Origin: Rhodocytophaga rosea
GTDB taxonomy: Bacteria; Bacteroidota; Bacteroidia; Cytophagales; 172606-1
NCBI RefSeq assembly: GCF_010119975.1
Contig: NZ_CP048222.1
Coordinates: 806,001-870,000 of the forward strand
Length of the DNA: 64,000 nt
Direction: 5' to 3'
Each line of letters starts with the position of its first letter. Within the stretch, counting starts at the first letter, position 1. Under the pieces are notes generated by a model. It ran no database searches. It was not told the origin of the DNA and saw nothing but the letters and a program-made list of their open reading frames with translations. Position numbers and translations under genes: made by a program. This document shows positions 1-64,000 of the stretch, piece by piece.

Positions 1-222
1 ATCCCGTTTCTGCCAGTGAAAAGGCCTGGCATAGGTATGCACAATAGTTAAAAAAGTAAGCTTCCCATCGGTAGCTATCCTTCTGAAAATAGTATTCTTC
101 TTGCGGATGGTATCACTGGGTAGGGCAACCGTATCTGCCGGTTGAACTGCAACAGTATCCTGTGCATAAAGATCAGCAGCATTTAACAGCAGGCAAAGAA
201 GCAGAGAAAAGAGCAATCGCAT
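1..222 (-). CDS. Secreted protein, N-terminal part only (runs off window)
   Basis: The reverse strand is open from an ATG at 222 to the window edge, giving 74 residues. It begins with a clear Sec signal peptide (hydrophobic stretch at residues 3-17, likely cleavage after the Ala of LYA-QDT near residue 20). A Thr/Pro/Asp-rich linker follows, then a segment containing GKLTFLTIVHTYARPFHW. That layout resembles the start of membrane PAP2-type phosphatases seen in Cytophagales, but this is a weak impression since the catalytic part lies outside the window. It is transcribed in the same direction as the TonB receptor upstream of it. Confidence 0.6.
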   Translation of the reverse strand, partial: MRLLFSLLLCLLLNAADLYAQDTVAVQPADTVALPSDTIRKKNTIFRRIATDGKLTFLTIVHTYARPFHWQKRD

Positions 223-423
223 AGGTTGGGTTGAGTCTATATAAGGGTAATCTATGTATTCTCCTTAAGTTTACGCCAGCGTCCTTCATATACAAAATCT
301 GACATTGCTTTTCTCGTTTTATTTTTAGCAAAAAAATATATTATATGCCTTTGTCTAAAAATTTATCTTCACCATTTGAATATAAGGTATTACCCTAACC
401 ATTAATGCCAAACCGTTTTTAAC

Positions 424-466
424 TTAGGAGTCTTTGGTAAAACAAGTAGTTATCCAAAGACTCCTA
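424..466. terminator. 14-bp perfect hairpin downstream of TonB receptor
   Basis: TTAGGAGTCTTTGG (424-437) pairs perfectly with CCAAAGACTCCTAA (453-466) across a 15-nt loop. It lies 9 bp beyond the stop codon of the receptor gene at 475-3681. There is no strong T-run on the minus strand, so it may act as a 3' stabilising hairpin rather than a classical intrinsic terminator. Confidence 0.5.
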
Positions 467-474
467 ATAAAACA

Positions 475-3400
475 TTAATCAAAAATATACCGCAAGCCAA
501 TCTGTGCCCGCCACCGGCTGTTAAGTCCGGTATCGTTTACAAAAGTACGGTCGCCTCCGCTGAAACGATAGGTAGGTGTATCCGTACCAGCCAGGTAGCC
601 AGCAAATTCCAGTGGACGGTTGTTGGCATAAATCTGCCGTTCACCCCAGTTAGAATTGATCAGATTTCCTAAGTTCTGAATATCAAAACTGATCTGAAAG
701 GTGTGTTTTTTACCTAAGGCATTCAGTGCAAAATCCTGTAGAATTTTCATATCCAGCTGCGTATACCAGGGACTAATAGCTCCGTTACGTTCGGCATACT
801 GTCCCCGGCGGGAGCTTAAATACTCATCCTGCCCGATATAGGAGTTGAGTTGCTGCCATTGCTGCTGGGCTGAGGAAATGATATTTCCTTGTGCGTCTTT
901 TATATCTACCAATGTAATCTGATCCTGGCTGGACGGCACAAAAATCAGGTCGTTACCGAATATGGCATCCCGGTTCATATCGCCGGCATAGGTATAGGAG
1001 AAACGGCTGCCTTGCCCTGCTTCAAAGAAGAAACTGATGCCAGTGGCAAAATATTTTCCGTATTCAAAGCGGTGGCCAAGGGCGGCAATAATGCGGTGCT
1101 GCAAGCCAAAATCACTATAGGCCAGAGAAGGCGTATTGGAATTGCCAATGACCGGATTCCGCTGGAAGGCATCTGCCGCAATCTCTCCGGGATTAGACGT
1201 TACATCTTTTGCCCTGGAAAAAGTATAGGCTGCCATCAGGTATAATCCGCTGGTAAAATCTTTCCGCAATTGTCCCGTCAGGCTATACTGGTGGCCTTTA
1301 TTGGTGTTTTCCAGCACAATTACGCCAGCATCCAGAAAGGTGCCTATGCCATTAGGTCCGGTAAAGTTTGTATTTAATCTGGGGCCAGTTTCCGGATAGA
1401 TCAGGCGGTTGTCGGCACCATTGGCCCGTTCGGTAGGTACCACCTGGTTGTAGTTGCGGTGAATAGCGGCATTCATGTCTTCAGAATAAATAAATTCAGC
1501 CGTAGCCGTAATTCCTCCCGGCAATACCTGATCGATGGCCAGGTTAGTACGCCATACCTGCGGAAACTTAAAGTCTTTGGCTGTCCCATTGATCTGGAAG
1601 GTATAAAAATCATCAAAACGGGCATTGGAAGCCTGATTACCCACCCATACAAATGGGATACGTCCGGTAAAAATACCTGTTCCTCCCCGGATCTGGGTCG
1701 TATAATCTCCATTAATAGAATAATTAAATCCTAACCTGGGCGACCATAGCGGTGTGGCTTTGGGAAAATTAGTTATATCTACTTTCGCGGGATTACCCTC
1801 CGGGTCTACAAAGTTTGCAGCGAGAATTTGTTCATTCTGGGGCACATCGGTATTATAAATAGGCAGATCGGCACGTAAACCGAAAGTCAGTTTGAAGTTT
1901 TGCTGGACCTGCCATTCATCCTGCACATATAAACCCAGTTGGCCCACATTTACATCCACCGATTTTACCGGCCTGGTACCACCAGCCTGCGAAACCGCAT
2001 TCAGGTCTACATAATCAGGGTTATTAGGATCAGTTACCTCAAAGAAACGGGCTACATCCAGTCCACCAAAGAAGGGATAGCCAAAACGTTGCAGGTTAAA
2101 GGCATTTACAAACTTAAACTGCTCGTAGGTAAAACCACCGGTGAGAATATGTTTGTTGGCAAAATAGCTCAGGTTATCAGTTACCTGGAATATGTTCTGG
2201 TCGAGTAGGTTGTTGGCGGAGAACTGCTCGGTACCTACGGAAGTATAGGTTGTGCCATTCTGGGTAATGTCAATCATGGGGAACCTTTTGCTGGAAGGCA
2301 ATTCCCTGAAATCCCGGAAAGCCGAATAACTCACCTGCAACTTATTACTGAATTTAGAAGCAAAATTACTATTGAGTTCAGCCACGAGTGAATTTAGGTT
2401 ATTGTTGATGGTATAGCCCGAATTAGAATATTGCAGCGTATTTACCGAAGGAACCCGTAAGGAAGGCGCAATAGCTATCGGGTGCGGACCTTGCTCACGC
2501 CAGCTTTTCAGGTAATTATAGCGGATAGAAAATGTATTGCCTTTATTTATATTCCAGTCCAGCTTGACCAGGAATTTATCACTATAGGTTTTGTAAATAA
2601 AATCCTGATAGGTACCCGGATCATAGCCATATTGATCTATTAACCGCTGGCGGATGGCAACCAGGTCACTTTCCAGAACCCGGCTTACACCAGGCGCCTG
2701 TCCGTTTAAAGCCGCCTGTGCTTCGGCTGCACTCTGCGCCGGACGAAAAGTCTGGCCTGGATCGTCCCGGCGGGTAAATTCGGCATTGGTAAAGAAAAAG
2801 AGTTTGTTTTTTACGATAGGTCCGCCCAGGGCAAAACCAGTCTGGTTGAATTTAAGGTCGGGATTGGTAATTTCCACATCGCCTACTTTATCTCCAATGA
2901 GTTTTTCGTTCCGAAAATAGGTATACACCGTGCCTTTAAAATCGTTGGTTCCGCTTTTGGTTACAGCATTTACCCCGGCACCGGTAAATCCACCCTGCCG
3001 CACATCATAGGGTGCCAGGGATACTTCAATCTGTTCAATGGCATCGAGCGAAACGGGCTGGCTATTGGTTTGCCCGCCTGGAGTGGGTGCATCCAGGCCG
3101 AAAGAATTATTAAAAATAGAACCATCAAGCGAAAAATTATTATATAAAGAATTTCTGCCACCAAAACTCAAACCACTGGATTGTGGGGTTAACCTGGTGA
3201 AATCCTCCGAAGAACGGCTGATGGTAGGCAAAGTACGCAATGAGTTGCTATTGATGTTGGTAGAAGCGCCTGTCCGGTCGTTGTTGATGGTAGCATCCCG
3301 GTTTCCCTGTATTACGACTTCTTCCAGATTCTGCCCTTCTACCACCAGAGAAATACGGCTTTCATAGGTTTTACCCAATGTAAGCTGAATATCATTTTGA

Positions 3401-3681
3401 CTATAAGTTTTAAACCCAACAAATGATACTTTTAATTCATAGGGGCCGCCAATGCGCATATTCAGCAAATCGTACTGCCCGTTCGGACGGGTGGCGGTTA
3501 TGTAGGGCGTACCGGAAGGAATGTGGGTAGCTACTACTGAAGCACCCGGCAAAGGCTCGCCATTAGCATCCAGTACAATTCCTTTCATAGCAGAGGTGGT
3601 TACGCCTTGGCCATATCCGGGCCTGATTCCTATACAAAGAATAAAGCTAAGCAACAGAAACGGTAAAAGGTTTTGTTTCAT
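475..3681 (-). CDS. Oar-like TonB-dependent outer-membrane receptor
   Basis: 1068 aa. A signal peptide (residues 1-24, ending GYG-Q) is followed by a CarboxypepD_reg-like beta-sandwich (about 31-115; GIVLDANGEPLPGASV and VSFVGFKTY are typical). Next comes a plug domain (about 120-245; LDAIEQIEVSLAPYDVRQGG, then GAGVNAVTKSGTNDFKGTVY) and a long beta-barrel to the C-terminus (GLRYIF). The plug resembles the Oar/OmpA-related branch rather than SusC. No SusD partner lies next to it, so a role in glycan uptake is not supported; the substrate is unknown. A TATTTTTG box at 3723-3730 (minus strand) could be the -7 element, but no good -33 box is present. Confidence 0.93.
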   Translation of the reverse strand: MKQNLLPFLLLSFILCIGIRPGYGQGVTTSAMKGIVLDANGEPLPGASVVATHIPSGTPYITATRPNGQYDLLNMRIGGPYELKVSFVGFKTYSQNDIQLTLGKTYESRISLVVEGQNLEEVVIQGNRDATINNDRTGASTNINSNSLRTLPTISRSSEDFTRLTPQSSGLSFGGRNSLYNNFSLDGSIFNNSFGLDAPTPGGQTNSQPVSLDAIEQIEVSLAPYDVRQGGFTGAGVNAVTKSGTNDFKGTVYTYFRNEKLIGDKVGDVEITNPDLKFNQTGFALGGPIVKNKLFFFTNAEFTRRDDPGQTFRPAQSAAEAQAALNGQAPGVSRVLESDLVAIRQRLIDQYGYDPGTYQDFIYKTYSDKFLVKLDWNINKGNTFSIRYNYLKSWREQGPHPIAIAPSLRVPSVNTLQYSNSGYTINNNLNSLVAELNSNFASKFSNKLQVSYSAFRDFRELPSSKRFPMIDITQNGTTYTSVGTEQFSANNLLDQNIFQVTDNLSYFANKHILTGGFTYEQFKFVNAFNLQRFGYPFFGGLDVARFFEVTDPNNPDYVDLNAVSQAGGTRPVKSVDVNVGQLGLYVQDEWQVQQNFKLTFGLRADLPIYNTDVPQNEQILAANFVDPEGNPAKVDITNFPKATPLWSPRLGFNYSINGDYTTQIRGGTGIFTGRIPFVWVGNQASNARFDDFYTFQINGTAKDFKFPQVWRTNLAIDQVLPGGITATAEFIYSEDMNAAIHRNYNQVVPTERANGADNRLIYPETGPRLNTNFTGPNGIGTFLDAGVIVLENTNKGHQYSLTGQLRKDFTSGLYLMAAYTFSRAKDVTSNPGEIAADAFQRNPVIGNSNTPSLAYSDFGLQHRIIAALGHRFEYGKYFATGISFFFEAGQGSRFSYTYAGDMNRDAIFGNDLIFVPSSQDQITLVDIKDAQGNIISSAQQQWQQLNSYIGQDEYLSSRRGQYAERNGAISPWYTQLDMKILQDFALNALGKKHTFQISFDIQNLGNLINSNWGERQIYANNRPLEFAGYLAGTDTPTYRFSGGDRTFVNDTGLNSRWRAQIGLRYIFD

Positions 3682-4048
3682 ACGATGGGTTGGTTAGGTT
3701 GGTGATGGGTTGAAGTGATTCACAAAAATAACAGAATACTGGCTTGATGTACACCATATATATAGATAAAATACAAAACGTTTTCTTAATATCTCTCTTA
3801 CATAACATTTTGAAATTTGCCATAAAATGGACTGTAATGAAAGGCAGAAACAGAGAATATTACACATTACAAACAAAACCAGTTAACAGGAAAGGCATTA
3901 AGTAAAGAAATGATACTATTATTATAAGTATAGCCAAATGTACCTTCATACATGAAGTATATTCTATCAGAAGTGTAATCCTGATACATTTCAATTGTGA
4001 AAATTATCAGGACTTTCGCAGGATTGGAAGATAAAACAATCAGAAAAC
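3682..4048. other. Intergenic, no gene seen
   Basis: 367 bp, very AT-rich. A 60-codon open frame exists on the minus strand (3694-3876), but its composition (many Cys, Phe, Ile) looks non-coding. The likely content is the promoter and leader of the TonB receptor plus the 3' end region of the methyltransferase gene. Confidence 0.5.
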
Positions 4049-4690
4049 TTAGCGCTTGTTCATGGCCCAGATATACGCCCGTTTACTCGGATATTCTACT
4101 TCCGGATAAGGTTGCCTTTCCAGTACATCGATGATCTCAAAACCGGTTTCCTGGAGCAGGCTGGTGATTTTACTAGTTTCAAAAAAATGAAAGTCAATAT
4201 TCACCGGATGATCCAGGAAAGTATCCAGATGCACGGTTTGTTCGCCTACGTGAAAGGAGAAGAGAAACTGGCCATTTGCTATCAATACCCTGCTGATTTC
4301 CTGAAATGCTGTCTTAATTTGTAAATAATCGAAATGGACGATGGCATAAAAGGCAAGGGCTGAACCAAAAGAATGGTCTGGATAGTGTAATTGCAGCATA
4401 TCAGCAATTTCAAAATGCAGGTCTGGGTTAAGGTTTTGGGCAACATTTACCATCTGAACGGAAATATCCACACCTATACAGTTTGTGAGTCCACAGTCTG
4501 CTAAAAATCTTGTTGCCTGGCCAGGACCGCAACCCAGGTCAATCAATTTGCCCTTTTCCCGGTTTTCCTGCGCAAAGACAGTCAGCAAAATCCGGTCAAG
4601 GTGTTTGTGGTGTAACTCGTTGATGAACTTACCGGCATAATTTTCTGCAGTCTTGTCGTAGCAATCTATTACATGTTTTTGTTCCTGCAT
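4049..4690 (-). CDS. Class I SAM-dependent methyltransferase
   Basis: 213 aa, the normal size for a stand-alone Methyltransf_11/25-type enzyme. The Rossmann core is readable: motif I LIDLGCGPGQ (residues 49-58), the acidic residue after beta-2 (GVDIS, D75), and an adenine-contact acid (EIADMLQ, D97), followed by LAFYAIVHFD as motif IV. These bind S-adenosylmethionine. The acceptor cannot be read from the sequence. The opening YDKTAENYAGKF is typical of small-molecule methyltransferases of the UbiE/BioC-like fold. It stands alone on the minus strand, 70 bp from a membrane protein gene. Confidence 0.88.
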   Translation of the reverse strand: MQEQKHVIDCYDKTAENYAGKFINELHHKHLDRILLTVFAQENREKGKLIDLGCGPGQATRFLADCGLTNCIGVDISVQMVNVAQNLNPDLHFEIADMLQLHYPDHSFGSALAFYAIVHFDYLQIKTAFQEISRVLIANGQFLFSFHVGEQTVHLDTFLDHPVNIDFHFFETSKITSLLQETGFEIIDVLERQPYPEVEYPSKRAYIWAMNKR

Positions 4691-4760
4691 ATATGTATAA
4701 AGCGTCAGTGTTTACGTACTGAATCCCTCTCTGAAATATATACATCATTTGCCTGAAAGG

Positions 4761-5531
4761 CTATAGGGATAAAAGAATCCGGATAAGGAAATACTGAAAA
4801 AGAAGGGTATATAGTATGCTTAATGACATAGTGAGCCAGTATCCCTTCCATAAGGGTATTTGTCGTTTCCGGAAAAGCGTAAAATACAGGTATATGTCCT
4901 TAATCTTAAAAAAAAGCAGGCACATCCCATAGAAGATAGTCATAAACAATAACACACGGCTCAATTGTGACTCGCCTTTTGGATACAAGGCCAGGTAATT
5001 CCGGCTGGCAAACAAGAAGTAGAAAGCGATCAAAAACAGGAAAAAAGGTAATACATATCCTGTAAGAACATTCCCCTTTGGCATCAGATTAATCTCTTTC
5101 CGGTACCGGACTGTATTTATCAGCAACATACCTGCAAACCCAACAGCAAACAGCCAAAGCACACTATTGATTACCAGCAAACCCGATATTTCAGCCGGTG
5201 TTAGCAGGTTGCGGATTGCGGTGTCTTCAGTTACAGCAGGGACTGGGTCAACCGGAAAACCTGCAAACAACCCATAGATGCCAAATAAAATTCCCGATAA
5301 TAGCAGCACCTGGAATACGACAGAAAGCAGAAGTACTCCCTCAAAAAAAGGTTTTTTTCTAGTGGCTCCGTTTGGATGAAAACTACCCCTTTGGCCAGTG
5401 ATTGCTTCACTGATGAGTACCGGAAAAAAAATAAAAAGAACAAAGAATTGCGAACCTGTCATTACTCCCACTATGATAAGGAAGACAACAACAATGACCA
5501 GGCAAATTCCAAATACAGCCAGTATGCTCAT
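4761..5531 (-). CDS. Polytopic membrane protein of unknown function
   Basis: 256 aa with about seven hydrophobic helices (near residues 2-22, 26-46, 66-90, 115-138, 156-176, 192-210 and 230-254). Short charged loops separate them (for example TGQRGSFHPNGATRKK, NTVRYRKEINLMPKG). No catalytic motif or named family was recognised. The N-terminus is a membrane segment, not a cleavable signal. It sits between the methyltransferase and metallo-beta-lactamase genes on the same strand, but with gaps of 70 and 180 bp, so an operon is possible but not compelling. Confidence 0.7.
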   Translation of the reverse strand: MSILAVFGICLVIVVVFLIIVGVMTGSQFFVLFIFFPVLISEAITGQRGSFHPNGATRKKPFFEGVLLLSVVFQVLLLSGILFGIYGLFAGFPVDPVPAVTEDTAIRNLLTPAEISGLLVINSVLWLFAVGFAGMLLINTVRYRKEINLMPKGNVLTGYVLPFFLFLIAFYFLFASRNYLALYPKGESQLSRVLLFMTIFYGMCLLFFKIKDIYLYFTLFRKRQIPLWKGYWLTMSLSILYTLLFQYFLIRILLSL

Positions 5532-5711
5532 ATAACTAAGTATTATCGTAGTGGGTCCTAAGGATTAGGTTTTAAAAGTTTTATCAGATCACAGCTTTCC
5601 TGCAGAAGACAGCTGAAAGGCCGAAATACAATTGACTTCCGTTCTTAAAATGGAATTAGTTTACAAACTAAAAAGCTGGTTGATATGCTGCAGGGATTCT
5701 ACAGCAATGTA

Positions 5712-6458
5712 TCACTTTTGCTGAAAAAGCTGAATGGTATAGTCGAATAATTCTGTTCCGCCCGTTTTTCCATGTCCTGGTATTACCAGTTTAGTGGCAG
5801 CATATTTTTGTTTCAAGGCGGTAACCGTTGATGGCCAGTCCTGAACCGTGGCATCTGCCAGGTTTCCTTTGCCAGCACCTACTTCTTTGATCAGACAGCC
5901 ACCAAACATAATGTTTTCATCCGGAAAATAGCCAATAATATTGTCTTTGGTATGCCCTTCGCCGATAAACTCAGCTATTACTTTTCTGCTTCCCACTTTA
6001 AGCTCCAGCATTTTATCGAATCCGTTGGCGGGAACAGCCGAATGATTGGATGTGGCCAGCTGTATGGTGGTGTTATTCGCATAGGAATGAATCTGCCGCC
6101 GATGAAATGCCTCCAGGCCTCCCAGGCAATCGGAATGAAAATGCGTAGGAATAATGGCTTTAATTTTACAATTCAGCTCTTTTTCTACCCAGGTTATTAA
6201 TTCTGCGGAGATAGTGGTATCCGGGGCTGTATCAAAAATGATGGCTTCGTTTTTATCAAATACGATCATGCCATTACAGGGAACATTGCCAAAACTTTCG
6301 GTTTGCAAATAAGAAATATGCTGGCACACATGATCTGAGACTTGTTGAATGGTAAGAGTTTCAGACTTGTAGTTTTTATGTGGCTGGTTTAGCTTTTTCA
6401 GGCTGCAACCGCCAATCAAAACAATCAAGAGGATTAGCCTCAGACAGGTGTTTACCAT
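5712..6458 (-). CDS. Subclass B1-like metallo-beta-lactamase, lipoprotein
   Basis: 248 aa from the ATG at 6458. An upstream in-frame ATG at 6515 adds 19 residues and spoils the signal, so 6458 is preferred. The lipoprotein signal ends in LIGGC (Cys18). All B1 zinc ligands are visible: H106, H108 and H169 (HFHSD and GEGHT) for site 1, and D110, C188 and H229 (GGCLIK, PGHG) for site 2. Lys191 and Asn199 also match the B1 substrate-binding positions. This distinguishes it from glyoxalase-type relatives, which lack the Cys. It would hydrolyse beta-lactams in the periplasm, anchored to a membrane. No mobile element or cassette adjoins it, so it looks like an intrinsic chromosomal enzyme. Actual activity is inferred. 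Confidence 0.87.
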   Translation of the reverse strand: MVNTCLRLILLIVLIGGCSLKKLNQPHKNYKSETLTIQQVSDHVCQHISYLQTESFGNVPCNGMIVFDKNEAIIFDTAPDTTISAELITWVEKELNCKIKAIIPTHFHSDCLGGLEAFHRRQIHSYANNTTIQLATSNHSAVPANGFDKMLELKVGSRKVIAEFIGEGHTKDNIIGYFPDENIMFGGCLIKEVGAGKGNLADATVQDWPSTVTALKQKYAATKLVIPGHGKTGGTELFDYTIQLFQQK

Positions 6459-6546
6459 GCAATTTAAATTTGAGAGTAGGCTGTGTTGTATTAGGAATGG
6501 CAAAGATAGAAACATCGTACAATCATATCATATAGCTAACGGCTTT

Positions 6547-6912
6547 TCATTTAAAAGCAATATAGAAAATAAGTCCGTGAATGAGGGTAATGAACGCAAT
6601 CCCAGCTATCCACCAGGATTTATAATCGTTCATAACAGAGGCGATAATCAGTCCGTAGGCGAGTCCAACAACAAACAAGCCTGCTTTGAAGATACGGGAA
6701 TTGCTGTATGACAGTAGTTTTTCTCTGCGTATCCACACATCCACCATAAGCCAGACATAGGCCACCAGAATGAGAACTACTCCCACAGCATCTTGCAAAG
6801 AAGGACCATGATCTTCACTCATGGAAAATAACCGTTCATTGCTATCAGGTAAGGCTACAATGATACAGCCCACAATCAGTAGAATAAGTTTAAGCCACGT
6901 ATTTTTCATCAA
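6547..6912 (-). CDS. Small four-helix membrane protein, unknown
   Basis: 121 aa with four hydrophobic segments (about 5-21, 41-60, 75-92 and 98-120) and short polar turns. It starts Met-Met-Lys; either Met could initiate. No family was recognised. It lies 88 bp upstream of the beta-lactamase start on the same strand, so co-transcription is possible. Nothing in it suggests a link to beta-lactam resistance. Confidence 0.6.
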   Translation of the reverse strand: MMKNTWLKLILLIVGCIIVALPDSNERLFSMSEDHGPSLQDAVGVVLILVAYVWLMVDVWIRREKLLSYSNSRIFKAGLFVVGLAYGLIIASVMNDYKSWWIAGIAFITLIHGLIFYIAFK

Positions 6913-7008
6913 CTGTTACAACTGATTATACAGAAATATCCAATTATATTGGTTTATCTCCATATCAGTTTTACATACGAATTTACTTATGATGGTTAAC
7001 AAAAAAAT

Positions 7009-8700
7009 CTACTGCTGTACATACTGTTTCAGTGAAACCAGTTCTGGTCTGGTAGAGTGAGCCGGAGAAGCCATGCTTACAAGTTGACGATAATAGGTGC
7101 CAGCTTTATCAGGTTTACCTGCTTTTTCTGCAGCCATCCCTGCGCCATACAGGCCATTAAACCGATTGGGATGTGTTTTCAGATCTGCTTCATAGGCTTG
7201 CAGTGCCAGTTCAGGTTTGTTTAGTTGCAACAACAGGTCCGCTAATAATTCTCTGGCTGGAATTACTTCTCCTGGTGTTACGGGATGTTTTTTGGTTTTG
7301 TCTTCCATTTCAGCTGCCATTTGCATAAGTTCCAGTGCTTTATCCTGCTTGCCTTCCTTAAACTTAATCCAGGCTTCGCCTGCTTTCTGTTGAATGTCTA
7401 CCTGGTTGGCTTTATAAGTATCTTTTTGTGCTAATAAATTATCATGAAGTTGATGGAGCGTTATTAATTCAGCTTTGGCCGAATCAATATATCCGGTATG
7501 CACATTGCCCAGGAGCCTGGCAAAATGAATGATGGCTTTCTGCCATGGAAATTTTTCCCAGGGAAAATTAGCAGGTTGTGTTTCCAGAGTTGCCGCTTCT
7601 TTCCAGAGTTTGTTCTCCAATACATACCTGGAAGGTGACGCTGCAAAAGCATACAGCACTTTAAAATTTACCGGAGATACTTCCTTTATCGTTTTCAGAT
7701 ACTCCCATTGCTGTTTAGCCAGCTCATTGTCGCCTTTTTGCAGGTAGGCATACATCAGATAGTCTATCCCATGCAATTCCTCATCCCAATGCCCTTTGAT
7801 ACCTGAAGCCTCAGCATAACACTGAGCGGAAGAAACAGAAGCCAGGTTGGACTTGATAGATTCGTCCCAAAGCCCCAGGCGGGTGAAAATGTGCGAAGGC
7901 ATATGTAGGGCATGGGCAGAAGAAGGAGCCACAGACGCATATTTTCTGGCAGCTGCCAACCCAATATCGGCCAGTTCCGGAGAATCGAAGGTGTGAATAA
8001 TATAATGCACAATACCCGGATGATTGGGTTCTTTACTATACAGCGCCTGTAAGATAGAGCCAGCTTTCTTTTGCTTACTCAATGTCTTATCCGAAGGATC
8101 AGCGGCTGCATTCAAGGCTAATGCGTAAAAAATAGCGGCTTCTTTATCGGTGGGATAAGAGGTGTAGAGTTGTTGCATGGCCTTTTCAAACTTCTGGCTC
8201 CTGGTGGGGTGATCCAGTTTATCCCAGTCTGTATAATAGGCGGATATGGCCTCAATGTAGTCTGATTCCCTATTTGTCTTTTGGGTGATCTTTCTGGCCA
8301 GGGCAATGGCATTTGCTCCCTTTTTGAGTTCTGGTTCTGCCGGAGGCGTCCACAGGGGATGGAAGTTGCTCATAGCTACGCCCCAGTAAGCCATCGCACA
8401 ATCGGGTTGGGCATCAATGATTCTGGCAAATATTTTTTCAGCTTCATCATATTCAAAGGAATGCAGCAATGCCATGGCCAGGTTAAAATCTTCCGTTTGG
8501 CCGCAAGATGTTTCAAAGGAAACCGCAAGTGCCCCAAATTCCTGATCCGGAGGTCCGCAGGTAATGATCTCTCCCCGCTTCAAACCCAGCTGGTCAATAC
8601 CTTCTTTTGATACTTCTGTATTTTTCTGCTTGCATGACAGAGGAAGAATTACAGATAAACTCAAACATAGGGCTTGTAAATATAGTATTACCTTCTTCAT
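7009..8700 (-). CDS. TPR-repeat lipoprotein
   Basis: 563 aa. A lipoprotein signal ends in LPLSC (Cys23). Tetratricopeptide-type helical repeats then run over most of the length; clear ones are FNLAMALLHSFEYDEAEKIF near residue 75 and PELALQAYEADLKTHPNRF near 515. A conserved central block (HYIIHTFDSPELADIGL, SSAHALHMPSHIFTRLGLW) is typical of a widespread family of about 550-600-aa secreted TPR proteins whose function is not established. The His-rich HALHMPSHIF could be a metal or ligand site (inference). It is alone in its transcription unit, with an 80-bp gap to the small membrane protein upstream. Confidence 0.8.
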   Translation of the reverse strand: MKKVILYLQALCLSLSVILPLSCKQKNTEVSKEGIDQLGLKRGEIITCGPPDQEFGALAVSFETSCGQTEDFNLAMALLHSFEYDEAEKIFARIIDAQPDCAMAYWGVAMSNFHPLWTPPAEPELKKGANAIALARKITQKTNRESDYIEAISAYYTDWDKLDHPTRSQKFEKAMQQLYTSYPTDKEAAIFYALALNAAADPSDKTLSKQKKAGSILQALYSKEPNHPGIVHYIIHTFDSPELADIGLAAARKYASVAPSSAHALHMPSHIFTRLGLWDESIKSNLASVSSAQCYAEASGIKGHWDEELHGIDYLMYAYLQKGDNELAKQQWEYLKTIKEVSPVNFKVLYAFAASPSRYVLENKLWKEAATLETQPANFPWEKFPWQKAIIHFARLLGNVHTGYIDSAKAELITLHQLHDNLLAQKDTYKANQVDIQQKAGEAWIKFKEGKQDKALELMQMAAEMEDKTKKHPVTPGEVIPARELLADLLLQLNKPELALQAYEADLKTHPNRFNGLYGAGMAAEKAGKPDKAGTYYRQLVSMASPAHSTRPELVSLKQYVQQ

Positions 8701-8780
8701 AGCTTGTTGTGGTGGTTGTTACAGAATGGCAATCGCCTCATACTTAAATAAATTGTGTACCAAAAAGTTCTACCTAAGAT

Positions 8781-8957
8781 TTACCTTAAAAGAGCCAGTA
8801 TAGAGGTAATGAAAAGATAAAGCCCGGCAACCATTCCGCCTATGGTGTCGATTCGCAATAGTGCGTTCATAAAGCCTTTTCTGTTGAAATTTCTGACCAA
8901 CAACCAACTGAACACAATTATTAATAAAATGCCAATAAGGAGCTGAACATATTCCAT
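8781..8957 (-). CDS. Small two-helix membrane protein (58 aa)
   Basis: Frame runs from ATG at 8957 to TAA at 8781. It encodes two hydrophobic helices (residues 4-20 and 40-56) separated by a basic-polar loop, RNFNRKGFMNALLRIDT. The well-formed helix-loop-helix pattern with positive charges between helices, and codon use like neighbouring genes, argue that it is real. The function is unknown. It is the last intact gene before the insertion sequence. Confidence 0.6.
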   Translation of the reverse strand: MEYVQLLIGILLIIVFSWLLVRNFNRKGFMNALLRIDTIGGMVAGLYLFITSILALLR

Positions 8958-9111
8958 AGATTAGAGGACTAGAAGAACTAAATAATTATATCATTTCTTT
9001 GTATTAGTACTGAATTTAATTTTAGGTTAACTATATTTCCTATGAAAGAAGCTATAATCCATTTGCTTCCTGCTTGAAATTAGGTGAATAAAAGATAATT
9101 AATAATGTGAA

Positions 9112-10002
9112 TCAAGAGTTGAAAACCAAAATAAAAAGGGCAGCGGTAATTCTGCCAAAACAATGCACCCAAAGGCCTTTTTCTGAACGAACTTTAGAAG
9201 CGGTTTGAATAGCCGTTTTTTCATTCAGCCAATGGAAAAAGGCTTCCACAGGTTGCCTAACCGTACTAATATAGCGGGAAAACAGTTTATCAGCTGCTTC
9301 TAAATATTTTTGTCCTTTTTTGAGTTTAACAGGGGTAAGTATTTCTACCTGTTGCCTGCTTACCTGTTGCCTGCTTACCTGTTGATTGAAGGCTTTTGAA
9401 GCATAGATTTTATCTCCCATCACTTTACATGTTTTTAGTTGGCTAAGTATTGGTTTTAACACAGATAAGTCATTAGCGGAAGCCTGGCTAAAGCCTATAT
9501 ACTGAGCCTGAGGCAAACCTTGATAGCAATCTGCTCCTAAAAAGTGTAGCTTAAGACCATGATAATAAAGTTTTTTTGTGGCACAATATCCTTTATCGGC
9601 TACCTGTAAAGCCACTTTAGCATGGCAAGGCCTCTTAGAAAGGATAATGGGCAAAGAATCGGCTAAGCTTACGTCAATATAGCAGTCCCCATAAGAAAGA
9701 GTACTTATCAATTCTTTAGCTATGACCTCAAATTGCCAGTATAAGTCATTTAATCGTTTCTTATAAGCTTGATAAGAAGGCAGATCAGGAAACCGATCTA
9801 ACCAATGGTTGGCAATATACTCATAACTATCTTTACTAGTGAATCTGCGCTGCAGGATGCCAAACAGGTACATTGTTATCACTTCCTGGTCTGTGAATAC
9901 AGGTGAATAATTATTGCTCATGCGTTGATAATGCAGACAAGTCTGTGTATCATAGCAGTGGTAGATATAGTAATAGAGTCTGATGAGTTGTAGTTGTAGC
10001 AT
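9112..10002 (-). CDS. DDE transposase of the IS982-like element
   Basis: 296 aa. Candidate catalytic acids lie in YGDCYIDVSLADSLPI (first Asp), KVMGDKIYASKAF (second Asp) and TVRQPVEAFFHWLN (Glu), the spacing expected of a DDE_Tnp_1 fold. The enzyme cuts and pastes the element at its 14-bp ends. The region before the last acid contains a short internal duplication (VSRQQ repeated) caused by a 15-bp tandem repeat at 9346-9384, which keeps frame. The frame is otherwise intact, so the element may be active. Confidence 0.85.
   Translation of the reverse strand: MLQLQLIRLYYYIYHCYDTQTCLHYQRMSNNYSPVFTDQEVITMYLFGILQRRFTSKDSYEYIANHWLDRFPDLPSYQAYKKRLNDLYWQFEVIAKELISTLSYGDCYIDVSLADSLPIILSKRPCHAKVALQVADKGYCATKKLYYHGLKLHFLGADCYQGLPQAQYIGFSQASANDLSVLKPILSQLKTCKVMGDKIYASKAFNQQVSRQQVSRQQVEILTPVKLKKGQKYLEAADKLFSRYISTVRQPVEAFFHWLNEKTAIQTASKVRSEKGLWVHCFGRITAALFILVFNS
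9346..9384. repeat. 15-bp in-frame tandem repeat inside transposase
   Basis: TACCTGTTGCCTGCT occurs at 9346-9360 and 9361-9375, followed by a partial third copy to 9384. It encodes repeated QQVSR. Because the unit is a multiple of three, the transposase frame is kept. Likely a replication-slippage product. Confidence 0.85.
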
Positions 10003-10054
10003 TCTACAAACTTACCTTTCTTTGCTATTCTGCCTTTTCTACTCTTGATTCACA

Positions 10055-10321
10055 TTAATAACTATATATTTTAGATCCTTCCAGTTTAAGCTCCCTTCTT
10101 CTGGAGAATCGAAACCGTAAGTTTGCTTTTCCTTGAGGTAACAGTTCAAATATGGCTTCCGTGTCGTTTACACCGCCAATAAATGTATTGTTGCCACTAT
10201 ATGCCAAACCACCCCATATTTGGTTGTTTGTTTTATAGAACAGCAGATTGCCTTCCTTGTAAAATTCCATCATCGATCCATCATTCATTTTATACACACC
10301 TGATACTTTATGAAAAACCTG
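10055..10321 (-). pseudogene. C-terminal domain cut off from the dioxygenase by an in-frame amber
   Basis: Directly after the dioxygenase TAG (10322-10324) the same frame stays open for 88 codons to a TAA at 10055-10057. It encodes VFHKVSGVYKMNDGSMMEFY and later GLAYSGNNTFIGGVNDTEAIF, a compact beta-rich domain of the type found at the C-terminus of other Bacteroidota enzymes. The first codon after TAG is CAG, so a CAG-to-TAG change is a simple explanation. The first available start inside is a GTG at 10297, so independent translation is possible but has no obvious ribosome site. The insertion sequence landed on its stop codon and left the last residue intact. Confidence 0.72.
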
Positions 10322-10909
10322 CTAATCAGGCAAGTACTCCTTCCGTAAAGCGATGTCAAATTGCAGTTTACTTTCCTTCTCCTTCACTTTTTGCAGGGTC
10401 ATAATTCTATTCACCGATAACGGAGATTTTGTACTGGGATCGGTTGCTAAATGGGGATCGCCTTTGAAATAAATTTGTGTAATTAAATCCTGTAATCCCT
10501 CCGCAGAAATACGCATGTGAATGTGAGCCGGACGAAACTGGTTTGGGTTGTTTTCAGTGGGATAAGCGACTGGAATAGAGGTAATGAAAGCGTACTTTCC
10601 ATTTGCACCTGCTTCCTGTTTGGCTCTGTATACATATTCATCTGATACATTATCATACAGTCCCTGCTCATTGCATTGCCAGATTTCAATCAGACTTTTA
10701 CTGGCCGGCGTTTTTCCATCTTCTTTGTAGATGGTACCTGCCAAATGCAGAATTTCACCCCGAAAACCAGGAGGGTTAAGATTCCGCCGGGATGGCGCAC
10801 CTGGCCTGTAAAAAGGCCCTAAAATATCAGTGGTAGTGGGGGTATCGCCTACAAAACGATTGTTATTCCATTGAAGATTGCCAAATATACCTATCCCCAC
10901 TGCATACAT
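10322..10909 (-). CDS. Intradiol ring-cleavage dioxygenase (possibly decaying)
   Basis: 195 aa. The non-haem Fe(III) site is readable: Tyr85 (QGLYDN), Tyr116 (IPVAYP), His129 and His131 (FRPAHIH), with Arg126 before them. TTDILGPFYRP at 26-36 and TQIYFKGD are typical of the protocatechuate/catechol dioxygenase family, which opens catechol-type rings between the two hydroxyls. Two oddities suggest decay. The frame continues upstream of the ATG with RRSFIKEST, a twin-arginine-like signal start, but no start codon precedes it before a TAA. An amber also separates a C-terminal domain. The cupin gene lies 49 bp upstream on the same strand, so the two probably form a unit. The substrate is unknown. 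Confidence 0.8.
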   Translation of the reverse strand: MYAVGIGIFGNLQWNNNRFVGDTPTTTDILGPFYRPGAPSRRNLNPPGFRGEILHLAGTIYKEDGKTPASKSLIEIWQCNEQGLYDNVSDEYVYRAKQEAGANGKYAFITSIPVAYPTENNPNQFRPAHIHMRISAEGLQDLITQIYFKGDPHLATDPSTKSPLSVNRIMTLQKVKEKESKLQFDIALRKEYLPD

Positions 10910-10958
10910 AGTTGATTCTTTGATAAATGATCTGCGGGATTATTTTTTACACAAAAGC

Positions 10959-11537
10959 TTACCATTTTTTCATATAATCAATCGGAGGACCTACCCGTTT
11001 GATACCATGTTCTGCCCGGAACTTATCCTGCTCTTCCTCAGACATATTTTTGGCTACTCCCTGACTGATCTTGATGAACATTTCTTCCATTTTACCGGCA
11101 GGCTGAAAAAACATCAGCAGGGTAGCTTCTCCTTCGCCAGTTTTAGAAAATGCATGAGGCACCATCCTTGGCCCAAACACACTGTCGCCGGCTTTAGCCG
11201 TAAAGGTTTTATCCCCTATTTTAAACAAAAACTCGCCTTTCAGCACATACCACCACTCATCCTGATCGAAATGGTAATGATAAGAAGGTCCTCCCTTCTT
11301 TGTTCTGGTTGATTCAAATACATACATGTCCCCATCTGTATCTCTGGTAGACACTTTGCATGTAAAAGTATCTCCTTCAAAGAGCAAAATAGGTTTACCC
11401 GCCCGGTCTTTACCGGCCTCTACTTTAAACCCTTTATCTTCTCTGAATTTTCTTATGTTTTTTGCCAGCAGATGGAAAGGGGTAGCTACAAAAGCACTTG
11501 CAGTTAAAAATGTATTGAGGAAAGTATTTCTTTTCAT
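10959..11537 (-). CDS. Secreted cupin-domain protein
   Basis: 192 aa from the ATG at 11537, chosen because it begins a good signal peptide (MKRNTFLNTF then a hydrophobic stretch to about residue 25). The upstream ATG at 11594 adds a His-rich segment unlike a signal. The cupin metal motif is clear: H87, H89, E94 (SYHYHFDQDEWWYVLKGEF) and H128 (GPRMVPHAF). Single-cupin enzymes and binding proteins of this kind act on small molecules. Its position upstream of the intradiol dioxygenase suggests joint handling of an aromatic compound outside the cytoplasm (inference). Confidence 0.85.
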   Translation of the reverse strand: MKRNTFLNTFLTASAFVATPFHLLAKNIRKFREDKGFKVEAGKDRAGKPILLFEGDTFTCKVSTRDTDGDMYVFESTRTKKGGPSYHYHFDQDEWWYVLKGEFLFKIGDKTFTAKAGDSVFGPRMVPHAFSKTGEGEATLLMFFQPAGKMEEMFIKISQGVAKNMSEEEQDKFRAEHGIKRVGPPIDYMKKW

Positions 11538-11770
11538 AAAAATGGTTTCAAAATGGTATGGATGGTGTAAAAAATGCGCACTCTCTATTTTCATTTATCA
11601 ACATAAAAATCTCTACAAAGAAGAACGGCTTACACTCCTTTCAGAAAGCTTACTCAGGATAAAAACGGCATGTACCGTTATTCTTACCAAAAATTAATCA
11701 GAAATAATATAACATACAATACTTATTATCAGTAGTTTATCTGCATAAACTATTTAAAACAGCTGCATTG

Positions 11771-13375
11771 CTACTTTTTCATTCCCGGTTGTGCCATCTG
11801 ATAGTTGGAAGCAGATTTGGCTTCACTTACCATTTTGCGTACGTCGGCCAGAAGTTTCTTGGCATCGTATACAATACCGTCTTTAATGGTATACTTCACC
11901 CCTCCTACCCTGGTTACCTGGTTATCGGCGGTGAGTTTAATGGCGCCGGTACCATAGAGTACTTTCAGGTTTTGAAGCGGATTTTCTTCTACGATCACAA
12001 AATCAGCCAGTTTACCTACTTCCACCGAACCAATCTCGCTGGCTAATCCCAGGGCCTCAGCGCCTTTCAACGTAGCTGCCCGGATCACTTCCAGCGGATG
12101 AAAACCGGCTTCCCGTAATAATTCCAGTTCGCGGATAAACGCAAATCCATAGAGTTGAAAAATATAGCCCGAATCTGAACCGGTAGTTACCCGGCCACCG
12201 CGGTTTTTATATTCGTTTACGAAGGTCATCCACAGGCGGTAATTTTCTTTCCAGGCCACTTCCTGTTCGGTGCCCCAGTCGTGCCAGTGAGAGCCATGAG
12301 AAATGCGGCTGGGCTGATAGAACTCCCACAGTGAAGGCAGCGTATACTCATCGTGCCATTCTGCCCGGCGGGCCAGCATCAGTTCCCGGTTGGCTTCATA
12401 AATGTTAAATGTGGGATCAATAGTGAAATCCAGGGCAATAAGTTCATCCATCACCTGGTTCCATTTCTCAGAATAGGGCTTGGCAGCTTGCTTCCACAAA
12501 GTACCTGCCTCACCAAAGCGGTGCTGTTCATTGTTGTAATTGTAATCAGTTGGATAATTTTGTATCGTGCGGTCAGTGAATAATGCTTCTGGCAGACCAT
12601 ACCAGTGTTCCATAGAGGTAAGCCCCATTTTAGCCGTTTGCAGTACATTTAGCCAGGCTACATCCATTTGAGCATGGTGGCAAGCTGAACGTAATCCGGA
12701 CGTTTTTGCTTCCGCTAAAGCTGCCTGCATAATATCCGGACGGGCACCAAAAAACTTAATACCGTCTGCGCCTCTTTTTGCTATGTTCTTTACCCATTCT
12801 CTGGCTTCCTGGGGAGAAGATACAGGCGTTTTGGCATCCTGGCCGAAATACGCATAGGCTTCAATACGGGGTGCAGTAATGGTATTCTGGATACTTTTAT
12901 TTTTATGTTCCAGTACCCAATCGAGGCCGTTGCCACAGGAAGGATCACGGATGGTAGTAATGCCATGAGCCATCCAGAGCTTGAATACATATTCGGCGGT
13001 GGTTCCCTGGGCAGCGCCACCGATATGACCATGCATATCAATCAAGCCCGGCATTAGGTACATGCCCTCTGCATTCAATTCTTTGTCGCCCGGATTGGCT
13101 TTCGGGCGGTTTTCGGCTTTGATAGGAACACCCGGATAGCCAACCACTTTAATCGTTTTAATCTTGTTTTTTTCTACCACAATATCGACTGGTCCGATAG
13201 GTGGAGCACCAGTACCATTGATTAAGGTTACGCCCCGGATGATAAGCTGGTTAAAAGGTCCTTCTCCTTCTGTCCTGGGCGGAGATTTAGGTACCGGTTT
13301 TTCCTGGGCAAAAAGGTTAATGCCCTGTAAAAAAATGGCAACAATAAATATAAGAATAGAAAAGCGGTGGTTCAT
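11771..13375 (-). CDS. Secreted amidohydrolase-family protein
   Basis: 534 aa from the ATG at 13375 (a TTG lies 4 codons upstream). A signal peptide covers about residues 1-23 (ending LFA-QEK). The amidohydrolase beta-barrel signature LMPGLIDMHGHIGG supplies the HxH metal pair at the start of the domain; ACHHAQMD and TTGSDSGYIF supply later ligands, including the Asp after the last strand. The C-terminal block (LGLASEIGSVEVGKLADFVI) is the usual small composite domain. Family members hydrolyse amides or related bonds in imidazolone-propionase-like or dipeptidase-like substrates. The periplasmic location and substrate are inferred or unknown. Confidence 0.9.
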   Translation of the reverse strand: MNHRFSILIFIVAIFLQGINLFAQEKPVPKSPPRTEGEGPFNQLIIRGVTLINGTGAPPIGPVDIVVEKNKIKTIKVVGYPGVPIKAENRPKANPGDKELNAEGMYLMPGLIDMHGHIGGAAQGTTAEYVFKLWMAHGITTIRDPSCGNGLDWVLEHKNKSIQNTITAPRIEAYAYFGQDAKTPVSSPQEAREWVKNIAKRGADGIKFFGARPDIMQAALAEAKTSGLRSACHHAQMDVAWLNVLQTAKMGLTSMEHWYGLPEALFTDRTIQNYPTDYNYNNEQHRFGEAGTLWKQAAKPYSEKWNQVMDELIALDFTIDPTFNIYEANRELMLARRAEWHDEYTLPSLWEFYQPSRISHGSHWHDWGTEQEVAWKENYRLWMTFVNEYKNRGGRVTTGSDSGYIFQLYGFAFIRELELLREAGFHPLEVIRAATLKGAEALGLASEIGSVEVGKLADFVIVEENPLQNLKVLYGTGAIKLTADNQVTRVGGVKYTIKDGIVYDAKKLLADVRKMVSEAKSASNYQMAQPGMKK

Positions 13376-13463
13376 ACGGCGGATCAAGTAGCAAGTTATT
13401 CGTTAATAGTTATTGGTGAATATGTATACCTGGATGTAAGAGAAAGCTTACCATTCTGTGTTA

Positions 13464-14312
13464 TTATTCTTTTCGCTGGTATACCCGCACATAATCTACC
13501 AGCATTCGCTGCGGAAAAACAGTAGTTGCATCCGGATTTCCAGGCCAGTTGCCGCCAACCGCTACATTTAGTAGCAGATGGAATCTGGCATTGAAGGGAT
13601 AATGATGAGGAGACAGATCTGCCGGTTTAATGCTGAAAAACTGGGTTTCATCCAGGTACCATCGGATCAGATTTCTCTCCCAGACGATAGAGAACACATG
13701 AAAATCATTGGAGAAATCGCCAGCTGGAAGTACAGTAAAAGTTCCCTTGTATTGATTATTGGGCCATGCCTGACCGTAATGAACTGTGCCATGTACCGTA
13801 TTAGCCTTATGTCCGACAAGTTCCATAATGTCTATCTCTCCGCTTTTGGGCCATCCGCCGAATTCTTCGTCGGTGGGCAGCATCCAGATAGCAGGCCATA
13901 CCCCTTGTCCTTTCGGCAGCTTTGCCCGGACTTCTATCTTGCCATATTTAAAGTCAGCTTTGTTTTTGGTATTGAGCCGGGCAGAGGTATACGACCTGGT
14001 TTTATAGGTTTCCTTTATGGCTTCGATCACCAGATTTCCATCTTTTACAAATGAATTGGCAGGCTCGGCTGTATAATATTGTAATTCATTATTCCCGCCC
14101 CCATTGTCATTTATTTCATGCTGCCATTTGGTAAGGTTAATAATTGAACCGTCAAATTCATCACTCCAGATTAGTTGGGTATAAGCAGACGGTGGAAAAA
14201 CTTCATCTGGTGGAGTTTCAACTATAACCGGTTTAGCAGGAACAGCAGGTTCAGGTTTGTTTTGGCAGGCCAGAAAAATGGCAATACAGGAGAGTAGAAT
14301 GAACGGTTTCAT
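13464..14312 (-). CDS. GH16 endo-beta-1,3-glucanase-like lipoprotein
   Basis: 282 aa. A lipoprotein signal ends in FLAC (Cys16), followed by a Pro-rich tether to about residue 45. The GH16 catalytic motif GEIDIMELVGH places the nucleophile at E159, the assisting D161 and the acid/base at E164. The extra Met between D and E is typical of the laminarinase/beta-bulge branch. Start (LIWSDEFDG) and end (MLVDYVRVYQ) match the full-length fold. It should cut beta-1,3- or mixed-link glucans at the cell surface. No SusC/D pair is nearby, so it is not in a classical polysaccharide utilisation locus. Confidence 0.92.
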   Translation of the reverse strand: MKPFILLSCIAIFLACQNKPEPAVPAKPVIVETPPDEVFPPSAYTQLIWSDEFDGSIINLTKWQHEINDNGGGNNELQYYTAEPANSFVKDGNLVIEAIKETYKTRSYTSARLNTKNKADFKYGKIEVRAKLPKGQGVWPAIWMLPTDEEFGGWPKSGEIDIMELVGHKANTVHGTVHYGQAWPNNQYKGTFTVLPAGDFSNDFHVFSIVWERNLIRWYLDETQFFSIKPADLSPHHYPFNARFHLLLNVAVGGNWPGNPDATTVFPQRMLVDYVRVYQRKE

Positions 14313-14332
14313 TCTGAAATATACAGAAAAAA

Positions 14333-14480
14333 GTCTGGAACCTGGATTTATTGAATCGGAAGGATGAACAAGATTATTTGTCTGGAACCTGGATTACGCA
14401 GATAATCTGATTTACAGGATTATAATGTGGTGTTGATTAATCCTGTAAATTCCTTAATCTGGCAAATCCTGGTTCCAGAC
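14333..14480. repeat. Dispersed-type intergenic inverted repeat
   Basis: Two 43-bp arms (14380-14422 and 14438-14480) form an imperfect inverted repeat: the left opens GTCTGGAACCTGGATTACGC and ends ACAGGATTA, and the right reads back the same with few mismatches. A further partial copy of the outer end (GTCTGGAACCTGGATT) lies at 14333-14349. It fills the gap between the GH16 and ABC permease genes. A decayed relative is present at 17820-17920. It behaves like a REP/MITE-type intergenic repeat and could fold into an RNA hairpin after either gene. Confidence 0.75.
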
Positions 14481-14485
14481 AAACT

Positions 14486-16909
14486 TTATTCGCTTCGTAA
14501 ACTTTTCACCGGATTGGTTAATGCTGCTTTAATAGACTGGTAACTTACTGTAAGCCAGGCAATACACAAAGCCAATAAACCAGCTACTACAAATACCCCA
14601 ATCCCCACATTAATTTTATAGGCGAAATTCTCCAGCCATTTGTGCATCGCATACCAGGAAACCGGCACAGAAATCAGGAATCCGATCAATACGAGTTTAG
14701 AAAATTCTTTAGAAAGCAGCAGGGTGATATTAAATACCGAGGCGCCCAATACCTTACGGATACCTATTTCTTTGGTGCGTTGCTGGGCAGTGAAAGTAGC
14801 CAGGCCAAATAAGCCTAAACAAGCCACAAAAATGGTGATACCAGCAAAAATGCCGATGATACGTCCTACTTTCTGCTCCGCTTCATAGGTTTCGGCAAAA
14901 CGCTCATCCATAAAAGAATAGGCAAATGGAGAACCTGAACCAAACTGGCTCCACTGGTTTTTCATGGTAGAGAGCAACCCTTCCACATCTTTGGTTTTGG
15001 AACGCACAATGACAGAACCGCCATTATCGCCCAGAAACATCAGTAATGGGGAAATGGTACGGTGCAGCGATTCGAAATGAAAATCTTTTACTACGCCAAC
15101 TACCCGATAGTTGAGTTTATTGCCTTTGTTGTCTATAAAGCGCCCTATTACTTTGTTGAGTGGGTCCTGGCTCCAGCCGAAGGCACGCATGGCAGCTTCA
15201 TTAATAATCACAGCTGTTGAATCAGTTGGAAAATCTTTAGAGAAATTACGCCCTTTCACTATCTCCATTCCTAAGGTAGGCACATAATCATGATCTACCT
15301 GATATTGCTGGGTGGTTACACTTTGCGAATTATTGTTTTCCGGCTGTACGACAGAATTATTCCAGTTGGTAGGTCCTGCTGGAATATAGCTGGAAATACT
15401 TGCACTGGCCACCCTGGAATCTCTGAGTAACTGTTGTTTGAATACCTCCTCATTTTTATCAAGGGCATAGGTATCATGTATTACCATTAACTGGTCTTTG
15501 TCATAGCCTATCTTTTTGTGCTGAATATAGGTCAGTTGTTCGTACACCACGGCCGTACCAACAATCAGGTTGGTAGAAATAAAAAACTGGAACACCACCA
15601 GGGCGCTACGCAAGCCAATGGTTTTTCCGCCTACAGTCATTTTACCTTTTAATACTTCGATAGGCTGGAAAGAAGAAAGAAAAAATGCCGGATAACTGCC
15701 AGCAATTACCCCTACCAGCAAGCCAAACAGGAGTAAGCCCAGGATTAAGAAAGGATTGACAAAAGAAAGTAAACTCAGTTGTTTATCAGCCAGGTTGTTG
15801 AATACCGGAATCGCCAGAAAAACCAGTACAACGGCCAATACCAGCGAAAACGACACCAGCAAGATAGATTCGACCAGAAACTGGCCTACCAGTTGTTGTT
15901 TTACTGATCCCAATACTTTACGTATCCCTACTTCTTTGGCCCGTTTGGCCGCACTCGCCGTCGACAGATTCATAAAGTTAATGCAGGCAATCAGCAACAT
16001 GAACAGGGCAATAGCACCAAAAATATATACATACTGAATATCACCGCCCGGCTCCAGCTCATGCTGAAAATTAGAATGCAGGTGAATATCGGTAAGTGGC
16101 TGGAGGAATAAACCAGCATGGTCGCCTTTTTTCTTTAGCTCCTCAAAATTAATACCCATAAACTGCTGAAGCTGGGGTGCCATATATTTATCTACCACCT
16201 GCGGCAGTTTTGCTTCCAGCTGTTTGTAATCGTAGCCTTTGGGCAATACCAGATAGGTGTGAAAATTAAAACTTACAAATACAGGCTGTTTAGATTCTTC
16301 CAGGCTGGACATGGAAGCAAACATATCAAAATGAAAATGCGAATAGCTGGGCACTTTGTCGATTACCCCGGTAACTTTATAGCTTTGTTGCCAGGCTTTG
16401 AATTGCAGTACTTTGCCAACAGGTTCCTGATTACCGAAATATTTCTTAGCCAGCTCCTGACTGATAACAACGGTATTCGGCTCATTTAAGGCGGTTTTCG
16501 GATTTCCTTTCAGAAAAGGAATGGTAAATACCTGAAAAAAGTTAGAATCTACATAGGCAAATGAATTTTCTTTAAAGGTGTTATTCTCATAAGTCACCAG
16601 CGGACTTCCACTCACACGTACCCTGGTAGCTTCCTGTACTTCCGGATAATCCGTTTTCAGCATCTGAGCGGCCGGGGCTGGTGCCAAGGGAAATCTCAGG
16701 TCTTCGCCATTGAGTTTTCCAATGAAATTAATCCGGTAAATCCGGTCGGCTTTTTCATTGAATTTGTCATAACTCAGCTCATCCTGTATAAAAAGCATAA
16801 TGAGCATACAGGTAGCAATGCCAATAGCTAAACCAGCTATATTAATGGCCGTGTGCCCTTTCTGCCGGAGCAAATTCCGGAAAGCAATGGTTATATAATT
16901 TTTGAGCAT
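14486..16909 (-). CDS. FtsX/MacB-type ABC transporter permease
   Basis: 807 aa with the usual double-module layout: N-terminal helix (NIAGLAIGIATCMLIMLFI), periplasmic MacB-like domain (about 40-250), three-helix FtsX block near 285-430 (NFMNLSTASAAKRAKEVGIRKVLG), a second periplasmic domain, then a second FtsX block near 680-800 ending NPVKSLRSE. The repeated EVGIRKVLG / EIGIRKVLG coupling helices are diagnostic. It is a mechanotransmitting permease that would need a separate ATPase; none is adjacent, which is common for this Bacteroidota family. It lies 51 bp downstream of the pentapeptide-like gene, so the two may be co-transcribed from the region holding the TGTCCG operators. Confidence 0.92.
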   Translation of the reverse strand: MLKNYITIAFRNLLRQKGHTAINIAGLAIGIATCMLIMLFIQDELSYDKFNEKADRIYRINFIGKLNGEDLRFPLAPAPAAQMLKTDYPEVQEATRVRVSGSPLVTYENNTFKENSFAYVDSNFFQVFTIPFLKGNPKTALNEPNTVVISQELAKKYFGNQEPVGKVLQFKAWQQSYKVTGVIDKVPSYSHFHFDMFASMSSLEESKQPVFVSFNFHTYLVLPKGYDYKQLEAKLPQVVDKYMAPQLQQFMGINFEELKKKGDHAGLFLQPLTDIHLHSNFQHELEPGGDIQYVYIFGAIALFMLLIACINFMNLSTASAAKRAKEVGIRKVLGSVKQQLVGQFLVESILLVSFSLVLAVVLVFLAIPVFNNLADKQLSLLSFVNPFLILGLLLFGLLVGVIAGSYPAFFLSSFQPIEVLKGKMTVGGKTIGLRSALVVFQFFISTNLIVGTAVVYEQLTYIQHKKIGYDKDQLMVIHDTYALDKNEEVFKQQLLRDSRVASASISSYIPAGPTNWNNSVVQPENNNSQSVTTQQYQVDHDYVPTLGMEIVKGRNFSKDFPTDSTAVIINEAAMRAFGWSQDPLNKVIGRFIDNKGNKLNYRVVGVVKDFHFESLHRTISPLLMFLGDNGGSVIVRSKTKDVEGLLSTMKNQWSQFGSGSPFAYSFMDERFAETYEAEQKVGRIIGIFAGITIFVACLGLFGLATFTAQQRTKEIGIRKVLGASVFNITLLLSKEFSKLVLIGFLISVPVSWYAMHKWLENFAYKINVGIGVFVVAGLLALCIAWLTVSYQSIKAALTNPVKSLRSE

Positions 16910-16960
16910 ACTAAAAAATGCGCTTATTTAAAAAATGAGAACCTTAGTCAATGGATGGAG

Positions 16961-17725
16961 TTATTTATTTTTAAGCAGGTAAGAGGAAAAATTTTTGCCA
17001 TCTACTTTGGCATATTTAAAATCTTCATCGCCGCTAAAAGAGACATCTGACAGTTCCAGAGGTTCGGAAAATTTGGTGTATTTAAAATCGGAAAAGCCTT
17101 TAAAGGTAGTTTTGGTAAACCGTACCCCATCTGAAAAATCAGCATATTTAAAAACCGCTTCCTCTTTAAAAGTAGCGCCTTCAAACGTTACACCTTTGGG
17201 GAACTTGGCATATTTGAAATTGGCAGCATCTTCAAAAGTGGTGTTTTTAAAATCAGGACCAGTGGCAAATTTGCTGTATTTGAATAAAGCTTCTTTGTTG
17301 AATTTAGATTGCTTGAAGGAGGCATTTTTTTCAAACTGGGAATACTTAAATGCACTTTCCTTCTCAAACACGCAATTTTCAAATATCACATCATCTTTAA
17401 AGTCGGCATTGTAAGTAGCTTTGTCTTGCTCAGAGTAATATGCCAGCACTGGGCCAGTAAAGCGGCAGTTTACAAAACGAATGCTCGACTTTACTTCACT
17501 GCGATAGGTTTTATAGTCATCGTCGTCATTGTTTTTGCTTCCTTTTTCGATCTGCATATTCTGTAGGTGTGTAAAATCAAGGTCGCCGGTAATTTCTGCA
17601 TTCTGGTACGAAACAGCTTCGCCTTTATTCAATTTATCAATAATGGTTTTCGCATCAATTTTATTCTGTGCAAAGGCGGCTACAATCAGCAGATTCAATA
17701 ACAGGAAAGTGGACAGCTTTTTCAT
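16961..17725 (-). CDS. Secreted pentapeptide-like repeat protein
   Basis: 254 aa with a signal peptide (to about residue 19, AFA-QNK). From about residue 85 it consists of short repeats with Phe at every fifth position (FKYSQFEKNASFKQSKF, FKYAKFPKGVTFEGATF), matching the Pentapeptide_3-type beta-helix in which Phe replaces the central Leu. A notable higher-order period alternates FKYxxF rungs with FxxxxF rungs. Such proteins form a right-handed quadrilateral beta-helix. The location is periplasmic or surface; the role is unknown. The strong strand periodicity also produces long antisense open frames, which are artefacts. Confidence 0.85.
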   Translation of the reverse strand: MKKLSTFLLLNLLIVAAFAQNKIDAKTIIDKLNKGEAVSYQNAEITGDLDFTHLQNMQIEKGSKNNDDDDYKTYRSEVKSSIRFVNCRFTGPVLAYYSEQDKATYNADFKDDVIFENCVFEKESAFKYSQFEKNASFKQSKFNKEALFKYSKFATGPDFKNTTFEDAANFKYAKFPKGVTFEGATFKEEAVFKYADFSDGVRFTKTTFKGFSDFKYTKFSEPLELSDVSFSGDEDFKYAKVDGKNFSSYLLKNK

Positions 17726-17819
17726 AAGGAGATCGTATATAAGTATAAGCGTTGATGATATATGGAACAGGTATTAGATGAAAGAAATAGACTTAGGTTG
17801 CACCTTGTTAAAAATATTT

Positions 17820-17920
17820 ATATGGAACCACGATTAATAGGATTTTAGGATTAACAGGCTTACTCATTACACATCATGCTTGTCCTTGAATCATGTAATC
17901 CGGATTCCGGAATTTACTTG
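17820..17920. repeat. Decayed copy of the GGATTA-type intergenic repeat
   Basis: The left part (TGGAACCACGATTAATAGG and TTAGGATTAACAGG) and the right part (ATCATGTAATCC then GGATTCCGG) resemble the arms at 14380-14480, but with more mismatches. It lies upstream of the pentapeptide-like gene. Seen by eye only. Confidence 0.5.
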
Positions 17921-18104
17921 TTTCTCAGGCTGTTTACAGGTTTGCCCATCGCTGTAGTAGTTTTCGGTATGCTTTTCTAAGGCTATTGCCGCTGCCCAAT
18001 TATAAGTAAATGAGACTCCTCCTTCAACAAACTTGCCTTATTAACAAAACAGCTGTTTGTCAACATATTACATTCTATGCACAATAATATAAAGTTAAAA
18101 ATAT
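17921..18104. other. Leader region with short palindrome
   Basis: No coding frame seen. It holds a perfect 12-bp palindrome AAACAGCTGTTT at 18047-18058. Together with the flanking operators this is the only plausible promoter region for the pentapeptide-like and permease genes. Confidence 0.4.
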
Positions 18105-18141
18105 TGTCCGGAAACGGACACTTTTTGTACGCTTCCGGACA
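18105..18141. promoter_or_regulatory. Two tandem TGTCCG-N4-CGGACA operators
   Basis: TGTCCG-GAAA-CGGACA lies at 18105-18120 and TGTACG-CTTC-CGGACA at 18126-18141. The sites are 16 bp each with dyad symmetry and start 21 bp apart, about two helical turns. This is the arrangement expected for cooperative binding of a dimeric regulator. They lie between the FKBP gene terminator and the pentapeptide/permease genes, about 380 bp upstream of the latter. The regulator is not in the window. Confidence 0.68.
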
Positions 18142-18163
18142 AAGAAAAACACCTTTCACATAA

Positions 18164-18196
18164 AAAAAGCCACTTCCTAATCGGAAGCAGCTTTTT
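18164..18196 (-). terminator. Intrinsic terminator of the FKBP gene
   Basis: AAAAAGC and CTTCC arms pair with GGAAG and GCTTTTT around a 5-nt loop with a 2-bp internal mismatch. On the minus strand a T-run follows. It is 65 bp past the FKBP stop codon. Confidence 0.8.
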
Positions 18197-18260
18197 GATA
18201 TACATCTTCATTTTACAAATTATACTTTCACCTATTATTTCAGTGAAAGCCACAAACACG

Positions 18261-19142
18261 TTACTCGATTTTTATCAGTTCTACCTCAAAAATAAGCGGT
18301 GTATACGGAGGTATACTGCGGCTGCCATTAGTCCCATAGGCCAGAGAAGAAGGCATCATCAGGGTAGCTTTCTGTCCTACTTTCATTAAAGTTATACCCT
18401 CTTCAAAACCCTTAATAGATCCCTGGCTTCCAATGGTGAAAACAAAAGGGGTATTAGCTGCCGACTCATCAAATTTACTGCCGTTTAGAAAATAGCCTTT
18501 ATATGTTACACTAACCTTTTCTCCTCCTTTAGGAGTAACCGCACCAGAAACTGAAGTTGTATCGGTAAAAGCAAAATACAAACCTGATGTTCTGGCTACT
18601 ACACTATCAATAGTGTTTTCCTCAATATAACGTTTCAATGCTCCATCTTCAGTCAATACATCTTGCAGATGCAAATCAAATTGCAGCACTGAATAAGCCG
18701 GAATTTTGTCATAAGCTGCATTGCCATAAGCCAGGTAGGAGGGCACAAAAATAGTAGCTTTTTCTCCTTTGCGCATCAGGCTCACCCCTTTGTTAAATCC
18801 ATAAATGATCGAATTATTATTCAATCCAAAAATAAGAGGTTTATTAGTTTTCGTATCAGAACTGTCGAATATGGCTCCATTCAGCACACGGCCTACATAA
18901 TGCACATATACCTGGTCGCCGGTTTTAGGCTCTGTGTTAGTAGGATATTCTTCTGTTTTATCAATATACAAGCCATCGGGTTGCCTTTCTGCATTAATAT
19001 CTGTGTGAGATTCGAGATATTGCCTGATCTGCTCGTCATTTTCTTTTGCCTTCCGCTCATCTGTGGTTTCTCCTTGTTTGAAACATCCCTGCATCATCAA
19101 CATCAGGGCAAAAACGCCCATCAAAAAATTAGTTTTTTTCAT
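18261..19142 (-). CDS. Double FKBP-type peptidyl-prolyl isomerase lipoprotein
   Basis: 293 aa. The lipoprotein signal ends in MQGC (Cys20). Two FKBP_C domains follow, about 76-165 (TGDQVYVHYVGRVLNGAIFDSS ... LAYGNAAYDKIPAYSVLQFDLHL) and about 203-293 (VSVTYKGYFLNGSKFDES ... LAYGTNGSRSIPPYTPLIFEVELI). Each has the YxGxxxxGxxFD opening and the IPxxxxLxF closing strand that line the active site. It would catalyse proline cis-trans isomerisation of envelope proteins. Duplicated FKBP lipoproteins are common in Bacteroidota. It is transcribed alone, with its own terminator. Confidence 0.93.
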   Translation of the reverse strand: MKKTNFLMGVFALMLMMQGCFKQGETTDERKAKENDEQIRQYLESHTDINAERQPDGLYIDKTEEYPTNTEPKTGDQVYVHYVGRVLNGAIFDSSDTKTNKPLIFGLNNNSIIYGFNKGVSLMRKGEKATIFVPSYLAYGNAAYDKIPAYSVLQFDLHLQDVLTEDGALKRYIEENTIDSVVARTSGLYFAFTDTTSVSGAVTPKGGEKVSVTYKGYFLNGSKFDESAANTPFVFTIGSQGSIKGFEEGITLMKVGQKATLMMPSSLAYGTNGSRSIPPYTPLIFEVELIKIE

Positions 19143-19478
19143 TCGTACGTAAAAGATATAGTAGATAAAGTGATAATTGTTAATTCTTGGATTCTGTTAA
19201 AACAGCGCCGGAACATTGCAAGTTAGTGCCTATTTACAGCTAAACCAAGTCTACCTGCATGACCCCTGATTGTTTAATTTGGTTGCATCCAAGCAAAATT
19301 GAATGGTTATTTATTATATAGTTATAAATGTGAAAAGCTTTTTTGCAAAGTGGATGAACACTTAAAAAACTTTCATTCTATATGCTTTGTTGCTTGTATT
19401 GAATTTTATTTCCGGCATATTCCAAATCTATTACCAACAACTAATTAAGAAACAACCAATAACGATATAGTATTACCT
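19143..19478. other. Divergent intergenic region, no gene seen
   Basis: 336 bp between the FKBP gene (minus) and the methyltransferase gene (plus), so promoters in both directions are expected. No full TTTG / TAnnTTTG pair with correct spacing was found. Confidence 0.4.
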
Positions 19479-20189
19479 ATGCCTAACGATTATTTTCAAT
19501 TTAAGGAATTCCGCATTAACCAGAGCCGCTGTGCCATGAAAGTATGTACAGATTCCTGCATACTGGGCGCTTATACACCGGTTGAAGGAGCTGCCCATAT
19601 GCTAGATATTGGCACTGGCACCGGATTATTGGCACTCATGCTGGCACAACGAAGCAAAGCTCACATTGATGCTGTAGAAATAGATAAATCTGCTTATGAG
19701 CAGGCTACCGAAAATATATTGGAAAGCCCCTTTAGTAGTCAGATCCGAGTAATTCATTCCAGTATACAGGCTTTTACGATGCGTCCGCAGCAAAAATATG
19801 AACTGATTATATCTAATCCTCCTTTCTTCGCCAACCATTTGAAGCGTAAGGAAACCCGGCAGAATGTGGCTTTGCACAGCGAATCTCTGGGCTTATCAGA
19901 ACTGGCTGTACTTGTCTCCTACCTGCTGGAAAAGCATGGGAAGTTTATAGTAATGCTGCCCAGGCATGAGATGAGTTTGTTGGAAGAGGCTGCCAGAGAA
20001 GTAAAACTATTTCCTTCTGAAAAACTATATATAGCTGAAAAGCAGGAAGGCAAATTGTTACGGATTATCAGCACATTTTCCTTTACAGAAACACATCCTG
20101 AAGAAAAGGATTTGTTCATCAAAAATGAGTCTGGCACCTATACACAAGATTTTATCGGCCTTCTTCAACCTTATTACTTGTATATGTAA
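19479..20189 (+). CDS. trmN6: tRNA1(Val) (adenine37-N6)-methyltransferase
   Basis: 236 aa, the usual size for the YfiC/TrmN6 family. SAM motif I is MLDIGTGTGLLAL (41-53), the second-strand acid is in VEIDK (67-70), and the N6-adenine motif NPPF lies at 113-116. The opening FQFKEFRINQSRCAMKVCTD is the conserved substrate-side start of the family. It methylates N6 of A37 in tRNA1(Val) in E. coli; the same target here is inferred. Transcribed alone on the plus strand. Confidence 0.92.
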   Translation: MPNDYFQFKEFRINQSRCAMKVCTDSCILGAYTPVEGAAHMLDIGTGTGLLALMLAQRSKAHIDAVEIDKSAYEQATENILESPFSSQIRVIHSSIQAFTMRPQQKYELIISNPPFFANHLKRKETRQNVALHSESLGLSELAVLVSYLLEKHGKFIVMLPRHEMSLLEEAAREVKLFPSEKLYIAEKQEGKLLRIISTFSFTETHPEEKDLFIKNESGTYTQDFIGLLQPYYLYM

Positions 20190-20331
20190 AATTTTGCAAG
20201 CTCTCTGTCTGGTTACTCATTTTAGGAGATTAGGTTTACAGAATTTCAGGAGTAGAAATCATCAGGCGATAAATAAAAAGTGAAAAGAACAGAAAATTAC
20301 TATAATAAAAATTGGAGCAAAGCCTTCATAC

Positions 20332-20363
20332 TTTGTTTTCGTCGGGATTTACTTGTACATTTG
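20332..20363 (+). promoter_or_regulatory. Bacteroidota sigma-A promoter
   Basis: TTTG at 20332-20335, 20-bp spacer, then TACATTTG at 20356-20363, a full match to the TTTG-N19/21-TAnnTTTG pattern. The predicted transcript start is about 20370, some 50 nt before the oxoamine synthase start. Confidence 0.75.
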
Positions 20364-20419
20364 CCTGTATTATACATACTTAAATCCAAACTATTTTTCA
20401 TCATTTAAACCGTTTGCAA

Positions 20420-21664
20420 GTGGATTTATTTGAAAAATTATTATCAGACAGAGGTCCTTTGGGGCAATACTCAAAAGTGGCTCATGGATATTTTGCTTTT
20501 CCTAAACTGGAAGGAGAAATTGGCCCTCACATGAAATTCAGAGGGAAAGACGTGTTAAACTGGAGCCTGAACAATTATATTGGTTTAGCCAATCATCCGG
20601 AGGTGCGCAAAGCGGATGCAGATGCAGCAGAAAGATGGGGGCTTGGTTATCCGATGGGTGCCAGAATGATGTCGGGAGAAACCAGTATGCACGAAAAACT
20701 GGAAGCTGAACTATCCAGCTTTGTGAAGAAAGAAGATACCATGCTGATGAATTATGGGTATCAGGGAATTATGTCGGTGATAGATGCCCTGATTGACCGC
20801 CATGATGTAATTGTATATGATAGCGAATCGCATGCTTGTATTATTGATGGCGTACGCCTGCATATGGGCAAACGTTTTGTATATCCACATAACGATATTG
20901 CCGGTCTGGAAAAACAACTGGGAAGGGCTACTAAATTAGCCGCTGAAACCGGTGGCGCTATTCTGGTCATTACTGAAGGCGTATTCGGCATGTCGGGCGA
21001 TATGGGTAAACTGAAAGAAATCATTGAACTGAAGCAAAAATTCAGTTTCCGCCTCCTGGTGGATGATGCCCACGGATTTGGAACGATGGGAGAAACTGGT
21101 GCCGGCGTAGGTGAAGCACAAGAAGCTCAGGATGGAATTGACCTGTATTTTTCCACCTTTGCTAAATCGATGGCCAGCATTGGAGCTTTCGTTTCCGGTG
21201 AAAAACAAGTAATAGAATTTTTGCGGTATAATACTCGTTCTCAGGTATTTGCCAAAGCCTTACCTATGCCCTTAGTGGTAGGCGCCTTAAAAAGGCTTGA
21301 ACTTTTGCGTGGCAAACCCGAATTGCGGGAAAAGCTGTGGGTAATTGTGAAAGCTTTACAAAGCGGACTGCGGGAAAGAGGCTTTAATATTGGAAAAACA
21401 CAATCCCCGGTAACACCCGTATTTTTGAGCGGCGGACCAGTAGAAGCACATAACCTGATTATTGACCTGCGGGAAAATTATAGCATTTTCTGTTCAGTAG
21501 TAATCTACCCGGTTGTACCAAAAGGGGTCATTTTGCTCCGGCTGATCCCTACAGCTGTACACACCCTGGCAGATGTGAATCGCACCCTGGATGCCTTTGA
21601 TGCAGTATCAGATAAGCTTAAATCGGGCGTTTATGCAGCCGGTGCATTGCCCATAATGGCTTAA
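20420..21664 (+). CDS. Alpha-oxoamine synthase (serine palmitoyltransferase / KBL-like)
   Basis: About 414 aa from the GTG at 20420, which gives the usual MDLFEKL opening; a TTG two codons earlier is the alternative. It is a PLP fold-type I enzyme: the PLP-lysine is in STFAKSMASIG (K251 counted from the TTG), the Asp/His pair in VDDAHGFG, and the ring-stacking His in DSESHACI. The family joins an acyl-CoA to an amino acid with loss of CO2. In Bacteroidota close relatives make 3-ketosphinganine (Spt) or the sulfonolipid precursor from cysteate. The sequence cannot decide between these and KBL-type use, but the GYPMGARMMSGET block favours the lipid branch. Monocistronic, with its own promoter and terminator. 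Confidence 0.87.
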   Translation: MDLFEKLLSDRGPLGQYSKVAHGYFAFPKLEGEIGPHMKFRGKDVLNWSLNNYIGLANHPEVRKADADAAERWGLGYPMGARMMSGETSMHEKLEAELSSFVKKEDTMLMNYGYQGIMSVIDALIDRHDVIVYDSESHACIIDGVRLHMGKRFVYPHNDIAGLEKQLGRATKLAAETGGAILVITEGVFGMSGDMGKLKEIIELKQKFSFRLLVDDAHGFGTMGETGAGVGEAQEAQDGIDLYFSTFAKSMASIGAFVSGEKQVIEFLRYNTRSQVFAKALPMPLVVGALKRLELLRGKPELREKLWVIVKALQSGLRERGFNIGKTQSPVTPVFLSGGPVEAHNLIIDLRENYSIFCSVVIYPVVPKGVILLRLIPTAVHTLADVNRTLDAFDAVSDKLKSGVYAAGALPIMA

Positions 21665-21693
21665 ATATCGGAATTGTAGACAAAAATGCCTGT

Positions 21694-21730
21694 AAAACGT
21701 GATTTTCTAGCAAAAAATCACGTTTTTTTT
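21694..21730 (+). terminator. Intrinsic terminator of the oxoamine synthase gene
   Basis: AAAACGTGATTTT (21694-21706) pairs perfectly with AAAATCACGTTTT (21714-21726), and the run of T continues to 21730. It is 30 bp past the stop. Confidence 0.9.
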
Positions 21731-21739
21731 ATATACAAA

Positions 21740-21770
21740 TTTGTGCGTGTTATTTTAATTATTATATTCG
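21740..21770 (+). promoter_or_regulatory. Probable promoter of the histone-like gene
   Basis: TTTG (21740-21743), 19-bp spacer, TATATTCG (21763-21770), one mismatch from TAnnTTTG. It places the transcript start about 35 nt before the ATG at 21812. Confidence 0.55.
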
Positions 21771-21811
21771 GGCAATGTTAAATCATATTCTTAACCTTAA
21801 AAACTATACGA

Positions 21812-22066
21812 ATGAAAAGATTTGATGAAATAAGAGACCTAGTGATGTCATTAGAGGGAGACTTCGAAAAATTTTATGACAAGGGTAACCAGGCCGCCGG
21901 AACGAGAGTAAGGAAAGGAATGCAAGATCTTAAGAACCTCGCCCAGGATATCCGGGTACAAGTACAAAACACGAAAAATACTACCACAGCTGCTAAGGAT
22001 GCCCCTGCTAAAAAGGCGCCTGCTGCTAAAAAAGCCCCTGCTAAGAAAGCGGCTGCTAAAAAGTAA
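21812..22066 (+). CDS. Hc1-type histone H1-like DNA-binding protein
   Basis: 84 aa. The N-terminal half (RFDEIRDLVMSLEGDFEKFY, then TRVRKGMQDLKNLAQDIR) is the conserved helix pair of the Hc1/histone H1-like family of Bacteroidota. The C-terminal 28 residues are an Ala-Lys-Pro tail with repeated AKKAPA units, like eukaryotic H1 tails. It should bind DNA non-specifically and help compact the nucleoid. The tail is built from short GC-richer repeats (GCTAAGAAAG-like), a probable site of length variation between strains. Own promoter and strong terminator. Confidence 0.92.
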   Translation: MKRFDEIRDLVMSLEGDFEKFYDKGNQAAGTRVRKGMQDLKNLAQDIRVQVQNTKNTTTAAKDAPAKKAPAAKKAPAKKAAAKK

Positions 22067-22085
22067 TTTTCCAACCTTTCTTTAT

Positions 22086-22117
22086 AAAAAAGTGCCCGGC
22101 AAAAGGCACTTTTTTTA
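22086..22117 (+). terminator. Intrinsic terminator of the histone-like gene
   Basis: AAAAAAGTGCC (22086-22096) pairs with GGCACTTTTTT (22105-22115), 8-nt loop, then T. It may also end dapA transcription from the other side, given its A-rich 5' arm. Confidence 0.9.
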
Positions 22118-22186
22118 TTAGTAGCTCCTGGTAGAGGAATTCTCTAAAACCAACAGCGTAGGCAGATACTAGTTAATGATCCCTTC

Positions 22187-23101
22187 TTAAAAACTTTTCG
22201 CCACACTTACCGGCTGGAAAACAGGTTCAAATTCCATTAAGGCAGCTGTTATCTTAGCTATGAGTGGCTCGGAAGCTGGTGCCAATGGCAAACGTACTTC
22301 ATTCCGGCAAATACCCATTTGTTGCAATACCTGCTTCAACCCTACCGGATTCCCTTCTTCATACATAAGCGGATTGATAGCTAAAAAGCGGAATAAGTGC
22401 CTGCTTGCACTTTCCAGCTGGTGATCCAGGGCTTCGTTCACCATTTGTGTAAATATAGCTGGAAACGCATTAGCCAGTACAGATATAACCCCAATAGCTC
22501 CAAAAGACACCATTGGTAAGGTCAACAGGTCATCGCCTGAAATTAACAAAAAGTCTGAGGGCTTATTTTTGGCTATCTCCATACACTGAATTAAATCTCC
22601 CGATGCTTCCTTAATACCGATAATATTCGGATGGGTAGCAAGTTTCAAAGTAGTAGTTGCCGTAACATTAGACTGGGTTCTGCCAGGTACATTATATAGT
22701 ACGACCGGAACCGGGCAGGCATCAGCTATAGAAACATAATGTTCGTAAATGCCTCTCTGGGAAGGTTTATTATAATACGGACTTACAGAAAGTACAGCAT
22801 CAACGCCTTGCCAGTCGGTTTGGTGTATTTGTTCCAGAACTTCTCTGGTGTTATTACCGCCCAGGCCATACATAATGGGCAAGCGTTTGGGATTATTTGC
22901 TTTTACAAAAGCCAGTATATCTTTCTTTTCAGCTTCATTTAGAGTAGCTGATTCGCCTGTGGTTCCCAACACAACCAGATAATCAACTACTCCCTGTGAA
23001 ACATGTTCGAGCAGGCGTCTCATGGCTCCAAAATCTATCTCCCCATTCGCCTGAAATGGCGTAATTAAGGCTACTCCTGTTCCTAAAAATTTACTTCTCA
23101 T
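22187..23101 (-). CDS. dapA: 4-hydroxy-tetrahydrodipicolinate synthase
   Basis: 304 aa. The Schiff-base lysine is K164 in IGIKEASGD; the catalytic Tyr is Y136 in VVLYNVPGRT; GTTGESATL (46-54) carries the Thr pair of the proton relay. It condenses pyruvate with aspartate semialdehyde, the first step of the lysine and diaminopimelate branch. Overall length and landmarks are standard for DapA rather than for the sialate-lyase branch of the family. The DUF6913 gene lies 58 bp upstream on the same strand, so both may share a transcript. Confidence 0.95.
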   Translation of the reverse strand: MRSKFLGTGVALITPFQANGEIDFGAMRRLLEHVSQGVVDYLVVLGTTGESATLNEAEKKDILAFVKANNPKRLPIMYGLGGNNTREVLEQIHQTDWQGVDAVLSVSPYYNKPSQRGIYEHYVSIADACPVPVVLYNVPGRTQSNVTATTTLKLATHPNIIGIKEASGDLIQCMEIAKNKPSDFLLISGDDLLTLPMVSFGAIGVISVLANAFPAIFTQMVNEALDHQLESASRHLFRFLAINPLMYEEGNPVGLKQVLQQMGICRNEVRLPLAPASEPLIAKITAALMEFEPVFQPVSVAKSF

Positions 23102-23158
23102 CTGTACATTATATTGATTTTACTTTATTTCCTCCAGTACAATACTATCTGTTGCACA

Positions 23159-23731
23159 TTATGCCCGGCCACCCTGCTTTTTTATTTTTCCGGCATATCC
23201 TTCCTGTAGAGTTAATGCTTGTGTATACTGCAACAACTGATCGATGGCCTCTGATAATAATTGTTCTGGCTGAGGTTTCATCATAAACTCAAAACATTCC
23301 GGCTTCTCTTCCTGCGATAATCCAATCCGGTACCTGGCTTTACTCTGCAACAAAATATAATCGAAAGGCAAAAATGGCTGTCGCAGGATACAAAATAAAT
23401 AATCAAATCTGTTTTCCATAAACCGGCTCACTTTATCGCTTTTGATGTTGCCAGTAGCTGAAATCTGCTCTTTGGTAAAATAATCGAAGTTGAAATCATA
23501 ACCAGTACTCTGCATCTGCTCAAAATAGGTAAGTGCTTTTATATGCTTACCTTCATTTGTTAACCGTTTTACCAGCTGATTAAAAACCTGGTATTCATTT
23601 TCTTCTCCTCTGAATAATAATCCTATATTTTTTGCCTGACTATACTCCATCATCTCCCGGGCTACCGTATTCTGCTGCGAAGCCTGCTTATTTTTAATAT
23701 TTAAAAAAAATGACTGTATTCTCTTCTGCAT
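23159..23731 (-). CDS. DUF6913-like conserved protein
   Basis: 190 aa, cytoplasmic, no signal or membrane segment. The pattern AKNIGLLFRGEENEYQVFNQ, FDYFTKEQI, FMENRFDYLFCI and SKARYRIGLSQ resembles the Bacteroidota family named DUF6913. Function unknown. It precedes dapA with a 57-bp gap, which supports a conserved pairing but not a role in lysine synthesis. Confidence 0.72.
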   Translation of the reverse strand: MQKRIQSFFLNIKNKQASQQNTVAREMMEYSQAKNIGLLFRGEENEYQVFNQLVKRLTNEGKHIKALTYFEQMQSTGYDFNFDYFTKEQISATGNIKSDKVSRFMENRFDYLFCILRQPFLPFDYILLQSKARYRIGLSQEEKPECFEFMMKPQPEQLLSEAIDQLLQYTQALTLQEGYAGKIKKQGGRA

Positions 23732-24433
23732 TGTTTAAGAAATTACTGACTTACAGGATTATTGTATTACAGGCTGATTAAATATACGATCGGACAAATA
23801 AAAATTGACATTAAGTACAATCTGCAATATGGTCATCAAACAATGTATTCTTTAAGCGTTTCAGTAAGTCAGTAGTGTGAATATTCATCTATCATTATTT
23901 AAAACGCTTGTTCGGTTAATCAAGAAAATATAGTTACACCTGATTTTGAACTTTCTCCGGTTTCGATTGCCTTGCTTATTACCGTCCTGCAAATAATCAA
24001 TCCTACACTTCTCAATATACAGTTTATTTTCAGAGCTTTCAAAAGAGCTGCCCTTTCTATCAATCCATTCTATAATAGCTGGTCAATTAAGTAGATTTTC
24101 CAGGATTGATAACCAAATTAGAATTTAAAGTTATGGAAAGCGTGTAAAATTACCTATTTCCAGGTATTTTATTCTTAACCAGAAAATATAACATTTGTAT
24201 AAATCTCTTGACAGCAAGAAGAAGAATGCTGGAAAATAACTAATTAAAAGTTGTTTTTTGGGCTGAATTTTACCTTTTGATGTCTATCAATAAAATTATT
24301 TATACATTTGCATGGTTATTGTGATAAAATTACTTTAATAAATTCAATTCTTTTCCCCTTACAAACCTACATTTTTGAACGATCGCTACACCCTGTTTTA
24401 TTTACTTCGCCTCTACAGGCATTAAAAGATATT
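23732..24433. other. Long intergenic region, no gene seen
   Basis: About 700 bp. An imperfect inverted repeat joins TACTGACTTACAGGATT near 23745 with CAGTAAGTCAGTA near 23862. A TACATTTG box at 24303-24310 (TTTG at 24276, spacing 23) may be the kinase promoter. It overlaps the TTG that would start a longer kinase, which supports the later ATG at 24434 as the true start. No coding frame is convincing. Confidence 0.45.
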
Positions 24434-26878
24434 ATGAAACAATTTCTGACAAACACCCATGGCTTTGTTGTAGGATGTTTGTGTTTTATATGGCTATTTC
24501 TGTTTCCTTTTTTGCTACTAGCCAAAGAACATATACAAACTGTATTGCCTTCTCCAGAACAAGATGGCTGTTGTCTTATCTCTTTATCTTCAGCCTTTGT
24601 TCCGGTAATACAAGTGTTTGCCCATTTTCCAGCTCAGGTACCGGTATTTTCATCAATAAATTCTCTTACTGAACATATACAGGTGTTGTTTTATGGTTTT
24701 ATCATTGCCATGATCCTGTACCAGCTGTTGCTATATTTTTACATGCAGAACAAAAAAAGGCTTCATCTATATTCTACTATCTATATTGCTGCTTCCGGAT
24801 TATTTACATGGATCTACACTGGTCCGTTTTCCACATTTCAGGTATCCGGCTCTGTTTCTTTTGCTTACCAGTTTGGCGCAGTATTTACAGCCATCTGGCT
24901 GGCAAGTGCCGCTTTTTTGCTTAGAAGCCTTTTTACCTCCAATGAAGATAAATCGTTTTTTACTCAGGTAATCGAAAAAATGCCTATTGCTGCATTAGTA
25001 CTGGCAGCACTAACTTTTTTACCATCTCCACTTGGTGGCATAGCAGGTATTGTATTGAGTAGTTTTTTTGGTTTTGCCTCCCTGGGTACTCTTTACCGGC
25101 AGCATCAGGCTGGCAATTTTGCTGGGAGATATTTATTCATAGTATGGCCTTTTCTGTTAGTATGTAAACTGGCTTTGCAGGTAATTACCCTGGGATGGCT
25201 TATTCCACATGAGAGCGTAATATATGGAATAATGCTTACTTCTATGGCTTCTATTGTTTTATTGCCTTTGCTGGAAGCTCGAAACCTGAATCAAATGCAA
25301 AGCGCTCAGGAACTGGTTCAGAAAGAAATTTTGCAAGCTGAACAATCCAGGCGGTTTAAAGATCAGTTCCTGGCCAATACCAGCCATGAGATACGCACCC
25401 CCATGAATGCCATTGTTGGCTTTACCCGTTTGCTGGAACAATCAGTACTGGCTACCACTCAGCGGGAATATGTGCGTTATATTAAAGATTCGGCCAACAA
25501 CCTGCTGGTAATTATTAACGACATACTCGATTTTTCTAAAATAGAATCAGGCAAGATTACCTTCGAACGCGTAAATATCCACCTGGATCAATTGTGCCGG
25601 TCGGTAATAGAAACATTGCGGTTCAGAATGGAGGAAAAGAAACTGCAGGTAAGTTATCATATTGATAAAAAAATTCCCGAACTGTTCTTAGGCGATCCGG
25701 TCCGGTTGAACCAGATTTTACTAAACTTATTTTCTAACGCTATTAAATTCACCGAAGAAGGCAGTGTACATCTGAAAGCACAACTTCTTCATCAGACAGA
25801 AACGCAGATACAGGTATTATTTGAGGTAACAGATACAGGAATTGGCATTGCTGAAGATAAGCTACATCTGATATTTGAAAGCTTTTCACAGGCCAACGAC
25901 CATACTACCCGCAGATACGGCGGTACTGGGCTTGGGCTTACTATTGTTAAACAGCTCGTAGAATTGCAGGGGGGCACCATACAGGTAAAAAGCCGGCTAC
26001 ATGAAGGATCAACATTTTCAGTAATTATGCCATTTGATAAAGGAATGTACAATACACACGTTCAGGCAAGAAATTATACGGCAGCCGGTGCTATTCCGGA
26101 AAACCTGACCATCTTGTTGCTGGAAGATAATCCAATTAATCAGGTACTGGCGGTAAATACCTTACAGAAATGGCTGCCTACTATCCAAATTGATATTGGA
26201 AATAATGGAAAAGAAGGCATTGAGAAACTGGCTATAAAAGACTACCACCTGTTACTGGTAGATATACAGATGCCGGAAATGGATGGATTTGCTACTACCC
26301 AGTATATCCGCTCTACTATGCCTGCTCCAAAAAATGCCATTCCAATTATTGCCCTTACGGCTGGTGCCTTGAAAAGCGATGAAGAACAAGCCCTTGCTGC
26401 TGGTATGGATGACTTTATTTCCAAACCTTTTGATGCGGAGGTATTGTTTACAAAAATCCGCCGGTTACTGGCAGGAAAAGATGTACCAGTGCCTGCTGAG
26501 CAGCAACAGATATCTCCCCGTAACAAGTTTGAAATTTCCCACGTTCAAAAGGCTGGTTTAAACGATCCGGAGTTTATGGTGCAACTGATGAATATGTTCC
26601 TGGAAAAGACTCCGGAAGCGCTTCAGCAAATGGAGAGCAGTGCACAAAGCCAGAACTGGAAACAAGTAGGATTTATAGCGCACCGGATCAAGTCAGTGTT
26701 TGTATGTATGGGCCTGTCACACTTACAACATGAATTATGGCAGATTGAGCAGGCGGCTGTGAATGAAGTGCATACAGAATATATTCCTGATAAAATCAAG
26801 CAGTTACACGACGGATGCAAAGAGGCCTTTGTTCAAATTACACAGGAAAGAAATAAACTGGTTAACAATCTTTCCTGA
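24434..26878 (+). CDS. Hybrid histidine kinase with receiver and Hpt domains
   Basis: 814 aa from the ATG at 24434. A signal or first helix is followed by a periplasmic stretch and a block of seven membrane helices (about 80-280) like the 7TMR-DISM_7TM sensor. HisKA follows with phospho-His H318 in NTSHEIRTPMNAI, then HATPase_c (NLFSNAIKF, DTGIGIAED, GGTGLGLTIVK), a receiver with acceptor Asp in LLLVDIQMPEMDGF, and a C-terminal Hpt domain with His in FIAHRIKSV. It is a complete four-step phosphorelay in one chain. The output regulator is not adjacent. An upstream frame extension to 24308 exists but overlaps a promoter-like box. Confidence 0.92.
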   Translation: MKQFLTNTHGFVVGCLCFIWLFLFPFLLLAKEHIQTVLPSPEQDGCCLISLSSAFVPVIQVFAHFPAQVPVFSSINSLTEHIQVLFYGFIIAMILYQLLLYFYMQNKKRLHLYSTIYIAASGLFTWIYTGPFSTFQVSGSVSFAYQFGAVFTAIWLASAAFLLRSLFTSNEDKSFFTQVIEKMPIAALVLAALTFLPSPLGGIAGIVLSSFFGFASLGTLYRQHQAGNFAGRYLFIVWPFLLVCKLALQVITLGWLIPHESVIYGIMLTSMASIVLLPLLEARNLNQMQSAQELVQKEILQAEQSRRFKDQFLANTSHEIRTPMNAIVGFTRLLEQSVLATTQREYVRYIKDSANNLLVIINDILDFSKIESGKITFERVNIHLDQLCRSVIETLRFRMEEKKLQVSYHIDKKIPELFLGDPVRLNQILLNLFSNAIKFTEEGSVHLKAQLLHQTETQIQVLFEVTDTGIGIAEDKLHLIFESFSQANDHTTRRYGGTGLGLTIVKQLVELQGGTIQVKSRLHEGSTFSVIMPFDKGMYNTHVQARNYTAAGAIPENLTILLLEDNPINQVLAVNTLQKWLPTIQIDIGNNGKEGIEKLAIKDYHLLLVDIQMPEMDGFATTQYIRSTMPAPKNAIPIIALTAGALKSDEEQALAAGMDDFISKPFDAEVLFTKIRRLLAGKDVPVPAEQQQISPRNKFEISHVQKAGLNDPEFMVQLMNMFLEKTPEALQQMESSAQSQNWKQVGFIAHRIKSVFVCMGLSHLQHELWQIEQAAVNEVHTEYIPDKIKQLHDGCKEAFVQITQERNKLVNNLS

Positions 26879-27108
26879 CTGGTGTAATAGGAAAATTACA
26901 GCTAAATATTTATTATTAACCTTTTGATAGGAATGATACGTATAAGGAATTCTGATGCTTATTATTCAGCTATCATCCTACAACTTTCACAGGACGACTT
27001 TCAAAAATTACCTGAAAAGTGCTGTGTTTGCTTAAAATATGTATTTTTGCACCCTACTCATAAATAAAGTTATATTATTCATTTATTCAGAACAATTACA
27101 ACGATATA

Positions 27109-27567
27109 ATGGAAGACAAACTAAGCCTGAAGATTAAGATATATAATGAATGCCTTCGAATGCAGAAGAACATGGTAGAAACGGCCCGAATGGCTATACG
27201 GGAAGCTCAGGAGAATGCCAATACCAGTGAAGATTCAATGGAGGAAGGTTTCGTATCCTATAGGGAGCAATTGCAGCATACCAGAGATATGTATACCATG
27301 CAGTTGCAAACTACTCAAAATGACCTGGAAACGTTGCAGCAAGTGCCTGCACACAGCCTTACACCAATTATTGAAGCCGGCGCTATTGTTCATACAGATA
27401 AGCAGCATTTTTTTATTGCCGTCAGTATCGGAAAGGTAACAGTAGATAATAAGACCTATTTCCCTATTTCGACATCTGCGCCTATTTTCCAGGCGATGGT
27501 AGGGCTCAAAAAGGGCGATACTTTTCAATTCCGCGACAGGCAGTATAAAATACAGGAGGTATTCTAA
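27109..27567 (+). CDS. GreA/GreB-like transcript-cleavage factor relative
   Basis: 152 aa. The N-terminal half is a long helical hairpin (about 1-85; charged, with NANTSEDSMEEGF near its turn), and the C-terminal half is a small beta domain (INEAGAIVHTD-like start; PISTSAPIFQAMVGLKKGDT near 120-142). This is the coiled-coil plus FKBP-like fold of Gre factors. The acidic residues near the hairpin tip (EDSMEE) are in the right place to act on RNA polymerase. It is more divergent and shorter in the second domain than true GreA, so RNA polymerase binding is inferred. Confidence 0.72.
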   Translation: MEDKLSLKIKIYNECLRMQKNMVETARMAIREAQENANTSEDSMEEGFVSYREQLQHTRDMYTMQLQTTQNDLETLQQVPAHSLTPIIEAGAIVHTDKQHFFIAVSIGKVTVDNKTYFPISTSAPIFQAMVGLKKGDTFQFRDRQYKIQEVF

Positions 27568-27683
27568 TTCGGTTAGATTAGTTACGTTTTGAGAATATAT
27601 ACAGAAGCTATAAATCAGTCTAATATAATGATCTGGTTTATAGCTTCTGCTATTATATTAGCTATAAGAGTGACAAATAATAT

Positions 27684-28021
27684 ATGGAGTTCCAGGTAGA
27701 TAATATCAAATTAATTCATGCCGGAAAGATTGACGAAATGCTAAGCCTGATTCACAAACGGCCGACAATATTTCTGACATCTAAATCTATTTCTTCGTTT
27801 CAGAATTTTTTAAACGGTTATCTGATTTGGGCTTTTGACAATGATGAAATTTATAACCCAAGTGAGCCAGGTTTTGGTAGTTTTAAATAGTGGATGCTGA
27901 GCAACGATGGCAGAATAAATGGTATAGGATTCACATACTCAAAAATATTGCTTCTTGCCTATAATGGCAATAAAAAAAAGCCTTTGATAGATTTTTTGAG
28001 TGTTTAGATGAATACAAATAG
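27684..28021 (+). pseudogene. Small conserved gene broken by an amber and an A-run frameshift
   Basis: An ATG at 27684 opens 68 codons with HKRPTIFLTSKSISSFQNF and GYLIWAFDND. A TAG at 27888-27890 interrupts it. The same frame then continues with WMLSNDGRINGIGF and SKILLLAYNGN. At the A8 run (27972-27979) the frame is lost, and the -1 frame gives KKAFDRFFECLDEY to a TAG at 28019. The three pieces join into one plausible acidic cytoplasmic protein of about 112 residues. The family was not named. It is either a two-hit pseudogene or, less likely, recoded. Confidence 0.7.
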
Positions 28022-28049
28022 AAAGGACACATAATAGTGTGTAAAATAA

Positions 28050-28075
28050 AAAGCCTTCCTTTGCAGGAAGGCTTT
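28050..28075 (-). terminator. Intrinsic terminator of sigA
   Basis: AAAGCCTTCCT (28050-28060) and AGGAAGGCTTT (28065-28075) form an 11-bp stem with a 4-nt loop. On the minus strand a T-rich run follows. It is 22 bp past the sigma gene stop. Confidence 0.9.
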
Positions 28076-28097
28076 CGTGTAATATTTATTAGTAGAA

Positions 28098-28961
28098 TTA
28101 TCCCAGATACGGCTTTAATGCTTTACTTCTGGACGTATGACGCAAGCGGCGGATAGCTTTCTCTTTAATTTGGCGCACCCTTTCACGGGTAAGATTGAAT
28201 TTTTCACCAATCTCTTCCAGTGTCATGGCATGTTCGCCATTCAAACCAAAATAAAAGGTGATTACTTCTGCCTCACGCATGGTAAGTGTAGCAAGGGCAC
28301 GTTGTACCTCGCGGCGGAGAGAATCATTAATTAATTCTGAATCAGGCGTATCCTCACTGTCGTTTTCCAGCACATCAAGCAGGCTGTTTTCCTCTCCTTG
28401 TACAAAAGGTGCATCCATAGATACATGTCTTCCGGAGATCTTCAGTGTGTCTACTACTTCTGAGGTGGTTACCTCTAATACTTCTGCCAGTTCGTCTGGC
28501 GATGGTTCACGTTCGTATTTTTGTTCCAGTTCAGAAAATGTTTTTGAGATTTTATTTAAAGAGCCAACTCTATTTAACGGAAGCCTTACAATACGGGATT
28601 GTTCAGCCAAAGCCTGCAGGATGGATTGACGGATCCACCATACAGCATAGGAAATAAACTTAAAACCCCTGGTTTCATCAAAACGCTGCGCAGCTTTTAT
28701 CAAACCAAGGTTTCCCTCATTGATCAAATCACCTAAAGACAACCCCTGATTCTGGTATTGTTTGGCTACAGACACCACAAAACGCAGGTTGGCTTTGGTC
28801 AATTTTTCTAAAGCAAGCTGATCACCCTCCCGGATTCGCTTAGCTAGTTCTACTTCTTCGTCGGGAGTTAACAGATCAACTTTACCTATTTCCTGCAAAT
28901 ACTTATCGAGCGACTGACTCTCGCGATTGGTTATTTGCTTGCTAATTTTAAGTTGTCTCAT
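28098..28961 (-). CDS. rpoD: Primary RNA polymerase sigma factor (short Bacteroidota type)
   Basis: 287 aa. It lacks the large region 1.1 of proteobacterial sigma-70, as expected in this phylum. Region 1.2 is [20 protein letters not shown]; region 2 holds [36 protein letters not shown]; region 3 includes [16 protein letters not shown]; region 4 ends with the helix-turn-helix [20 protein letters not shown]. It directs RNA polymerase to the TTTG/TAnnTTTG promoters, several of which are visible here. Monocistronic with its own terminator. Often called sigA in Bacteroidota. Confidence 0.97.
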
Positions 28962-29194
28962 TCAATTTATAAAATTTAGGATGTACGCGCTCTCGAAAGG
29001 AACGATGGCTTTTTACTCAAAGTTCCTGTTGATTTTTGCATTCTATTTTAGCAAAGTCTTTTTAAAGCCAGGCAATAATAAGTTTTGATAAAACGTCAGT
29101 TAGTAAATCTACTGAATATAATTGAGGAAGGCAGAAAATACAAAGTAAAAAATTAAGTGTACCATGTATTTTTTCTGCCTTCCGGCTATATATT

Positions 29195-31336
29195 TCAGGA
29201 GTTAGCCGTTTTACCCTCCGGTTTAGGCAGTAATACTTTTCTGGAAAGCCTGTATTTACCGGTTTTTTTATCTACATCCACCAGTTTCACTTTTACTTCC
29301 TCTCCTACTTCCAATACACCTTCCATTTTTTCCAGGCGTTCCCACTTGATTTCAGAAATATGCAGCAGTCCATCTTTGCCTGGCATAAATTCTACAAATG
29401 CACCAAAGGGCATTATAGATTTTACCTTTCCTTCATATACATCGCCTATGGTTGGAATGGCAACTATGCCTTTTACCCGTCTCAGCGCTTTCTCCATCGC
29501 TACTTTATCTACAGCAAAAATATTTACATACCCTGCATTATCCCTTTCTTCAATCACTACCGTTGCGCCAGATTCTTTCTGAATATCCTGTACCACTTTA
29601 CCACCAGGTCCGATAACGGCTCCAATCTGATCACGGTCAATTTTAACAGTAACTGAGCGGGGAGCATTCGGCTTCAGATCCGGTTTTGGTTCGGCAAGGG
29701 TTTTGTTCATCTCTCCTAAAATGTGCAGTCTGCCTTGTTTGGCCTGGGCAAGTGCCTGAGCCAAGACTTCGTAAGATAATCCATCAACCTTAATATCCAT
29801 CTGGCAGGCAGTAATTCCTTTGGCTGTACCGGTTACTTTAAAATCCATATCGCCCAGGTGATCTTCATCCCCTAAGATGTCAGACAGGATGGCATATTTT
29901 TTTGTCTTGCTATCAGAGATCATCCCCATCGCTATCCCGGAAACAGGCGCTTTAATTTTGATACCAGCGTCCATTAGCGCCAGTGTACCGGCGCAAACAG
30001 TAGCCATGGAAGAAGAACCATTCGATTCCAGAATATCTGATACCACCCGCAGGGTATATGGATTTTCTTCATCTGGCGGCAGTACTTTCTTGAGTGCCCG
30101 GTGAGCCAGATTTCCATGCCCTACTTCTCTCCTACCCGGCCCACGGTTAGGTTTTACTTCGCCGGTAGAGAAACCTGGAAAATTATAATGCAGAATAAAT
30201 TTATTGAATCCACTTAGCATGGCACTGTCAATCATCTGTTCGTCCAGCTTGGTGCCCAGCGTAACCGTAGTGAGAGACTGAGTTTCGCCACGGGTAAAAA
30301 TGGCTGATCCATGCGCAGAAGGCAAATAATCAATTTCACTCCAGATCGGACGGATCTGGTCTGGTTTGCGGCCATCCAGACGTACACCTTCATTGAGCAC
30401 CAGGTTTCTGGCGGCATCTTTCTCTATATCATGGTAATATTTACTTACCAGGGCCAGGTCAATGGTATGATCTTCAGGTAAGGAATCTATATAGGCTTGT
30501 TTTATCGCTTTAAAAGCTTCACTGCGCTCATGCTTATTAATAATAGTAGATTTGGCTACAGCATAAGCTTTTTCATACAGCAATAAATATAATTGTTCTT
30601 TTAGTACTGAATCATTTACTTCATGAGAGTACACTCTTTTCTGGGTTTTACCCACCAGTTCAGTTAATTCTCTCTGGGCCTGCACCTGAAGTTTGATGGC
30701 TTCATGGGCAGTTTTCAAAGCTTCCAGCACTTCTTCCTCAGATACTTCGTTCATTTCTCCTTCTACCATGGTAATATCATCGTAGGAAGCGGCCACAATC
30801 AGATCAAGGGTAGCTTTACTGAGCTGGTCAGCAGGAGGATTAACCAGGTACTGGCCATCGATTTTGGCTACTCTTACTTCTGAAATAGGGCCATTAAAAG
30901 GAATATCTGAAACGGCAAGGGCAGAAGAAGCGGCAAGGGCAGCCAGAGAATCTGGCAATACATTCTGATCAGCTGAAATTAAAAAAATATTTACCTGTGT
31001 TTCAGCATGGTAATCGTCGGGAAAAAGCGGACGTAAGGCACGGTCTACCAGGCGGCTTACCAGAATTTCATGGTCTGAGAGCCTGCCTTCGCGACGAAGG
31101 AATCCACCAGGGATTTTTCCTGCCGCCGCAAATTTTTCCTGGTAGTCTACTGATAAAGGCAAAAAATCGATGCCCTCCCGGGCTTCCTGATTGGCCACTA
31201 CTGTAGCCAGCAACATAGTATCGCCCATCCGAACGACAACAGAGCCATCAGCTTGTTTAGCAAGTTTACCGGTTTCAATAGTTATTTTTCTACCATCGGC
31301 GAGTTCAATGGTTTTGGTGATTACATTTGGTAACAT
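29195..31336 (-). CDS. pnp: Polyribonucleotide nucleotidyltransferase (PNPase)
   Basis: 713 aa, full length. Two RNase PH-like cores (first with [14 protein letters not shown], second with [20 protein letters not shown] and [20 protein letters not shown] containing the catalytic Asp cluster), then a KH domain ([15 protein letters not shown]) and an S1 domain ([17 protein letters not shown]). It degrades RNA 3' to 5' by phosphorolysis. It follows rpsO by 161 bp with a terminator hairpin between, the order known from many bacteria, where part of the rpsO transcription reads through into pnp. Confidence 0.97.
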
Positions 31337-31453
31337 ATGTTAATCTTTAAATCGTAAGAAAAAGGTGAATAGAGCGTATACAGGGGACTACGCAAAAAGG
31401 GATGGAAGTGGCAGCTTATCCTTAAATAAATTTGCCAGAGGCAATAAAATAAA

Positions 31454-31485
31454 AAGAGGGAAACCCTTGGTATGAATTCCCTCTT
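31454..31485 (-). terminator. rpsO-pnp intercistronic terminator
   Basis: AAGAGGGAA (31454-31462) pairs with TTCCCTCTT (31477-31485); the minus strand continues into a T-run. It lies 12 bp past the rpsO stop and should reduce transcription into pnp. Confidence 0.85.
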
Positions 31486-31497
31486 CTTGCTAAAATC

Positions 31498-31773
31498 TTA
31501 CTTTCTTAATTGTAGTTCACTAATAATAGCTCTGTATCTTTCTATTTCGGTATGTGCCAGATAATCCAGCAACCTTCTTCTTTTACCTACCAGTTTCAGC
31601 AAACCCAGTCTGGTAGAGAAATCTTTTTTATGGGTTTTCAGGTGCTCAGTCAGGTGATTAATGCGGAAAGTAAACAAAGCAATTTGTGATTCAGCAGAAC
31701 CCGTATCCGCTTTTTGCTTTGCAATCCCATGATTGGCAAATAATTCTTGTTTTTTTTCTGCGGTCAAATACAT
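31498..31773 (-). CDS. rpsO: 30S ribosomal protein S15
   Basis: 91 aa, typical S15 length. The landmarks [22 protein letters not shown] and [20 protein letters not shown] are the conserved 16S rRNA- and bridge-contacting helices. It binds the central domain of 16S rRNA during 30S assembly. First gene of the rpsO-pnp pair, with a strong promoter directly upstream. Confidence 0.98.
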
Positions 31774-31814
31774 CGTAAGACAGATTGAATATCCTTTATT
31801 TTTTCGTTAAACCG

Positions 31815-31846
31815 CAAATTTAGCTGCTATATTACTGAAAACCAAA
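31815..31846 (-). promoter_or_regulatory. Promoter of rpsO-pnp
   Basis: On the minus strand TTTG (31843-31846), 20-bp spacer, TAAATTTG (31815-31822): an exact match to the Bacteroidota sigma-A pattern. The start of transcription falls near 31808, about 35 nt before the rpsO ATG. Confidence 0.82.
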
Positions 31847-32027
31847 TAAACAAATAGATTAATATTTATATAAGTAGTGTGCAGAGTACAAATTAATAAG
31901 GATTTTAAAACACTTTCTATCACAGCTTTAATATTGGTATCTATCGCCTATCTATTAATCCTGATTAACCCGGAATAAAGCAACTAAAATCCAAATCACT
32001 AGTATGATAGACCAGTATATGTATTCA

Positions 32028-33494
32028 TTAACCTGGCACCCCCACTTTTCGCTCAGATTTAGGCCGGTTCATTTTGAGTAATTTATCTCTGAAACGGTTA
32101 AAGGCTACTTTATACACATCAGCTTCAAAGAGACGGGAATCATTTTTGGCTTGCCGCAGAAAGAATATGCCGCAGACAAACAAAATAGCATTAGCAGCCC
32201 ATACACCGTAAGGAATCATAACAATGCCTTCCCTGGCCCATTTTTCGCCCAGGAGTGAGCATACGTAAAAGATAATAAAGAACACAATAGACACTAATAC
32301 AGGTACTCCTAAGCCCCCTTTTTTAATAATAGCTCCCAGAGGGGCACCGATCAGAAACATTATAAAACAAGCCAGCGACTGAGTAAATTTCTTATATTTC
32401 TCTACTTCAAACGTACGGCTTTCTTTAATAGCAGAGTCCAGTTGCTGCAGGCTGCTTTGTGCAAAATTTTTCACATTCCGCGCCTGTGCCGCCGCCGAAT
32501 TAACTACCTGCACTTGTTCTTCTTTGGCCAGAGCCCTGTGCTTTAAGGAATCTAACCATTTTCCTTCCAGTGAATCCAGCTTTGGGGGAAGGCCTTTCAT
32601 TGAATTAAAATAGTATTGCTTTACGCTCAAATCGTTGCGATCCAGGATCAATGCGTATTCCTTCTTCATGGAATCGGCTACTGTCTGTAATTTATCCACA
32701 CTCATCATGTATTTACTGGTGGCAAACAGCGATTTATCTGTACGGCTTAAATCGAAGGAAGCCAGGCTGAATACCATTTTACTCTGGTCAAAAGCATCCC
32801 GTTGAAATTCTTCTTTCCGCGAACGACGAGGTTCCTGAGCAACATCAGTGTAAGCATTTCCCCGGAACAATTCCAGCACCAGATAGCGGTCGTTATTGAT
32901 GGTATACATTTTGGCAGAATCCGCCAGAATTACCTGTTTATTACCATCACCCTCTCTATGGTCATAAATCATCACATCCATAAGGGTTTTGCCATCGCTC
33001 AGCTTTTTATTGGCCTTAATGCTATACCCGGTAAGTCCATTATAGAAAACGCCTTCCTTAATATCCAGCGAGGGTTTTTTCTGGCGTACATCCCAAAGCA
33101 GGCTATATGCATTCAAATTGGCTTTAGGCACAATATTATTATTGAACCAGAAGGCCACAAACGTGAGAAGAAATGCAAATATTGAAACCGGCACCAGTAC
33201 CCTGATGAGAGAAATACCTGAGCTTTTAATGGCCGTGAGCTCGTAATGTTCGCCTAAATTACCAAAGCAAATCAGGGAAGAGAGCAACATAGCCAGCGGC
33301 AAAGCTACTGGGGTAGTATTGAGGCTAAAGTAGAATAATAATTCTGCAAACACAGCAAAGCCCAGGTCTTTGCCCACAAACTCATCAAAATACTTGATCA
33401 TCGTCTGGGTAAGCAGAATAAATACTACTACAAAAAATGTTAGGAAGAAAGGTCCGACAAAGGACTTTAGAATGAGTTTATCTATTTTTTTCAT
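32028..33494 (-). CDS. LptF/LptG-family permease (YjgP/YjgQ)
   Basis: 488 aa. The layout is three N-terminal helices (KKIDKLILKSFVGPFFLTFF, LLFYFSLNTTPVALPLAMLL, RVLVPVSIFAFLLTFVAFWF), a long periplasmic beta-jellyroll region (about 120-375), then three C-terminal helices (CFIMFLIGAPLGAIIKKGGLG and two more). It is the lipopolysaccharide-export inner-membrane permease that works with LptB. It is longer than E. coli LptF/G because of an enlarged periplasmic part containing a coiled-coil-like Lys/Glu-rich stretch (EEQVQVVNSAAAQARN). Only one of the usual pair is here, and the sequence does not say whether it fills the F or the G position. The START-like gene lies 14 bp upstream. Confidence 0.92.
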   Translation of the reverse strand: MKKIDKLILKSFVGPFFLTFFVVVFILLTQTMIKYFDEFVGKDLGFAVFAELLFYFSLNTTPVALPLAMLLSSLICFGNLGEHYELTAIKSSGISLIRVLVPVSIFAFLLTFVAFWFNNNIVPKANLNAYSLLWDVRQKKPSLDIKEGVFYNGLTGYSIKANKKLSDGKTLMDVMIYDHREGDGNKQVILADSAKMYTINNDRYLVLELFRGNAYTDVAQEPRRSRKEEFQRDAFDQSKMVFSLASFDLSRTDKSLFATSKYMMSVDKLQTVADSMKKEYALILDRNDLSVKQYYFNSMKGLPPKLDSLEGKWLDSLKHRALAKEEQVQVVNSAAAQARNVKNFAQSSLQQLDSAIKESRTFEVEKYKKFTQSLACFIMFLIGAPLGAIIKKGGLGVPVLVSIVFFIIFYVCSLLGEKWAREGIVMIPYGVWAANAILFVCGIFFLRQAKNDSRLFEADVYKVAFNRFRDKLLKMNRPKSERKVGVPG

Positions 33495-33508
33495 GCAAAT
33501 TCAACGGC

Positions 33509-33904
33509 TTAGCCACCAACAGTTTCTCTCAAATTCGATACCAGGTGTGTCCACAGTTCTTTGAGATCATCTTCATTATCGGTTTCTGAGTAATCAGTTA
33601 TCTTTAAAAACGAAGATTGGGTAAGTTCGTTCATATCCAGCTTAAATTCTATATAGGCAGGATCATTTGAGTTTAAGTCGCCGTCGGGCAGAAATTCAAA
33701 TTTCACATAGCGGTTTAAACGCTGGGCAGTCAAACGGGCATAATGTGGTTTATTATCCCATATAAAATTAAACACTTTGTTCTCATCAATATTTACCTTA
33801 TCAGCAAACCATTGGGCAAGTCCGGCAGGGTTGGTCATATAGGGGAAAAGCATTTTATTAGATGCCCGTATTTCAAACTCTGCCGTGTATTTGTATTTAC
33901 CCAT
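33509..33904 (-). CDS. START/AHSA1-like domain protein
   Basis: 131 aa, cytoplasmic. The helix-grip pattern is visible: a long N-terminal strand (KYTAEFEIRASNKMLFPYM), NPAGLAQWFADKVN as the first turn and helix, antiparallel strands, then a C-terminal helix (DLKELWTHLVSNLRETVGG). This fold holds a hydrophobic ligand or binds a chaperone. It is adjacent (14 bp) to the LptF/G-like gene, a pairing repeated in Bacteroidota, so a link to envelope lipid biology is possible (inference). Confidence 0.85.
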   Translation of the reverse strand: MGKYKYTAEFEIRASNKMLFPYMTNPAGLAQWFADKVNIDENKVFNFIWDNKPHYARLTAQRLNRYVKFEFLPDGDLNSNDPAYIEFKLDMNELTQSSFLKITDYSETDNEDDLKELWTHLVSNLRETVGG

Positions 33905-33978
33905 CTTACCGGTATTTATTGAACTGAAATGTATTCTTTTTTTTCAATCCAAGCAACAGATGCAAATATTTAAAAATA

Positions 33979-34009
33979 TTTGTAGAAAAAAATAATATAC
34001 CTACCTTTG
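33979..34009 (+). promoter_or_regulatory. Promoter of tRNA-Met
   Basis: TTTG (33979-33982), 19-bp spacer, TACCTTTG (34002-34009): exact match to the sigma-A pattern, with the tRNA starting 38 bp further on. Confidence 0.82.
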
Positions 34010-34046
34010 TGGACTCTTTATAAAAGCCCTGCAAACAGGCTAAATT

Positions 34047-34120
34047 GGCGAGGTAGCTCAGGTGGTTAGAGCGCAGGATTCATAACCCTGAGGTCGGGGG
34101 TTCAATTCCCCCCCTCGCTA
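34047..34120 (+). tRNA. tRNA-Met (anticodon CAT)
   Basis: 74 nt folding into a full cloverleaf. The acceptor stem is GGCGAGG/CCTCGCT with a G-U end pair, the D stem GCTC/GAGC, the anticodon loop TTCATAA, the T stem GGGGG/CCCCC and the discriminator A. CCA is not encoded. The CAT anticodon could also belong to an Ile2 tRNA (lysidine-modified), but the G-rich T arm and TTCATAA loop fit elongator Met. Confidence 0.93.
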
Positions 34121-34206
34121 CTTAATGATATTTACAAACCCCTGTAAACTAACCACTTACAGGAGCTTATCATTTCTTAGGTAACAATAGGATAACATTT
34201 TTCACT

Positions 34207-34685
34207 CTATTCATTTACTTGCATTGATGATTGCATATAAATTACATACCCTGTAATCTTCACTTTCATTTGGCCCTCTCCTTGAGGAATATCCATTGGT
34301 ACCCCTTGAGTTTGAGTTCTTGTATATTCATATGGATTAATTACCTGCTCTTTGCCTGTTATAACAATAGCATTCCCACCATTAGAACAGGCGCAATTCC
34401 TTAATCGTTTGAAAGCACTATATGACCCATCCAGTTTAGTGACAGCGCCTTTATAAGATGTGCCATAACATTTACCAATTATTACAAATTTCCTATCTGT
34501 TGGAAACTGATGAATTATTTTTATAGCCTCTAATGGAGTGATATTATTAATTCGGGCTGTAGCAATTGGGGATGTATCACTTTGGGCAGTTATATGTTTT
34601 TGAAACTTGTACCCCCACAACTTGAGAAAAGCACTATTGTTACTACAAGTAAAATATTGTTTTTAGTTAATAAATTTGATCGCAT
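34207..34685 (-). pseudogene. Lipoprotein gene frameshifted in a G5 run at the lipobox
   Basis: An ATG at 34685 starts a lipoprotein signal (MRSNLLTKNN, VVTIVLFSSCGG), but this frame stops 9 codons after the Cys. The mature part, 136 residues, is in the next frame (YKFQKHITAQSDTSPIA to the stop at 34207). The frames meet exactly at a run of five C at 34612-34616 (G on the coding strand); one extra G restores SSCGGYKFQKHITAQ. The mature domain has a repeated Gly/Cys pattern (GKCYGTSYKG, NCACSNGGNAIVITGKE). The break can be a mutation, a phase switch or a base-calling error. Confidence 0.78.
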
Positions 34686-34816
34686 ATTCAACTTTAAAGA
34701 TAAACAAACTTATATATGCAACTATTAGATGAAGTAAATTTGAGCTTGATGTAATGTTCTTAATATTAAATATCATTCTTAAAAACCACCTTATTCACCC
34801 ATACTAAGTAAGAGTA

Positions 34817-35898
34817 CACAATTAAGTATAAGATTTTGGCAAATTGTATCTTTGCTTATGCGTTATATCAAGAAGATTACAGACAAGCAAAAACAAGACT
34901 TAGAGAAGATTCATAAAGATAGTAAAAGTTATCAGGAACGTAACCGTTGCCAATGTATACTGTTATCCAATCAAGGCTATCAAGTACAGAAGTTAGCAAG
35001 CATTTTTCAAGTAAGTCAGTTAAGTATTTATAAGTGGTTTGATCGCTTTGAGAAAACAGGTGTGGTAGGGTTAAAGAACCAAAAAGGGAAAGGCAGAAAA
35101 CCCATCCTTACTACCAGTAATGCTACCCATGTTGAAGTAGTGGAAAATAGCATAGAGAAAGAAAAACAACAACTTAAATTAGCTAAGCGAGAGATAGAAG
35201 CTAAATTAGGCACGGCTATGAGTGAGATGACCTTGAAGCGGTTTTTAAAAAAATTGACTACCGATGGAAACGTTTCCGTAAATGGATAAAGCCATTGCAA
35301 AACAAAGAAGCATATGAGCAGAAAGTCAAGCGATTACATGCTTTGCTTTATTTGGCACAGACAGGCAGTATAGATTTATATTTTGGAGACGAATCAGGGT
35401 TTTGCCTTACCCCTTGTGTACCTTATGGATGGATCAAAAAAGGCGAACACGCCCCTATTTTATCCCAAAGAAGTACAAGGATAAATGTATTTGGCTTGTT
35501 AAGTACAAATAATGAGTTGCTTACTTATCAGAAAAGTGGGAGTCTAAACGCTGACTTTATCATTGAATGTGTAGAGGCCTTCTCAACATCTATTTCCAAG
35601 TTTACTGTCATAGTCTTAGACAACGCCTCCTGGCATACATGTGGCCTATGGGAAGTCAAAAAAGAAGAATGGGAACAGAAAGGATTATACATCTTTTTGC
35701 TGCCTAAGTATAGTCCTCATCTTAACAGGATCGAACGATTTTGGAAGCAGGTGAAATATCATTGGCTCAAAGCCGAAGACTATCTGTCTGTAGAAGCGCT
35801 TAAGGAGGCACTTTATACCATCTTTTCAGGATTGGGTACTTACTTTAAACTTGATTTTAAAAAACTTGAAGTAGATGAAAATATTATACTTAATTGTG
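34817..35898 (+). mobile_element. IS630-family insertion sequence
   Basis: 1082 bp bounded by 21-bp inverted repeats with one mismatch (CACAATTAAGTATAAGATTTT at 34817-34837 and its counterpart at 35878-35898). It carries two overlapping-frame genes joined by -1 frameshifting. A TA target duplication, expected for IS630, is visible on the left (34815-34816) but not on the right, where TT follows; the right junction may have mutated. The right repeat is inside the transposase coding frame. Confidence 0.85.
34858..35289 (+). CDS. IS630 transposase, N-terminal frame (helix-turn-helix)
   Basis: 143 aa from the ATG at 34858. It encodes the DNA-binding part: NRCQCILLSNQGYQVQKLAS and FQVSQLSIYKWFDRFEKTG form the helix-turn-helix of IS630-type proteins, and GLKNQKGKGRKP is the usual linker. 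Near its end lies the slippery run T-TTA-AAA-AAA (heptamer A-AAA-AAA at 35247-35253). A -1 slip there continues as IDYRWKRFRKWIKPLQNK into the second frame. Without a slip, this frame ends at TAA 35287. Confidence 0.85.
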   Translation: MRYIKKITDKQKQDLEKIHKDSKSYQERNRCQCILLSNQGYQVQKLASIFQVSQLSIYKWFDRFEKTGVVGLKNQKGKGRKPILTTSNATHVEVVENSIEKEKQQLKLAKREIEAKLGTAMSEMTLKRFLKKLTTDGNVSVNG

Positions 35899-35903
35899 TT
35901 TAA
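35295..35903 (+). CDS. IS630 transposase, catalytic DDE frame
   Basis: 202 aa as an open frame; the true product starts upstream by frameshift from the helix-turn-helix gene. The catalytic acids are in LYFGDESGF (Asp), TVIVLDNASWHT (Asp) and HLNRIERFWKQVKYHW (Glu), the standard IS630 DDE set. The frame passes through the right inverted repeat and stops at TAA just outside the element, so its last residues depend on flanking DNA. It is not expected to be translated on its own, as no start codon precedes the conserved region. Confidence 0.85.
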   Translation: MQNKEAYEQKVKRLHALLYLAQTGSIDLYFGDESGFCLTPCVPYGWIKKGEHAPILSQRSTRINVFGLLSTNNELLTYQKSGSLNADFIIECVEAFSTSISKFTVIVLDNASWHTCGLWEVKKEEWEQKGLYIFLLPKYSPHLNRIERFWKQVKYHWLKAEDYLSVEALKEALYTIFSGLGTYFKLDFKKLEVDENIILNCV

Positions 35904-36373
35904 TTACTTATCATAGTTATACTATCCATTACAGAAATCAGACTTTTAACTATATGGGAAATAGCGTAGTATGTAAGCGACAATGGTACGTACTGCAATA
36001 GCAGGCCAGAAGGAGATTGCCAGATAAATCTTTAGTGGATGGGTAATTACTAGGCAGAAGTGTGGTTTAATCCGGATGCCAACGAGATACAGGATGTAGT
36101 AAATAAAGAAACGTTCAATAATTGATCTATTATAATTTAATATCTTTCAAAGTTTCATGAAGATACTTTATCGAGTGAACCTCAATTACTCCTGAATTTT
36201 CTACATGTCAACAGCCTAATAAATACCGATTGACAAAGCTCACTCTATACTCCCAACAGGAAATCCATAAAATTTTATCTATAATTACATATACTTAATG
36301 CAAAGGAACTATTAAATATGTTAAATCATATTATAAATTGTGAGTAGGTTAGTTATTGAAAACATCATAGGTT
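35904..36373 (+). other. Gene debris, no intact gene
   Basis: 470 bp. One plus-strand frame carries peptide-like stretches (YVSDNGTYCNSRPEGDCQIN, then AEVWFNPDANEIQDVVNKE) interrupted by three TAG codons and ended by TGA near 36123. The second stretch has a natural amino-acid mix. It is probably the remnant of a gene disrupted around the IS630 insertion. The rest (36130-36373) is AT-rich with nothing recognisable; it should contain the promoter for the peroxidase gene. Confidence 0.45.
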
Positions 36374-37507
36374 ATGAGGTTTAAATTTATAGTTTTTAGT
36401 ATTGTACTTTTTTACATACTATTGATAGGTACTTACGCTCAGGTAGCCTCTGAAACAGATGAGCCCATTCAAACTGGCCCCTATCCTCTGACTATTCCTC
36501 ATAAGTTTGGTCCAGGATTTAAAATTCCTGAAAATAACCCTTTGACATATGAAGGCATTGCCTTAGGCAGAATGCTTTTTTATGAAAAAAAACTATCCAG
36601 AGATAACTCTATCTCATGTGGGACCTGCCATCAGCAAAGGCTTGCATTTACGGATGGGAAAGCTTTTTCCCACGGCGTTCACGGCAAACAGGGACGAAGA
36701 AGTTCAATGTCGCTGGCTAACCTGCTATGGAAATTTAAATTTTTCTGGGATGGAAGGGTATCTACTCTGGAAGAGCAGGCATTAATCCCTATTCAGGATA
36801 CGCTGGAAATGAACCTGCCGCTTGATGAGGCTGTAGCTAAACTGCAAAATACGGCTGAATACCCGGCTCAATTCAAAATGGTATTTGGAACCGACCAGAT
36901 TACTGCTGAAAATATAGCCAAAGCATTGGCTCAGTTTGAACGAATTCTTATCTCTTCCGATTCCAGATATGATAAATTTTTGCGGGGTGAACTTGAATTG
37001 ACAGAGCAAGAAAAACTGGGAATGAATTTATTTATGACCCATCCCGAGCCTGCTAATAAATTAAGAGGCGCTAATTGTGGAGATTGTCATGGAACCTATA
37101 AAACTTCCATGCATGGCATACATAATAATGGACTGGATATAGAACCGAAAGACAAAGGCAGAGAGTTAGTAACGGGTAAAGAAACAGATCGGGGCAAGTT
37201 TAGGGCTCCTTCTCTACGCAATATCGCTTTAACAGCTCCTTATATGCATGATGGCCGCTTTAAAACCCTGGAAGAAGTACTAGATCATTATAATGAACAT
37301 ATTCAATCCAGTGCAACTCTGGACCCACTTATTATAGAGGCCACCAATCAGGTAGGAGGCGCCACCCTCTTATTAGAACCAGAGGAGAAAAAGGCCGTGC
37401 TTGCTTTTCTTTATACCCTCACAGATTCTACTTTTATAACCGATAAGCGGTTTTCTGATCCCTATTTGAAAGAGGTTTCTGCAAACAATAAAAAGAAAAA
37501 AAAGTAA
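36374..37507 (+). CDS. Di-heme cytochrome c peroxidase (MauG/CCP family)
   Basis: 377 aa with a signal peptide to about residue 22 (TYA-QVA). Two c-type haem sites: CGTCH at 82-86 and CGDCH at 235-239, with a distal Met in APYMHDG (M291). The conserved LGRMLFYEKKLSRDNSISCGTCH opening is diagnostic. It reduces hydrogen peroxide (or performs MauG-like oxidations) in the periplasm using electrons from small cytochromes. A Lys-rich tail (NNKKKKK) closes it. The gene downstream encodes a secreted sugar dehydrogenase-like protein on the same strand, 415 bp away, so linkage is by theme rather than by operon. Confidence 0.94.
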   Translation: MRFKFIVFSIVLFYILLIGTYAQVASETDEPIQTGPYPLTIPHKFGPGFKIPENNPLTYEGIALGRMLFYEKKLSRDNSISCGTCHQQRLAFTDGKAFSHGVHGKQGRRSSMSLANLLWKFKFFWDGRVSTLEEQALIPIQDTLEMNLPLDEAVAKLQNTAEYPAQFKMVFGTDQITAENIAKALAQFERILISSDSRYDKFLRGELELTEQEKLGMNLFMTHPEPANKLRGANCGDCHGTYKTSMHGIHNNGLDIEPKDKGRELVTGKETDRGKFRAPSLRNIALTAPYMHDGRFKTLEEVLDHYNEHIQSSATLDPLIIEATNQVGGATLLLEPEEKKAVLAFLYTLTDSTFITDKRFSDPYLKEVSANNKKKKK

Positions 37508-37922
37508 AACAAATAGAATATTATTTTTGTGTCTACGTTCGCTCTAAAGTATCGTTTTTCTACTCATTCATCTTATTTTCTACTATATTATAAGCTATTC
37601 AGATTATAAAAAATAACTTCCTAAAATTTAGAAATCTTTTAAAATATTTCTAACCGGGCAACTGCAACTCTTTCTCCAGATCTGTTTTTATTGCTTACTT
37701 TTAACGCTGATAATGGTATATTAGCAAAAGCTAACCGGCTGATATTCATTGATAATTTATATTTATTATTCAATTCAGAAAGCAAATTTGCAAATTATTG
37801 CTTCAGTGTCTTCTTATTGTTATATTTTCCCGCATCTAAAAAATACGCAATTTTAGGTATTTTATTATAACATTTCAGATCGTATCTTTCCCCGAATTTA
37901 GTTCTACTACCACCAAAACTTT
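37508..37922. other. Intergenic, no gene seen
   Basis: 415 bp, AT-rich. It holds the imperfect dyad CCTAAAATTTAGAAATC/ATTTCTAACC near 37620-37655. No coding frame or clear promoter pair was found. Confidence 0.4.
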
Positions 37923-40900
37923 ATGTTTTTTATGTTACGTTTTTACCAAAAGAAACAAACAAAGGAGGTACTCAGAAGTATCTGCCTTTTCTCTTATAAC
38001 AAAGCCATTGACTCTGATCGATTTTGTTATTTAGTTCGATTTTCAAATTTGTTCCCCTCCTTTCAACAGGTAGCCCTTTCTCTGGTTTGTTTACTATGCT
38101 GGACACTAACTCTTACCAGTGTGTATGGTCAAACGCCCCCCAGTGGATTTTCTAATACTTTATTATCTTCCGGATGGAATGAGGCAGTGGGCATGACTTT
38201 CAGCAAAGATGGCAGCAAACTCTTTGTTTGGGAAAGAGCAGGTAAAGTATGGGTAGTAGAAGGCGGACAAAAAAAGCTATTACTGGATATTAGCCCCGAA
38301 GTGGGAGGCTGGCATGACCATGGCTTACTTGGCTTTGCCTTACATCCTCAGTTCGAAACCAACGGTTATTTTTATGTCCTGTATCTGGTAGACCGCCATC
38401 ATCTTTTATACGCTGGTACTGCCACTTACAATGCTGCCACCGACTTATATTTTACAGCTACTATAGGCAGGCTTACCCGCTACACTGCTACTAAAACGGC
38501 TACCGGCTATAGCACCTCCAACCGTAAGATCCTGATTGGCGCTACTAAATCTACCGGAATTCCCTCTTTAAGCCGGACACATGGAGTAGGCTCCCTGGTA
38601 TTTGGTACCGATGGCACTTTACTTGTTTCAACAGGCGATGGGGCATCCCCATCAGCCACCGATATTGGAGGCTCTGTTGGGGGTAGTTATGCCACTCAGG
38701 GGTTATCTGACGGGATTATTACGGCTAAAGAAAATGTGGGTGCTTTCCGCTCACAGATCCTGGATGGCATGAATGGAAAAATCCTCAGAATCGATGCTGA
38801 AACCGGAGCCGGAATTCCCAGCAATCCCTTCTATGATCCTACTAAACCTAACTCAGCTAAATCTAAAGTATGGGCTATGGGCCTGAGAAATCCTTTTCGT
38901 ACCCTACTGAAACCAGGTACAGGCAGCCATAATCCCGATGATGGCGATCCAGGTGTACTCTATGTGGGCGATGTGGGCTGGAATATATTTGAAGAACTCA
39001 ATGTAGTGGATAAACCGGGTTTGAATTTTGGCTGGCCTATTTATGAAGGTCTGGAGGCACATTCGGACCCCAACTGGCCTTCGTATGCCGTGCAGACTGT
39101 AGAAAATCAGTTTGCCCCTAATCCACTCTATGGGGTAAATGGCTGCACCAGGCAATATTTCCGTTTCAATGAACTGCTCAAGCAGGCTACCCCAACCGGA
39201 ACAGCTACTTTTACTAATCCTTGCAATAGCTCACAAACCATTCCTTCCACTATTCCTAAATTTGTCCATACACGCCCGGTACTGGATTGGAAACATGGAA
39301 CGGTTCTGGCCAGAACCGGCACCTTTTCAGGAAGCACAGCCACTGTAACCAATGTAGGTGCAAGTGGTTCACCCATCTCAGGGAGTATGTTCAAGGGTAA
39401 TTCTTCTACAGGAGGTGTATTCTATACCGGAGATGACTTTCCGGCAGCCTACAAAAACACGTATTTTCATGGAGACTATGTGGGAGGATGGATCAAGAAT
39501 ATGCCTGTGAATGCTTCCCATAAACCAACGGCTGTAAAAAACTTTATCGATAGTGGTGCTATTGTGGTGTACATGGCCACTCATCCTATAGATGGAGGGT
39601 TATATTATGTCAATTTTGGATCAGAGATCAGAAAGATAACTTCTACCAACAATCAGCCTCCTACTGCTGTAGCTACCGTAAATAAAACCTTTGGCACCAG
39701 TCCCCTGACCGTGCAATTTACCGGCAGCAATTCTACTGATCCGGAAGCCATACCTTTAACCTATGAATGGAACTTTGGAGATGGTTCTGCTGTAAGCACC
39801 CAGCCCAATCCCAGCCATACTTTTACAGCCACAGCAGGAGTACCTACGAAGTTTACGGTTACCCTGAAAGTAAAAGATAATTTATCTACCTCTCAGACCA
39901 CGCTTGTGATTTCTGTGAACAACACCCCTCCGGTCGTTACCATTACTTCTCCGGTTAATAATACCTTATATCCTGTAACACAGGAATCTACCTATAATTT
40001 GAGAGCCACGGTTACGGATGCAGAGCACACAGCTACACAATTAAAATATGAGTGGCAAACCACTTTGTATCATGAAGACCATATGCATCCTGAACCAATT
40101 GATACTAAGGTTCAAACTACTACCACGATCGATCCCTTAGGTTGTGACGGGCAAAGTTATTTCTACCTGATCGCTCTGAAAGTAACCGATGGTGCAGGGC
40201 TTTCAACTACCAAAGAGGTAAAACTATTTCCTAATTGCGGAGGCACAAACGATCCACCCACTGTCATTTTGACGGCTCCTGTAAACAATGCCACCTTTAC
40301 TGCTCCTACCAGTATTGTGATGGAGGCTTCAGCTTCTGATGGAGATGGAGCCATCAGTAAGGTAGAGTTTTACAATGGAGCTACAAAGTTAGGTGAGGAT
40401 GTAACCAGCCCGTATGAGTTTAACTGGAGTAATGTGGGAGCAGGCACTTATAAACTGACTGCCAAAGCCATAGATAATCAGAATTTAGCCGCTACTTCTT
40501 CGATTGTGACTGTAACAGTCAATGCCGTATCCACCCAGCTTCCTGCTCCCTGGCAGCATCAGGACATAGGCACTGTTCCCATTGCCGGAAGTGCTTCTTA
40601 TGCCAATGGCATCTTTACTGTTAAAAGCTCAGGTTTCGACTTCTGGACTGCACCCGATGCCTTCCATTATGTCTATCAGCCTGTTTCAGGTAATACAACC
40701 ATCATTGCCAAAGTAAATAGCCTTGAGAAAACAGATGCCAATGCCTTAGCCGGGGTGATGATCCGGGAAAACCTGACAGCTAGTTCCTCCTTTGCTACTA
40801 CGGTTGTCAATCCGGGGGGCACTTTGCTCACCTCCAGACAAGGAACAGGCAAACCGGCTTATGTATGGAGAAGTGGAACAGCTCCCAGATGGCTGAAACT

Positions 40901-42494
40901 GGTCAGAAGTGGCAATACCTTTACTTCCTCTTTTTCAGCCGATGGCAACACCTGGACAACGATCGGAAGTGTATCGCTCACCATGGGAAGCAGTGTCTAT
41001 GTAGGATTAGCGCTTACTTCTCACAACAATACACTGCTCAACACTTCTACCTTCTCTAATGTATCTGTCATTACCTCGGCTAATCAACCTCCGGTCGTAA
41101 GCCTAACCTCTCCTGTAAACAATACTGCTTTTACAGCACCAGCCAGTATTCCAATAAAAGCAACGGCCAGTGATGGAGATGGAGCCATCAGTAAGGTAGA
41201 GTTTTACAATGGAGCTACTAAACTGGGTGAGGATGTAACCAGCCCGTATGAGTTTAACTGGAGTAATGTGGGAGCAGGAAGTTATCAACTAACAGCCAAA
41301 GCGATTGATAACCTGAATGCATCAACTACTTCGGCTATTGTAAACGTAAGTGTTACCACTTCAACAAATCAACCTCCGGTAGTAAGCCTAACCTCTCCTG
41401 TAAATAATGCTTCTTACACAGCACCAGCCAGCATCCCCATAAAAGCTACAGCCAGTGATGCGGGTGGAAGTGTAAGCAAAGTAGAGTTTTACAATGGCGC
41501 TACAAAGTTAGGCGAGGATGTAACCAGTCCGTATGAGTTTAACTGGAGTAATGTGGGGGCAGGCACTTATAAACTGACTGCCAAAGCCATAGATAATCAG
41601 AATTTAGCAGCTACTTCTTCGATTGTGACTGTAACAGTCAATGCCGTATCCACCCAGCTTCCTGCTCCCTGGCAGCATCAGGACATAGGCACTGTTCCCA
41701 TTGCCGGAAGTGCTTCTTATGCCAATGGCATCTTTACTGTTAAAAGCTCAGGCTTCGACTTCTGGACTGCACCCGATGCCTTCCATTATGTCTATCAGCC
41801 TGTTTCAGGTAATACAACCATCATTGCCAAAGTAAATAGCCTTGAGAAAACAGATGCCAATGCCTTAGCCGGGGTGATGATCCGGGAAAACCTGACAGCT
41901 AGTTCCTCCTTTGCAACCACGGTTGTCAATCCCGGGGGCACTTTGCTCACCTCCAGACAAGGAACAGGCAAGCCGGCTTATGTATGGAGAAGTGGAACAG
42001 CTCCCAGATGGCTAAAACTGGTCAGAAGTGGCAACACCTTTACTTCTTCTTTTTCAGCCGATGGCAACACCTGGACAACGATCGGAAGTGTATCGCTCAC
42101 CATGGGAAGCAGTGGCTATGTAGGATTAGCGCTTACTTCTCACAACAATACACTGCTCAATACCTCTACCTTCTCTAATGTGAGTGTCACTACTTCAACA
42201 ATTGCAAGGATGAGTTCAGATGAAGACCTATCAAATTCTACGTTGCAAGTGTATCCAAATCCTTTCTCTCTACCAGCCACAATTGTATTTAGTGTCCCTT
42301 TTAGTCAGGAGGCAAGAGTACAGCTATATGATACAAAAGGAATTGTACAACAAAGCTTATTTTCAGGAAAAGCGGAAGGAGGCAAAACTTACCAAATAAG
42401 TTTACAAGGTAATGACCTTTCAAATGGACTTTACATTATTAGGTTAATGACTACTCAGGGAAGTATTCATCGAAAAGTAAGCTTACTTAAGTAA
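37923..42494 (+). CDS. T9SS-secreted sugar-dehydrogenase-like multidomain protein
   Basis: 1523 aa. The N-terminus has a long basic region before the hydrophobic signal (FQQVALSLVCLLCWTLTLT, cleavage near residue 69). A PQQ-dependent glucose/sorbosone dehydrogenase-like beta-propeller follows (about 75-570; WHDHGLLGFALHPQF, LRNPFRTL, NFGWPIYEG). Next are a PKD domain (about 580-665; YEWNFGDGSAV), an Ig-like domain, then Ig-like domains (SKVEFYNGATKLGEDVTSPY) in three copies and a concanavalin-like (DUF1349-type) domain in two copies. A T9SS type A sorting domain (LQVYPNPFS, YIIRLMT) spans the last 80 residues. It should oxidise sugars at the surface while held to glycans by the accessory domains (inference). 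Confidence 0.92.
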   Translation: MFFMLRFYQKKQTKEVLRSICLFSYNKAIDSDRFCYLVRFSNLFPSFQQVALSLVCLLCWTLTLTSVYGQTPPSGFSNTLLSSGWNEAVGMTFSKDGSKLFVWERAGKVWVVEGGQKKLLLDISPEVGGWHDHGLLGFALHPQFETNGYFYVLYLVDRHHLLYAGTATYNAATDLYFTATIGRLTRYTATKTATGYSTSNRKILIGATKSTGIPSLSRTHGVGSLVFGTDGTLLVSTGDGASPSATDIGGSVGGSYATQGLSDGIITAKENVGAFRSQILDGMNGKILRIDAETGAGIPSNPFYDPTKPNSAKSKVWAMGLRNPFRTLLKPGTGSHNPDDGDPGVLYVGDVGWNIFEELNVVDKPGLNFGWPIYEGLEAHSDPNWPSYAVQTVENQFAPNPLYGVNGCTRQYFRFNELLKQATPTGTATFTNPCNSSQTIPSTIPKFVHTRPVLDWKHGTVLARTGTFSGSTATVTNVGASGSPISGSMFKGNSSTGGVFYTGDDFPAAYKNTYFHGDYVGGWIKNMPVNASHKPTAVKNFIDSGAIVVYMATHPIDGGLYYVNFGSEIRKITSTNNQPPTAVATVNKTFGTSPLTVQFTGSNSTDPEAIPLTYEWNFGDGSAVSTQPNPSHTFTATAGVPTKFTVTLKVKDNLSTSQTTLVISVNNTPPVVTITSPVNNTLYPVTQESTYNLRATVTDAEHTATQLKYEWQTTLYHEDHMHPEPIDTKVQTTTTIDPLGCDGQSYFYLIALKVTDGAGLSTTKEVKLFPNCGGTNDPPTVILTAPVNNATFTAPTSIVMEASASDGDGAISKVEFYNGATKLGEDVTSPYEFNWSNVGAGTYKLTAKAIDNQNLAATSSIVTVTVNAVSTQLPAPWQHQDIGTVPIAGSASYANGIFTVKSSGFDFWTAPDAFHYVYQPVSGNTTIIAKVNSLEKTDANALAGVMIRENLTASSSFATTVVNPGGTLLTSRQGTGKPAYVWRSGTAPRWLKLVRSGNTFTSSFSADGNTWTTIGSVSLTMGSSVYVGLALTSHNNTLLNTSTFSNVSVITSANQPPVVSLTSPVNNTAFTAPASIPIKATASDGDGAISKVEFYNGATKLGEDVTSPYEFNWSNVGAGSYQLTAKAIDNLNASTTSAIVNVSVTTSTNQPPVVSLTSPVNNASYTAPASIPIKATASDAGGSVSKVEFYNGATKLGEDVTSPYEFNWSNVGAGTYKLTAKAIDNQNLAATSSIVTVTVNAVSTQLPAPWQHQDIGTVPIAGSASYANGIFTVKSSGFDFWTAPDAFHYVYQPVSGNTTIIAKVNSLEKTDANALAGVMIRENLTASSSFATTVVNPGGTLLTSRQGTGKPAYVWRSGTAPRWLKLVRSGNTFTSSFSADGNTWTTIGSVSLTMGSSGYVGLALTSHNNTLLNTSTFSNVSVTTSTIARMSSDEDLSNSTLQVYPNPFSLPATIVFSVPFSQEARVQLYDTKGIVQQSLFSGKAEGGKTYQISLQGNDLSNGLYIIRLMTTQGSIHRKVSLLK
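40364..41063 (+). repeat. Internal duplication, copy 1
   Basis: About 700 bp encoding an Ig-like half, linker and DUF1349-type domain; nearly identical to 41483-42182, offset exactly 1119 bp (373 codons). About a dozen base differences by eye, many silent. Confidence 0.92.
41483..42182 (+). repeat. Internal duplication, copy 2
   Basis: The second copy of 40364-41063. A third, partial copy of only the Ig-like part lies at about 41172-41280. The extent of near-identity implies recent duplication or gene conversion. Confidence 0.92.
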
Positions 42495-42547
42495 GCTGTA
42501 GAAAGAAGTGAGTAATAAATAATTTGGGTAAGGACTCAGTTAAAATG

Positions 42548-42580
42548 AAAAGGGGTATAGATTAGTCTATGCCCCTTTTT
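42548..42580 (+). terminator. Terminator of the T9SS protein gene (hairpin 1)
   Basis: AAAAGGGGTATAGA (42548-42561) pairs with TCTATGCCCCTTTT (42566-42579) with a 4-nt loop. Followed by T; 53 bp past the stop. Confidence 0.85.
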
Positions 42581-42788
42581 ATATGGTTGAATTCATTGCT
42601 GGTTAAAATGCTTTGCTAGCATATGTCTCTTGGCAGGTAGGCTATATGCATTTAGGTTATCTGCTTTTTGTTATTTTTCACTAAGCCTAATATAGTAACA
42701 ACAAAAGGTAAATCTCTTACGTAGGAATTTATAAGAGTTAAATTACATTGGGTAATATAAATTACATTAGGTAAAAGTGAAGTAGAAG
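42581..42788. other. Spacer before hairpin 2, no gene
   Basis: No coding frame. It contains a recurring motif, ACATTGGGTAA and ACATTAGGTAA near 42746-42774, also seen as AATTTGGGTAAGG before hairpin 1 and AATTTGGGTGAG before hairpin 4. This suggests that the spacer-plus-hairpin units are related. Confidence 0.45.
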
Positions 42789-42821
42789 AAAAGGATATTG
42801 GCTAAACCAATATCCTTTTTT
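42789..42821 (+). terminator. Terminator-like hairpin 2
   Basis: Perfect 13-bp stem AAAAGGATATTGG / CCAATATCCTTTT with 5-nt loop CTAAA and T-run. No gene precedes it. Confidence 0.8.
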
Positions 42822-42918
42822 CATGTTTGCATTTTTGAGTTTTTCACTGAAGGAAACACTAAAAACGTTTTATCGTAAAGCCTGCTTTCAAAAGTTTACA
42901 GCATACTTATCCATAAGT

Positions 42919-42952
42919 AAAAAGGGTAAACATTATATGTCTACCCTTTTTT
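42919..42952 (+). terminator. Terminator-like hairpin 3
   Basis: AAAAAGGGTA (42919-42928) / TACCCTTTTT (42942-42951), with a CAT/ATG inner pairing. A 52-codon frame (42823 on) runs through it and is probably chance. Confidence 0.75.
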
Positions 42953-43085
42953 ATCTTAATAAAAGCTTAACAAACAAATAACTTGCAAATACAGATTGAA
43001 AAAACGATTGGCGTAAACTTACAAAGAATTGAATTTGGGTGAGAATTCTTTTTAATCCAAGGCAACTTAGAATAGTATCAAAAAC

Positions 43086-43128
43086 AGGTATGATGACCAA
43101 AGATAGGTTAATGTCATACCTCTTTTTT
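43086..43128 (+). terminator. Terminator-like hairpin 4
   Basis: AGGTATGA (43086-43093) / TCATACCT (43114-43121) with inner TGACC/GGTTA pairing and a T-run to 43128. Confidence 0.7.
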
Positions 43129-43178
43129 AACCTTAAACTCTCTACAGGAATAGTTAAGAAAAATGAAGCCAACTAACC

Positions 43179-43211
43179 AAAAAGGGTGTGCATAGTGTGC
43201 AAGCCCTTTTT
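43179..43211 (+). terminator. Terminator-like hairpin 5
   Basis: AAAAAGGG (43179-43186) / CCCTTTTT (43204-43211) with an inner TGCA/TGCA pair. The A-rich 5' arm would make it work in both directions, as with hairpins 1-3. Confidence 0.7.
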
Positions 43212-43375
43212 ATTTGATAGTTCTGCTAAATATAATGTAGTGTATTGTATTTTATGCTGTTTTCATTGTAATAGCGTAATCCACTATATATGCCCCGTTA
43301 CACCGTTACCCTGCTTATACCCAATTAAGAACAGAATACTAACTAAAAAGATAAGTTTGCTTTACATAACAATAA

Positions 43376-43408
43376 AAAACCTTCTAATTTTTTAAATCAG
43401 AAGGTTTT
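43376..43408 (-). terminator. Terminator of tRNA-Arg
   Basis: AAAACCTTCT (43376-43385) / AGAAGGTTTT (43399-43408); the minus strand continues in T. It is directly downstream of the tRNA-Arg 3' end. Confidence 0.85.
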
Positions 43409-43411
43409 CAG

Positions 43412-43483
43412 TGACTCTATAGGGATTCGAACCCCAATCAACAGAACCGGAATCTGTTATGTTATCCATTACACCATAGAGCC
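43412..43483 (-). tRNA. tRNA-Arg (anticodon CCG)
   Basis: 72 nt, complete cloverleaf. Acceptor GGCTCTA/TAGAGTC (one G-U), D stem GTGT/ACAT, anticodon stem ACAGA/TCTGT around TTCCGGT, T stem TGGGG/CCCTA around TTCGAAT, discriminator A. It reads CGG codons. CCA is not encoded. Flanked by its own promoter and terminator. tRNA genes are common integration points, but no integrase is seen here. Confidence 0.94.
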
Positions 43484-43497
43484 AGGCACTATGAGGG

Positions 43498-43528
43498 CAA
43501 AAATAGAGAATGTAAATGGATTTTAAAA
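43498..43528 (-). promoter_or_regulatory. Promoter of tRNA-Arg
   Basis: On the minus strand TTTT (43525-43528), 19-bp spacer, TATTTTTG (43498-43505). The -7 box is exact and the -33 box has one mismatch. Confidence 0.65.
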
Positions 43529-43675
43529 CTGCTGCTTTATTTTTTCTGATAGCCTACTTTCCGAAAAAAATTGTTGTTCTACTTTTCCAGCAGCCTTGCG
43601 AATAGTGGATAGAAATGAGTCAGCCATAATAGTCTTTGGAGATCCATCACTCATCACAAGTAATATAAATTCCAT
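43523..43675 (-). CDS. Short open frame, possible 50-aa protein
   Basis: ATG at 43675 to TAA at 43523. The translation (MEFILLVMSDGSPKTIMADS, then a basic amphipathic region ending KIKQQF) has a believable composition but no family. Its end overlaps the tRNA-Arg promoter. It could be a small gene, a remnant, or chance. Confidence 0.3.
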   Translation of the reverse strand: MEFILLVMSDGSPKTIMADSFLSTIRKAAGKVEQQFFSESRLSEKIKQQF

Positions 43676-43759
43676 TATAAGTTATGGATCAAAGAATGTA
43701 GCTTATTGTAAATAAGCACCTTATCAAATTTAACGACTATTATTGCTACTATATAACAA

Positions 43760-44596
43760 TTATATATTCAAATTTCGCTCAATCCATTCTTTCAGCATTT
43801 GCCGGTTGGTGCGGCCATATACTACTACTACGTGCTCATACAACTGGTCGATCAAACTTTCTTCGGAAAGCTGCTGGTTTTTCAGAATACTAATCATGCC
43901 TTGTAATTCTTTTTTTAACTGAACTTCCGGCAGAAATACAGGGCGCATGGTAGTTATCTTCAGTGGACTGGTTCTGGCGTTAAAATAATAGATATCTACT
44001 TTACCAGCTTCTTCCGGACTAATTACCTGATCTTTTATTGTATACAGCGATTTCCTGTCGAAAATGAGTGTATCGCCGGTATGTGCGATACGTTTGCTGT
44101 AATCAGTACCATTATATACATATTTATACACAAAATATTTGCCTCCGCTCATCGGATACTCTCCCCTATCTACCCTAAGTTTGTAAGTATCTCCAATGAA
44201 AACAAAGGTGTTAATGCCAAAAAAGGATTCCAGGTCGTCTATAGCAGGAGTTTCTAAGGCACGGGTGCTTAAATGTTCACCGGCACTGGCAGGCATAAAG
44301 AGATTTTTTACAAAACGCCAGTATTCACTTAAGGGAGCATCTGCTTTTCCGGCTTTGTCAGCGGTAGGTTTATCCAGTAAAAAGCGCCCTTTTGCTGTAC
44401 TATACACCACTACCCTGGCATCAGGAGTTTGATAGATAAGTTCATCACTTGGTTTGAGTTGATCTTGTAGTTTTAATGCCTGCTTTGTTTTTTTGTTAAT
44501 TACTGTTCCTTTCACATGCACTACATGATATATTTCTTCTTTCTGTTGAAATAGCAGGCTTGTAAACAATATCCATATAATCAAACTTAATTTCAT
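43760..44596 (-). CDS. Secreted protein of unknown function (278 aa)
   Basis: Begins with a hydrophobic signal (KLSLIIWILFTSLLF). The mature part opens with HVVHVKGTVINKKTKQALK and later YQTPDARVVVYSTAKGRFLL, a beta-rich pattern like a single-copy regulatory sandwich. The C-terminal 70 residues are helical (LKKELQGMISILKNQQLSEE ... WIERNLNI). No family was recognised. It is transcribed divergently from the TIGR03032-like gene. A link to the caspase operon 4 kb away is possible only by analogy. Confidence 0.7.
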   Translation of the reverse strand: MKLSLIIWILFTSLLFQQKEEIYHVVHVKGTVINKKTKQALKLQDQLKPSDELIYQTPDARVVVYSTAKGRFLLDKPTADKAGKADAPLSEYWRFVKNLFMPASAGEHLSTRALETPAIDDLESFFGINTFVFIGDTYKLRVDRGEYPMSGGKYFVYKYVYNGTDYSKRIAHTGDTLIFDRKSLYTIKDQVISPEEAGKVDIYYFNARTSPLKITTMRPVFLPEVQLKKELQGMISILKNQQLSEESLIDQLYEHVVVVYGRTNRQMLKEWIERNLNI

Positions 44597-44905
44597 CAGA
44601 CCAGTAATTTAGATTTTTAGCAGTTAAGGTATTGACACGAGACGAAGGCATTGTATAAATGATGAGAAATATACTCATTTACTTACTAAGATACACCAAG
44701 TGCCTAAGTGAATAAGATAACAGGCGATTAAATACATGTATCAAACTTAAATCTCATACACTCATTCAGCGAATGTACCTCAGTAATCCAGTTTGATAGT
44801 TATTCTTAATTTAAACTTATATATAAAGTAAACCTTTACATTATTAATTTCAGCGGAAACCACAAAAACAGCTTATATTGTACTGAATGATAAATTCATT
44901 AATAA
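44597..44905. other. Divergent intergenic region, no gene seen
   Basis: 309 bp between two divergent genes; promoters expected on both strands. No sigma-A pair with correct spacing was recognised. Confidence 0.4.
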
Positions 44906-45955
44906 ATGACTACCCCTTTTAGTTGTACCTATACTCCTCAGATTTCCGAACTTCTCTGGCAGTTAAACTGCACCTTAGCCATTAGCACTTATCAGGCCGG
45001 AAAAGTAATTCTGGTGAGTGCCGCCGGACCTGAATCACTGGTACAACTTCCGAGAAATTTTGAAAAAGCGATGGGAATGGCCGTTGAAGGCAGTCGCCTG
45101 GCTATTGCTACCAAAGAGGAAGTAATTGTACTGGCCAATGCTCCTGCACTGGCTGGCAGTTATCCACCACAACCGCACACCTATGATGCATTATTTGTTC
45201 CCAGAGCTACCTATTATTGTGGCGAAATTGACCTCCATGACCTGGCCTGGGGAAGTAAAGGGTTATGGGCAGTAAACACCAGGTTTTCTTGTCTTACGCT
45301 CATCAACGAACATTTTAGTTTTGAGCCAGTCTGGCAACCTGCATTTATTTCTGACCTTACTCCAGATGACCGTTGCCACCTCAATGGACTTGCCATGCTA
45401 TACAACGAACCTGATATTGTAACGGCGTTGGGACGTTCTGATGAACCAAAAGGATGGCGGGAAAATGTATTAGAAGGGGGAATAGTAATGCATGTACCAA
45501 CCGGAGAGATTCTGGCCACCCAGTTACCTATGCCCCATTCTCCCAGGTGGTATGACGGAAAATTATATATGCTTTTTTCAGCTACCGGAGAACTGGCTTG
45601 TCTGGATACCAGCAGTGGGAAATACGATAGTATTGCCAGACTTCCGGGTTTTGCCAGAGGAATGGCCAGATACCAGGATTATTTATTTATCGGCTTATCT
45701 AAAATCAGGGAGAATGCGTCTACTTTCAGGAATCTGCCTGTAGCCAGTCAGGAATTGTTTAGCGGGGTGGCCATCGTTCAGCTTTCTACGGGAAAAACAA
45801 TTGGTTTTATCCGCTATGAAAATAGTGTAGAGGAACTATATGACATACAAGTAATTCCCGGTTTCCGCCGTCCCGGATTACTTAATCACATTCGCCCCGA
45901 ACACCGCCTTGCCCTGGTTACACCTACGGATGCTTTCTGGAAAGGTGATGAGTAG
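44906..45955 (+). CDS. TIGR03032 / DUF4915-family protein
   Basis: 349 aa, no signal peptide. The landmarks LAISTYQAGKVILVS, FEKAMGMAVEGSRLAIATKE, DLAWGSKGLWAVNTRFSCL and MPHSPRWYDGKLYMLFSATGEL are typical of TIGR03032, predicted to form a beta-propeller. Family members are often next to TPR or glycosyltransferase genes and are of unknown function. Here the next gene is TPR plus an OGT-like glycosyltransferase. It ends with TAG (DE-stop), showing that TAG is a normal stop in this genome. Confidence 0.88.
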   Translation: MTTPFSCTYTPQISELLWQLNCTLAISTYQAGKVILVSAAGPESLVQLPRNFEKAMGMAVEGSRLAIATKEEVIVLANAPALAGSYPPQPHTYDALFVPRATYYCGEIDLHDLAWGSKGLWAVNTRFSCLTLINEHFSFEPVWQPAFISDLTPDDRCHLNGLAMLYNEPDIVTALGRSDEPKGWRENVLEGGIVMHVPTGEILATQLPMPHSPRWYDGKLYMLFSATGELACLDTSSGKYDSIARLPGFARGMARYQDYLFIGLSKIRENASTFRNLPVASQELFSGVAIVQLSTGKTIGFIRYENSVEELYDIQVIPGFRRPGLLNHIRPEHRLALVTPTDAFWKGDE

Positions 45956-46022
45956 ACGAATAAGTAATTGAAATTTATTGAATTACAGAAGGTCTGACTT
46001 ACAGAGCAAACTTCTAAAGAAA

Positions 46023-46099
46023 CGTAATTCGTAATTCGTAATTCGTAATTCGTAATTCGTAATTCGTAATTCGTAATTCGTAATTCGTAATTCGTAATT
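46023..46099 (+). repeat. Heptanucleotide tandem repeat CGTAATT x 11
   Basis: Eleven perfect copies of the 7-bp unit at 46023-46099, ending 11 bp before the ATG of the TPR/OGT-like gene. Copy number changes would alter the leader or promoter spacing without touching the protein. The antisense repeat peptide (ITNYELR) is an artefact. Confidence 0.96.
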
Positions 46100-46110
46100 A
46101 TTTTCCTTTT

Positions 46111-48216
46111 ATGGACAAAAAAACCTGGCAAGAACTATTTCTAAAAGCGACTCAGGCTCATCAGCAAAATAAGTTGACAGAGGCGGAACAGCAATATAGG
46201 CAATTGCTCCAGGTGAATCCTTATCAGGCAGATGTACTTCATTTACTGGGAATTGTTTGCAGCCAGCAAAGCAGGCATGAGGAAGCGATTGCCTATATTC
46301 AAAAAGCCATCCGCTTATATCCGGAGGTGCCTGTATTTTACAATAATCTGGGAGAAGTATTTGCCAGGAAAGGGGAAACAGACAGAGCGATGAGCAGCTT
46401 TAGGAAAGCTATTCAACTGGCTCCGGATTTTGCGGAAGCGCATTATAATCTGGCCAACGTTCTCAAACAAGCCGGCCATTTAACCCAGGCCATCGATTCA
46501 TATACCCGAACCCTGCAACTAAAACCTGTACATATAAAAGCCCTGTATAACCTGGGAAACGCTTATATGGAGCAAGGTCTAATTAAGTCTGCCATGGAAT
46601 GTTACCAGCAGGTCGTGCATATACAACCCAACTTTGCAGAAGCACACAATAATCTGGGAATCGCATGGCAGGAATGGGACAACTGGGAAGAAGCCACTAT
46701 GCATTACCAAAAAGCCACGCTGTTGAATCCGGATTTTTCAGAAGCCTTCCGAAACCTGGCCAGTGCACTGGAAACACAAGGCAAAACTGAGGAAAGTTTG
46801 TTTGTGTACCAGCAGATGGTTAGAAAAGATCCGGCAAATCTAATTACCCGTTTTCAGGCTGATACAATTCCGCCGGTTATCTTCAATTCTGCAGCACAAA
46901 TCCAATCCTATCGTACCGGGTTGCTATCTACCCTTGATTTCTACACTACACAAGACTTTCGCCTGGATCTCAGCAAACTTCAGGATACTTCATTACAACC
47001 TTCATCTATTCTTATTTACCAGGGAGAAAACGACCGCCACATTAAAGAAAAGTATGCAACTGTATTTAACAAGTATTTCACTGGCTATAATCAGGTTAAG
47101 TTTACCAGAAATTCTTCCCTGCCACACATTGGGTTTGTAGTGACGGCCGGACATGAAGGGGTTTTTATAAAATGTATGCGGGGAATATTGAATAATCTTT
47201 CTGATACTCAATTTAAAATTACAGTAATATGTAGTGCGCCAAATGGGGAAAAGATCCTGCGTCCGGCCATCAGCAATCCAGGCGTCCTTTATCTGAGCAT
47301 TCCCAAACGCTTCGACCAGGCAGTGGAAACTATGCAGCTTGCAAAATTTGATATCTTGTATTACTGGGAAGTAGGAACTGATGCCATTAATTATTTTCTG
47401 CCCTATGTACGGATTGCTCCCATACAATGTACGAGTTGGGGCTGGCCAGTTACGAGCGGCATTCCGAATATAGATTATTTTATTTCCAGCAAATTATTAG
47501 AAATACCTCAAAGCCAGGATCAATACAGCGAAAAACTAGTGCAATTTAATCGCCTTCCTGTGTATTATTACTTTCCGCAAGCTCCTGGCCTCATAAGAAC
47601 ACGCTCAGACTTCAATATACCAGAAAAGGCGCATCTGTATGTGTGTACCCAGAATCTTCGGAAAGTTCATCCCGATTTCGATCAGATGATTGCCAGGATA
47701 CTCAGGCTGGATACTCAAGGAATACTTGCTTTCATTTCAGACAAACATACCACGGTTACTGAATTATTAAAAAGCAGATTTGCACAACACTTTCCTGAAT
47801 TAACAGATAGAATACATTTTCTACCCCGAATGGATGAAGACGACTATTTTCAGGTACTTACTCTGGCAGATGTGGTGCTGGATACCCTATATTATGGAGG
47901 CGGTGCCAATACCACTTATGATGCTTTTGCTGTGGGTACTCCAGTAATTACCTTGCCTACTGAATTTCACCGGGGCAGATATGCCTATGCGGCGTATCAG
48001 CAAATGGGTATTGAGAAATGTATTGCTGCTAATTCAAATGAATATGTACAGAAAGCCGTTCGTATAGCTTCCATTCCTGAATATCGGGCAGAAATCAGCA
48101 GAAAGATAAAAGCCGCACATCAGGCTGTTTTTGAAGATAAACAGGCCGTTACAGAATTGTCAGAATGGTTGTTGAGTGTATGGCAAGAGATAAATAAAAT
48201 ATCTTTCGAAAAATAA
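46111..48216 (+). CDS. TPR protein with O-GlcNAc-transferase-like domain
   Basis: 701 aa. The N-terminal 250 residues are about seven TPR units (VFYNNLGEVFARKGETDRAM, AEAHYNLANVLKQAGHL, ALYNLGNAYMEQGLI). A linker then leads to a GT41-like GT-B catalytic part (LPHIGFVVTAGHEGVF, then the C-terminal Rossmann half with DVVLDTLYYGGGANTTYDAF and VGTPVITLPTEFHRGRYAYA), the nucleotide-sugar site of OGT/SPINDLY-type enzymes. It probably glycosylates protein; the target is unknown. The adjoining TIGR03032 gene and the heptamer repeat suggest a co-acting, phase-variable pair (inference). The 3' end is 7 bp from the convergent caspase gene. Confidence 0.9.
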   Translation: MDKKTWQELFLKATQAHQQNKLTEAEQQYRQLLQVNPYQADVLHLLGIVCSQQSRHEEAIAYIQKAIRLYPEVPVFYNNLGEVFARKGETDRAMSSFRKAIQLAPDFAEAHYNLANVLKQAGHLTQAIDSYTRTLQLKPVHIKALYNLGNAYMEQGLIKSAMECYQQVVHIQPNFAEAHNNLGIAWQEWDNWEEATMHYQKATLLNPDFSEAFRNLASALETQGKTEESLFVYQQMVRKDPANLITRFQADTIPPVIFNSAAQIQSYRTGLLSTLDFYTTQDFRLDLSKLQDTSLQPSSILIYQGENDRHIKEKYATVFNKYFTGYNQVKFTRNSSLPHIGFVVTAGHEGVFIKCMRGILNNLSDTQFKITVICSAPNGEKILRPAISNPGVLYLSIPKRFDQAVETMQLAKFDILYYWEVGTDAINYFLPYVRIAPIQCTSWGWPVTSGIPNIDYFISSKLLEIPQSQDQYSEKLVQFNRLPVYYYFPQAPGLIRTRSDFNIPEKAHLYVCTQNLRKVHPDFDQMIARILRLDTQGILAFISDKHTTVTELLKSRFAQHFPELTDRIHFLPRMDEDDYFQVLTLADVVLDTLYYGGGANTTYDAFAVGTPVITLPTEFHRGRYAYAAYQQMGIEKCIAANSNEYVQKAVRIASIPEYRAEISRKIKAAHQAVFEDKQAVTELSEWLLSVWQEINKISFEK

Positions 48217-48223
48217 CCTGACT

Positions 48224-49093
48224 CTAATTCTTCCTTCTGATAAAAATAAAATCTCCTCCTTCGCTGCCAGCCCCAATAATATCGCCATACTGGGGAATCT
48301 GGTTATTGAGGCTGTTGCTGATCACATTTTCTTTCAGGCGGGTGAACAAACGCTCGGCGGTGAGGTAATTGTACTGGTTGGTTTGCAGGCGTTTTACCAG
48401 GTGTTCTATAAATGCACTCTGATCGGGCACTTCTTTCAGCGCACCGCTGGTCATGGCTTTGCGGCTGGGTAGTTCGTAAATTTGCTGGATGGCTTTGGAT
48501 GCCGAAGCTATACTGCCACGGGTTTTAAAAATACTGCCACTGAAACAGGCGTCGGCAATGAGCAAGGTATGCCTGGAACGGATCTGTTTTACATACTCCC
48601 GGATACTGCTATTGGGAATCCAGGTGGCAAAATCATTATTTTTGGCATCTGACGGAATCCAATAGCCAGTTTCAGTAGCTTCATCCCAGGTGCCGTGTCC
48701 GGCATAAAATATTAATACATTGTCGCTGGGCGTTACTTTTTTGGCTAGATCCTGCAATGCCAGAATCAATTCTTCCCGTTTAGGATTTTTAAGTATCGTT
48801 GTATTTTCTGGTTCAAAGGTATACTGCCGTTGTAAAACTTCGGTCAGTTTTCTGGAATCCCGGATAGGATTGTCCAATTTCTGAAACTTTTTATCCTCAT
48901 AATCTTCCACCCCAATAATGAGTGCATAATACTTGCCTTCTTTCACATACTGGGAAATATCGAAATTAATATCTGTGCTGGTGACATCAAAGTTAAACGT
49001 CTGGCTTGTGCCCTGCATATTATCCTGCGCAAATGCCTGAGAAACTGACAGCATCAGGAAAATGACAGCCTGTAAAATAGCGTTGGGTTTCAT
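48224..49093 (-). CDS. Secreted caspase-fold (C14) cysteine peptidase
   Basis: 289 aa with a signal peptide (residues 1-22, AFA-QDN). The peptidase C14 dyad is His133 (IFYAGHGTWDE) and Cys183 (LLIADACFSGSIF). The first strand YYALIIGVEDYED and the substrate-side turn GYWIPSDA match the metacaspase/paracaspase-like bacterial family. It should cleave proteins after basic residues; its export is inferred from the signal. It is the last gene of a four-gene minus-strand operon behind a giant T9SS protein, so processing of that protein is a natural hypothesis. No death-domain or sensor module is present. Confidence 0.9.
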   Translation of the reverse strand: MKPNAILQAVIFLMLSVSQAFAQDNMQGTSQTFNFDVTSTDINFDISQYVKEGKYYALIIGVEDYEDKKFQKLDNPIRDSRKLTEVLQRQYTFEPENTTILKNPKREELILALQDLAKKVTPSDNVLIFYAGHGTWDEATETGYWIPSDAKNNDFATWIPNSSIREYVKQIRSRHTLLIADACFSGSIFKTRGSIASASKAIQQIYELPSRKAMTSGALKEVPDQSAFIEHLVKRLQTNQYNYLTAERLFTRLKENVISNSLNNQIPQYGDIIGAGSEGGDFIFIRRKN

Positions 49094-49133
49094 AGCTTGT
49101 ACCTTCGTTTGTATTTGAAATATACTGTTAATT

Positions 49134-52100
49134 TCATTGCTTCACTATTTTTTGGGTAAACTTCCTGTCTCCGGCAGTTAAAATGAGGTGGTACATGCCA
49201 TCCGGAAGATGAGCCACTTGAATCGTTTGACCTTCCTTACCTCTCTCCCATTCTCCCGACCAGACTGACTTCCCCTGCGCATTATATATTTCAATGTTAC
49301 CCCCCATAATGCCTGATAAATTGAGTTTTGTATGGTCTATTACAATATATTCGATTGTTGGATTGGGATATACCGAAAATCTTTCTTTTTCAGAACCTGT
49401 TTCAAGACCTGTAACGATGGAAGCAGCCGTGACCACACCGACCACCTGGCTGTAAGCTGAGTATACATTATTAAAAGCCCTAATCCGGTAGAAAAACTTG
49501 GTACCACCAGGATCTGTAATGTCTTTGTGGGTATAAGTAGTACTATTTTCTCCAACAGAACCAAGCTCCACAAAAGCAGATTCATCTCCTTTTGAAACCT
49601 CAATAAAATAAGCTGTTTCACTTTCCGAATCATTCCAGGAAAGGATAATTTCACTCTCTGGCTTTAATGGATTGGCTATAGCCGTCAGATTGACTGGTAC
49701 AGAAGGGGCTCCTATTATTTTAATATCCCGGGTAAGAAAATCTATGCCTCCATTATCTTTTACAGTTATCCGGATGGTGACTTCTCCTATCTGATTGGCA
49801 TTGGGTTTAAATTGTAAACTGCCTGTGGTGGCCGGACTGGTATACATTATATTCACATTAGAAATCAAATTCTGATTTCCTCCTGGCAAAATCTGATGAG
49901 TGATAGTAATAGTTTGCCCCGGCTCTCCCCCAGAAGAAATACCAGAGAGTGTAACTGTTTGCAGAGGAACGTTCTGGGCTAGTGGCTGGTCTGAAATGGG
50001 ATTTAAGGTAGGCGCATCATTGATATTGACAATTGTAATGATAAATACCTTCTCAAAGAATAACCCGGCAGCATCGGTGGTACGTAGCCGGATACTATAA
50101 CTGCTTTTTGCCTCAAAATTAAAGAGAACGTTTGTTTGGAGTTGATTGCTTTCAATAACAAAACTGCCATTATCGGTACTTCCGGTACCATCTACCAGTG
50201 AATAGGTATGGGTATTGCCTGCATCGGCATCTATAGTAGTCAGGTTGCCGACAGAAGTCTTGACCGGTTTATTTTCCATCACAGAAGCAGCACTTAAGGT
50301 AATATTCGTGGGTGCATCATTGTCGTCGCTCACGGTAATTACAAAGGCTTTTTCAATATATAAACCGCTGGCATCTGTGCTTCTTATCCGGATACGATAG
50401 GTAGATTTAACTTCGAAATTGAAAGCTATGTTGGCTTTAAGCTTTAATTGTCCGTTTTCGATGATGAAACTTGCATTATCATCATCGGTATTATCAGCAG
50501 CCGTAGCAAACGTATAAGCATGCGTATCACCGGCCGTAGCATCGCTTGTAGCGAAAATACCTACGGCAGCTCCGGTTTGATTTTCTGGAACAGCCGCCGC
50601 AGTGAGTGTCAGGTTGGTGGGCAGCAGAAACAAACGGCTGTAGATTCCCTGCTGGGCATTTACATCGCCATTGCCGCAATCTCCGCCACTGCGCCAGGCA
50701 ATTACAAAATTTCCGGCCATATTCATGGCAAGCGCAGGCTTATCCTGATCTCCTTTGGTATACGAGTTAACCCGGAATTCACTGCTGAGGGCATCTCCAT
50801 TGCTATTGTAACGCCTGGCGATTGCTGAATTACAGGAGCCATCCAGCGGATTGGGTTCCGTATCCGACTCACTCGACCACACGACCGTAAAATTTCCAAC
50901 GGCATCCATAAAAACACGGCTAAACAAGTTATTCCGGTTTACTCCAGTCCATGTATTAATTTTTATAGCTATATTATTTGCCGGATTATCCAGCCTGGTG
51001 CCATTGGCACTAAAACGAGCCCGGAAAATATCGTATCCGGAGGCGCCATTGGTATCTTCAAAATCACTGTCCCATACAATCACAAAATTTCCTACCGCAT
51101 CCATTGCTGCAGAAGGACGACGTTTCACTCCCCTGGTACTGTTAGAACTATCTACTGTAAACTGATTTCCTTGTGCCACACCCAGTCGGTTATATCTTCT
51201 GGCGTATAGTCCCTGGTAAACATTGTAATCCGCAGGATTTTCCTGCCAGGCCACTACAAAATCACCATCCTGATCCATGGCTACTGCCGGATTTCCTGTA
51301 TTAAATCCATCAGGTTCATCAATGGCAAATTCACCACCCTGAGCAATACCAGAAACATTATACCGCTTTCCCCAGATTCTATCATCTCCAACCCATACTA
51401 CTACAAAATCACCATCCGCATCCATGGCTACTTCCGGACTGTCTGGAAAAACTGCTGATGGGCCTATATTGAATTCAGTTCCCTGCACCACACCAGATGC
51501 ATTATACCGCTTTCCCCATAATTGATTTCCGCTCTGCCAGACAACTACAAAATTACCATTCTGATCCATGGCTACCGATGAATTCGTTTGACTCCCGGTA
51601 ATGATGCTGTTTATCCTGAATTCACTGCCCTGAGCAATGCCCGCTGCATTGTAGCGCTGGGCATAGATGTTTGCTTCTCCGGCTGCATCTCCCTCTCTCC
51701 CGGAACTTTGCCAGATTAATACATAATCCCCACTGGCATCCATAGCAGCAATTACACCACTGGTATTACCCGCACTGATCCGTTGATCTGAAGTGGATAA
51801 GGTATAGCGCTGGGCAAAAACATCTTCATTAGACGTAGGACTTAACTGTCCATAGCTACTGTAAGCGATAATAAAATTACCTGCTGCATCTGTGGCCACT
51901 GCAGCTTTTGTCTGCTTACCAGTAGTAAAAGCATTTACTAAAAACTCATTTGCATCTATGGCGTTTCCAGTTCTGGTGTATCTTCTGGTATAGATCCCTT
52001 CCTCTGAGCCATCCTGACCTATGCTTTGCCAAATGATTACAAAGATTCCCCCTTCATCCGTAGCTACTACCGGTCGGCTCTGGTCACTGGTGGTATAGGT

Positions 52101-53225
52101 ATTTACCGGAAATTCACTACCGCCTGTATTATTTACAAATCTTCTGGCAAATACACCTTCTCCTGCACCATCCTGATTAGTGCTCACCCAGGTAATCATA
52201 AAAATACTGGAACCAGCCGTATCTCCGGTTGTTACCGCCACCGATGGCTCCCTCTGGCTGCCAGCCGTAGTTGTATTGACAGGCAGGTCACCGCTTTGGG
52301 CTGTTCCGGCTGCATTATAGCGTTTAGCAAAAATACCATCCCCTGCCCCATCGCTGCTCTGCCAGGCAATAACAAAATTTCCGGTATCATCCATACTGAT
52401 GGCCGGAGCAATCTGGTTGCCAGCTGTAGTTGTGTTCACGACTACTTCATTTGCGGTCTGGGCAGCACCGGCAGCATTATATCGCCTGAGATAAATACCT
52501 GTCCCTGAAGCATCCAATCCTTCCCAGGCCAATACAAAATCTCCATTGCGGAACATGGCTATCGCTGGATTGGTCTGTTCGCCAGTGGTTAGATTATTGG
52601 CTTGAATCACTGGAAGCTGGGCTACTCCAGCGGCAGTGTATCGTTGTGCATAAATACCATTCAGCGAACCATCTTGCCCTTCACTTTGCCAGGTGATTAC
52701 AAAATCACCATCCGCATCCATCGCCACCGCCGGATTTACCTGGTTTCCAGTCGTATAGCCTGTATTCACTAATTTTCCATCCGGATCTAAAGGCTTTCCG
52801 GCAGCATCGTACCGGCGCATATAAATATCGTAACCGGAATTAGCAATCTGGCTGTTGCCTTGCCACACCACTACAAAATCACCATCCGGGTCTACAGCAA
52901 TGGCTGCATTTACCTGATTATTCGTAGTAAAGGAATTAACTTGTATAGGATTTCCTGCAGTTGCTGCGCCAGTCTGAGCCAGGGTTTCTGTAGAGGTTGC
53001 CAGACCGGTTACGAAGGCACTTCCAACAGAAATCAGGCTGAGTTGCTGTTGAAAACGGCTAAGCTGGCATTGCAGGCGGTTGATGCGTTGAAGCAATCCA
53101 TTCCGCTTGTGTGTGGGTAAAGTTTTGAAAGTACCTTTCAACAGTCTACGCTCCAGGCGGTTTTTGCACTTGGCAAACTGTTCTTGTACTTTCCTATAAT
53201 AGATGAGTAGTATTCTTTTATTCAT
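49134..53225 (-). CDS. Giant repeat-rich T9SS-secreted surface protein
   Basis: 1363 aa. The N-terminus is unusually long and basic (RLERRLLKGTFKTLPTHKRN ... QRINRLQCQLSRF) before a hydrophobic signal, a format known from other large exported Bacteroidota proteins. About fourteen units of 50-60 residues follow (AIAVDPDGDFVVVWQ, IYMRRYDAAG patterns) to about residue 870, then two cadherin-like domains (YRIRIRSTDASGLYIEKAF, SIRLRTTDAAGLFFEKVF), a further Ig-like and an FN3 domain, and a T9SS type A sorting domain (RFSVYPNPTIEYIVID) at the end. Repeats with DxDGDF are Ca-binding-like. It is probably an adhesin or matrix protein. Operon with the neighbours at gaps of 28-40 bp. Confidence 0.9.
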   Translation of the reverse strand: MNKRILLIYYRKVQEQFAKCKNRLERRLLKGTFKTLPTHKRNGLLQRINRLQCQLSRFQQQLSLISVGSAFVTGLATSTETLAQTGAATAGNPIQVNSFTTNNQVNAAIAVDPDGDFVVVWQGNSQIANSGYDIYMRRYDAAGKPLDPDGKLVNTGYTTGNQVNPAVAMDADGDFVITWQSEGQDGSLNGIYAQRYTAAGVAQLPVIQANNLTTGEQTNPAIAMFRNGDFVLAWEGLDASGTGIYLRRYNAAGAAQTANEVVVNTTTAGNQIAPAISMDDTGNFVIAWQSSDGAGDGIFAKRYNAAGTAQSGDLPVNTTTAGSQREPSVAVTTGDTAGSSIFMITWVSTNQDGAGEGVFARRFVNNTGGSEFPVNTYTTSDQSRPVVATDEGGIFVIIWQSIGQDGSEEGIYTRRYTRTGNAIDANEFLVNAFTTGKQTKAAVATDAAGNFIIAYSSYGQLSPTSNEDVFAQRYTLSTSDQRISAGNTSGVIAAMDASGDYVLIWQSSGREGDAAGEANIYAQRYNAAGIAQGSEFRINSIITGSQTNSSVAMDQNGNFVVVWQSGNQLWGKRYNASGVVQGTEFNIGPSAVFPDSPEVAMDADGDFVVVWVGDDRIWGKRYNVSGIAQGGEFAIDEPDGFNTGNPAVAMDQDGDFVVAWQENPADYNVYQGLYARRYNRLGVAQGNQFTVDSSNSTRGVKRRPSAAMDAVGNFVIVWDSDFEDTNGASGYDIFRARFSANGTRLDNPANNIAIKINTWTGVNRNNLFSRVFMDAVGNFTVVWSSESDTEPNPLDGSCNSAIARRYNSNGDALSSEFRVNSYTKGDQDKPALAMNMAGNFVIAWRSGGDCGNGDVNAQQGIYSRLFLLPTNLTLTAAAVPENQTGAAVGIFATSDATAGDTHAYTFATAADNTDDDNASFIIENGQLKLKANIAFNFEVKSTYRIRIRSTDASGLYIEKAFVITVSDDNDAPTNITLSAASVMENKPVKTSVGNLTTIDADAGNTHTYSLVDGTGSTDNGSFVIESNQLQTNVLFNFEAKSSYSIRLRTTDAAGLFFEKVFIITIVNINDAPTLNPISDQPLAQNVPLQTVTLSGISSGGEPGQTITITHQILPGGNQNLISNVNIMYTSPATTGSLQFKPNANQIGEVTIRITVKDNGGIDFLTRDIKIIGAPSVPVNLTAIANPLKPESEIILSWNDSESETAYFIEVSKGDESAFVELGSVGENSTTYTHKDITDPGGTKFFYRIRAFNNVYSAYSQVVGVVTAASIVTGLETGSEKERFSVYPNPTIEYIVIDHTKLNLSGIMGGNIEIYNAQGKSVWSGEWERGKEGQTIQVAHLPDGMYHLILTAGDRKFTQKIVKQ

Positions 53226-53253
53226 GGAGAGGCATAGTCCAAGGAGTGAACTG

Positions 53254-53988
53254 TTACTGTACTGTTTTGATCTCTACTTCGTTATTGCTGTAAATGGGTG
53301 TTGTAGAACCTGTAGGGATGATATATGCCCTCACATAATAGGTAGTTCCGGCTGCAAGTCCGCTTATGTTGGAGGTAAATCCTTGTGCCGCTGTTAATGC
53401 ACCAAGTATAGTCTTGGGATCTGTTATTTCCGGGGTCGGCTCAGCTGACCAGCAATGTCCATGTTCCTGGATAGCACCACCCACTGCAGCCAACTGGTTT
53501 TCTGAAACTGACCCTAAAGCTGTAGCTGTGGTTTTGCTGATATTATTTACCTGTGCAGAAAAAACCGGAGTAGTAATATCTCCTACATTGAAAGTGTATT
53601 GTTTACCATATTTCACTTCGCTGTCAGTTTTTGCATAAGCCCGGTAAGCATACGTCTCTTGTTTCTCTAATCCATAAATTTTCCTTTCGAATTCACCAAC
53701 TTCTGCGGAAGCACCCTGACCTGCCAGAATATTTTTAACATTAGGAGTTTCTAAGGTTAAATTCAAGCCGGGAGCAGAAATACTATAACAAAAGCCATAA
53801 TTAGTAACCTTCAAATTACCAACATCTAGGATAGCACCTTTCAGGGTAGCTGCATCTGAGAATTCCGGCCGATCCACCCCTTCATTGGTTACTACAATCA
53901 ACACATGGTCGTATTCCATCTCTTCGCAGGCGGTAACAATGCATATTAGGAAGCATAAAATCAGGGTATATATTTTTTTCATAATCAA
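53254..53988 (-). CDS. Lipoprotein with two FN3-like domains
   Basis: 244 aa. The lipoprotein signal ends in VTAC (Cys21). There are two beta-sandwich domains, each with a Tyr/Cys/Gly-rich core (VTNYGFCYSIS, YAYRAYAKTDSEVKYG; then GGAIQEHGHCWSAEP, TTYYVRAYIIPTGSTTPIYS). This is the pattern of Bacteroidota FN3-like lipoprotein repeats. Two starts (ATG 53988 or 53982) are possible. It precedes the T9SS giant by 28 bp and follows the membrane protein by 30 bp. A role as surface partner or anchor is inferred. Confidence 0.82.
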   Translation of the reverse strand: MIMKKIYTLILCFLICIVTACEEMEYDHVLIVVTNEGVDRPEFSDAATLKGAILDVGNLKVTNYGFCYSISAPGLNLTLETPNVKNILAGQGASAEVGEFERKIYGLEKQETYAYRAYAKTDSEVKYGKQYTFNVGDITTPVFSAQVNNISKTTATALGSVSENQLAAVGGAIQEHGHCWSAEPTPEITDPKTILGALTAAQGFTSNISGLAAGTTYYVRAYIIPTGSTTPIYSNNEVEIKTVQ

Positions 53989-54018
53989 TAAATAACATTG
54001 GATCAGGTATCACTCGAA

Positions 54019-54813
54019 TCAAAATTTATACTGGAAACCTATGCTTGTGCTTTGAAATACAGGATCGTAGTGGAATTGAAAACCAGTCTGAGTTCGCTTA
54101 CTCCGGATTTTGCGCTGAATCTGCTGGTTGCGGGTGCCCCTGATGGCAACTAAGGCAATATCTGTAAGCCAGATAGCAGCCGCCGCACGGGTGAGGTAGA
54201 TATAATTACGCCGCTGGTTATTGGCTGCTGTATAGTTATTTTGTACATCTGTTAAGGTTTCTGAAGCTTTGTATTGCTTGTATTTTTTATTAGCTCCTAT
54301 TTTAAATGCGATGCCTGTTCCCATCATTCCCACGGCTACTGCACCTATGGCCCAATATCCCTTGCCTTCCCGCACTTTGTAATCGCCTAAACCAGGCAAT
54401 AAAAGAGATAACAAGGCTTTGTCGGCTCCACCTAATTTCAACAATCTGTCTTCCCGGAATTTTACATCTATATTGGCAACAAGCTTGAACGTTACATTTT
54501 TGCCATCAAAGGAAGGATATTCCTCCAGGCAGTCCCAGGTAGCGATTTTACCTTTTCCCGGCCGGATGCCTTCCCCCAAATCACCATCTATGTATTTTAA
54601 TGGTCCCTTCAACGTGATACCTCCATCCTGGGAGAAATATAGGTCTACTGTATATTTATCGTACTTACCCTGGCGGGCGGTCATATCATAGGTGATATCT
54701 ATGGTCCGGTCGAAAGGATCTAGGGATGCCTGAATATTAGTGATCTGCTGCGCCTGCATCCATGCTGGCATCAATAAAAGAGCAAATAGCAGCAGAGATA
54801 AAACATGTTTCAT
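54019..54813 (-). CDS. Ig-like plus membrane protein, first gene of caspase operon
   Basis: 264 aa. Signal peptide to about residue 21 (MQA-QQI). An N-terminal Ig-like domain (ITNIQASLDPFDRTIDITYD, VDLYFSQDGGITLKGP, GKGKIATWDCLEEYPS) is of the type found next to or fused to caspase-fold proteins in Bacteroidota. Then follow hydrophobic segments (ALLSLLLPGLGDYK, YWAIGAVAVGMMGTGIAF, TRAAAAIWLTDIALVAI) separated by a helical region. The end (FQFHYDPVFQSTSIGFQYKF) looks like a beta-barrel strand. No enzyme motif. It leads a four-gene operon with its own promoter about 135 bp upstream. Confidence 0.8.
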   Translation of the reverse strand: MKHVLSLLLFALLLMPAWMQAQQITNIQASLDPFDRTIDITYDMTARQGKYDKYTVDLYFSQDGGITLKGPLKYIDGDLGEGIRPGKGKIATWDCLEEYPSFDGKNVTFKLVANIDVKFREDRLLKLGGADKALLSLLLPGLGDYKVREGKGYWAIGAVAVGMMGTGIAFKIGANKKYKQYKASETLTDVQNNYTAANNQRRNYIYLTRAAAAIWLTDIALVAIRGTRNQQIQRKIRSKRTQTGFQFHYDPVFQSTSIGFQYKF

Positions 54814-54947
54814 ACAGGTAATAAACAGAAGTGATAGCTATGAGTAGGTTCACTAACTTGTAGTAACACTCTAAAGGCTTGATATTATAATAAGTAAGTA
54901 GGATAAATATACTAAAAATGCAGGTATGATTTTTTGGCGCTGGCTAA

Positions 54948-54979
54948 CAAATGTATTTTAATTTAGTTCTCCTTACAAT
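54948..54979 (-). promoter_or_regulatory. Promoter of the caspase/T9SS operon
   Basis: On the minus strand ATTG (54976-54979), 20-bp spacer, TACATTTG (54948-54955). The -7 box is exact and the -33 box has one mismatch. It predicts a leader of about 125 nt before the ATG at 54813. The remainder of the 366-bp gap (54814-55179) shows no gene. Confidence 0.62.
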
Positions 54980-55179
54980 ACCCAGAATCAGGTATTTTTA
55001 TAACATTATTATCAGTAGCCAGTGTTATCCTATTTTGTCTCTGGCTGTTTGAGTTCACTCACATAATTATCTGATTGTTTCACATCATACCCTTAATAAA
55101 TTACATATAAACTAATTATTTTACTATTTTATAAGTAACTTGGCTTTTATACGCCACCTTACTTTCAAAGAATATAATA

Positions 55180-56550
55180 GTGATGAAACAGGCTTGTAAA
55201 TTTCACTTTTTCCTGTTTTTAATTCTATCTGCTTGTACACCAGAGCCGGATGCAGCTAAACTGGATGCTTTCTCCAAAAACCAGCTACATGCCTGGAACC
55301 AGAAACTGACAGAGGTAATTGTAAAGGATATTTTTACACCACCGGTTGCCAGCCGGATTTATGTGTATCCAAATATTGCCGCCTATGAAGCGCTGCTGCC
55401 CAGTTATCCTGCGTATCAAACTCTCACCAGGCAGTTGAACGGATTACAGGGACTACCTACTCCTCCAGCTGGAAAAGAACATTACTTGCCGGCAGCCAGC
55501 ATTATTGCGTTTTCTACCGTTGCCCAGAAATTAGTGTTTGCCCAGGGAGATATTGAAACATATGAAGCAGAATATATTAAACAAATTAAAGAAACAGATA
55601 TAGATGAAGAAGTGCTTGAAAACTCTATTGCTTATGGGCGAATGTTAGGAAATCGTTTACTAAACTGGATTCAAAAAGACGGCTATAAGGAACGAACGGC
55701 TTTGTCAAGATATATTCTGATGAACGAACCGGGAAAATGGCAACCCACAGCACCAGGATATATGCCGGCTATAGAACCTCACTGGAACAAAATCAGGCCT
55801 TTAGTGATGGATTCCTGCGCCCAGTTTAAGCCCTTGCCACCAACCAGTTTTGATACTACCCAACATTCCAATTTCTTCAAAGAAAGCATGGAAGTATACC
55901 AGACCGTAAAGAATCTGAATAAAGAACATAAAGAGATTGCCAGCTTCTGGGATTGCAATCCGAATATCTCTTATACCAGAGGCCATGTCATGCTATTCCA
56001 CCAGAAAATATCACCTGGCGGTCACTGGATGGCCATTGCATCTACGGTTGCCAGAAACAAAAACCTGGACCTGATGCAAACCAGTGAAACATTTACAAGA
56101 GTAGCTATCTCGCTTTTTGATGGGTTTATCAGTTGCTGGGATGAAAAATACCGGAGTAATGTCATTCGTCCGGAAACGTATATTGAACAATACATTGATG
56201 CTTCCTGGGACCCTGTTTTGCAGACACCTCCTTTTCCCGAATATCCCAGCGGCCACAGTGTAATTTCCGGAGCGGCCGCTACCACACTTACACATTTGTT
56301 TGGGGAGAATGTAGCTTTTACCGATTCTTCAGAAGTGCCTTACGGGCTGCCAGTACGCAAGTTTAACTCATTTTACCATGCTTCGGAGGAGGCCGCCATC
56401 AGCCGGTTATATGGGGGTATTCACTTCCGGCCTGCTATTGAAAATGGCTCTAAACAAGGCCGCATGGTTGGTCAGTTTGTAGTAACTAAACTGCACACCA
56501 GAAAGAATGCTGCCAAACCTCCCAAGGAAATCGCTCAGACAGAAGAATAG
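55180..56550 (+). CDS. Vanadium-dependent haloperoxidase-like lipoprotein
   Basis: 456 aa. Lipoprotein signal ending LSAC (Cys19). The vanadate/phosphate pocket of the PAP2/haloperoxidase fold is present: K323-x6-R330-P331 (KYRSNVIRP), PSGH at 356-359, and SR-x5-H at 408-415 (SRLYGGIHF). The nearest pattern is the bacterial vanadium chloro-/bromoperoxidase-related acid-phosphatase superfamily, where the His anchors vanadate or is phosphorylated. Oxidation of halides versus phosphatase action cannot be settled from these motifs. It is monocistronic and convergent with the toxin gene. Confidence 0.88.
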   Translation: MMKQACKFHFFLFLILSACTPEPDAAKLDAFSKNQLHAWNQKLTEVIVKDIFTPPVASRIYVYPNIAAYEALLPSYPAYQTLTRQLNGLQGLPTPPAGKEHYLPAASIIAFSTVAQKLVFAQGDIETYEAEYIKQIKETDIDEEVLENSIAYGRMLGNRLLNWIQKDGYKERTALSRYILMNEPGKWQPTAPGYMPAIEPHWNKIRPLVMDSCAQFKPLPPTSFDTTQHSNFFKESMEVYQTVKNLNKEHKEIASFWDCNPNISYTRGHVMLFHQKISPGGHWMAIASTVARNKNLDLMQTSETFTRVAISLFDGFISCWDEKYRSNVIRPETYIEQYIDASWDPVLQTPPFPEYPSGHSVISGAAATTLTHLFGENVAFTDSSEVPYGLPVRKFNSFYHASEEAAISRLYGGIHFRPAIENGSKQGRMVGQFVVTKLHTRKNAAKPPKEIAQTEE

Positions 56551-56583
56551 CTTATCCATCTGAAAGTAAAAAATGGGAACAGG

Positions 56584-57039
56584 TTAACTCATTTTCAACC
56601 TGGGATCAAAAAAGACCGGCTCTGTTTTCAGGATTTTTATCTTTGAATGATCTTGGTGCAAAGGATTGAGCAATACATTGTATTCATTTACCGATTGTGC
56701 GGAAGGAACCCTTAAACAAGCATATTCTAACCCTTTGATCCAGGTTAATGCTATTTCTGCCAGTGCTTCCGGATAATTAATATCCTGCCAGTTCTGGGGT
56801 AATAGAGTCACATCAATAGTTTGAACAGGTATTTTATCGGGAATTTTCAGCGTCAGTAAGTGCATATTCGGAGGAATAATTCTGTAATTGGCCAGTATTT
56901 CTAACTTTGCCAGCGACACAGATTCAGAAGTATAGATGATACGTGTTCCCTGCTTATGCCATCTTCCGCTGCCAAACAGTCCTCCTGTTCCCGATAAATC
57001 CTGTATATAAGCGGCTTTGCCTATTCTGTAAACAATCAC
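56584..57039 (-). CDS. RES-domain toxin of a Res-Xre type II toxin-antitoxin pair
   Basis: 151 aa from a GTG at 57039 placed 13 bp after the antitoxin stop. The RES fold residues are readable: VYRIGKAAY, GSGRWHKQGTRIIYTSES (Arg and Tyr) and LAKLEIL (Glu). RES toxins degrade cellular NAD+ in an ADP-ribosyltransferase-like fold. Length and layout are standard. Translational coupling to the antitoxin is likely from the short gap and weak start. Confidence 0.9.
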   Translation of the reverse strand: MIVYRIGKAAYIQDLSGTGGLFGSGRWHKQGTRIIYTSESVSLAKLEILANYRIIPPNMHLLTLKIPDKIPVQTIDVTLLPQNWQDINYPEALAEIALTWIKGLEYACLRVPSAQSVNEYNVLLNPLHQDHSKIKILKTEPVFFDPRLKMS

Positions 57040-57052
57040 TATTCAATTCTGT

Positions 57053-57493
57053 TTAGGAATAATGGCCATATTCAATCCGGGTGAGAATATCTTTGATTTT
57101 TGCCCTTCCTATCGACGACCACAATAATTCAATCGGTTTCTGATTTCCCAAGGGAGGTAAAGACGTATGAAGCCACTGTTTAAATAATTCTACCGACTCA
57201 TACACATCCATGCCATGGGCTATTACTTCTGCAATCCCAATAAGCCTATCGGTTTCTTCCCGTGTCAGGGTTTGTTTGCTTGCTTTATACCTCCGCAGCA
57301 AGGTACTCTCCGAAATACCCATCATTTCAGATATTTCTTTGTGTGTAAAACCCATCAATTGTTGCATGGCCCGCAAAGAAGCAATAGGCTGGCCGGAAGA
57401 AACTACATGATATAAGCTAACGTCGGTTGCCTGGCTGGCTTTTATCTGCTTTCCCTGGCCTACTACATGTAAAACCTGTGCTGTTGTAATCAT
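57053..57493 (-). CDS. Xre/MbcA/ParS-type antitoxin of the RES toxin
   Basis: 146 aa from the ATG at 57493 (a TTG 15 codons upstream is weaker and would run into the operator). The N-terminal half holds a helix-turn-helix-like region (GFTHKEISEMMGISESTLLR), and the C-terminal half is the DUF2384 toxin-binding domain (TDRLIGIAEVIAHGMDVY, QWLHTSLPPLGNQKPIELL). It neutralises RES and represses its own operon. Order antitoxin then toxin is typical. Confidence 0.92.
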   Translation of the reverse strand: MITTAQVLHVVGQGKQIKASQATDVSLYHVVSSGQPIASLRAMQQLMGFTHKEISEMMGISESTLLRRYKASKQTLTREETDRLIGIAEVIAHGMDVYESVELFKQWLHTSLPPLGNQKPIELLWSSIGRAKIKDILTRIEYGHYS

Positions 57494-57521
57494 AAAATAC
57501 TTGCATTTGACAATATGTATA

Positions 57522-57535
57522 CCTTCAATTGAAGG
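57522..57535. promoter_or_regulatory. Perfect 14-bp palindrome, likely antitoxin operator
   Basis: CCTTCAATTGAAGG at 57522-57535 is a perfect dyad, 29 bp upstream of the antitoxin ATG. Placement and symmetry fit autoregulation by the antitoxin. Confidence 0.72.
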
Positions 57536-57697
57536 CAATTTAAATCATTAACAGGTAAGCTGCAAGTAAAGTTTTGTTATTAGTGTTTTCTGCATACATA
57601 TTCTACGGATTTACTTTTCACTAAAGATAACTGCCATTCCTAAAAACCGTACAAATAGAAAACTTCTGCCCCTATCAACTGAAATTACTGAATATTA

Positions 57698-58792
57698 ATG
57701 GAAATATTTTTCACAGTGCTTGCCTATGCCGGTCTGGCAGTAGTGGTATTTCAAACATGGCCTTATATCAGATTTTTCCAAAAAGACCTTTCTACAGATA
57801 GTCAATTGCATCAGGGCTTTCCTTTGGTTTCTATTATTATTCCTGCCCGTAATGAGGAGAAAAACTTACCAGGTTTACTCCATTCATTATTGAAGCTAAC
57901 CTATCCTAACTATGAAATTATTGTGGTAGACGACCAATCCGAAGATAATACCTATCAGGTAGCTTCGCAATATTCTGTTACTGTAGTGAAAGCACCTGCT
58001 AAACCCGAAGGGTGGATCGGAAAAAACTGGGCTTGCCATATAGGTTCACAGGTTGCCAGGGGTTCTTTGTTGCTTTTTACAGATGCCGATACCATTCACA
58101 TGCCTGAAAGTTTAACAAAGGCCGTTCAATACCTGCAGGAAAATCAATGTGCAATGGTTTCTGCGCCTTCCTTTCACTTAAATACGCACTGGTGGGAAAA
58201 ACTAATGGGTCCGTTTCACTTTCTGGTAACTGTTGCCGCCAGCCCTTATGATACTCCTACACATAAGCAGCCTTATGCCATCGGACAGTATCTGCTTTTT
58301 GACACTGCTTTCTATCATCAGCACAAGGGTCATGCAGCAGTGAAGAGCAGCCTGACAGAAGATGTAGAGCTGGCCAGAAATACTTTACTATACGAAGGGA
58401 AATATGCAGTATATACACAGGCTGTCTTATATCAGGTTCAAATGTATGCTAGTTTTAAGGCTTTTATGCAAGGGTGGAGCCGGTTACTGCGGCTTGGCGT
58501 ACAAAGTATGGATATTTCTACGCTGGTGATTTCTCTACTCAGTATTATGGCGCTTCTTTCCTGCCGGACAAACGATGTTGGACTTATCCGGTTGATTCCG
58601 ACAATAGGTGCATTATTATGTGTATGGATCGTACAGAAACGGAGTGGGAATTACAGTTTGCTGGGACTGGTTTTATTTCCAGTATCTACCTTATTATTTA
58701 TGATAATAGGCTTATATGCCTTAGGTTTATACATATTCAATATGCCAGTACGATGGCGGGGAAGAGCATATACTAGACCAGTACAGGCATAA
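57698..58792 (+). CDS. Family 2 glycosyltransferase, membrane-bound
   Basis: 364 aa. An N-terminal helix, then GT-A domain: VSIIIPARNEEKNLPGLL, EIIVVDDQSEDNTY, LFTDADT (metal DxD), LTEDVELA (catalytic acid), QGWSRLLRLG (the Q-x2-R turn). Two or three C-terminal helices follow (LLSIMALLSC, LGLVLFPVSTLLFMIIG). The pattern with a long Lys/Glu gap resembles the CrtQ/hopanoid-type carotenoid or lipid glycosyltransferases. It uses a nucleotide sugar on a membrane-lipid acceptor; the acceptor is not identifiable. Confidence 0.87.
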   Translation: MEIFFTVLAYAGLAVVVFQTWPYIRFFQKDLSTDSQLHQGFPLVSIIIPARNEEKNLPGLLHSLLKLTYPNYEIIVVDDQSEDNTYQVASQYSVTVVKAPAKPEGWIGKNWACHIGSQVARGSLLLFTDADTIHMPESLTKAVQYLQENQCAMVSAPSFHLNTHWWEKLMGPFHFLVTVAASPYDTPTHKQPYAIGQYLLFDTAFYHQHKGHAAVKSSLTEDVELARNTLLYEGKYAVYTQAVLYQVQMYASFKAFMQGWSRLLRLGVQSMDISTLVISLLSIMALLSCRTNDVGLIRLIPTIGALLCVWIVQKRSGNYSLLGLVLFPVSTLLFMIIGLYALGLYIFNMPVRWRGRAYTRPVQA

Positions 58793-58844
58793 TTTTTGCT
58801 GATACAGGTTGCATTAAACCGGCAAATTGTCTACTTTTGCGGAT

Positions 58845-59264
58845 ATGAAAGCAGTGTTCACAAAAATTATAACTTATTTCCTGCTTGGAGTGGTTTTCCT
58901 CTCCAGTACAGGATTTGGTTTAATTGAACATACCTGCCTCATCCGCAATAAAAAATCTGCTTCGCTTTTTGAAAAAGAAGGCTGCTGTGCCCGCAAAACT
59001 ACTTCTGCAACAACGGAAGAAACTACAATAAGCAGCAATACCTGCTGCGAATCAGAAACGCATGTGGCTACTTTCGATATAGCGCCTGTCGTAGAAAAGG
59101 TAGCTGGATTTTTCTCTCATATTTTCTTTTATGTAATTGATACCCTGGTCAGTCTTTTCCATGCAATGGTTTTGAGTGGACAGGCTGTCTATCAGTCAGC
59201 AGATTCTTCTCCGCCTTTAACCGGACGCCAGTTACTCATCCGTTATCATTCCCTTCAGATATAA
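58845..59264 (+). CDS. HYC_CC_PP-like small Cys-rich protein
   Basis: 139 aa from the ATG at 58845 (a TTG six codons earlier is less likely). One N-terminal helix (FTKIITYFLLGVVFLSSTGF), then EHTC, KEGCCARK and NTCCESET, a set of His/Cys pairs, and an ending PPLTGRQLLIRY. This matches the family named from these motifs, found beside TonB receptors and heavy-metal proteins. A TACTTTTG box ends only 5 bp before the ATG, so the transcript may be nearly leaderless. Probably a metal-binding envelope protein. Confidence 0.75.
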   Translation: MKAVFTKIITYFLLGVVFLSSTGFGLIEHTCLIRNKKSASLFEKEGCCARKTTSATTEETTISSNTCCESETHVATFDIAPVVEKVAGFFSHIFFYVIDTLVSLFHAMVLSGQAVYQSADSSPPLTGRQLLIRYHSLQI

Positions 59265-59370
59265 TCTGATACGTCTTATGCAGCCGCACCGGTACCCTAT
59301 GGTATAGGTATGGCTTTTTTATTTGCCTCCCGGCAATAACCACAGACGTTATCAATTATATCAACCGTTT

Positions 59371-61665
59371 ATGAAAAATATATGTATTGCCTGTACGGCT
59401 TTATTTTTCGCCTTATTCATATATTCCGCCTCTGCCCAAACCATTCAGGGAATTGTACTGGATGGCACTTCAACTCATACATCTGTACCCTTACCCGGAG
59501 CGAATGTATACTGGGCAGGCACTACCCAAGGCACGATTACTGATCTGCAGGGCAAATTTTCCCTGGAAAAACCTGTCGGTCATTCAAGTTTAGTTATAAG
59601 TTTTGTGGGGTTTCAATCTGACACCGTTGAGGTTAATACTCAATTGAACCTGCAAATCCGCCTCCAAGCGGTGGCTACCTTAAATGAAGTGGAAGTAAAA
59701 TCTGGTTCCACCTTTATCTCTCGTACAGAATCAGCTAAAATAGAAACCATTACGACCAAAGAACTGCTGAAAGCGGCCTGCTGTAACCTTTCTGAGAGTT
59801 TTGAAACCAATGCTTCCGTAGATGTGTCGTACAGCGATGCTGTTACCGGCGCTAAACAAGTGCAGATGCTGGGGCTGGATGGCACCTATGTACAGATAAA
59901 TTCTGAAAATATCCCGTCTATCCGGGGACTTTCTACCACATATGGCCTAAGTTATGTACCTGGCACCTGGATTTCTTCGATTGATGTAGGCAAAGGAGCC
60001 GGTTCAGTGGTGAATGGCTATGAGTCGATTGCAGGCCAGATCAATGTAGAATTACAAAAGCCGGAATCCAGCGAACAACTCTATCTCAATACGTACCTGA
60101 ACGACATGGGCCGGGCAGAAATAAATCTGAATCTAGCGCATAAGCTGAACAAAAAATGGAGTACCGGCCTGCTGATGCATACCAGCCGCATGGGAGATGA
60201 AATAGCAAGCAAAATGGACCGCAATAACGATGGCTTCCTGGATTTACCCATGTCTACCCAGTATAATGTGGTGAACCGCTGGAAATACAATGGTACTAGG
60301 TTTCAAAGTCAGTTTGGCGTAAAAGCCCTTTATGATTCCCGCAAAGGCGGACAAATGAATTATTATAATCCAAAGCATACAGAAATGGATAGTGTATTTA
60401 TACCCAACGATTCTGGTCACATCGAACATGGCGTGGATTCGGGCAGGTATGAAATGCGGAAGAAACTATATTATGGCACAGGCACTGAAACCAAACGATT
60501 TGAAGCTTTTGCCAAAACCGCTTTACTTTTCCCCAATACACCATATAAAGGCTTAGGTTTGATTGTATCGGCCTCCAGCCACGACCAGAATTCATTTTTT
60601 GGTAATAATACTTATGGTGGCCGCCAGCAGACATTTTATAGCAATCTAATTTACCAGTCGATCATTAATAATACCAATCACCAGATCAAGCTGGGAGCAA
60701 GCTATTTGCTGGATAATTATAATGAGCAATACCGGGATTCTACCTTTTCCCGGACCGAATCGGTGCCTGGCGTATTTGGGGAATATACCTATACCATTCC
60801 TGAGAAGTTCTCAGCAGTAGTGGGTTTGCGTTCGGATTTTCATAATATGTATGGCACCATTTTAACACCCCGGCTGCACCTGAAATATGACCTTACTCCC
60901 AATACTGCATTTAGAGCTTCTGCCGGAAAAGGATTCAGGGTGGCCAATCCGATTGCTGAAAATACTTCTGTGCTGATCAGTTCCAGGCAACTGGTGGTAA
61001 AAGGAAATTTACTTCCCGAAAAAGCCTGGAATTATGGTGTAAACCTGACGCATGAATTCTCTCTGCTGGGTAAAAATGGATTGGTTGGCCTGGATCTGTA
61101 CCGCACCGATTTTGTAAACCAGATTATTACAGATATGGATACTGATCCTAACCAGATAGCTTTTTATAACCTGGAAGGAAAATCGTTTGCCAACAGTGCC
61201 CAGGTAGAATTGCAATATCAGCCGCTGAAAGCACTGGATGTAAAGATGGCTTATAAGTATTACGATGTAAAAAATACTATTAACGGAGAACTCATGAGAC
61301 GGCAGTTTGTAAGCCGCGACCGCTTCTTTTTCAATGTAGGCTATGCGACAAAGTTCGAGAAATGGAAGTTCGACTTTACTTCTCAATGGTATGGCAGCAA
61401 ACGTATTCCGGATACTTCTACCAATCCGGAAGCTTTTCAGCGGGAATCGAAATCGCCAGCTTACTGGTTATTTAATGCACAGGTTACCAAAGCTTTCAAA
61501 AAATGGGATTTATATGTGGGTGGTGAAAACCTGGGTAATTTCCGTCAAGCTAATCCAATCGTAGCTGCCGATCAGCCGTTTGGCCCAAATTTCGATGCAT
61601 CTCTGATCTGGGGGCCTGTATATGGCCGGATGATTTATGCAGGGATGCGTTTTAAAATCAAATAA
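59371..61665 (+). CDS. TonB-dependent receptor of the metal-uptake run
   Basis: 764 aa from the ATG at 59371, chosen because it starts the signal peptide (to about residue 22, ASA-QTI). A CarboxypepD_reg-like domain (about 23-105; LPGANVYWAGTTQGTITD, ISFVGFQSD) precedes a plug (KAACCNLSESFETNASVDVS, GLDGTYVQINSENIPSIRG) and the barrel, ending VYGRMIYAGMRFKIK. The Cys-Cys in the plug start is typical of receptors located next to HMA-domain genes. It transports a metal or chelate across the outer membrane using TonB energy; copper is the leading guess (inference). Confidence 0.9.
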   Translation: MKNICIACTALFFALFIYSASAQTIQGIVLDGTSTHTSVPLPGANVYWAGTTQGTITDLQGKFSLEKPVGHSSLVISFVGFQSDTVEVNTQLNLQIRLQAVATLNEVEVKSGSTFISRTESAKIETITTKELLKAACCNLSESFETNASVDVSYSDAVTGAKQVQMLGLDGTYVQINSENIPSIRGLSTTYGLSYVPGTWISSIDVGKGAGSVVNGYESIAGQINVELQKPESSEQLYLNTYLNDMGRAEINLNLAHKLNKKWSTGLLMHTSRMGDEIASKMDRNNDGFLDLPMSTQYNVVNRWKYNGTRFQSQFGVKALYDSRKGGQMNYYNPKHTEMDSVFIPNDSGHIEHGVDSGRYEMRKKLYYGTGTETKRFEAFAKTALLFPNTPYKGLGLIVSASSHDQNSFFGNNTYGGRQQTFYSNLIYQSIINNTNHQIKLGASYLLDNYNEQYRDSTFSRTESVPGVFGEYTYTIPEKFSAVVGLRSDFHNMYGTILTPRLHLKYDLTPNTAFRASAGKGFRVANPIAENTSVLISSRQLVVKGNLLPEKAWNYGVNLTHEFSLLGKNGLVGLDLYRTDFVNQIITDMDTDPNQIAFYNLEGKSFANSAQVELQYQPLKALDVKMAYKYYDVKNTINGELMRRQFVSRDRFFFNVGYATKFEKWKFDFTSQWYGSKRIPDTSTNPEAFQRESKSPAYWLFNAQVTKAFKKWDLYVGGENLGNFRQANPIVAADQPFGPNFDASLIWGPVYGRMIYAGMRFKIK

Positions 61666-61710
61666 TTTCAATATTTATAAACATAAGCAAATAATATAAT
61701 CTCAATTATC

Positions 61711-62061
61711 ATGAAAAAAGCAGCAGTAATTATCGCCTTATTTATCAGCAGTATCAGCTTAGGTTTCGCTCAGGACAGCAAAATGGAAGAAGTAAAAATT
61801 AAAACTTCCTCTGTATGCAAAATGTGTAAAAATACCCTTGAGAAATCCTTGTCTTTTGAAAAAGGGATAAAGAATTCAAATCTGGATGTGCCTTCTCAAG
61901 TGATTACGGTAAGCTATAATCCTAAAAAAACAGATATAAATAAAATCAAAAAAGCGATCAATGAAACCGGCTATGATGCCGATGAATTACCAGCTGACCA
62001 GAAAGCCTATAATAAGCTCGAAGATTGCTGCAAAAAAGATAAGCCGGTACATGTAGATTAA
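61711..62061 (+). CDS. Secreted heavy-metal-associated (HMA) domain protein
   Basis: 116 aa. Signal peptide to about residue 20 (GFA-QDS). An HMA fold follows with the metal-binding CxxC (C36, C39 in SSVCKMCKNTLEK), then VITVSYNPKKTDINKIKKAI and a second Cys pair near the end (EDCCKKD). It probably binds Cu or Zn in the periplasm and passes it to the receptor or an exporter. The last gene of the plus-strand metal run, 45 bp behind the receptor and closed by a terminator. Confidence 0.9.
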   Translation: MKKAAVIIALFISSISLGFAQDSKMEEVKIKTSSVCKMCKNTLEKSLSFEKGIKNSNLDVPSQVITVSYNPKKTDINKIKKAINETGYDADELPADQKAYNKLEDCCKKDKPVHVD

Positions 62062-62091
62062 GATATTTCTTGGCCGACCTTCATAGACTAC

Positions 62092-62135
62092 AAAAAACAT
62101 AGCGAGAAAGGTATAAATTCTCGCTATGTTTTTTT
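62092..62135. terminator. Bidirectional terminator between HMA and DUF5686 genes
   Basis: AACATAGCGAGAA (62096-62108) pairs perfectly with TTCTCGCTATGTT (62118-62130), with A-run on one side and T-run on the other. It serves the convergent genes ending at 62061 and 62137. Confidence 0.92.
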
Positions 62136-62136
62136 A

Positions 62137-64000
62137 CTATTCCTCCGAAAAATTCACACCTATACTGGTAGCAATACCGATTCTCAAGCCATAGCCTACA
62201 TATTTTCCATCCCGGAAAGCAGCGGCAGCCTCCAGCCGGAATATGCGTAAGATACCATCAATGGAATACCCAACTTCCGTATAGTTTCTGGAAGTAGGCG
62301 TTGCCAGGTAATTCACAAATACATTTTCCCGGATACCAGTCAGGCGGACGATGGGGATAGTAGTTACCAGGAATTTGCGGAACTGGTAATGTACATTGGC
62401 TACAAAATATTTGTCAGCGGTGCTATACCGGTAATAATCCAGCACGCGGAAACTGCCTACCGGGTCAGAAGTAGAAAAGGGTGTTCGGTTGCCTAAAAAA
62501 TGCTTGTAATCCATAAAGAATAGCTTATCCTTGTTCAGGAACATGCCTCCTTTTAAAGCCACGTCTACTTTCCCTCGTACACCTATATCAAAGCCATGTT
62601 TCATCCCCAGTTCCAGCTGATCAAAACGGACATCGCTGCCTAAAATACCATCAAAACCCCGGCGATAATCCAACGAAAACGTGGGAGACGAACTGGAGAT
62701 TTCCCGTTTCTCGCCATTTATAATGCGGTACTTCAACCAGGGACGGGCTGAAATACCTATGCTTCCGATAAATGCTTCATGTTCCGGGAAACCAGTATCT
62801 AATAACTCTTCATTTTCAGGACGGTTCGGCGTATAGCCTTCTATTTTTCGCCTATCAATTATTTTAAAATTTGAGCTATTGGCCAGTTCCCGGCGTCGCA
62901 TCCAGGTAAGATTGGAATTCAGGCTGATTTTGTTGCCAATTTTGGTACGGTAGAGCAGGTTTACAAAATCCCGCTCATAGAGTTTCATCAGGTTTTGTTC
63001 TAAAAACAAGGTAGTAAATGTATTCACCAACGGCCAGATGGATTCATCCTGGTTATACTGGCGAATGTAGCGACCACCCTGCAATTCGAGCCGGTAGTTT
63101 TTATTCTGAAGCCTCATCGTAAGCAGCCCCGAAAGTTTTTCTCTGGAAAAGGCATAGCGGAATGCCGGCGTAATTGAAAAACGGGTTTTATTGGTATCCG
63201 GCAAAATAGTCCCAAACGTGAGCTTATAGATCAGATTCAAGCCTTCTACGGTATTAAAACCACCCACTGGCGTATGAATGCGGAAATTAGAGCGCTTAGA
63301 AAGTTTGTAGTTATCTCCCATAATAATATCCCAGGGCTGAAAACCTTTGTGTTTGGAAGCTTTTACTGTATCACCTTCGGCTTTCTTCCGGTCTTCCACG
63401 GCCAGGCTATCAGAAATCTGATAACCTTTTACTTCCTCTTTCAACAAAGGCACAGGTCGGATAGAATCCCAGTAAGCGGTATTCTTTTTATAAGCCAGGC
63501 TGTCAATTTTGTAGGTAGTATTGGCTACAACTTCCGGTTCTTTCTGGGCTTTGATTTCCTGCTTTTCATACTCCTTGAGCATCTTTTTCAACTCTTTCCG
63601 CCCGATCTCTTTTCCGGATGCCATGCGTTCCTGTAATGGCTGATCTTTCTGGCCAAATTTTTTCTCTGCTTCTTTGGCCTCCTCTTTTTCCAGCTTATCA
63701 TCAATCACCTCCATCGCTTCCACGTACACTTCCGGATTCATTGTGATTTTGTAATTGCTGATGGTAGCCAGGTAATTGTATTCAAACTCAAAGCCTAAGT
63801 ATTTTCCATTTACCTTAAAACGGTGGGATACCGGCAGCCAGGCTTTATCTTCGATGGGTGCATACTGCATTTTAATGCCAATATCTATGCCCAGTTTGGT
63901 AGTTTGCACATCGAGGCTGTGAATACTCCACCAGTTTTCTACAATATAGATCATACCCGATACCACATTATCTCCTCTGGAACGGGGTGTCACTTTGATG
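62137..64000 (-). CDS. DUF5686-family outer-membrane protein, C-terminal part
   Basis: At least 620 residues; the frame remains open to the window edge (IKVTPRSRGD is upstream of the first candidate start), so the N-terminus is outside. The segment VSGMIYIVENWWSIHSLDV, YAPIEDKAWLPVSHRF and FEFEYNYLATISNY is the hallmark of DUF5686. A charged low-complexity linker (EKEEAKEAEKKFGQKD) and a beta-barrel follow to the C-terminus (IGIATSIGVNFSEE). Family members have a CarboxypepD_reg-like N-terminus, a barrel, and unknown function. Confidence 0.88.
   Translation of the reverse strand, partial: IKVTPRSRGDNVVSGMIYIVENWWSIHSLDVQTTKLGIDIGIKMQYAPIEDKAWLPVSHRFKVNGKYLGFEFEYNYLATISNYKITMNPEVYVEAMEVIDDKLEKEEAKEAEKKFGQKDQPLQERMASGKEIGRKELKKMLKEYEKQEIKAQKEPEVVANTTYKIDSLAYKKNTAYWDSIRPVPLLKEEVKGYQISDSLAVEDRKKAEGDTVKASKHKGFQPWDIIMGDNYKLSKRSNFRIHTPVGGFNTVEGLNLIYKLTFGTILPDTNKTRFSITPAFRYAFSREKLSGLLTMRLQNKNYRLELQGGRYIRQYNQDESIWPLVNTFTTLFLEQNLMKLYERDFVNLLYRTKIGNKISLNSNLTWMRRRELANSSNFKIIDRRKIEGYTPNRPENEELLDTGFPEHEAFIGSIGISARPWLKYRIINGEKREISSSSPTFSLDYRRGFDGILGSDVRFDQLELGMKHGFDIGVRGKVDVALKGGMFLNKDKLFFMDYKHFLGNRTPFSTSDPVGSFRVLDYYRYSTADKYFVANVHYQFRKFLVTTIPIVRLTGIRENVFVNYLATPTSRNYTEVGYSIDGILRIFRLEAAAAFRDGKYVGYGLRIGIATSIGVNFSEE

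Follow-up and report, generated by a model that had tools for sequence, protein, structure and literature searches.

Introduction

Exported bacterial caspase homologues are common, and almost no role has been assigned to them. A 2012 metacaspase survey lists 98 membrane-class sequences, most of them with an N-terminal helix that is possibly a signal peptide, and 217 operons that contain metacaspases, including 16 with a surface function and 14 with OmpA (PMC3501461). Among caspase-fold enzymes with assigned roles, the Rgp gingipains are Arg proteases that are needed for Mfa1 polymerisation and that process FimA (PMC5954841), and PorU has a sortase-like action (PMC4560394). A preliminary description of the DNA analysed here presented its exported caspase homologue as an exception, a view contradicted by the sequences already listed in 2012 and by the gingipains and PorU, which are secreted clan CD enzymes. 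Because such homologues were already known, export is not the novelty of the locus described below; its operon context is conserved, and gives the peptidase a concrete set of partners (an Ig-like N-domain protein, a lipoprotein and a T9SS cargo).

Results

The window, that is, the whole stretch of DNA analysed, comprises 64,000 nt of Rhodocytophaga rosea (NZ_CP048222.1, GCF_010119975.1, positions 806,001-870,000), whose 8.98-Mb genome is a single contig. Within it lie the following features:

48224 to 49093, minus strand: exported caspase-fold peptidase (C14), 289 aa, assigned by PF00656 and active-site residues
49134 to 53225, minus strand: T9SS type A cargo, 1363 aa, assigned by Pfam/NCBIfam domains and repeats
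53254 to 53988, minus strand: lipoprotein, 244 aa, assigned by a lipobox and two FN3-like modules
54019 to 54813, minus strand: N-domain protein, 264 aa, with an Ig-like N-domain and a DUF5683-like region
54978 to 54948, minus strand: promoter-like site of the Bacteroidetes type, TTG-N20-TACATTTG, weakly assigned from sequence

The ORF coordinates and domain searches confirmed the preliminary observation of four minus-strand genes encoding an Ig-like/membrane protein, a two-domain lipoprotein, a 1363-aa T9SS protein and a caspase-fold peptidase. In the direction of transcription, the N-domain gene is followed by the lipoprotein gene after 30 bp, the cargo gene after a further 28 bp and the caspase gene after 40 bp. 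The lipoprotein ORF begins with TTG; an ATG at 53982, 6 bp inward, is the likelier start, and the first gap would therefore be 36 bp. None of the three gaps has room for an extra gene, and the genes flanking the cassette on either side lie on the opposite strand. The promoter-like site proposed to serve all four genes does exist, but its pattern has eight occurrences in the window, where 4.6 would be expected; as this is chance frequency, the site is no evidence of an operon by itself.

The peptidase matched PF00656 (Peptidase_C14) at 1.3e-21 and 77.8 bits, above the cut-off of 21.4. Both catalytic residues named in the preliminary description, His133 (in FYAGHGTW) and Cys183 (in DACFSG), are intact and invariant among close relatives, and the signal peptide that it reported is present as a hydrophobic, signal-peptide-like N-terminal segment, MKPNAILQAVIFLMLSVSQAFAQ. 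The protein itself lacks a T9SS sorting domain. Judged by alignment only, Asp79 and Asp181 are acidic S1-pocket-type positions, aligning with Asp95 and Asp211, the S1 residues of the metacaspase TbMCA2 (PMC4357240); this match suggests cleavage after Arg or Lys, a preference that is plausible from the sequence. With the NCBIfam model NF047832 (EACC1-associated caspase), the peptidase scored 93.7 bits, below the cut-off of 140. No C25 or PorU model of Pfam or NCBIfam matched, and the matches were to C14 and related families of clan CD rather than to the transglutaminase-like LapG family. In a structure model (mean pLDDT 64.7), the core resembles MALT1 paracaspase and metacaspases; the C-terminal parts of the model are poor, and it is silent on activation.

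Homologues with 44-57% identity to the peptidase were found at nine loci elsewhere, all in MAGs labelled Bacteroidales, Bacteroidetes, Bacteroidia, Geobacter or Deltaproteobacteria, labels that can be wrong. Two C14 paralogues in the R. rosea genome share 25-29% identity with it. Among the matches listed in a plasmid search, only distant ones (<35% identity) appeared.

Loci L126 and L162, from two further families of the order, have the same four-gene arrangement. The N-domain protein, lipoprotein, T9SS protein and caspase measure 264/244/1363/289 aa in the window, 266/244/1147/292 aa at L126 and 257/248/1298/304 aa at L162; the first, second and fourth proteins are homologous to those of the window, and the caspases score 333 bits (L126) and 264 bits (L162). 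At a third locus, L128, the first three genes occur in order and the contig then ends. Synteny in relatives, on which the preliminary description had staked the joint function of the genes, was thus kept at L126 and L162 but not within the family, where none of seven other genomes has an orthologue of the peptidase. Neither flanking gene provided a landmark with which to recognise an empty site: paralogues of the PAP2 gene exist but share no context with it, and the TPR/GT41 gene lacks a clear orthologue.

The T9SS cargo consists of a basic N-terminal extension, a signal-like segment, about 10 spaced repeats of the DxDGDFVVVW type, two cadherin domains, an FN3-like domain and, at the very C-terminal end (aa 1285-1363), a type A sorting domain that passed the cut-offs of both Pfam (1.3e-11, 45 bits, cut-off 27) and NCBIfam TIGR04183 (3.7e-12, 46.1 bits, cut-off 23). 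The genome has a T9SS, since it encodes PorU (1434.7 bits). No full-length relative of the 1363-aa protein was found in the genomes searched, and the cargo is the variable, least conserved member of the cassette. The third-position proteins of the window, L126, L162 and L128 share an FN3-like piece and the sorting domain and are otherwise unrelated. Where the window's protein has cadherins and DxDGDF repeats, L126 has a beta-helix, L162 has LDL-receptor class B repeats and L128 has a DUF5122 propeller, and cargo types across all cassettes include cadherin, beta-helix, propeller and FG-GAP proteins. In a second group of loci (L048, L049, L123, L124, L125 and L127), the cargo proteins have in common a C-terminal stretch several hundred residues long (approximately 25-36% identity), and the parts before it differ. 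A search with a query that contained Big_5 repeats, and that may have drifted, gave a hint that the cargo C-terminal module is spread phylum-wide.

Two of the second-group loci, L048 and L049, lie in the R. rosea genome itself and are further N-domain/T9SS cargo/caspase operons, each ended by one of the C14 paralogues. L048, which contains a T9SS giant, comprises an N-domain protein, proteins of 357 and 1085 aa and a caspase of 310 aa; L049 comprises an N-domain protein, a T9SS giant of 1627 aa and a caspase of 307 aa. Other N-domain genes of the family (L052, L053 and L056-L062) precede giant Big_5 proteins, and the caspase is absent. Such caspase-free operons are common, and the caspase is therefore not essential to N-domain/cargo operons.

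To find linked peptidases, we used these loci to build a C14 profile and searched the neighbourhoods of N-domain genes with it. Among 194 genomes of the order, the N-domain profile A3 matched in 45 and PF00656 in 114. A same-strand C14 gene lay no more than 7 kb downstream at 25 of 67 N-domain loci (the window excluded), compared with 0.35 expected from the genome-wide C14 density, which was doubled because PF00656 is the less sensitive profile; the 67 loci are not independent, as several come from related species. In total, 26 C14 genes were downstream on the same strand, three upstream and one on the opposite strand, and the linked loci span seven families of the order. The absence of the peptidase from the nearest relatives in the family and a promoter motif at chance level would suit a chance adjacency of four genes that form no unit, but recurrence of the same order so far above chance refutes that explanation at the level of gene order and leaves it a negligible probability. 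That the four genes behave as an operon, as was first proposed, is supported both by the order kept in the distant L126 and L162 and by the recurring N-domain/T9SS cargo/caspase operons.

The same distribution bears on whether the peptidase is an ordinary secreted digestive protease that shares only regulation with its neighbours, for instance during surface-attached growth. Cytophagales-type bacteria secrete many hydrolases, and the cargo varies freely; nevertheless, such an enzyme would hardly stay, across seven families of the order, on the same strand and at a constant position downstream of a single rare gene family, and it would be expected to carry a sorting domain for export to the medium, which this one does not. 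We consider this explanation quite unlikely.

Outside the order, the association was found again. The N-domain profile A4 matched in 40 of the 395 genomes of a phylum sample, and in other classes a C14 gene was near the N-domain gene in 6 of 20 neighbourhoods, adjoining it in five (L213, L214, L216, L220 and L221) and lying five genes on in L215; in several others of the 20, a T9SS cargo adjoins the N-domain gene. MAGs with an N-domain protein and a caspase carry the labels Bacteroidales, Bacteroidetes and Geobacter. On the contig labelled Geobacter, the gene immediately before that of the peptidase encodes a fusion of the N-domain to an FGE-type domain. N-domain proteins with an FGE-like domain stand beside the caspase at L009, L213 and L214.

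All 25 linked caspases in the order have a hydrophobic N-terminus by a simple hydropathy rule (not a trained predictor), and each of the 19 sequences in an alignment (the window's caspase and 18 that adjoin an N-domain gene) has both the His and the Cys. The export segment argues against an effector of envelope stress, cell death or defence for which the co-encoded surface proteins act as sensors, even though C14 proteins are known as death and defence effectors, the generic caspase model of PADLOC matched the peptidase (57 bits), and the FGE-like domains could be read in the same direction. That model was the sole defence-model match, and no defence partner gene was recognised among the operon proteins scanned. 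An effector of this kind seems improbable.

Many loci pair the N-domain protein with the caspase but have no T9SS cargo at all (L136, L138, L141, L010-L015, L216, L220 and L221). At four of these (L010, L011, L012 and L015), the caspase gene stands between an upstream N-domain gene and a downstream gene for the FN3-like lipoprotein, and no T9SS giant intervenes. The constant partner of the caspase is thus the Ig-like N-domain protein; the lipoprotein and a T9SS cargo are frequent partners, and the identity of the cargo is variable. As the N-domain protein and caspase are constant and the cargo is not, specificity of the caspase for the repeat protein is unlikely, and a T9SS cargo missing from so many loci cannot be its general substrate. 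The preliminary description had favoured the repeat protein as the obvious substrate, a choice that does not survive this comparison, and the ‘surface fibre’ that it named as the processed product was a guess.

These loci also weigh against a dedicated sortase, a small specialised counterpart of PorU that takes off the sorting domain of the cargo and links the processed protein to an anchor in the envelope. PorU offers a caspase-fold precedent for sortase-like action (PMC4560394), and the cargo sorting domains of L048 and L123 are similar to the C-terminal domain of PorU itself. Nonetheless, a full PorU is already encoded in the genome, the operon caspase belongs to C14 and not C25, and it has no sorting domain with which to reach the surface. 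We therefore regard this possibility as very unlikely.

Distance matrices of the N-domain and caspase were correlated over all loci (rho 0.40, significant). Co-divergence of the two was rejected once close relatives were removed (rho 0.04, p 0.42); hence the pair has been re-paired or the signal is saturated.

The N-domain protein has a signal peptide, an Ig-like N-domain of approximately 95 aa, a DUF5683-like region with two hydrophobic helices, and the C-terminal sequence ...SIGFQYKF. Its DUF5683 score falls just short of the Pfam gathering score (26.4 vs 26.7 bits), and a homologue at L172 passes (27.6 bits). A structure model was too poor for use (mean pLDDT 45). A linker Arg in the proteins of the window, L126, L128 and L162 was considered as a general cleavage site and rejected, being absent from other N-domain proteins; comparison of the N-domain proteins revealed no basic cleavage site that is conserved. 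The lipoprotein carries the lipobox VTAC|EEMEYD and two matching stretches of the FN3-like module, and its homologues occupy the same position in L126, L162 and L128 and stand beside the caspase in the four loci with a downstream lipoprotein.

A constant membrane partner would also fit a release switch like that of LapG, in which the N-domain protein holds a periplasmic peptidase inactive until a signal causes a surface protein or lipoprotein to be cut loose; the parts list resembles LapA/LapG/LapD in outline (PMC3032545). Yet Pfam recognised no cytoplasmic signalling domain in the N-domain protein, and LapG does not have the caspase fold. Sorting of T9SS cargo depends on the C-terminus, in contrast to the N-terminal retention region that LapG cuts. 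We think a switch of this type unlikely.

Discussion

Starting from the gene order, its recurrence, the export signals and the catalytic residues, we propose, with a probability of roughly 0.4, that the four genes represent one instance of an envelope cassette that recurs in Bacteroidota and in which the peptidase processes a product of its own operon. The N-domain protein, a lipoprotein and/or T9SS-exported protein as the variable load, and the exported C14 peptidase would be produced together, and all four products would exit the cytoplasm. Most likely the peptidase would be at work in the periplasm or at the outer membrane, where it may cut after Arg or Lys and so trim or mature its substrate. 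The N-domain protein might serve as a platform, or as the first target, that keeps the peptidase near its substrate. It is possible, although we are doubtful, that the cassettes belong to a phylum-wide system of envelope proteolysis, a fixed module with an exchangeable load (T9SS cargo or lipoprotein), in which the N-domain membrane protein recruits the exported caspase to the surface protein encoded between them.

If the proposal is correct, at least one class of bacterial caspases moves from presumed cell death to the processing of envelope proteins, and T9SS surface biology gains a dedicated protease besides PorU and the gingipains. Searches of the open-access literature for metacaspases or caspases with T9SS, and for DUF5683, found no description of the cassette, and the new part, a recurrent envelope cassette with an exported orthocaspase, is apparently unreported there.

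Several described systems share features with the cassette. LapG/LapD/LapA likewise combines a cysteine protease, periplasmic in that case, with a membrane protein that has a periplasmic domain and a giant surface protein or adhesin (PMC3032545), but differs in protease fold and secretion route, and the cassette has no recognised cytoplasmic control by c-di-GMP. Prokaryotic metacaspases and orthocaspases have in common with the peptidase the C14 fold, the His/Cys dyad, acidic S1-type residues and an N-terminal export segment, and some of the surveyed operons encode cell-surface proteins or OmpA; the available part of the survey describes no operon with a T9SS cargo or an Ig-like N-domain protein (PMC3501461). 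PorU, too, is a clan CD enzyme that acts on T9SS cargo, and some cassette cargo carries PorU-like C-terminal domains; it differs in belonging to another peptidase family and in being a single housekeeping gene, located separately in the R. rosea genome. The Arg-gingipains (RgpA/RgpB) of P. gingivalis resemble the cassette in that an exported caspase-fold cysteine protease of a member of the Bacteroidota acts on surface lipoproteins or fibre subunits, but they are C25 and not C14 enzymes and are themselves T9SS cargo. To our knowledge, they share no operon with their substrate. The choice between a gingipain-, LapG- or PorU-like mechanism lies beyond sequence; by analogy, gingipain processing would be the nearest functional precedent for the cassette.

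Genes near the operon and cargo termini

Genes in the vicinity of the four-gene operon, which ends with the exported C14 caspase-fold peptidase, include the following:

46111-48216, plus strand, TPR protein whose C-terminal half is a glycosyltransferase of family 41 (OGT-like)
56584-57538, minus strand, RES-domain toxin-like gene, adjoined by an antitoxin gene of the Xre/MbcA/ParS type

The TPR/glycosyltransferase gene is convergent with the operon and lies 7 bp from its end. Within the operon, the first 85 codons of the 1363-aa T9SS cargo gene (49134-53225) specify a long, basic N-terminal extension of approximately 65 aa, followed by a signal-like hydrophobic segment. At two comparison loci, L048 (6323-9580), also from R. 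rosea, and L123 (1252-5886), the sorting domains of the cargo resemble the C-terminal domain of the sortase PorU itself and not the usual type A tail.

The N-domain protein and its fusions

The N-domain protein (54019-54813) terminates in an outer-membrane-protein-like motif, ...IGFQYKF, and endings of this type are common to most of its DUF5683-type homologues; despite this motif, only two hydrophobic helices were predicted. In the window's family, N-domain genes are usually followed downstream by a gene for a giant Big_5 repeat protein, with no caspase gene (L052, L053, L056, L057, L058, L061, and L062). Elsewhere, a single protein fuses the N-domain with a T9SS sorting domain (L176, 7211-8800, and L227) or with an FGE-type domain (L009, L213, and L214). 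The latter three loci carry a C14 gene directly downstream, an arrangement that mirrors the known metacaspase-FGE fusions.
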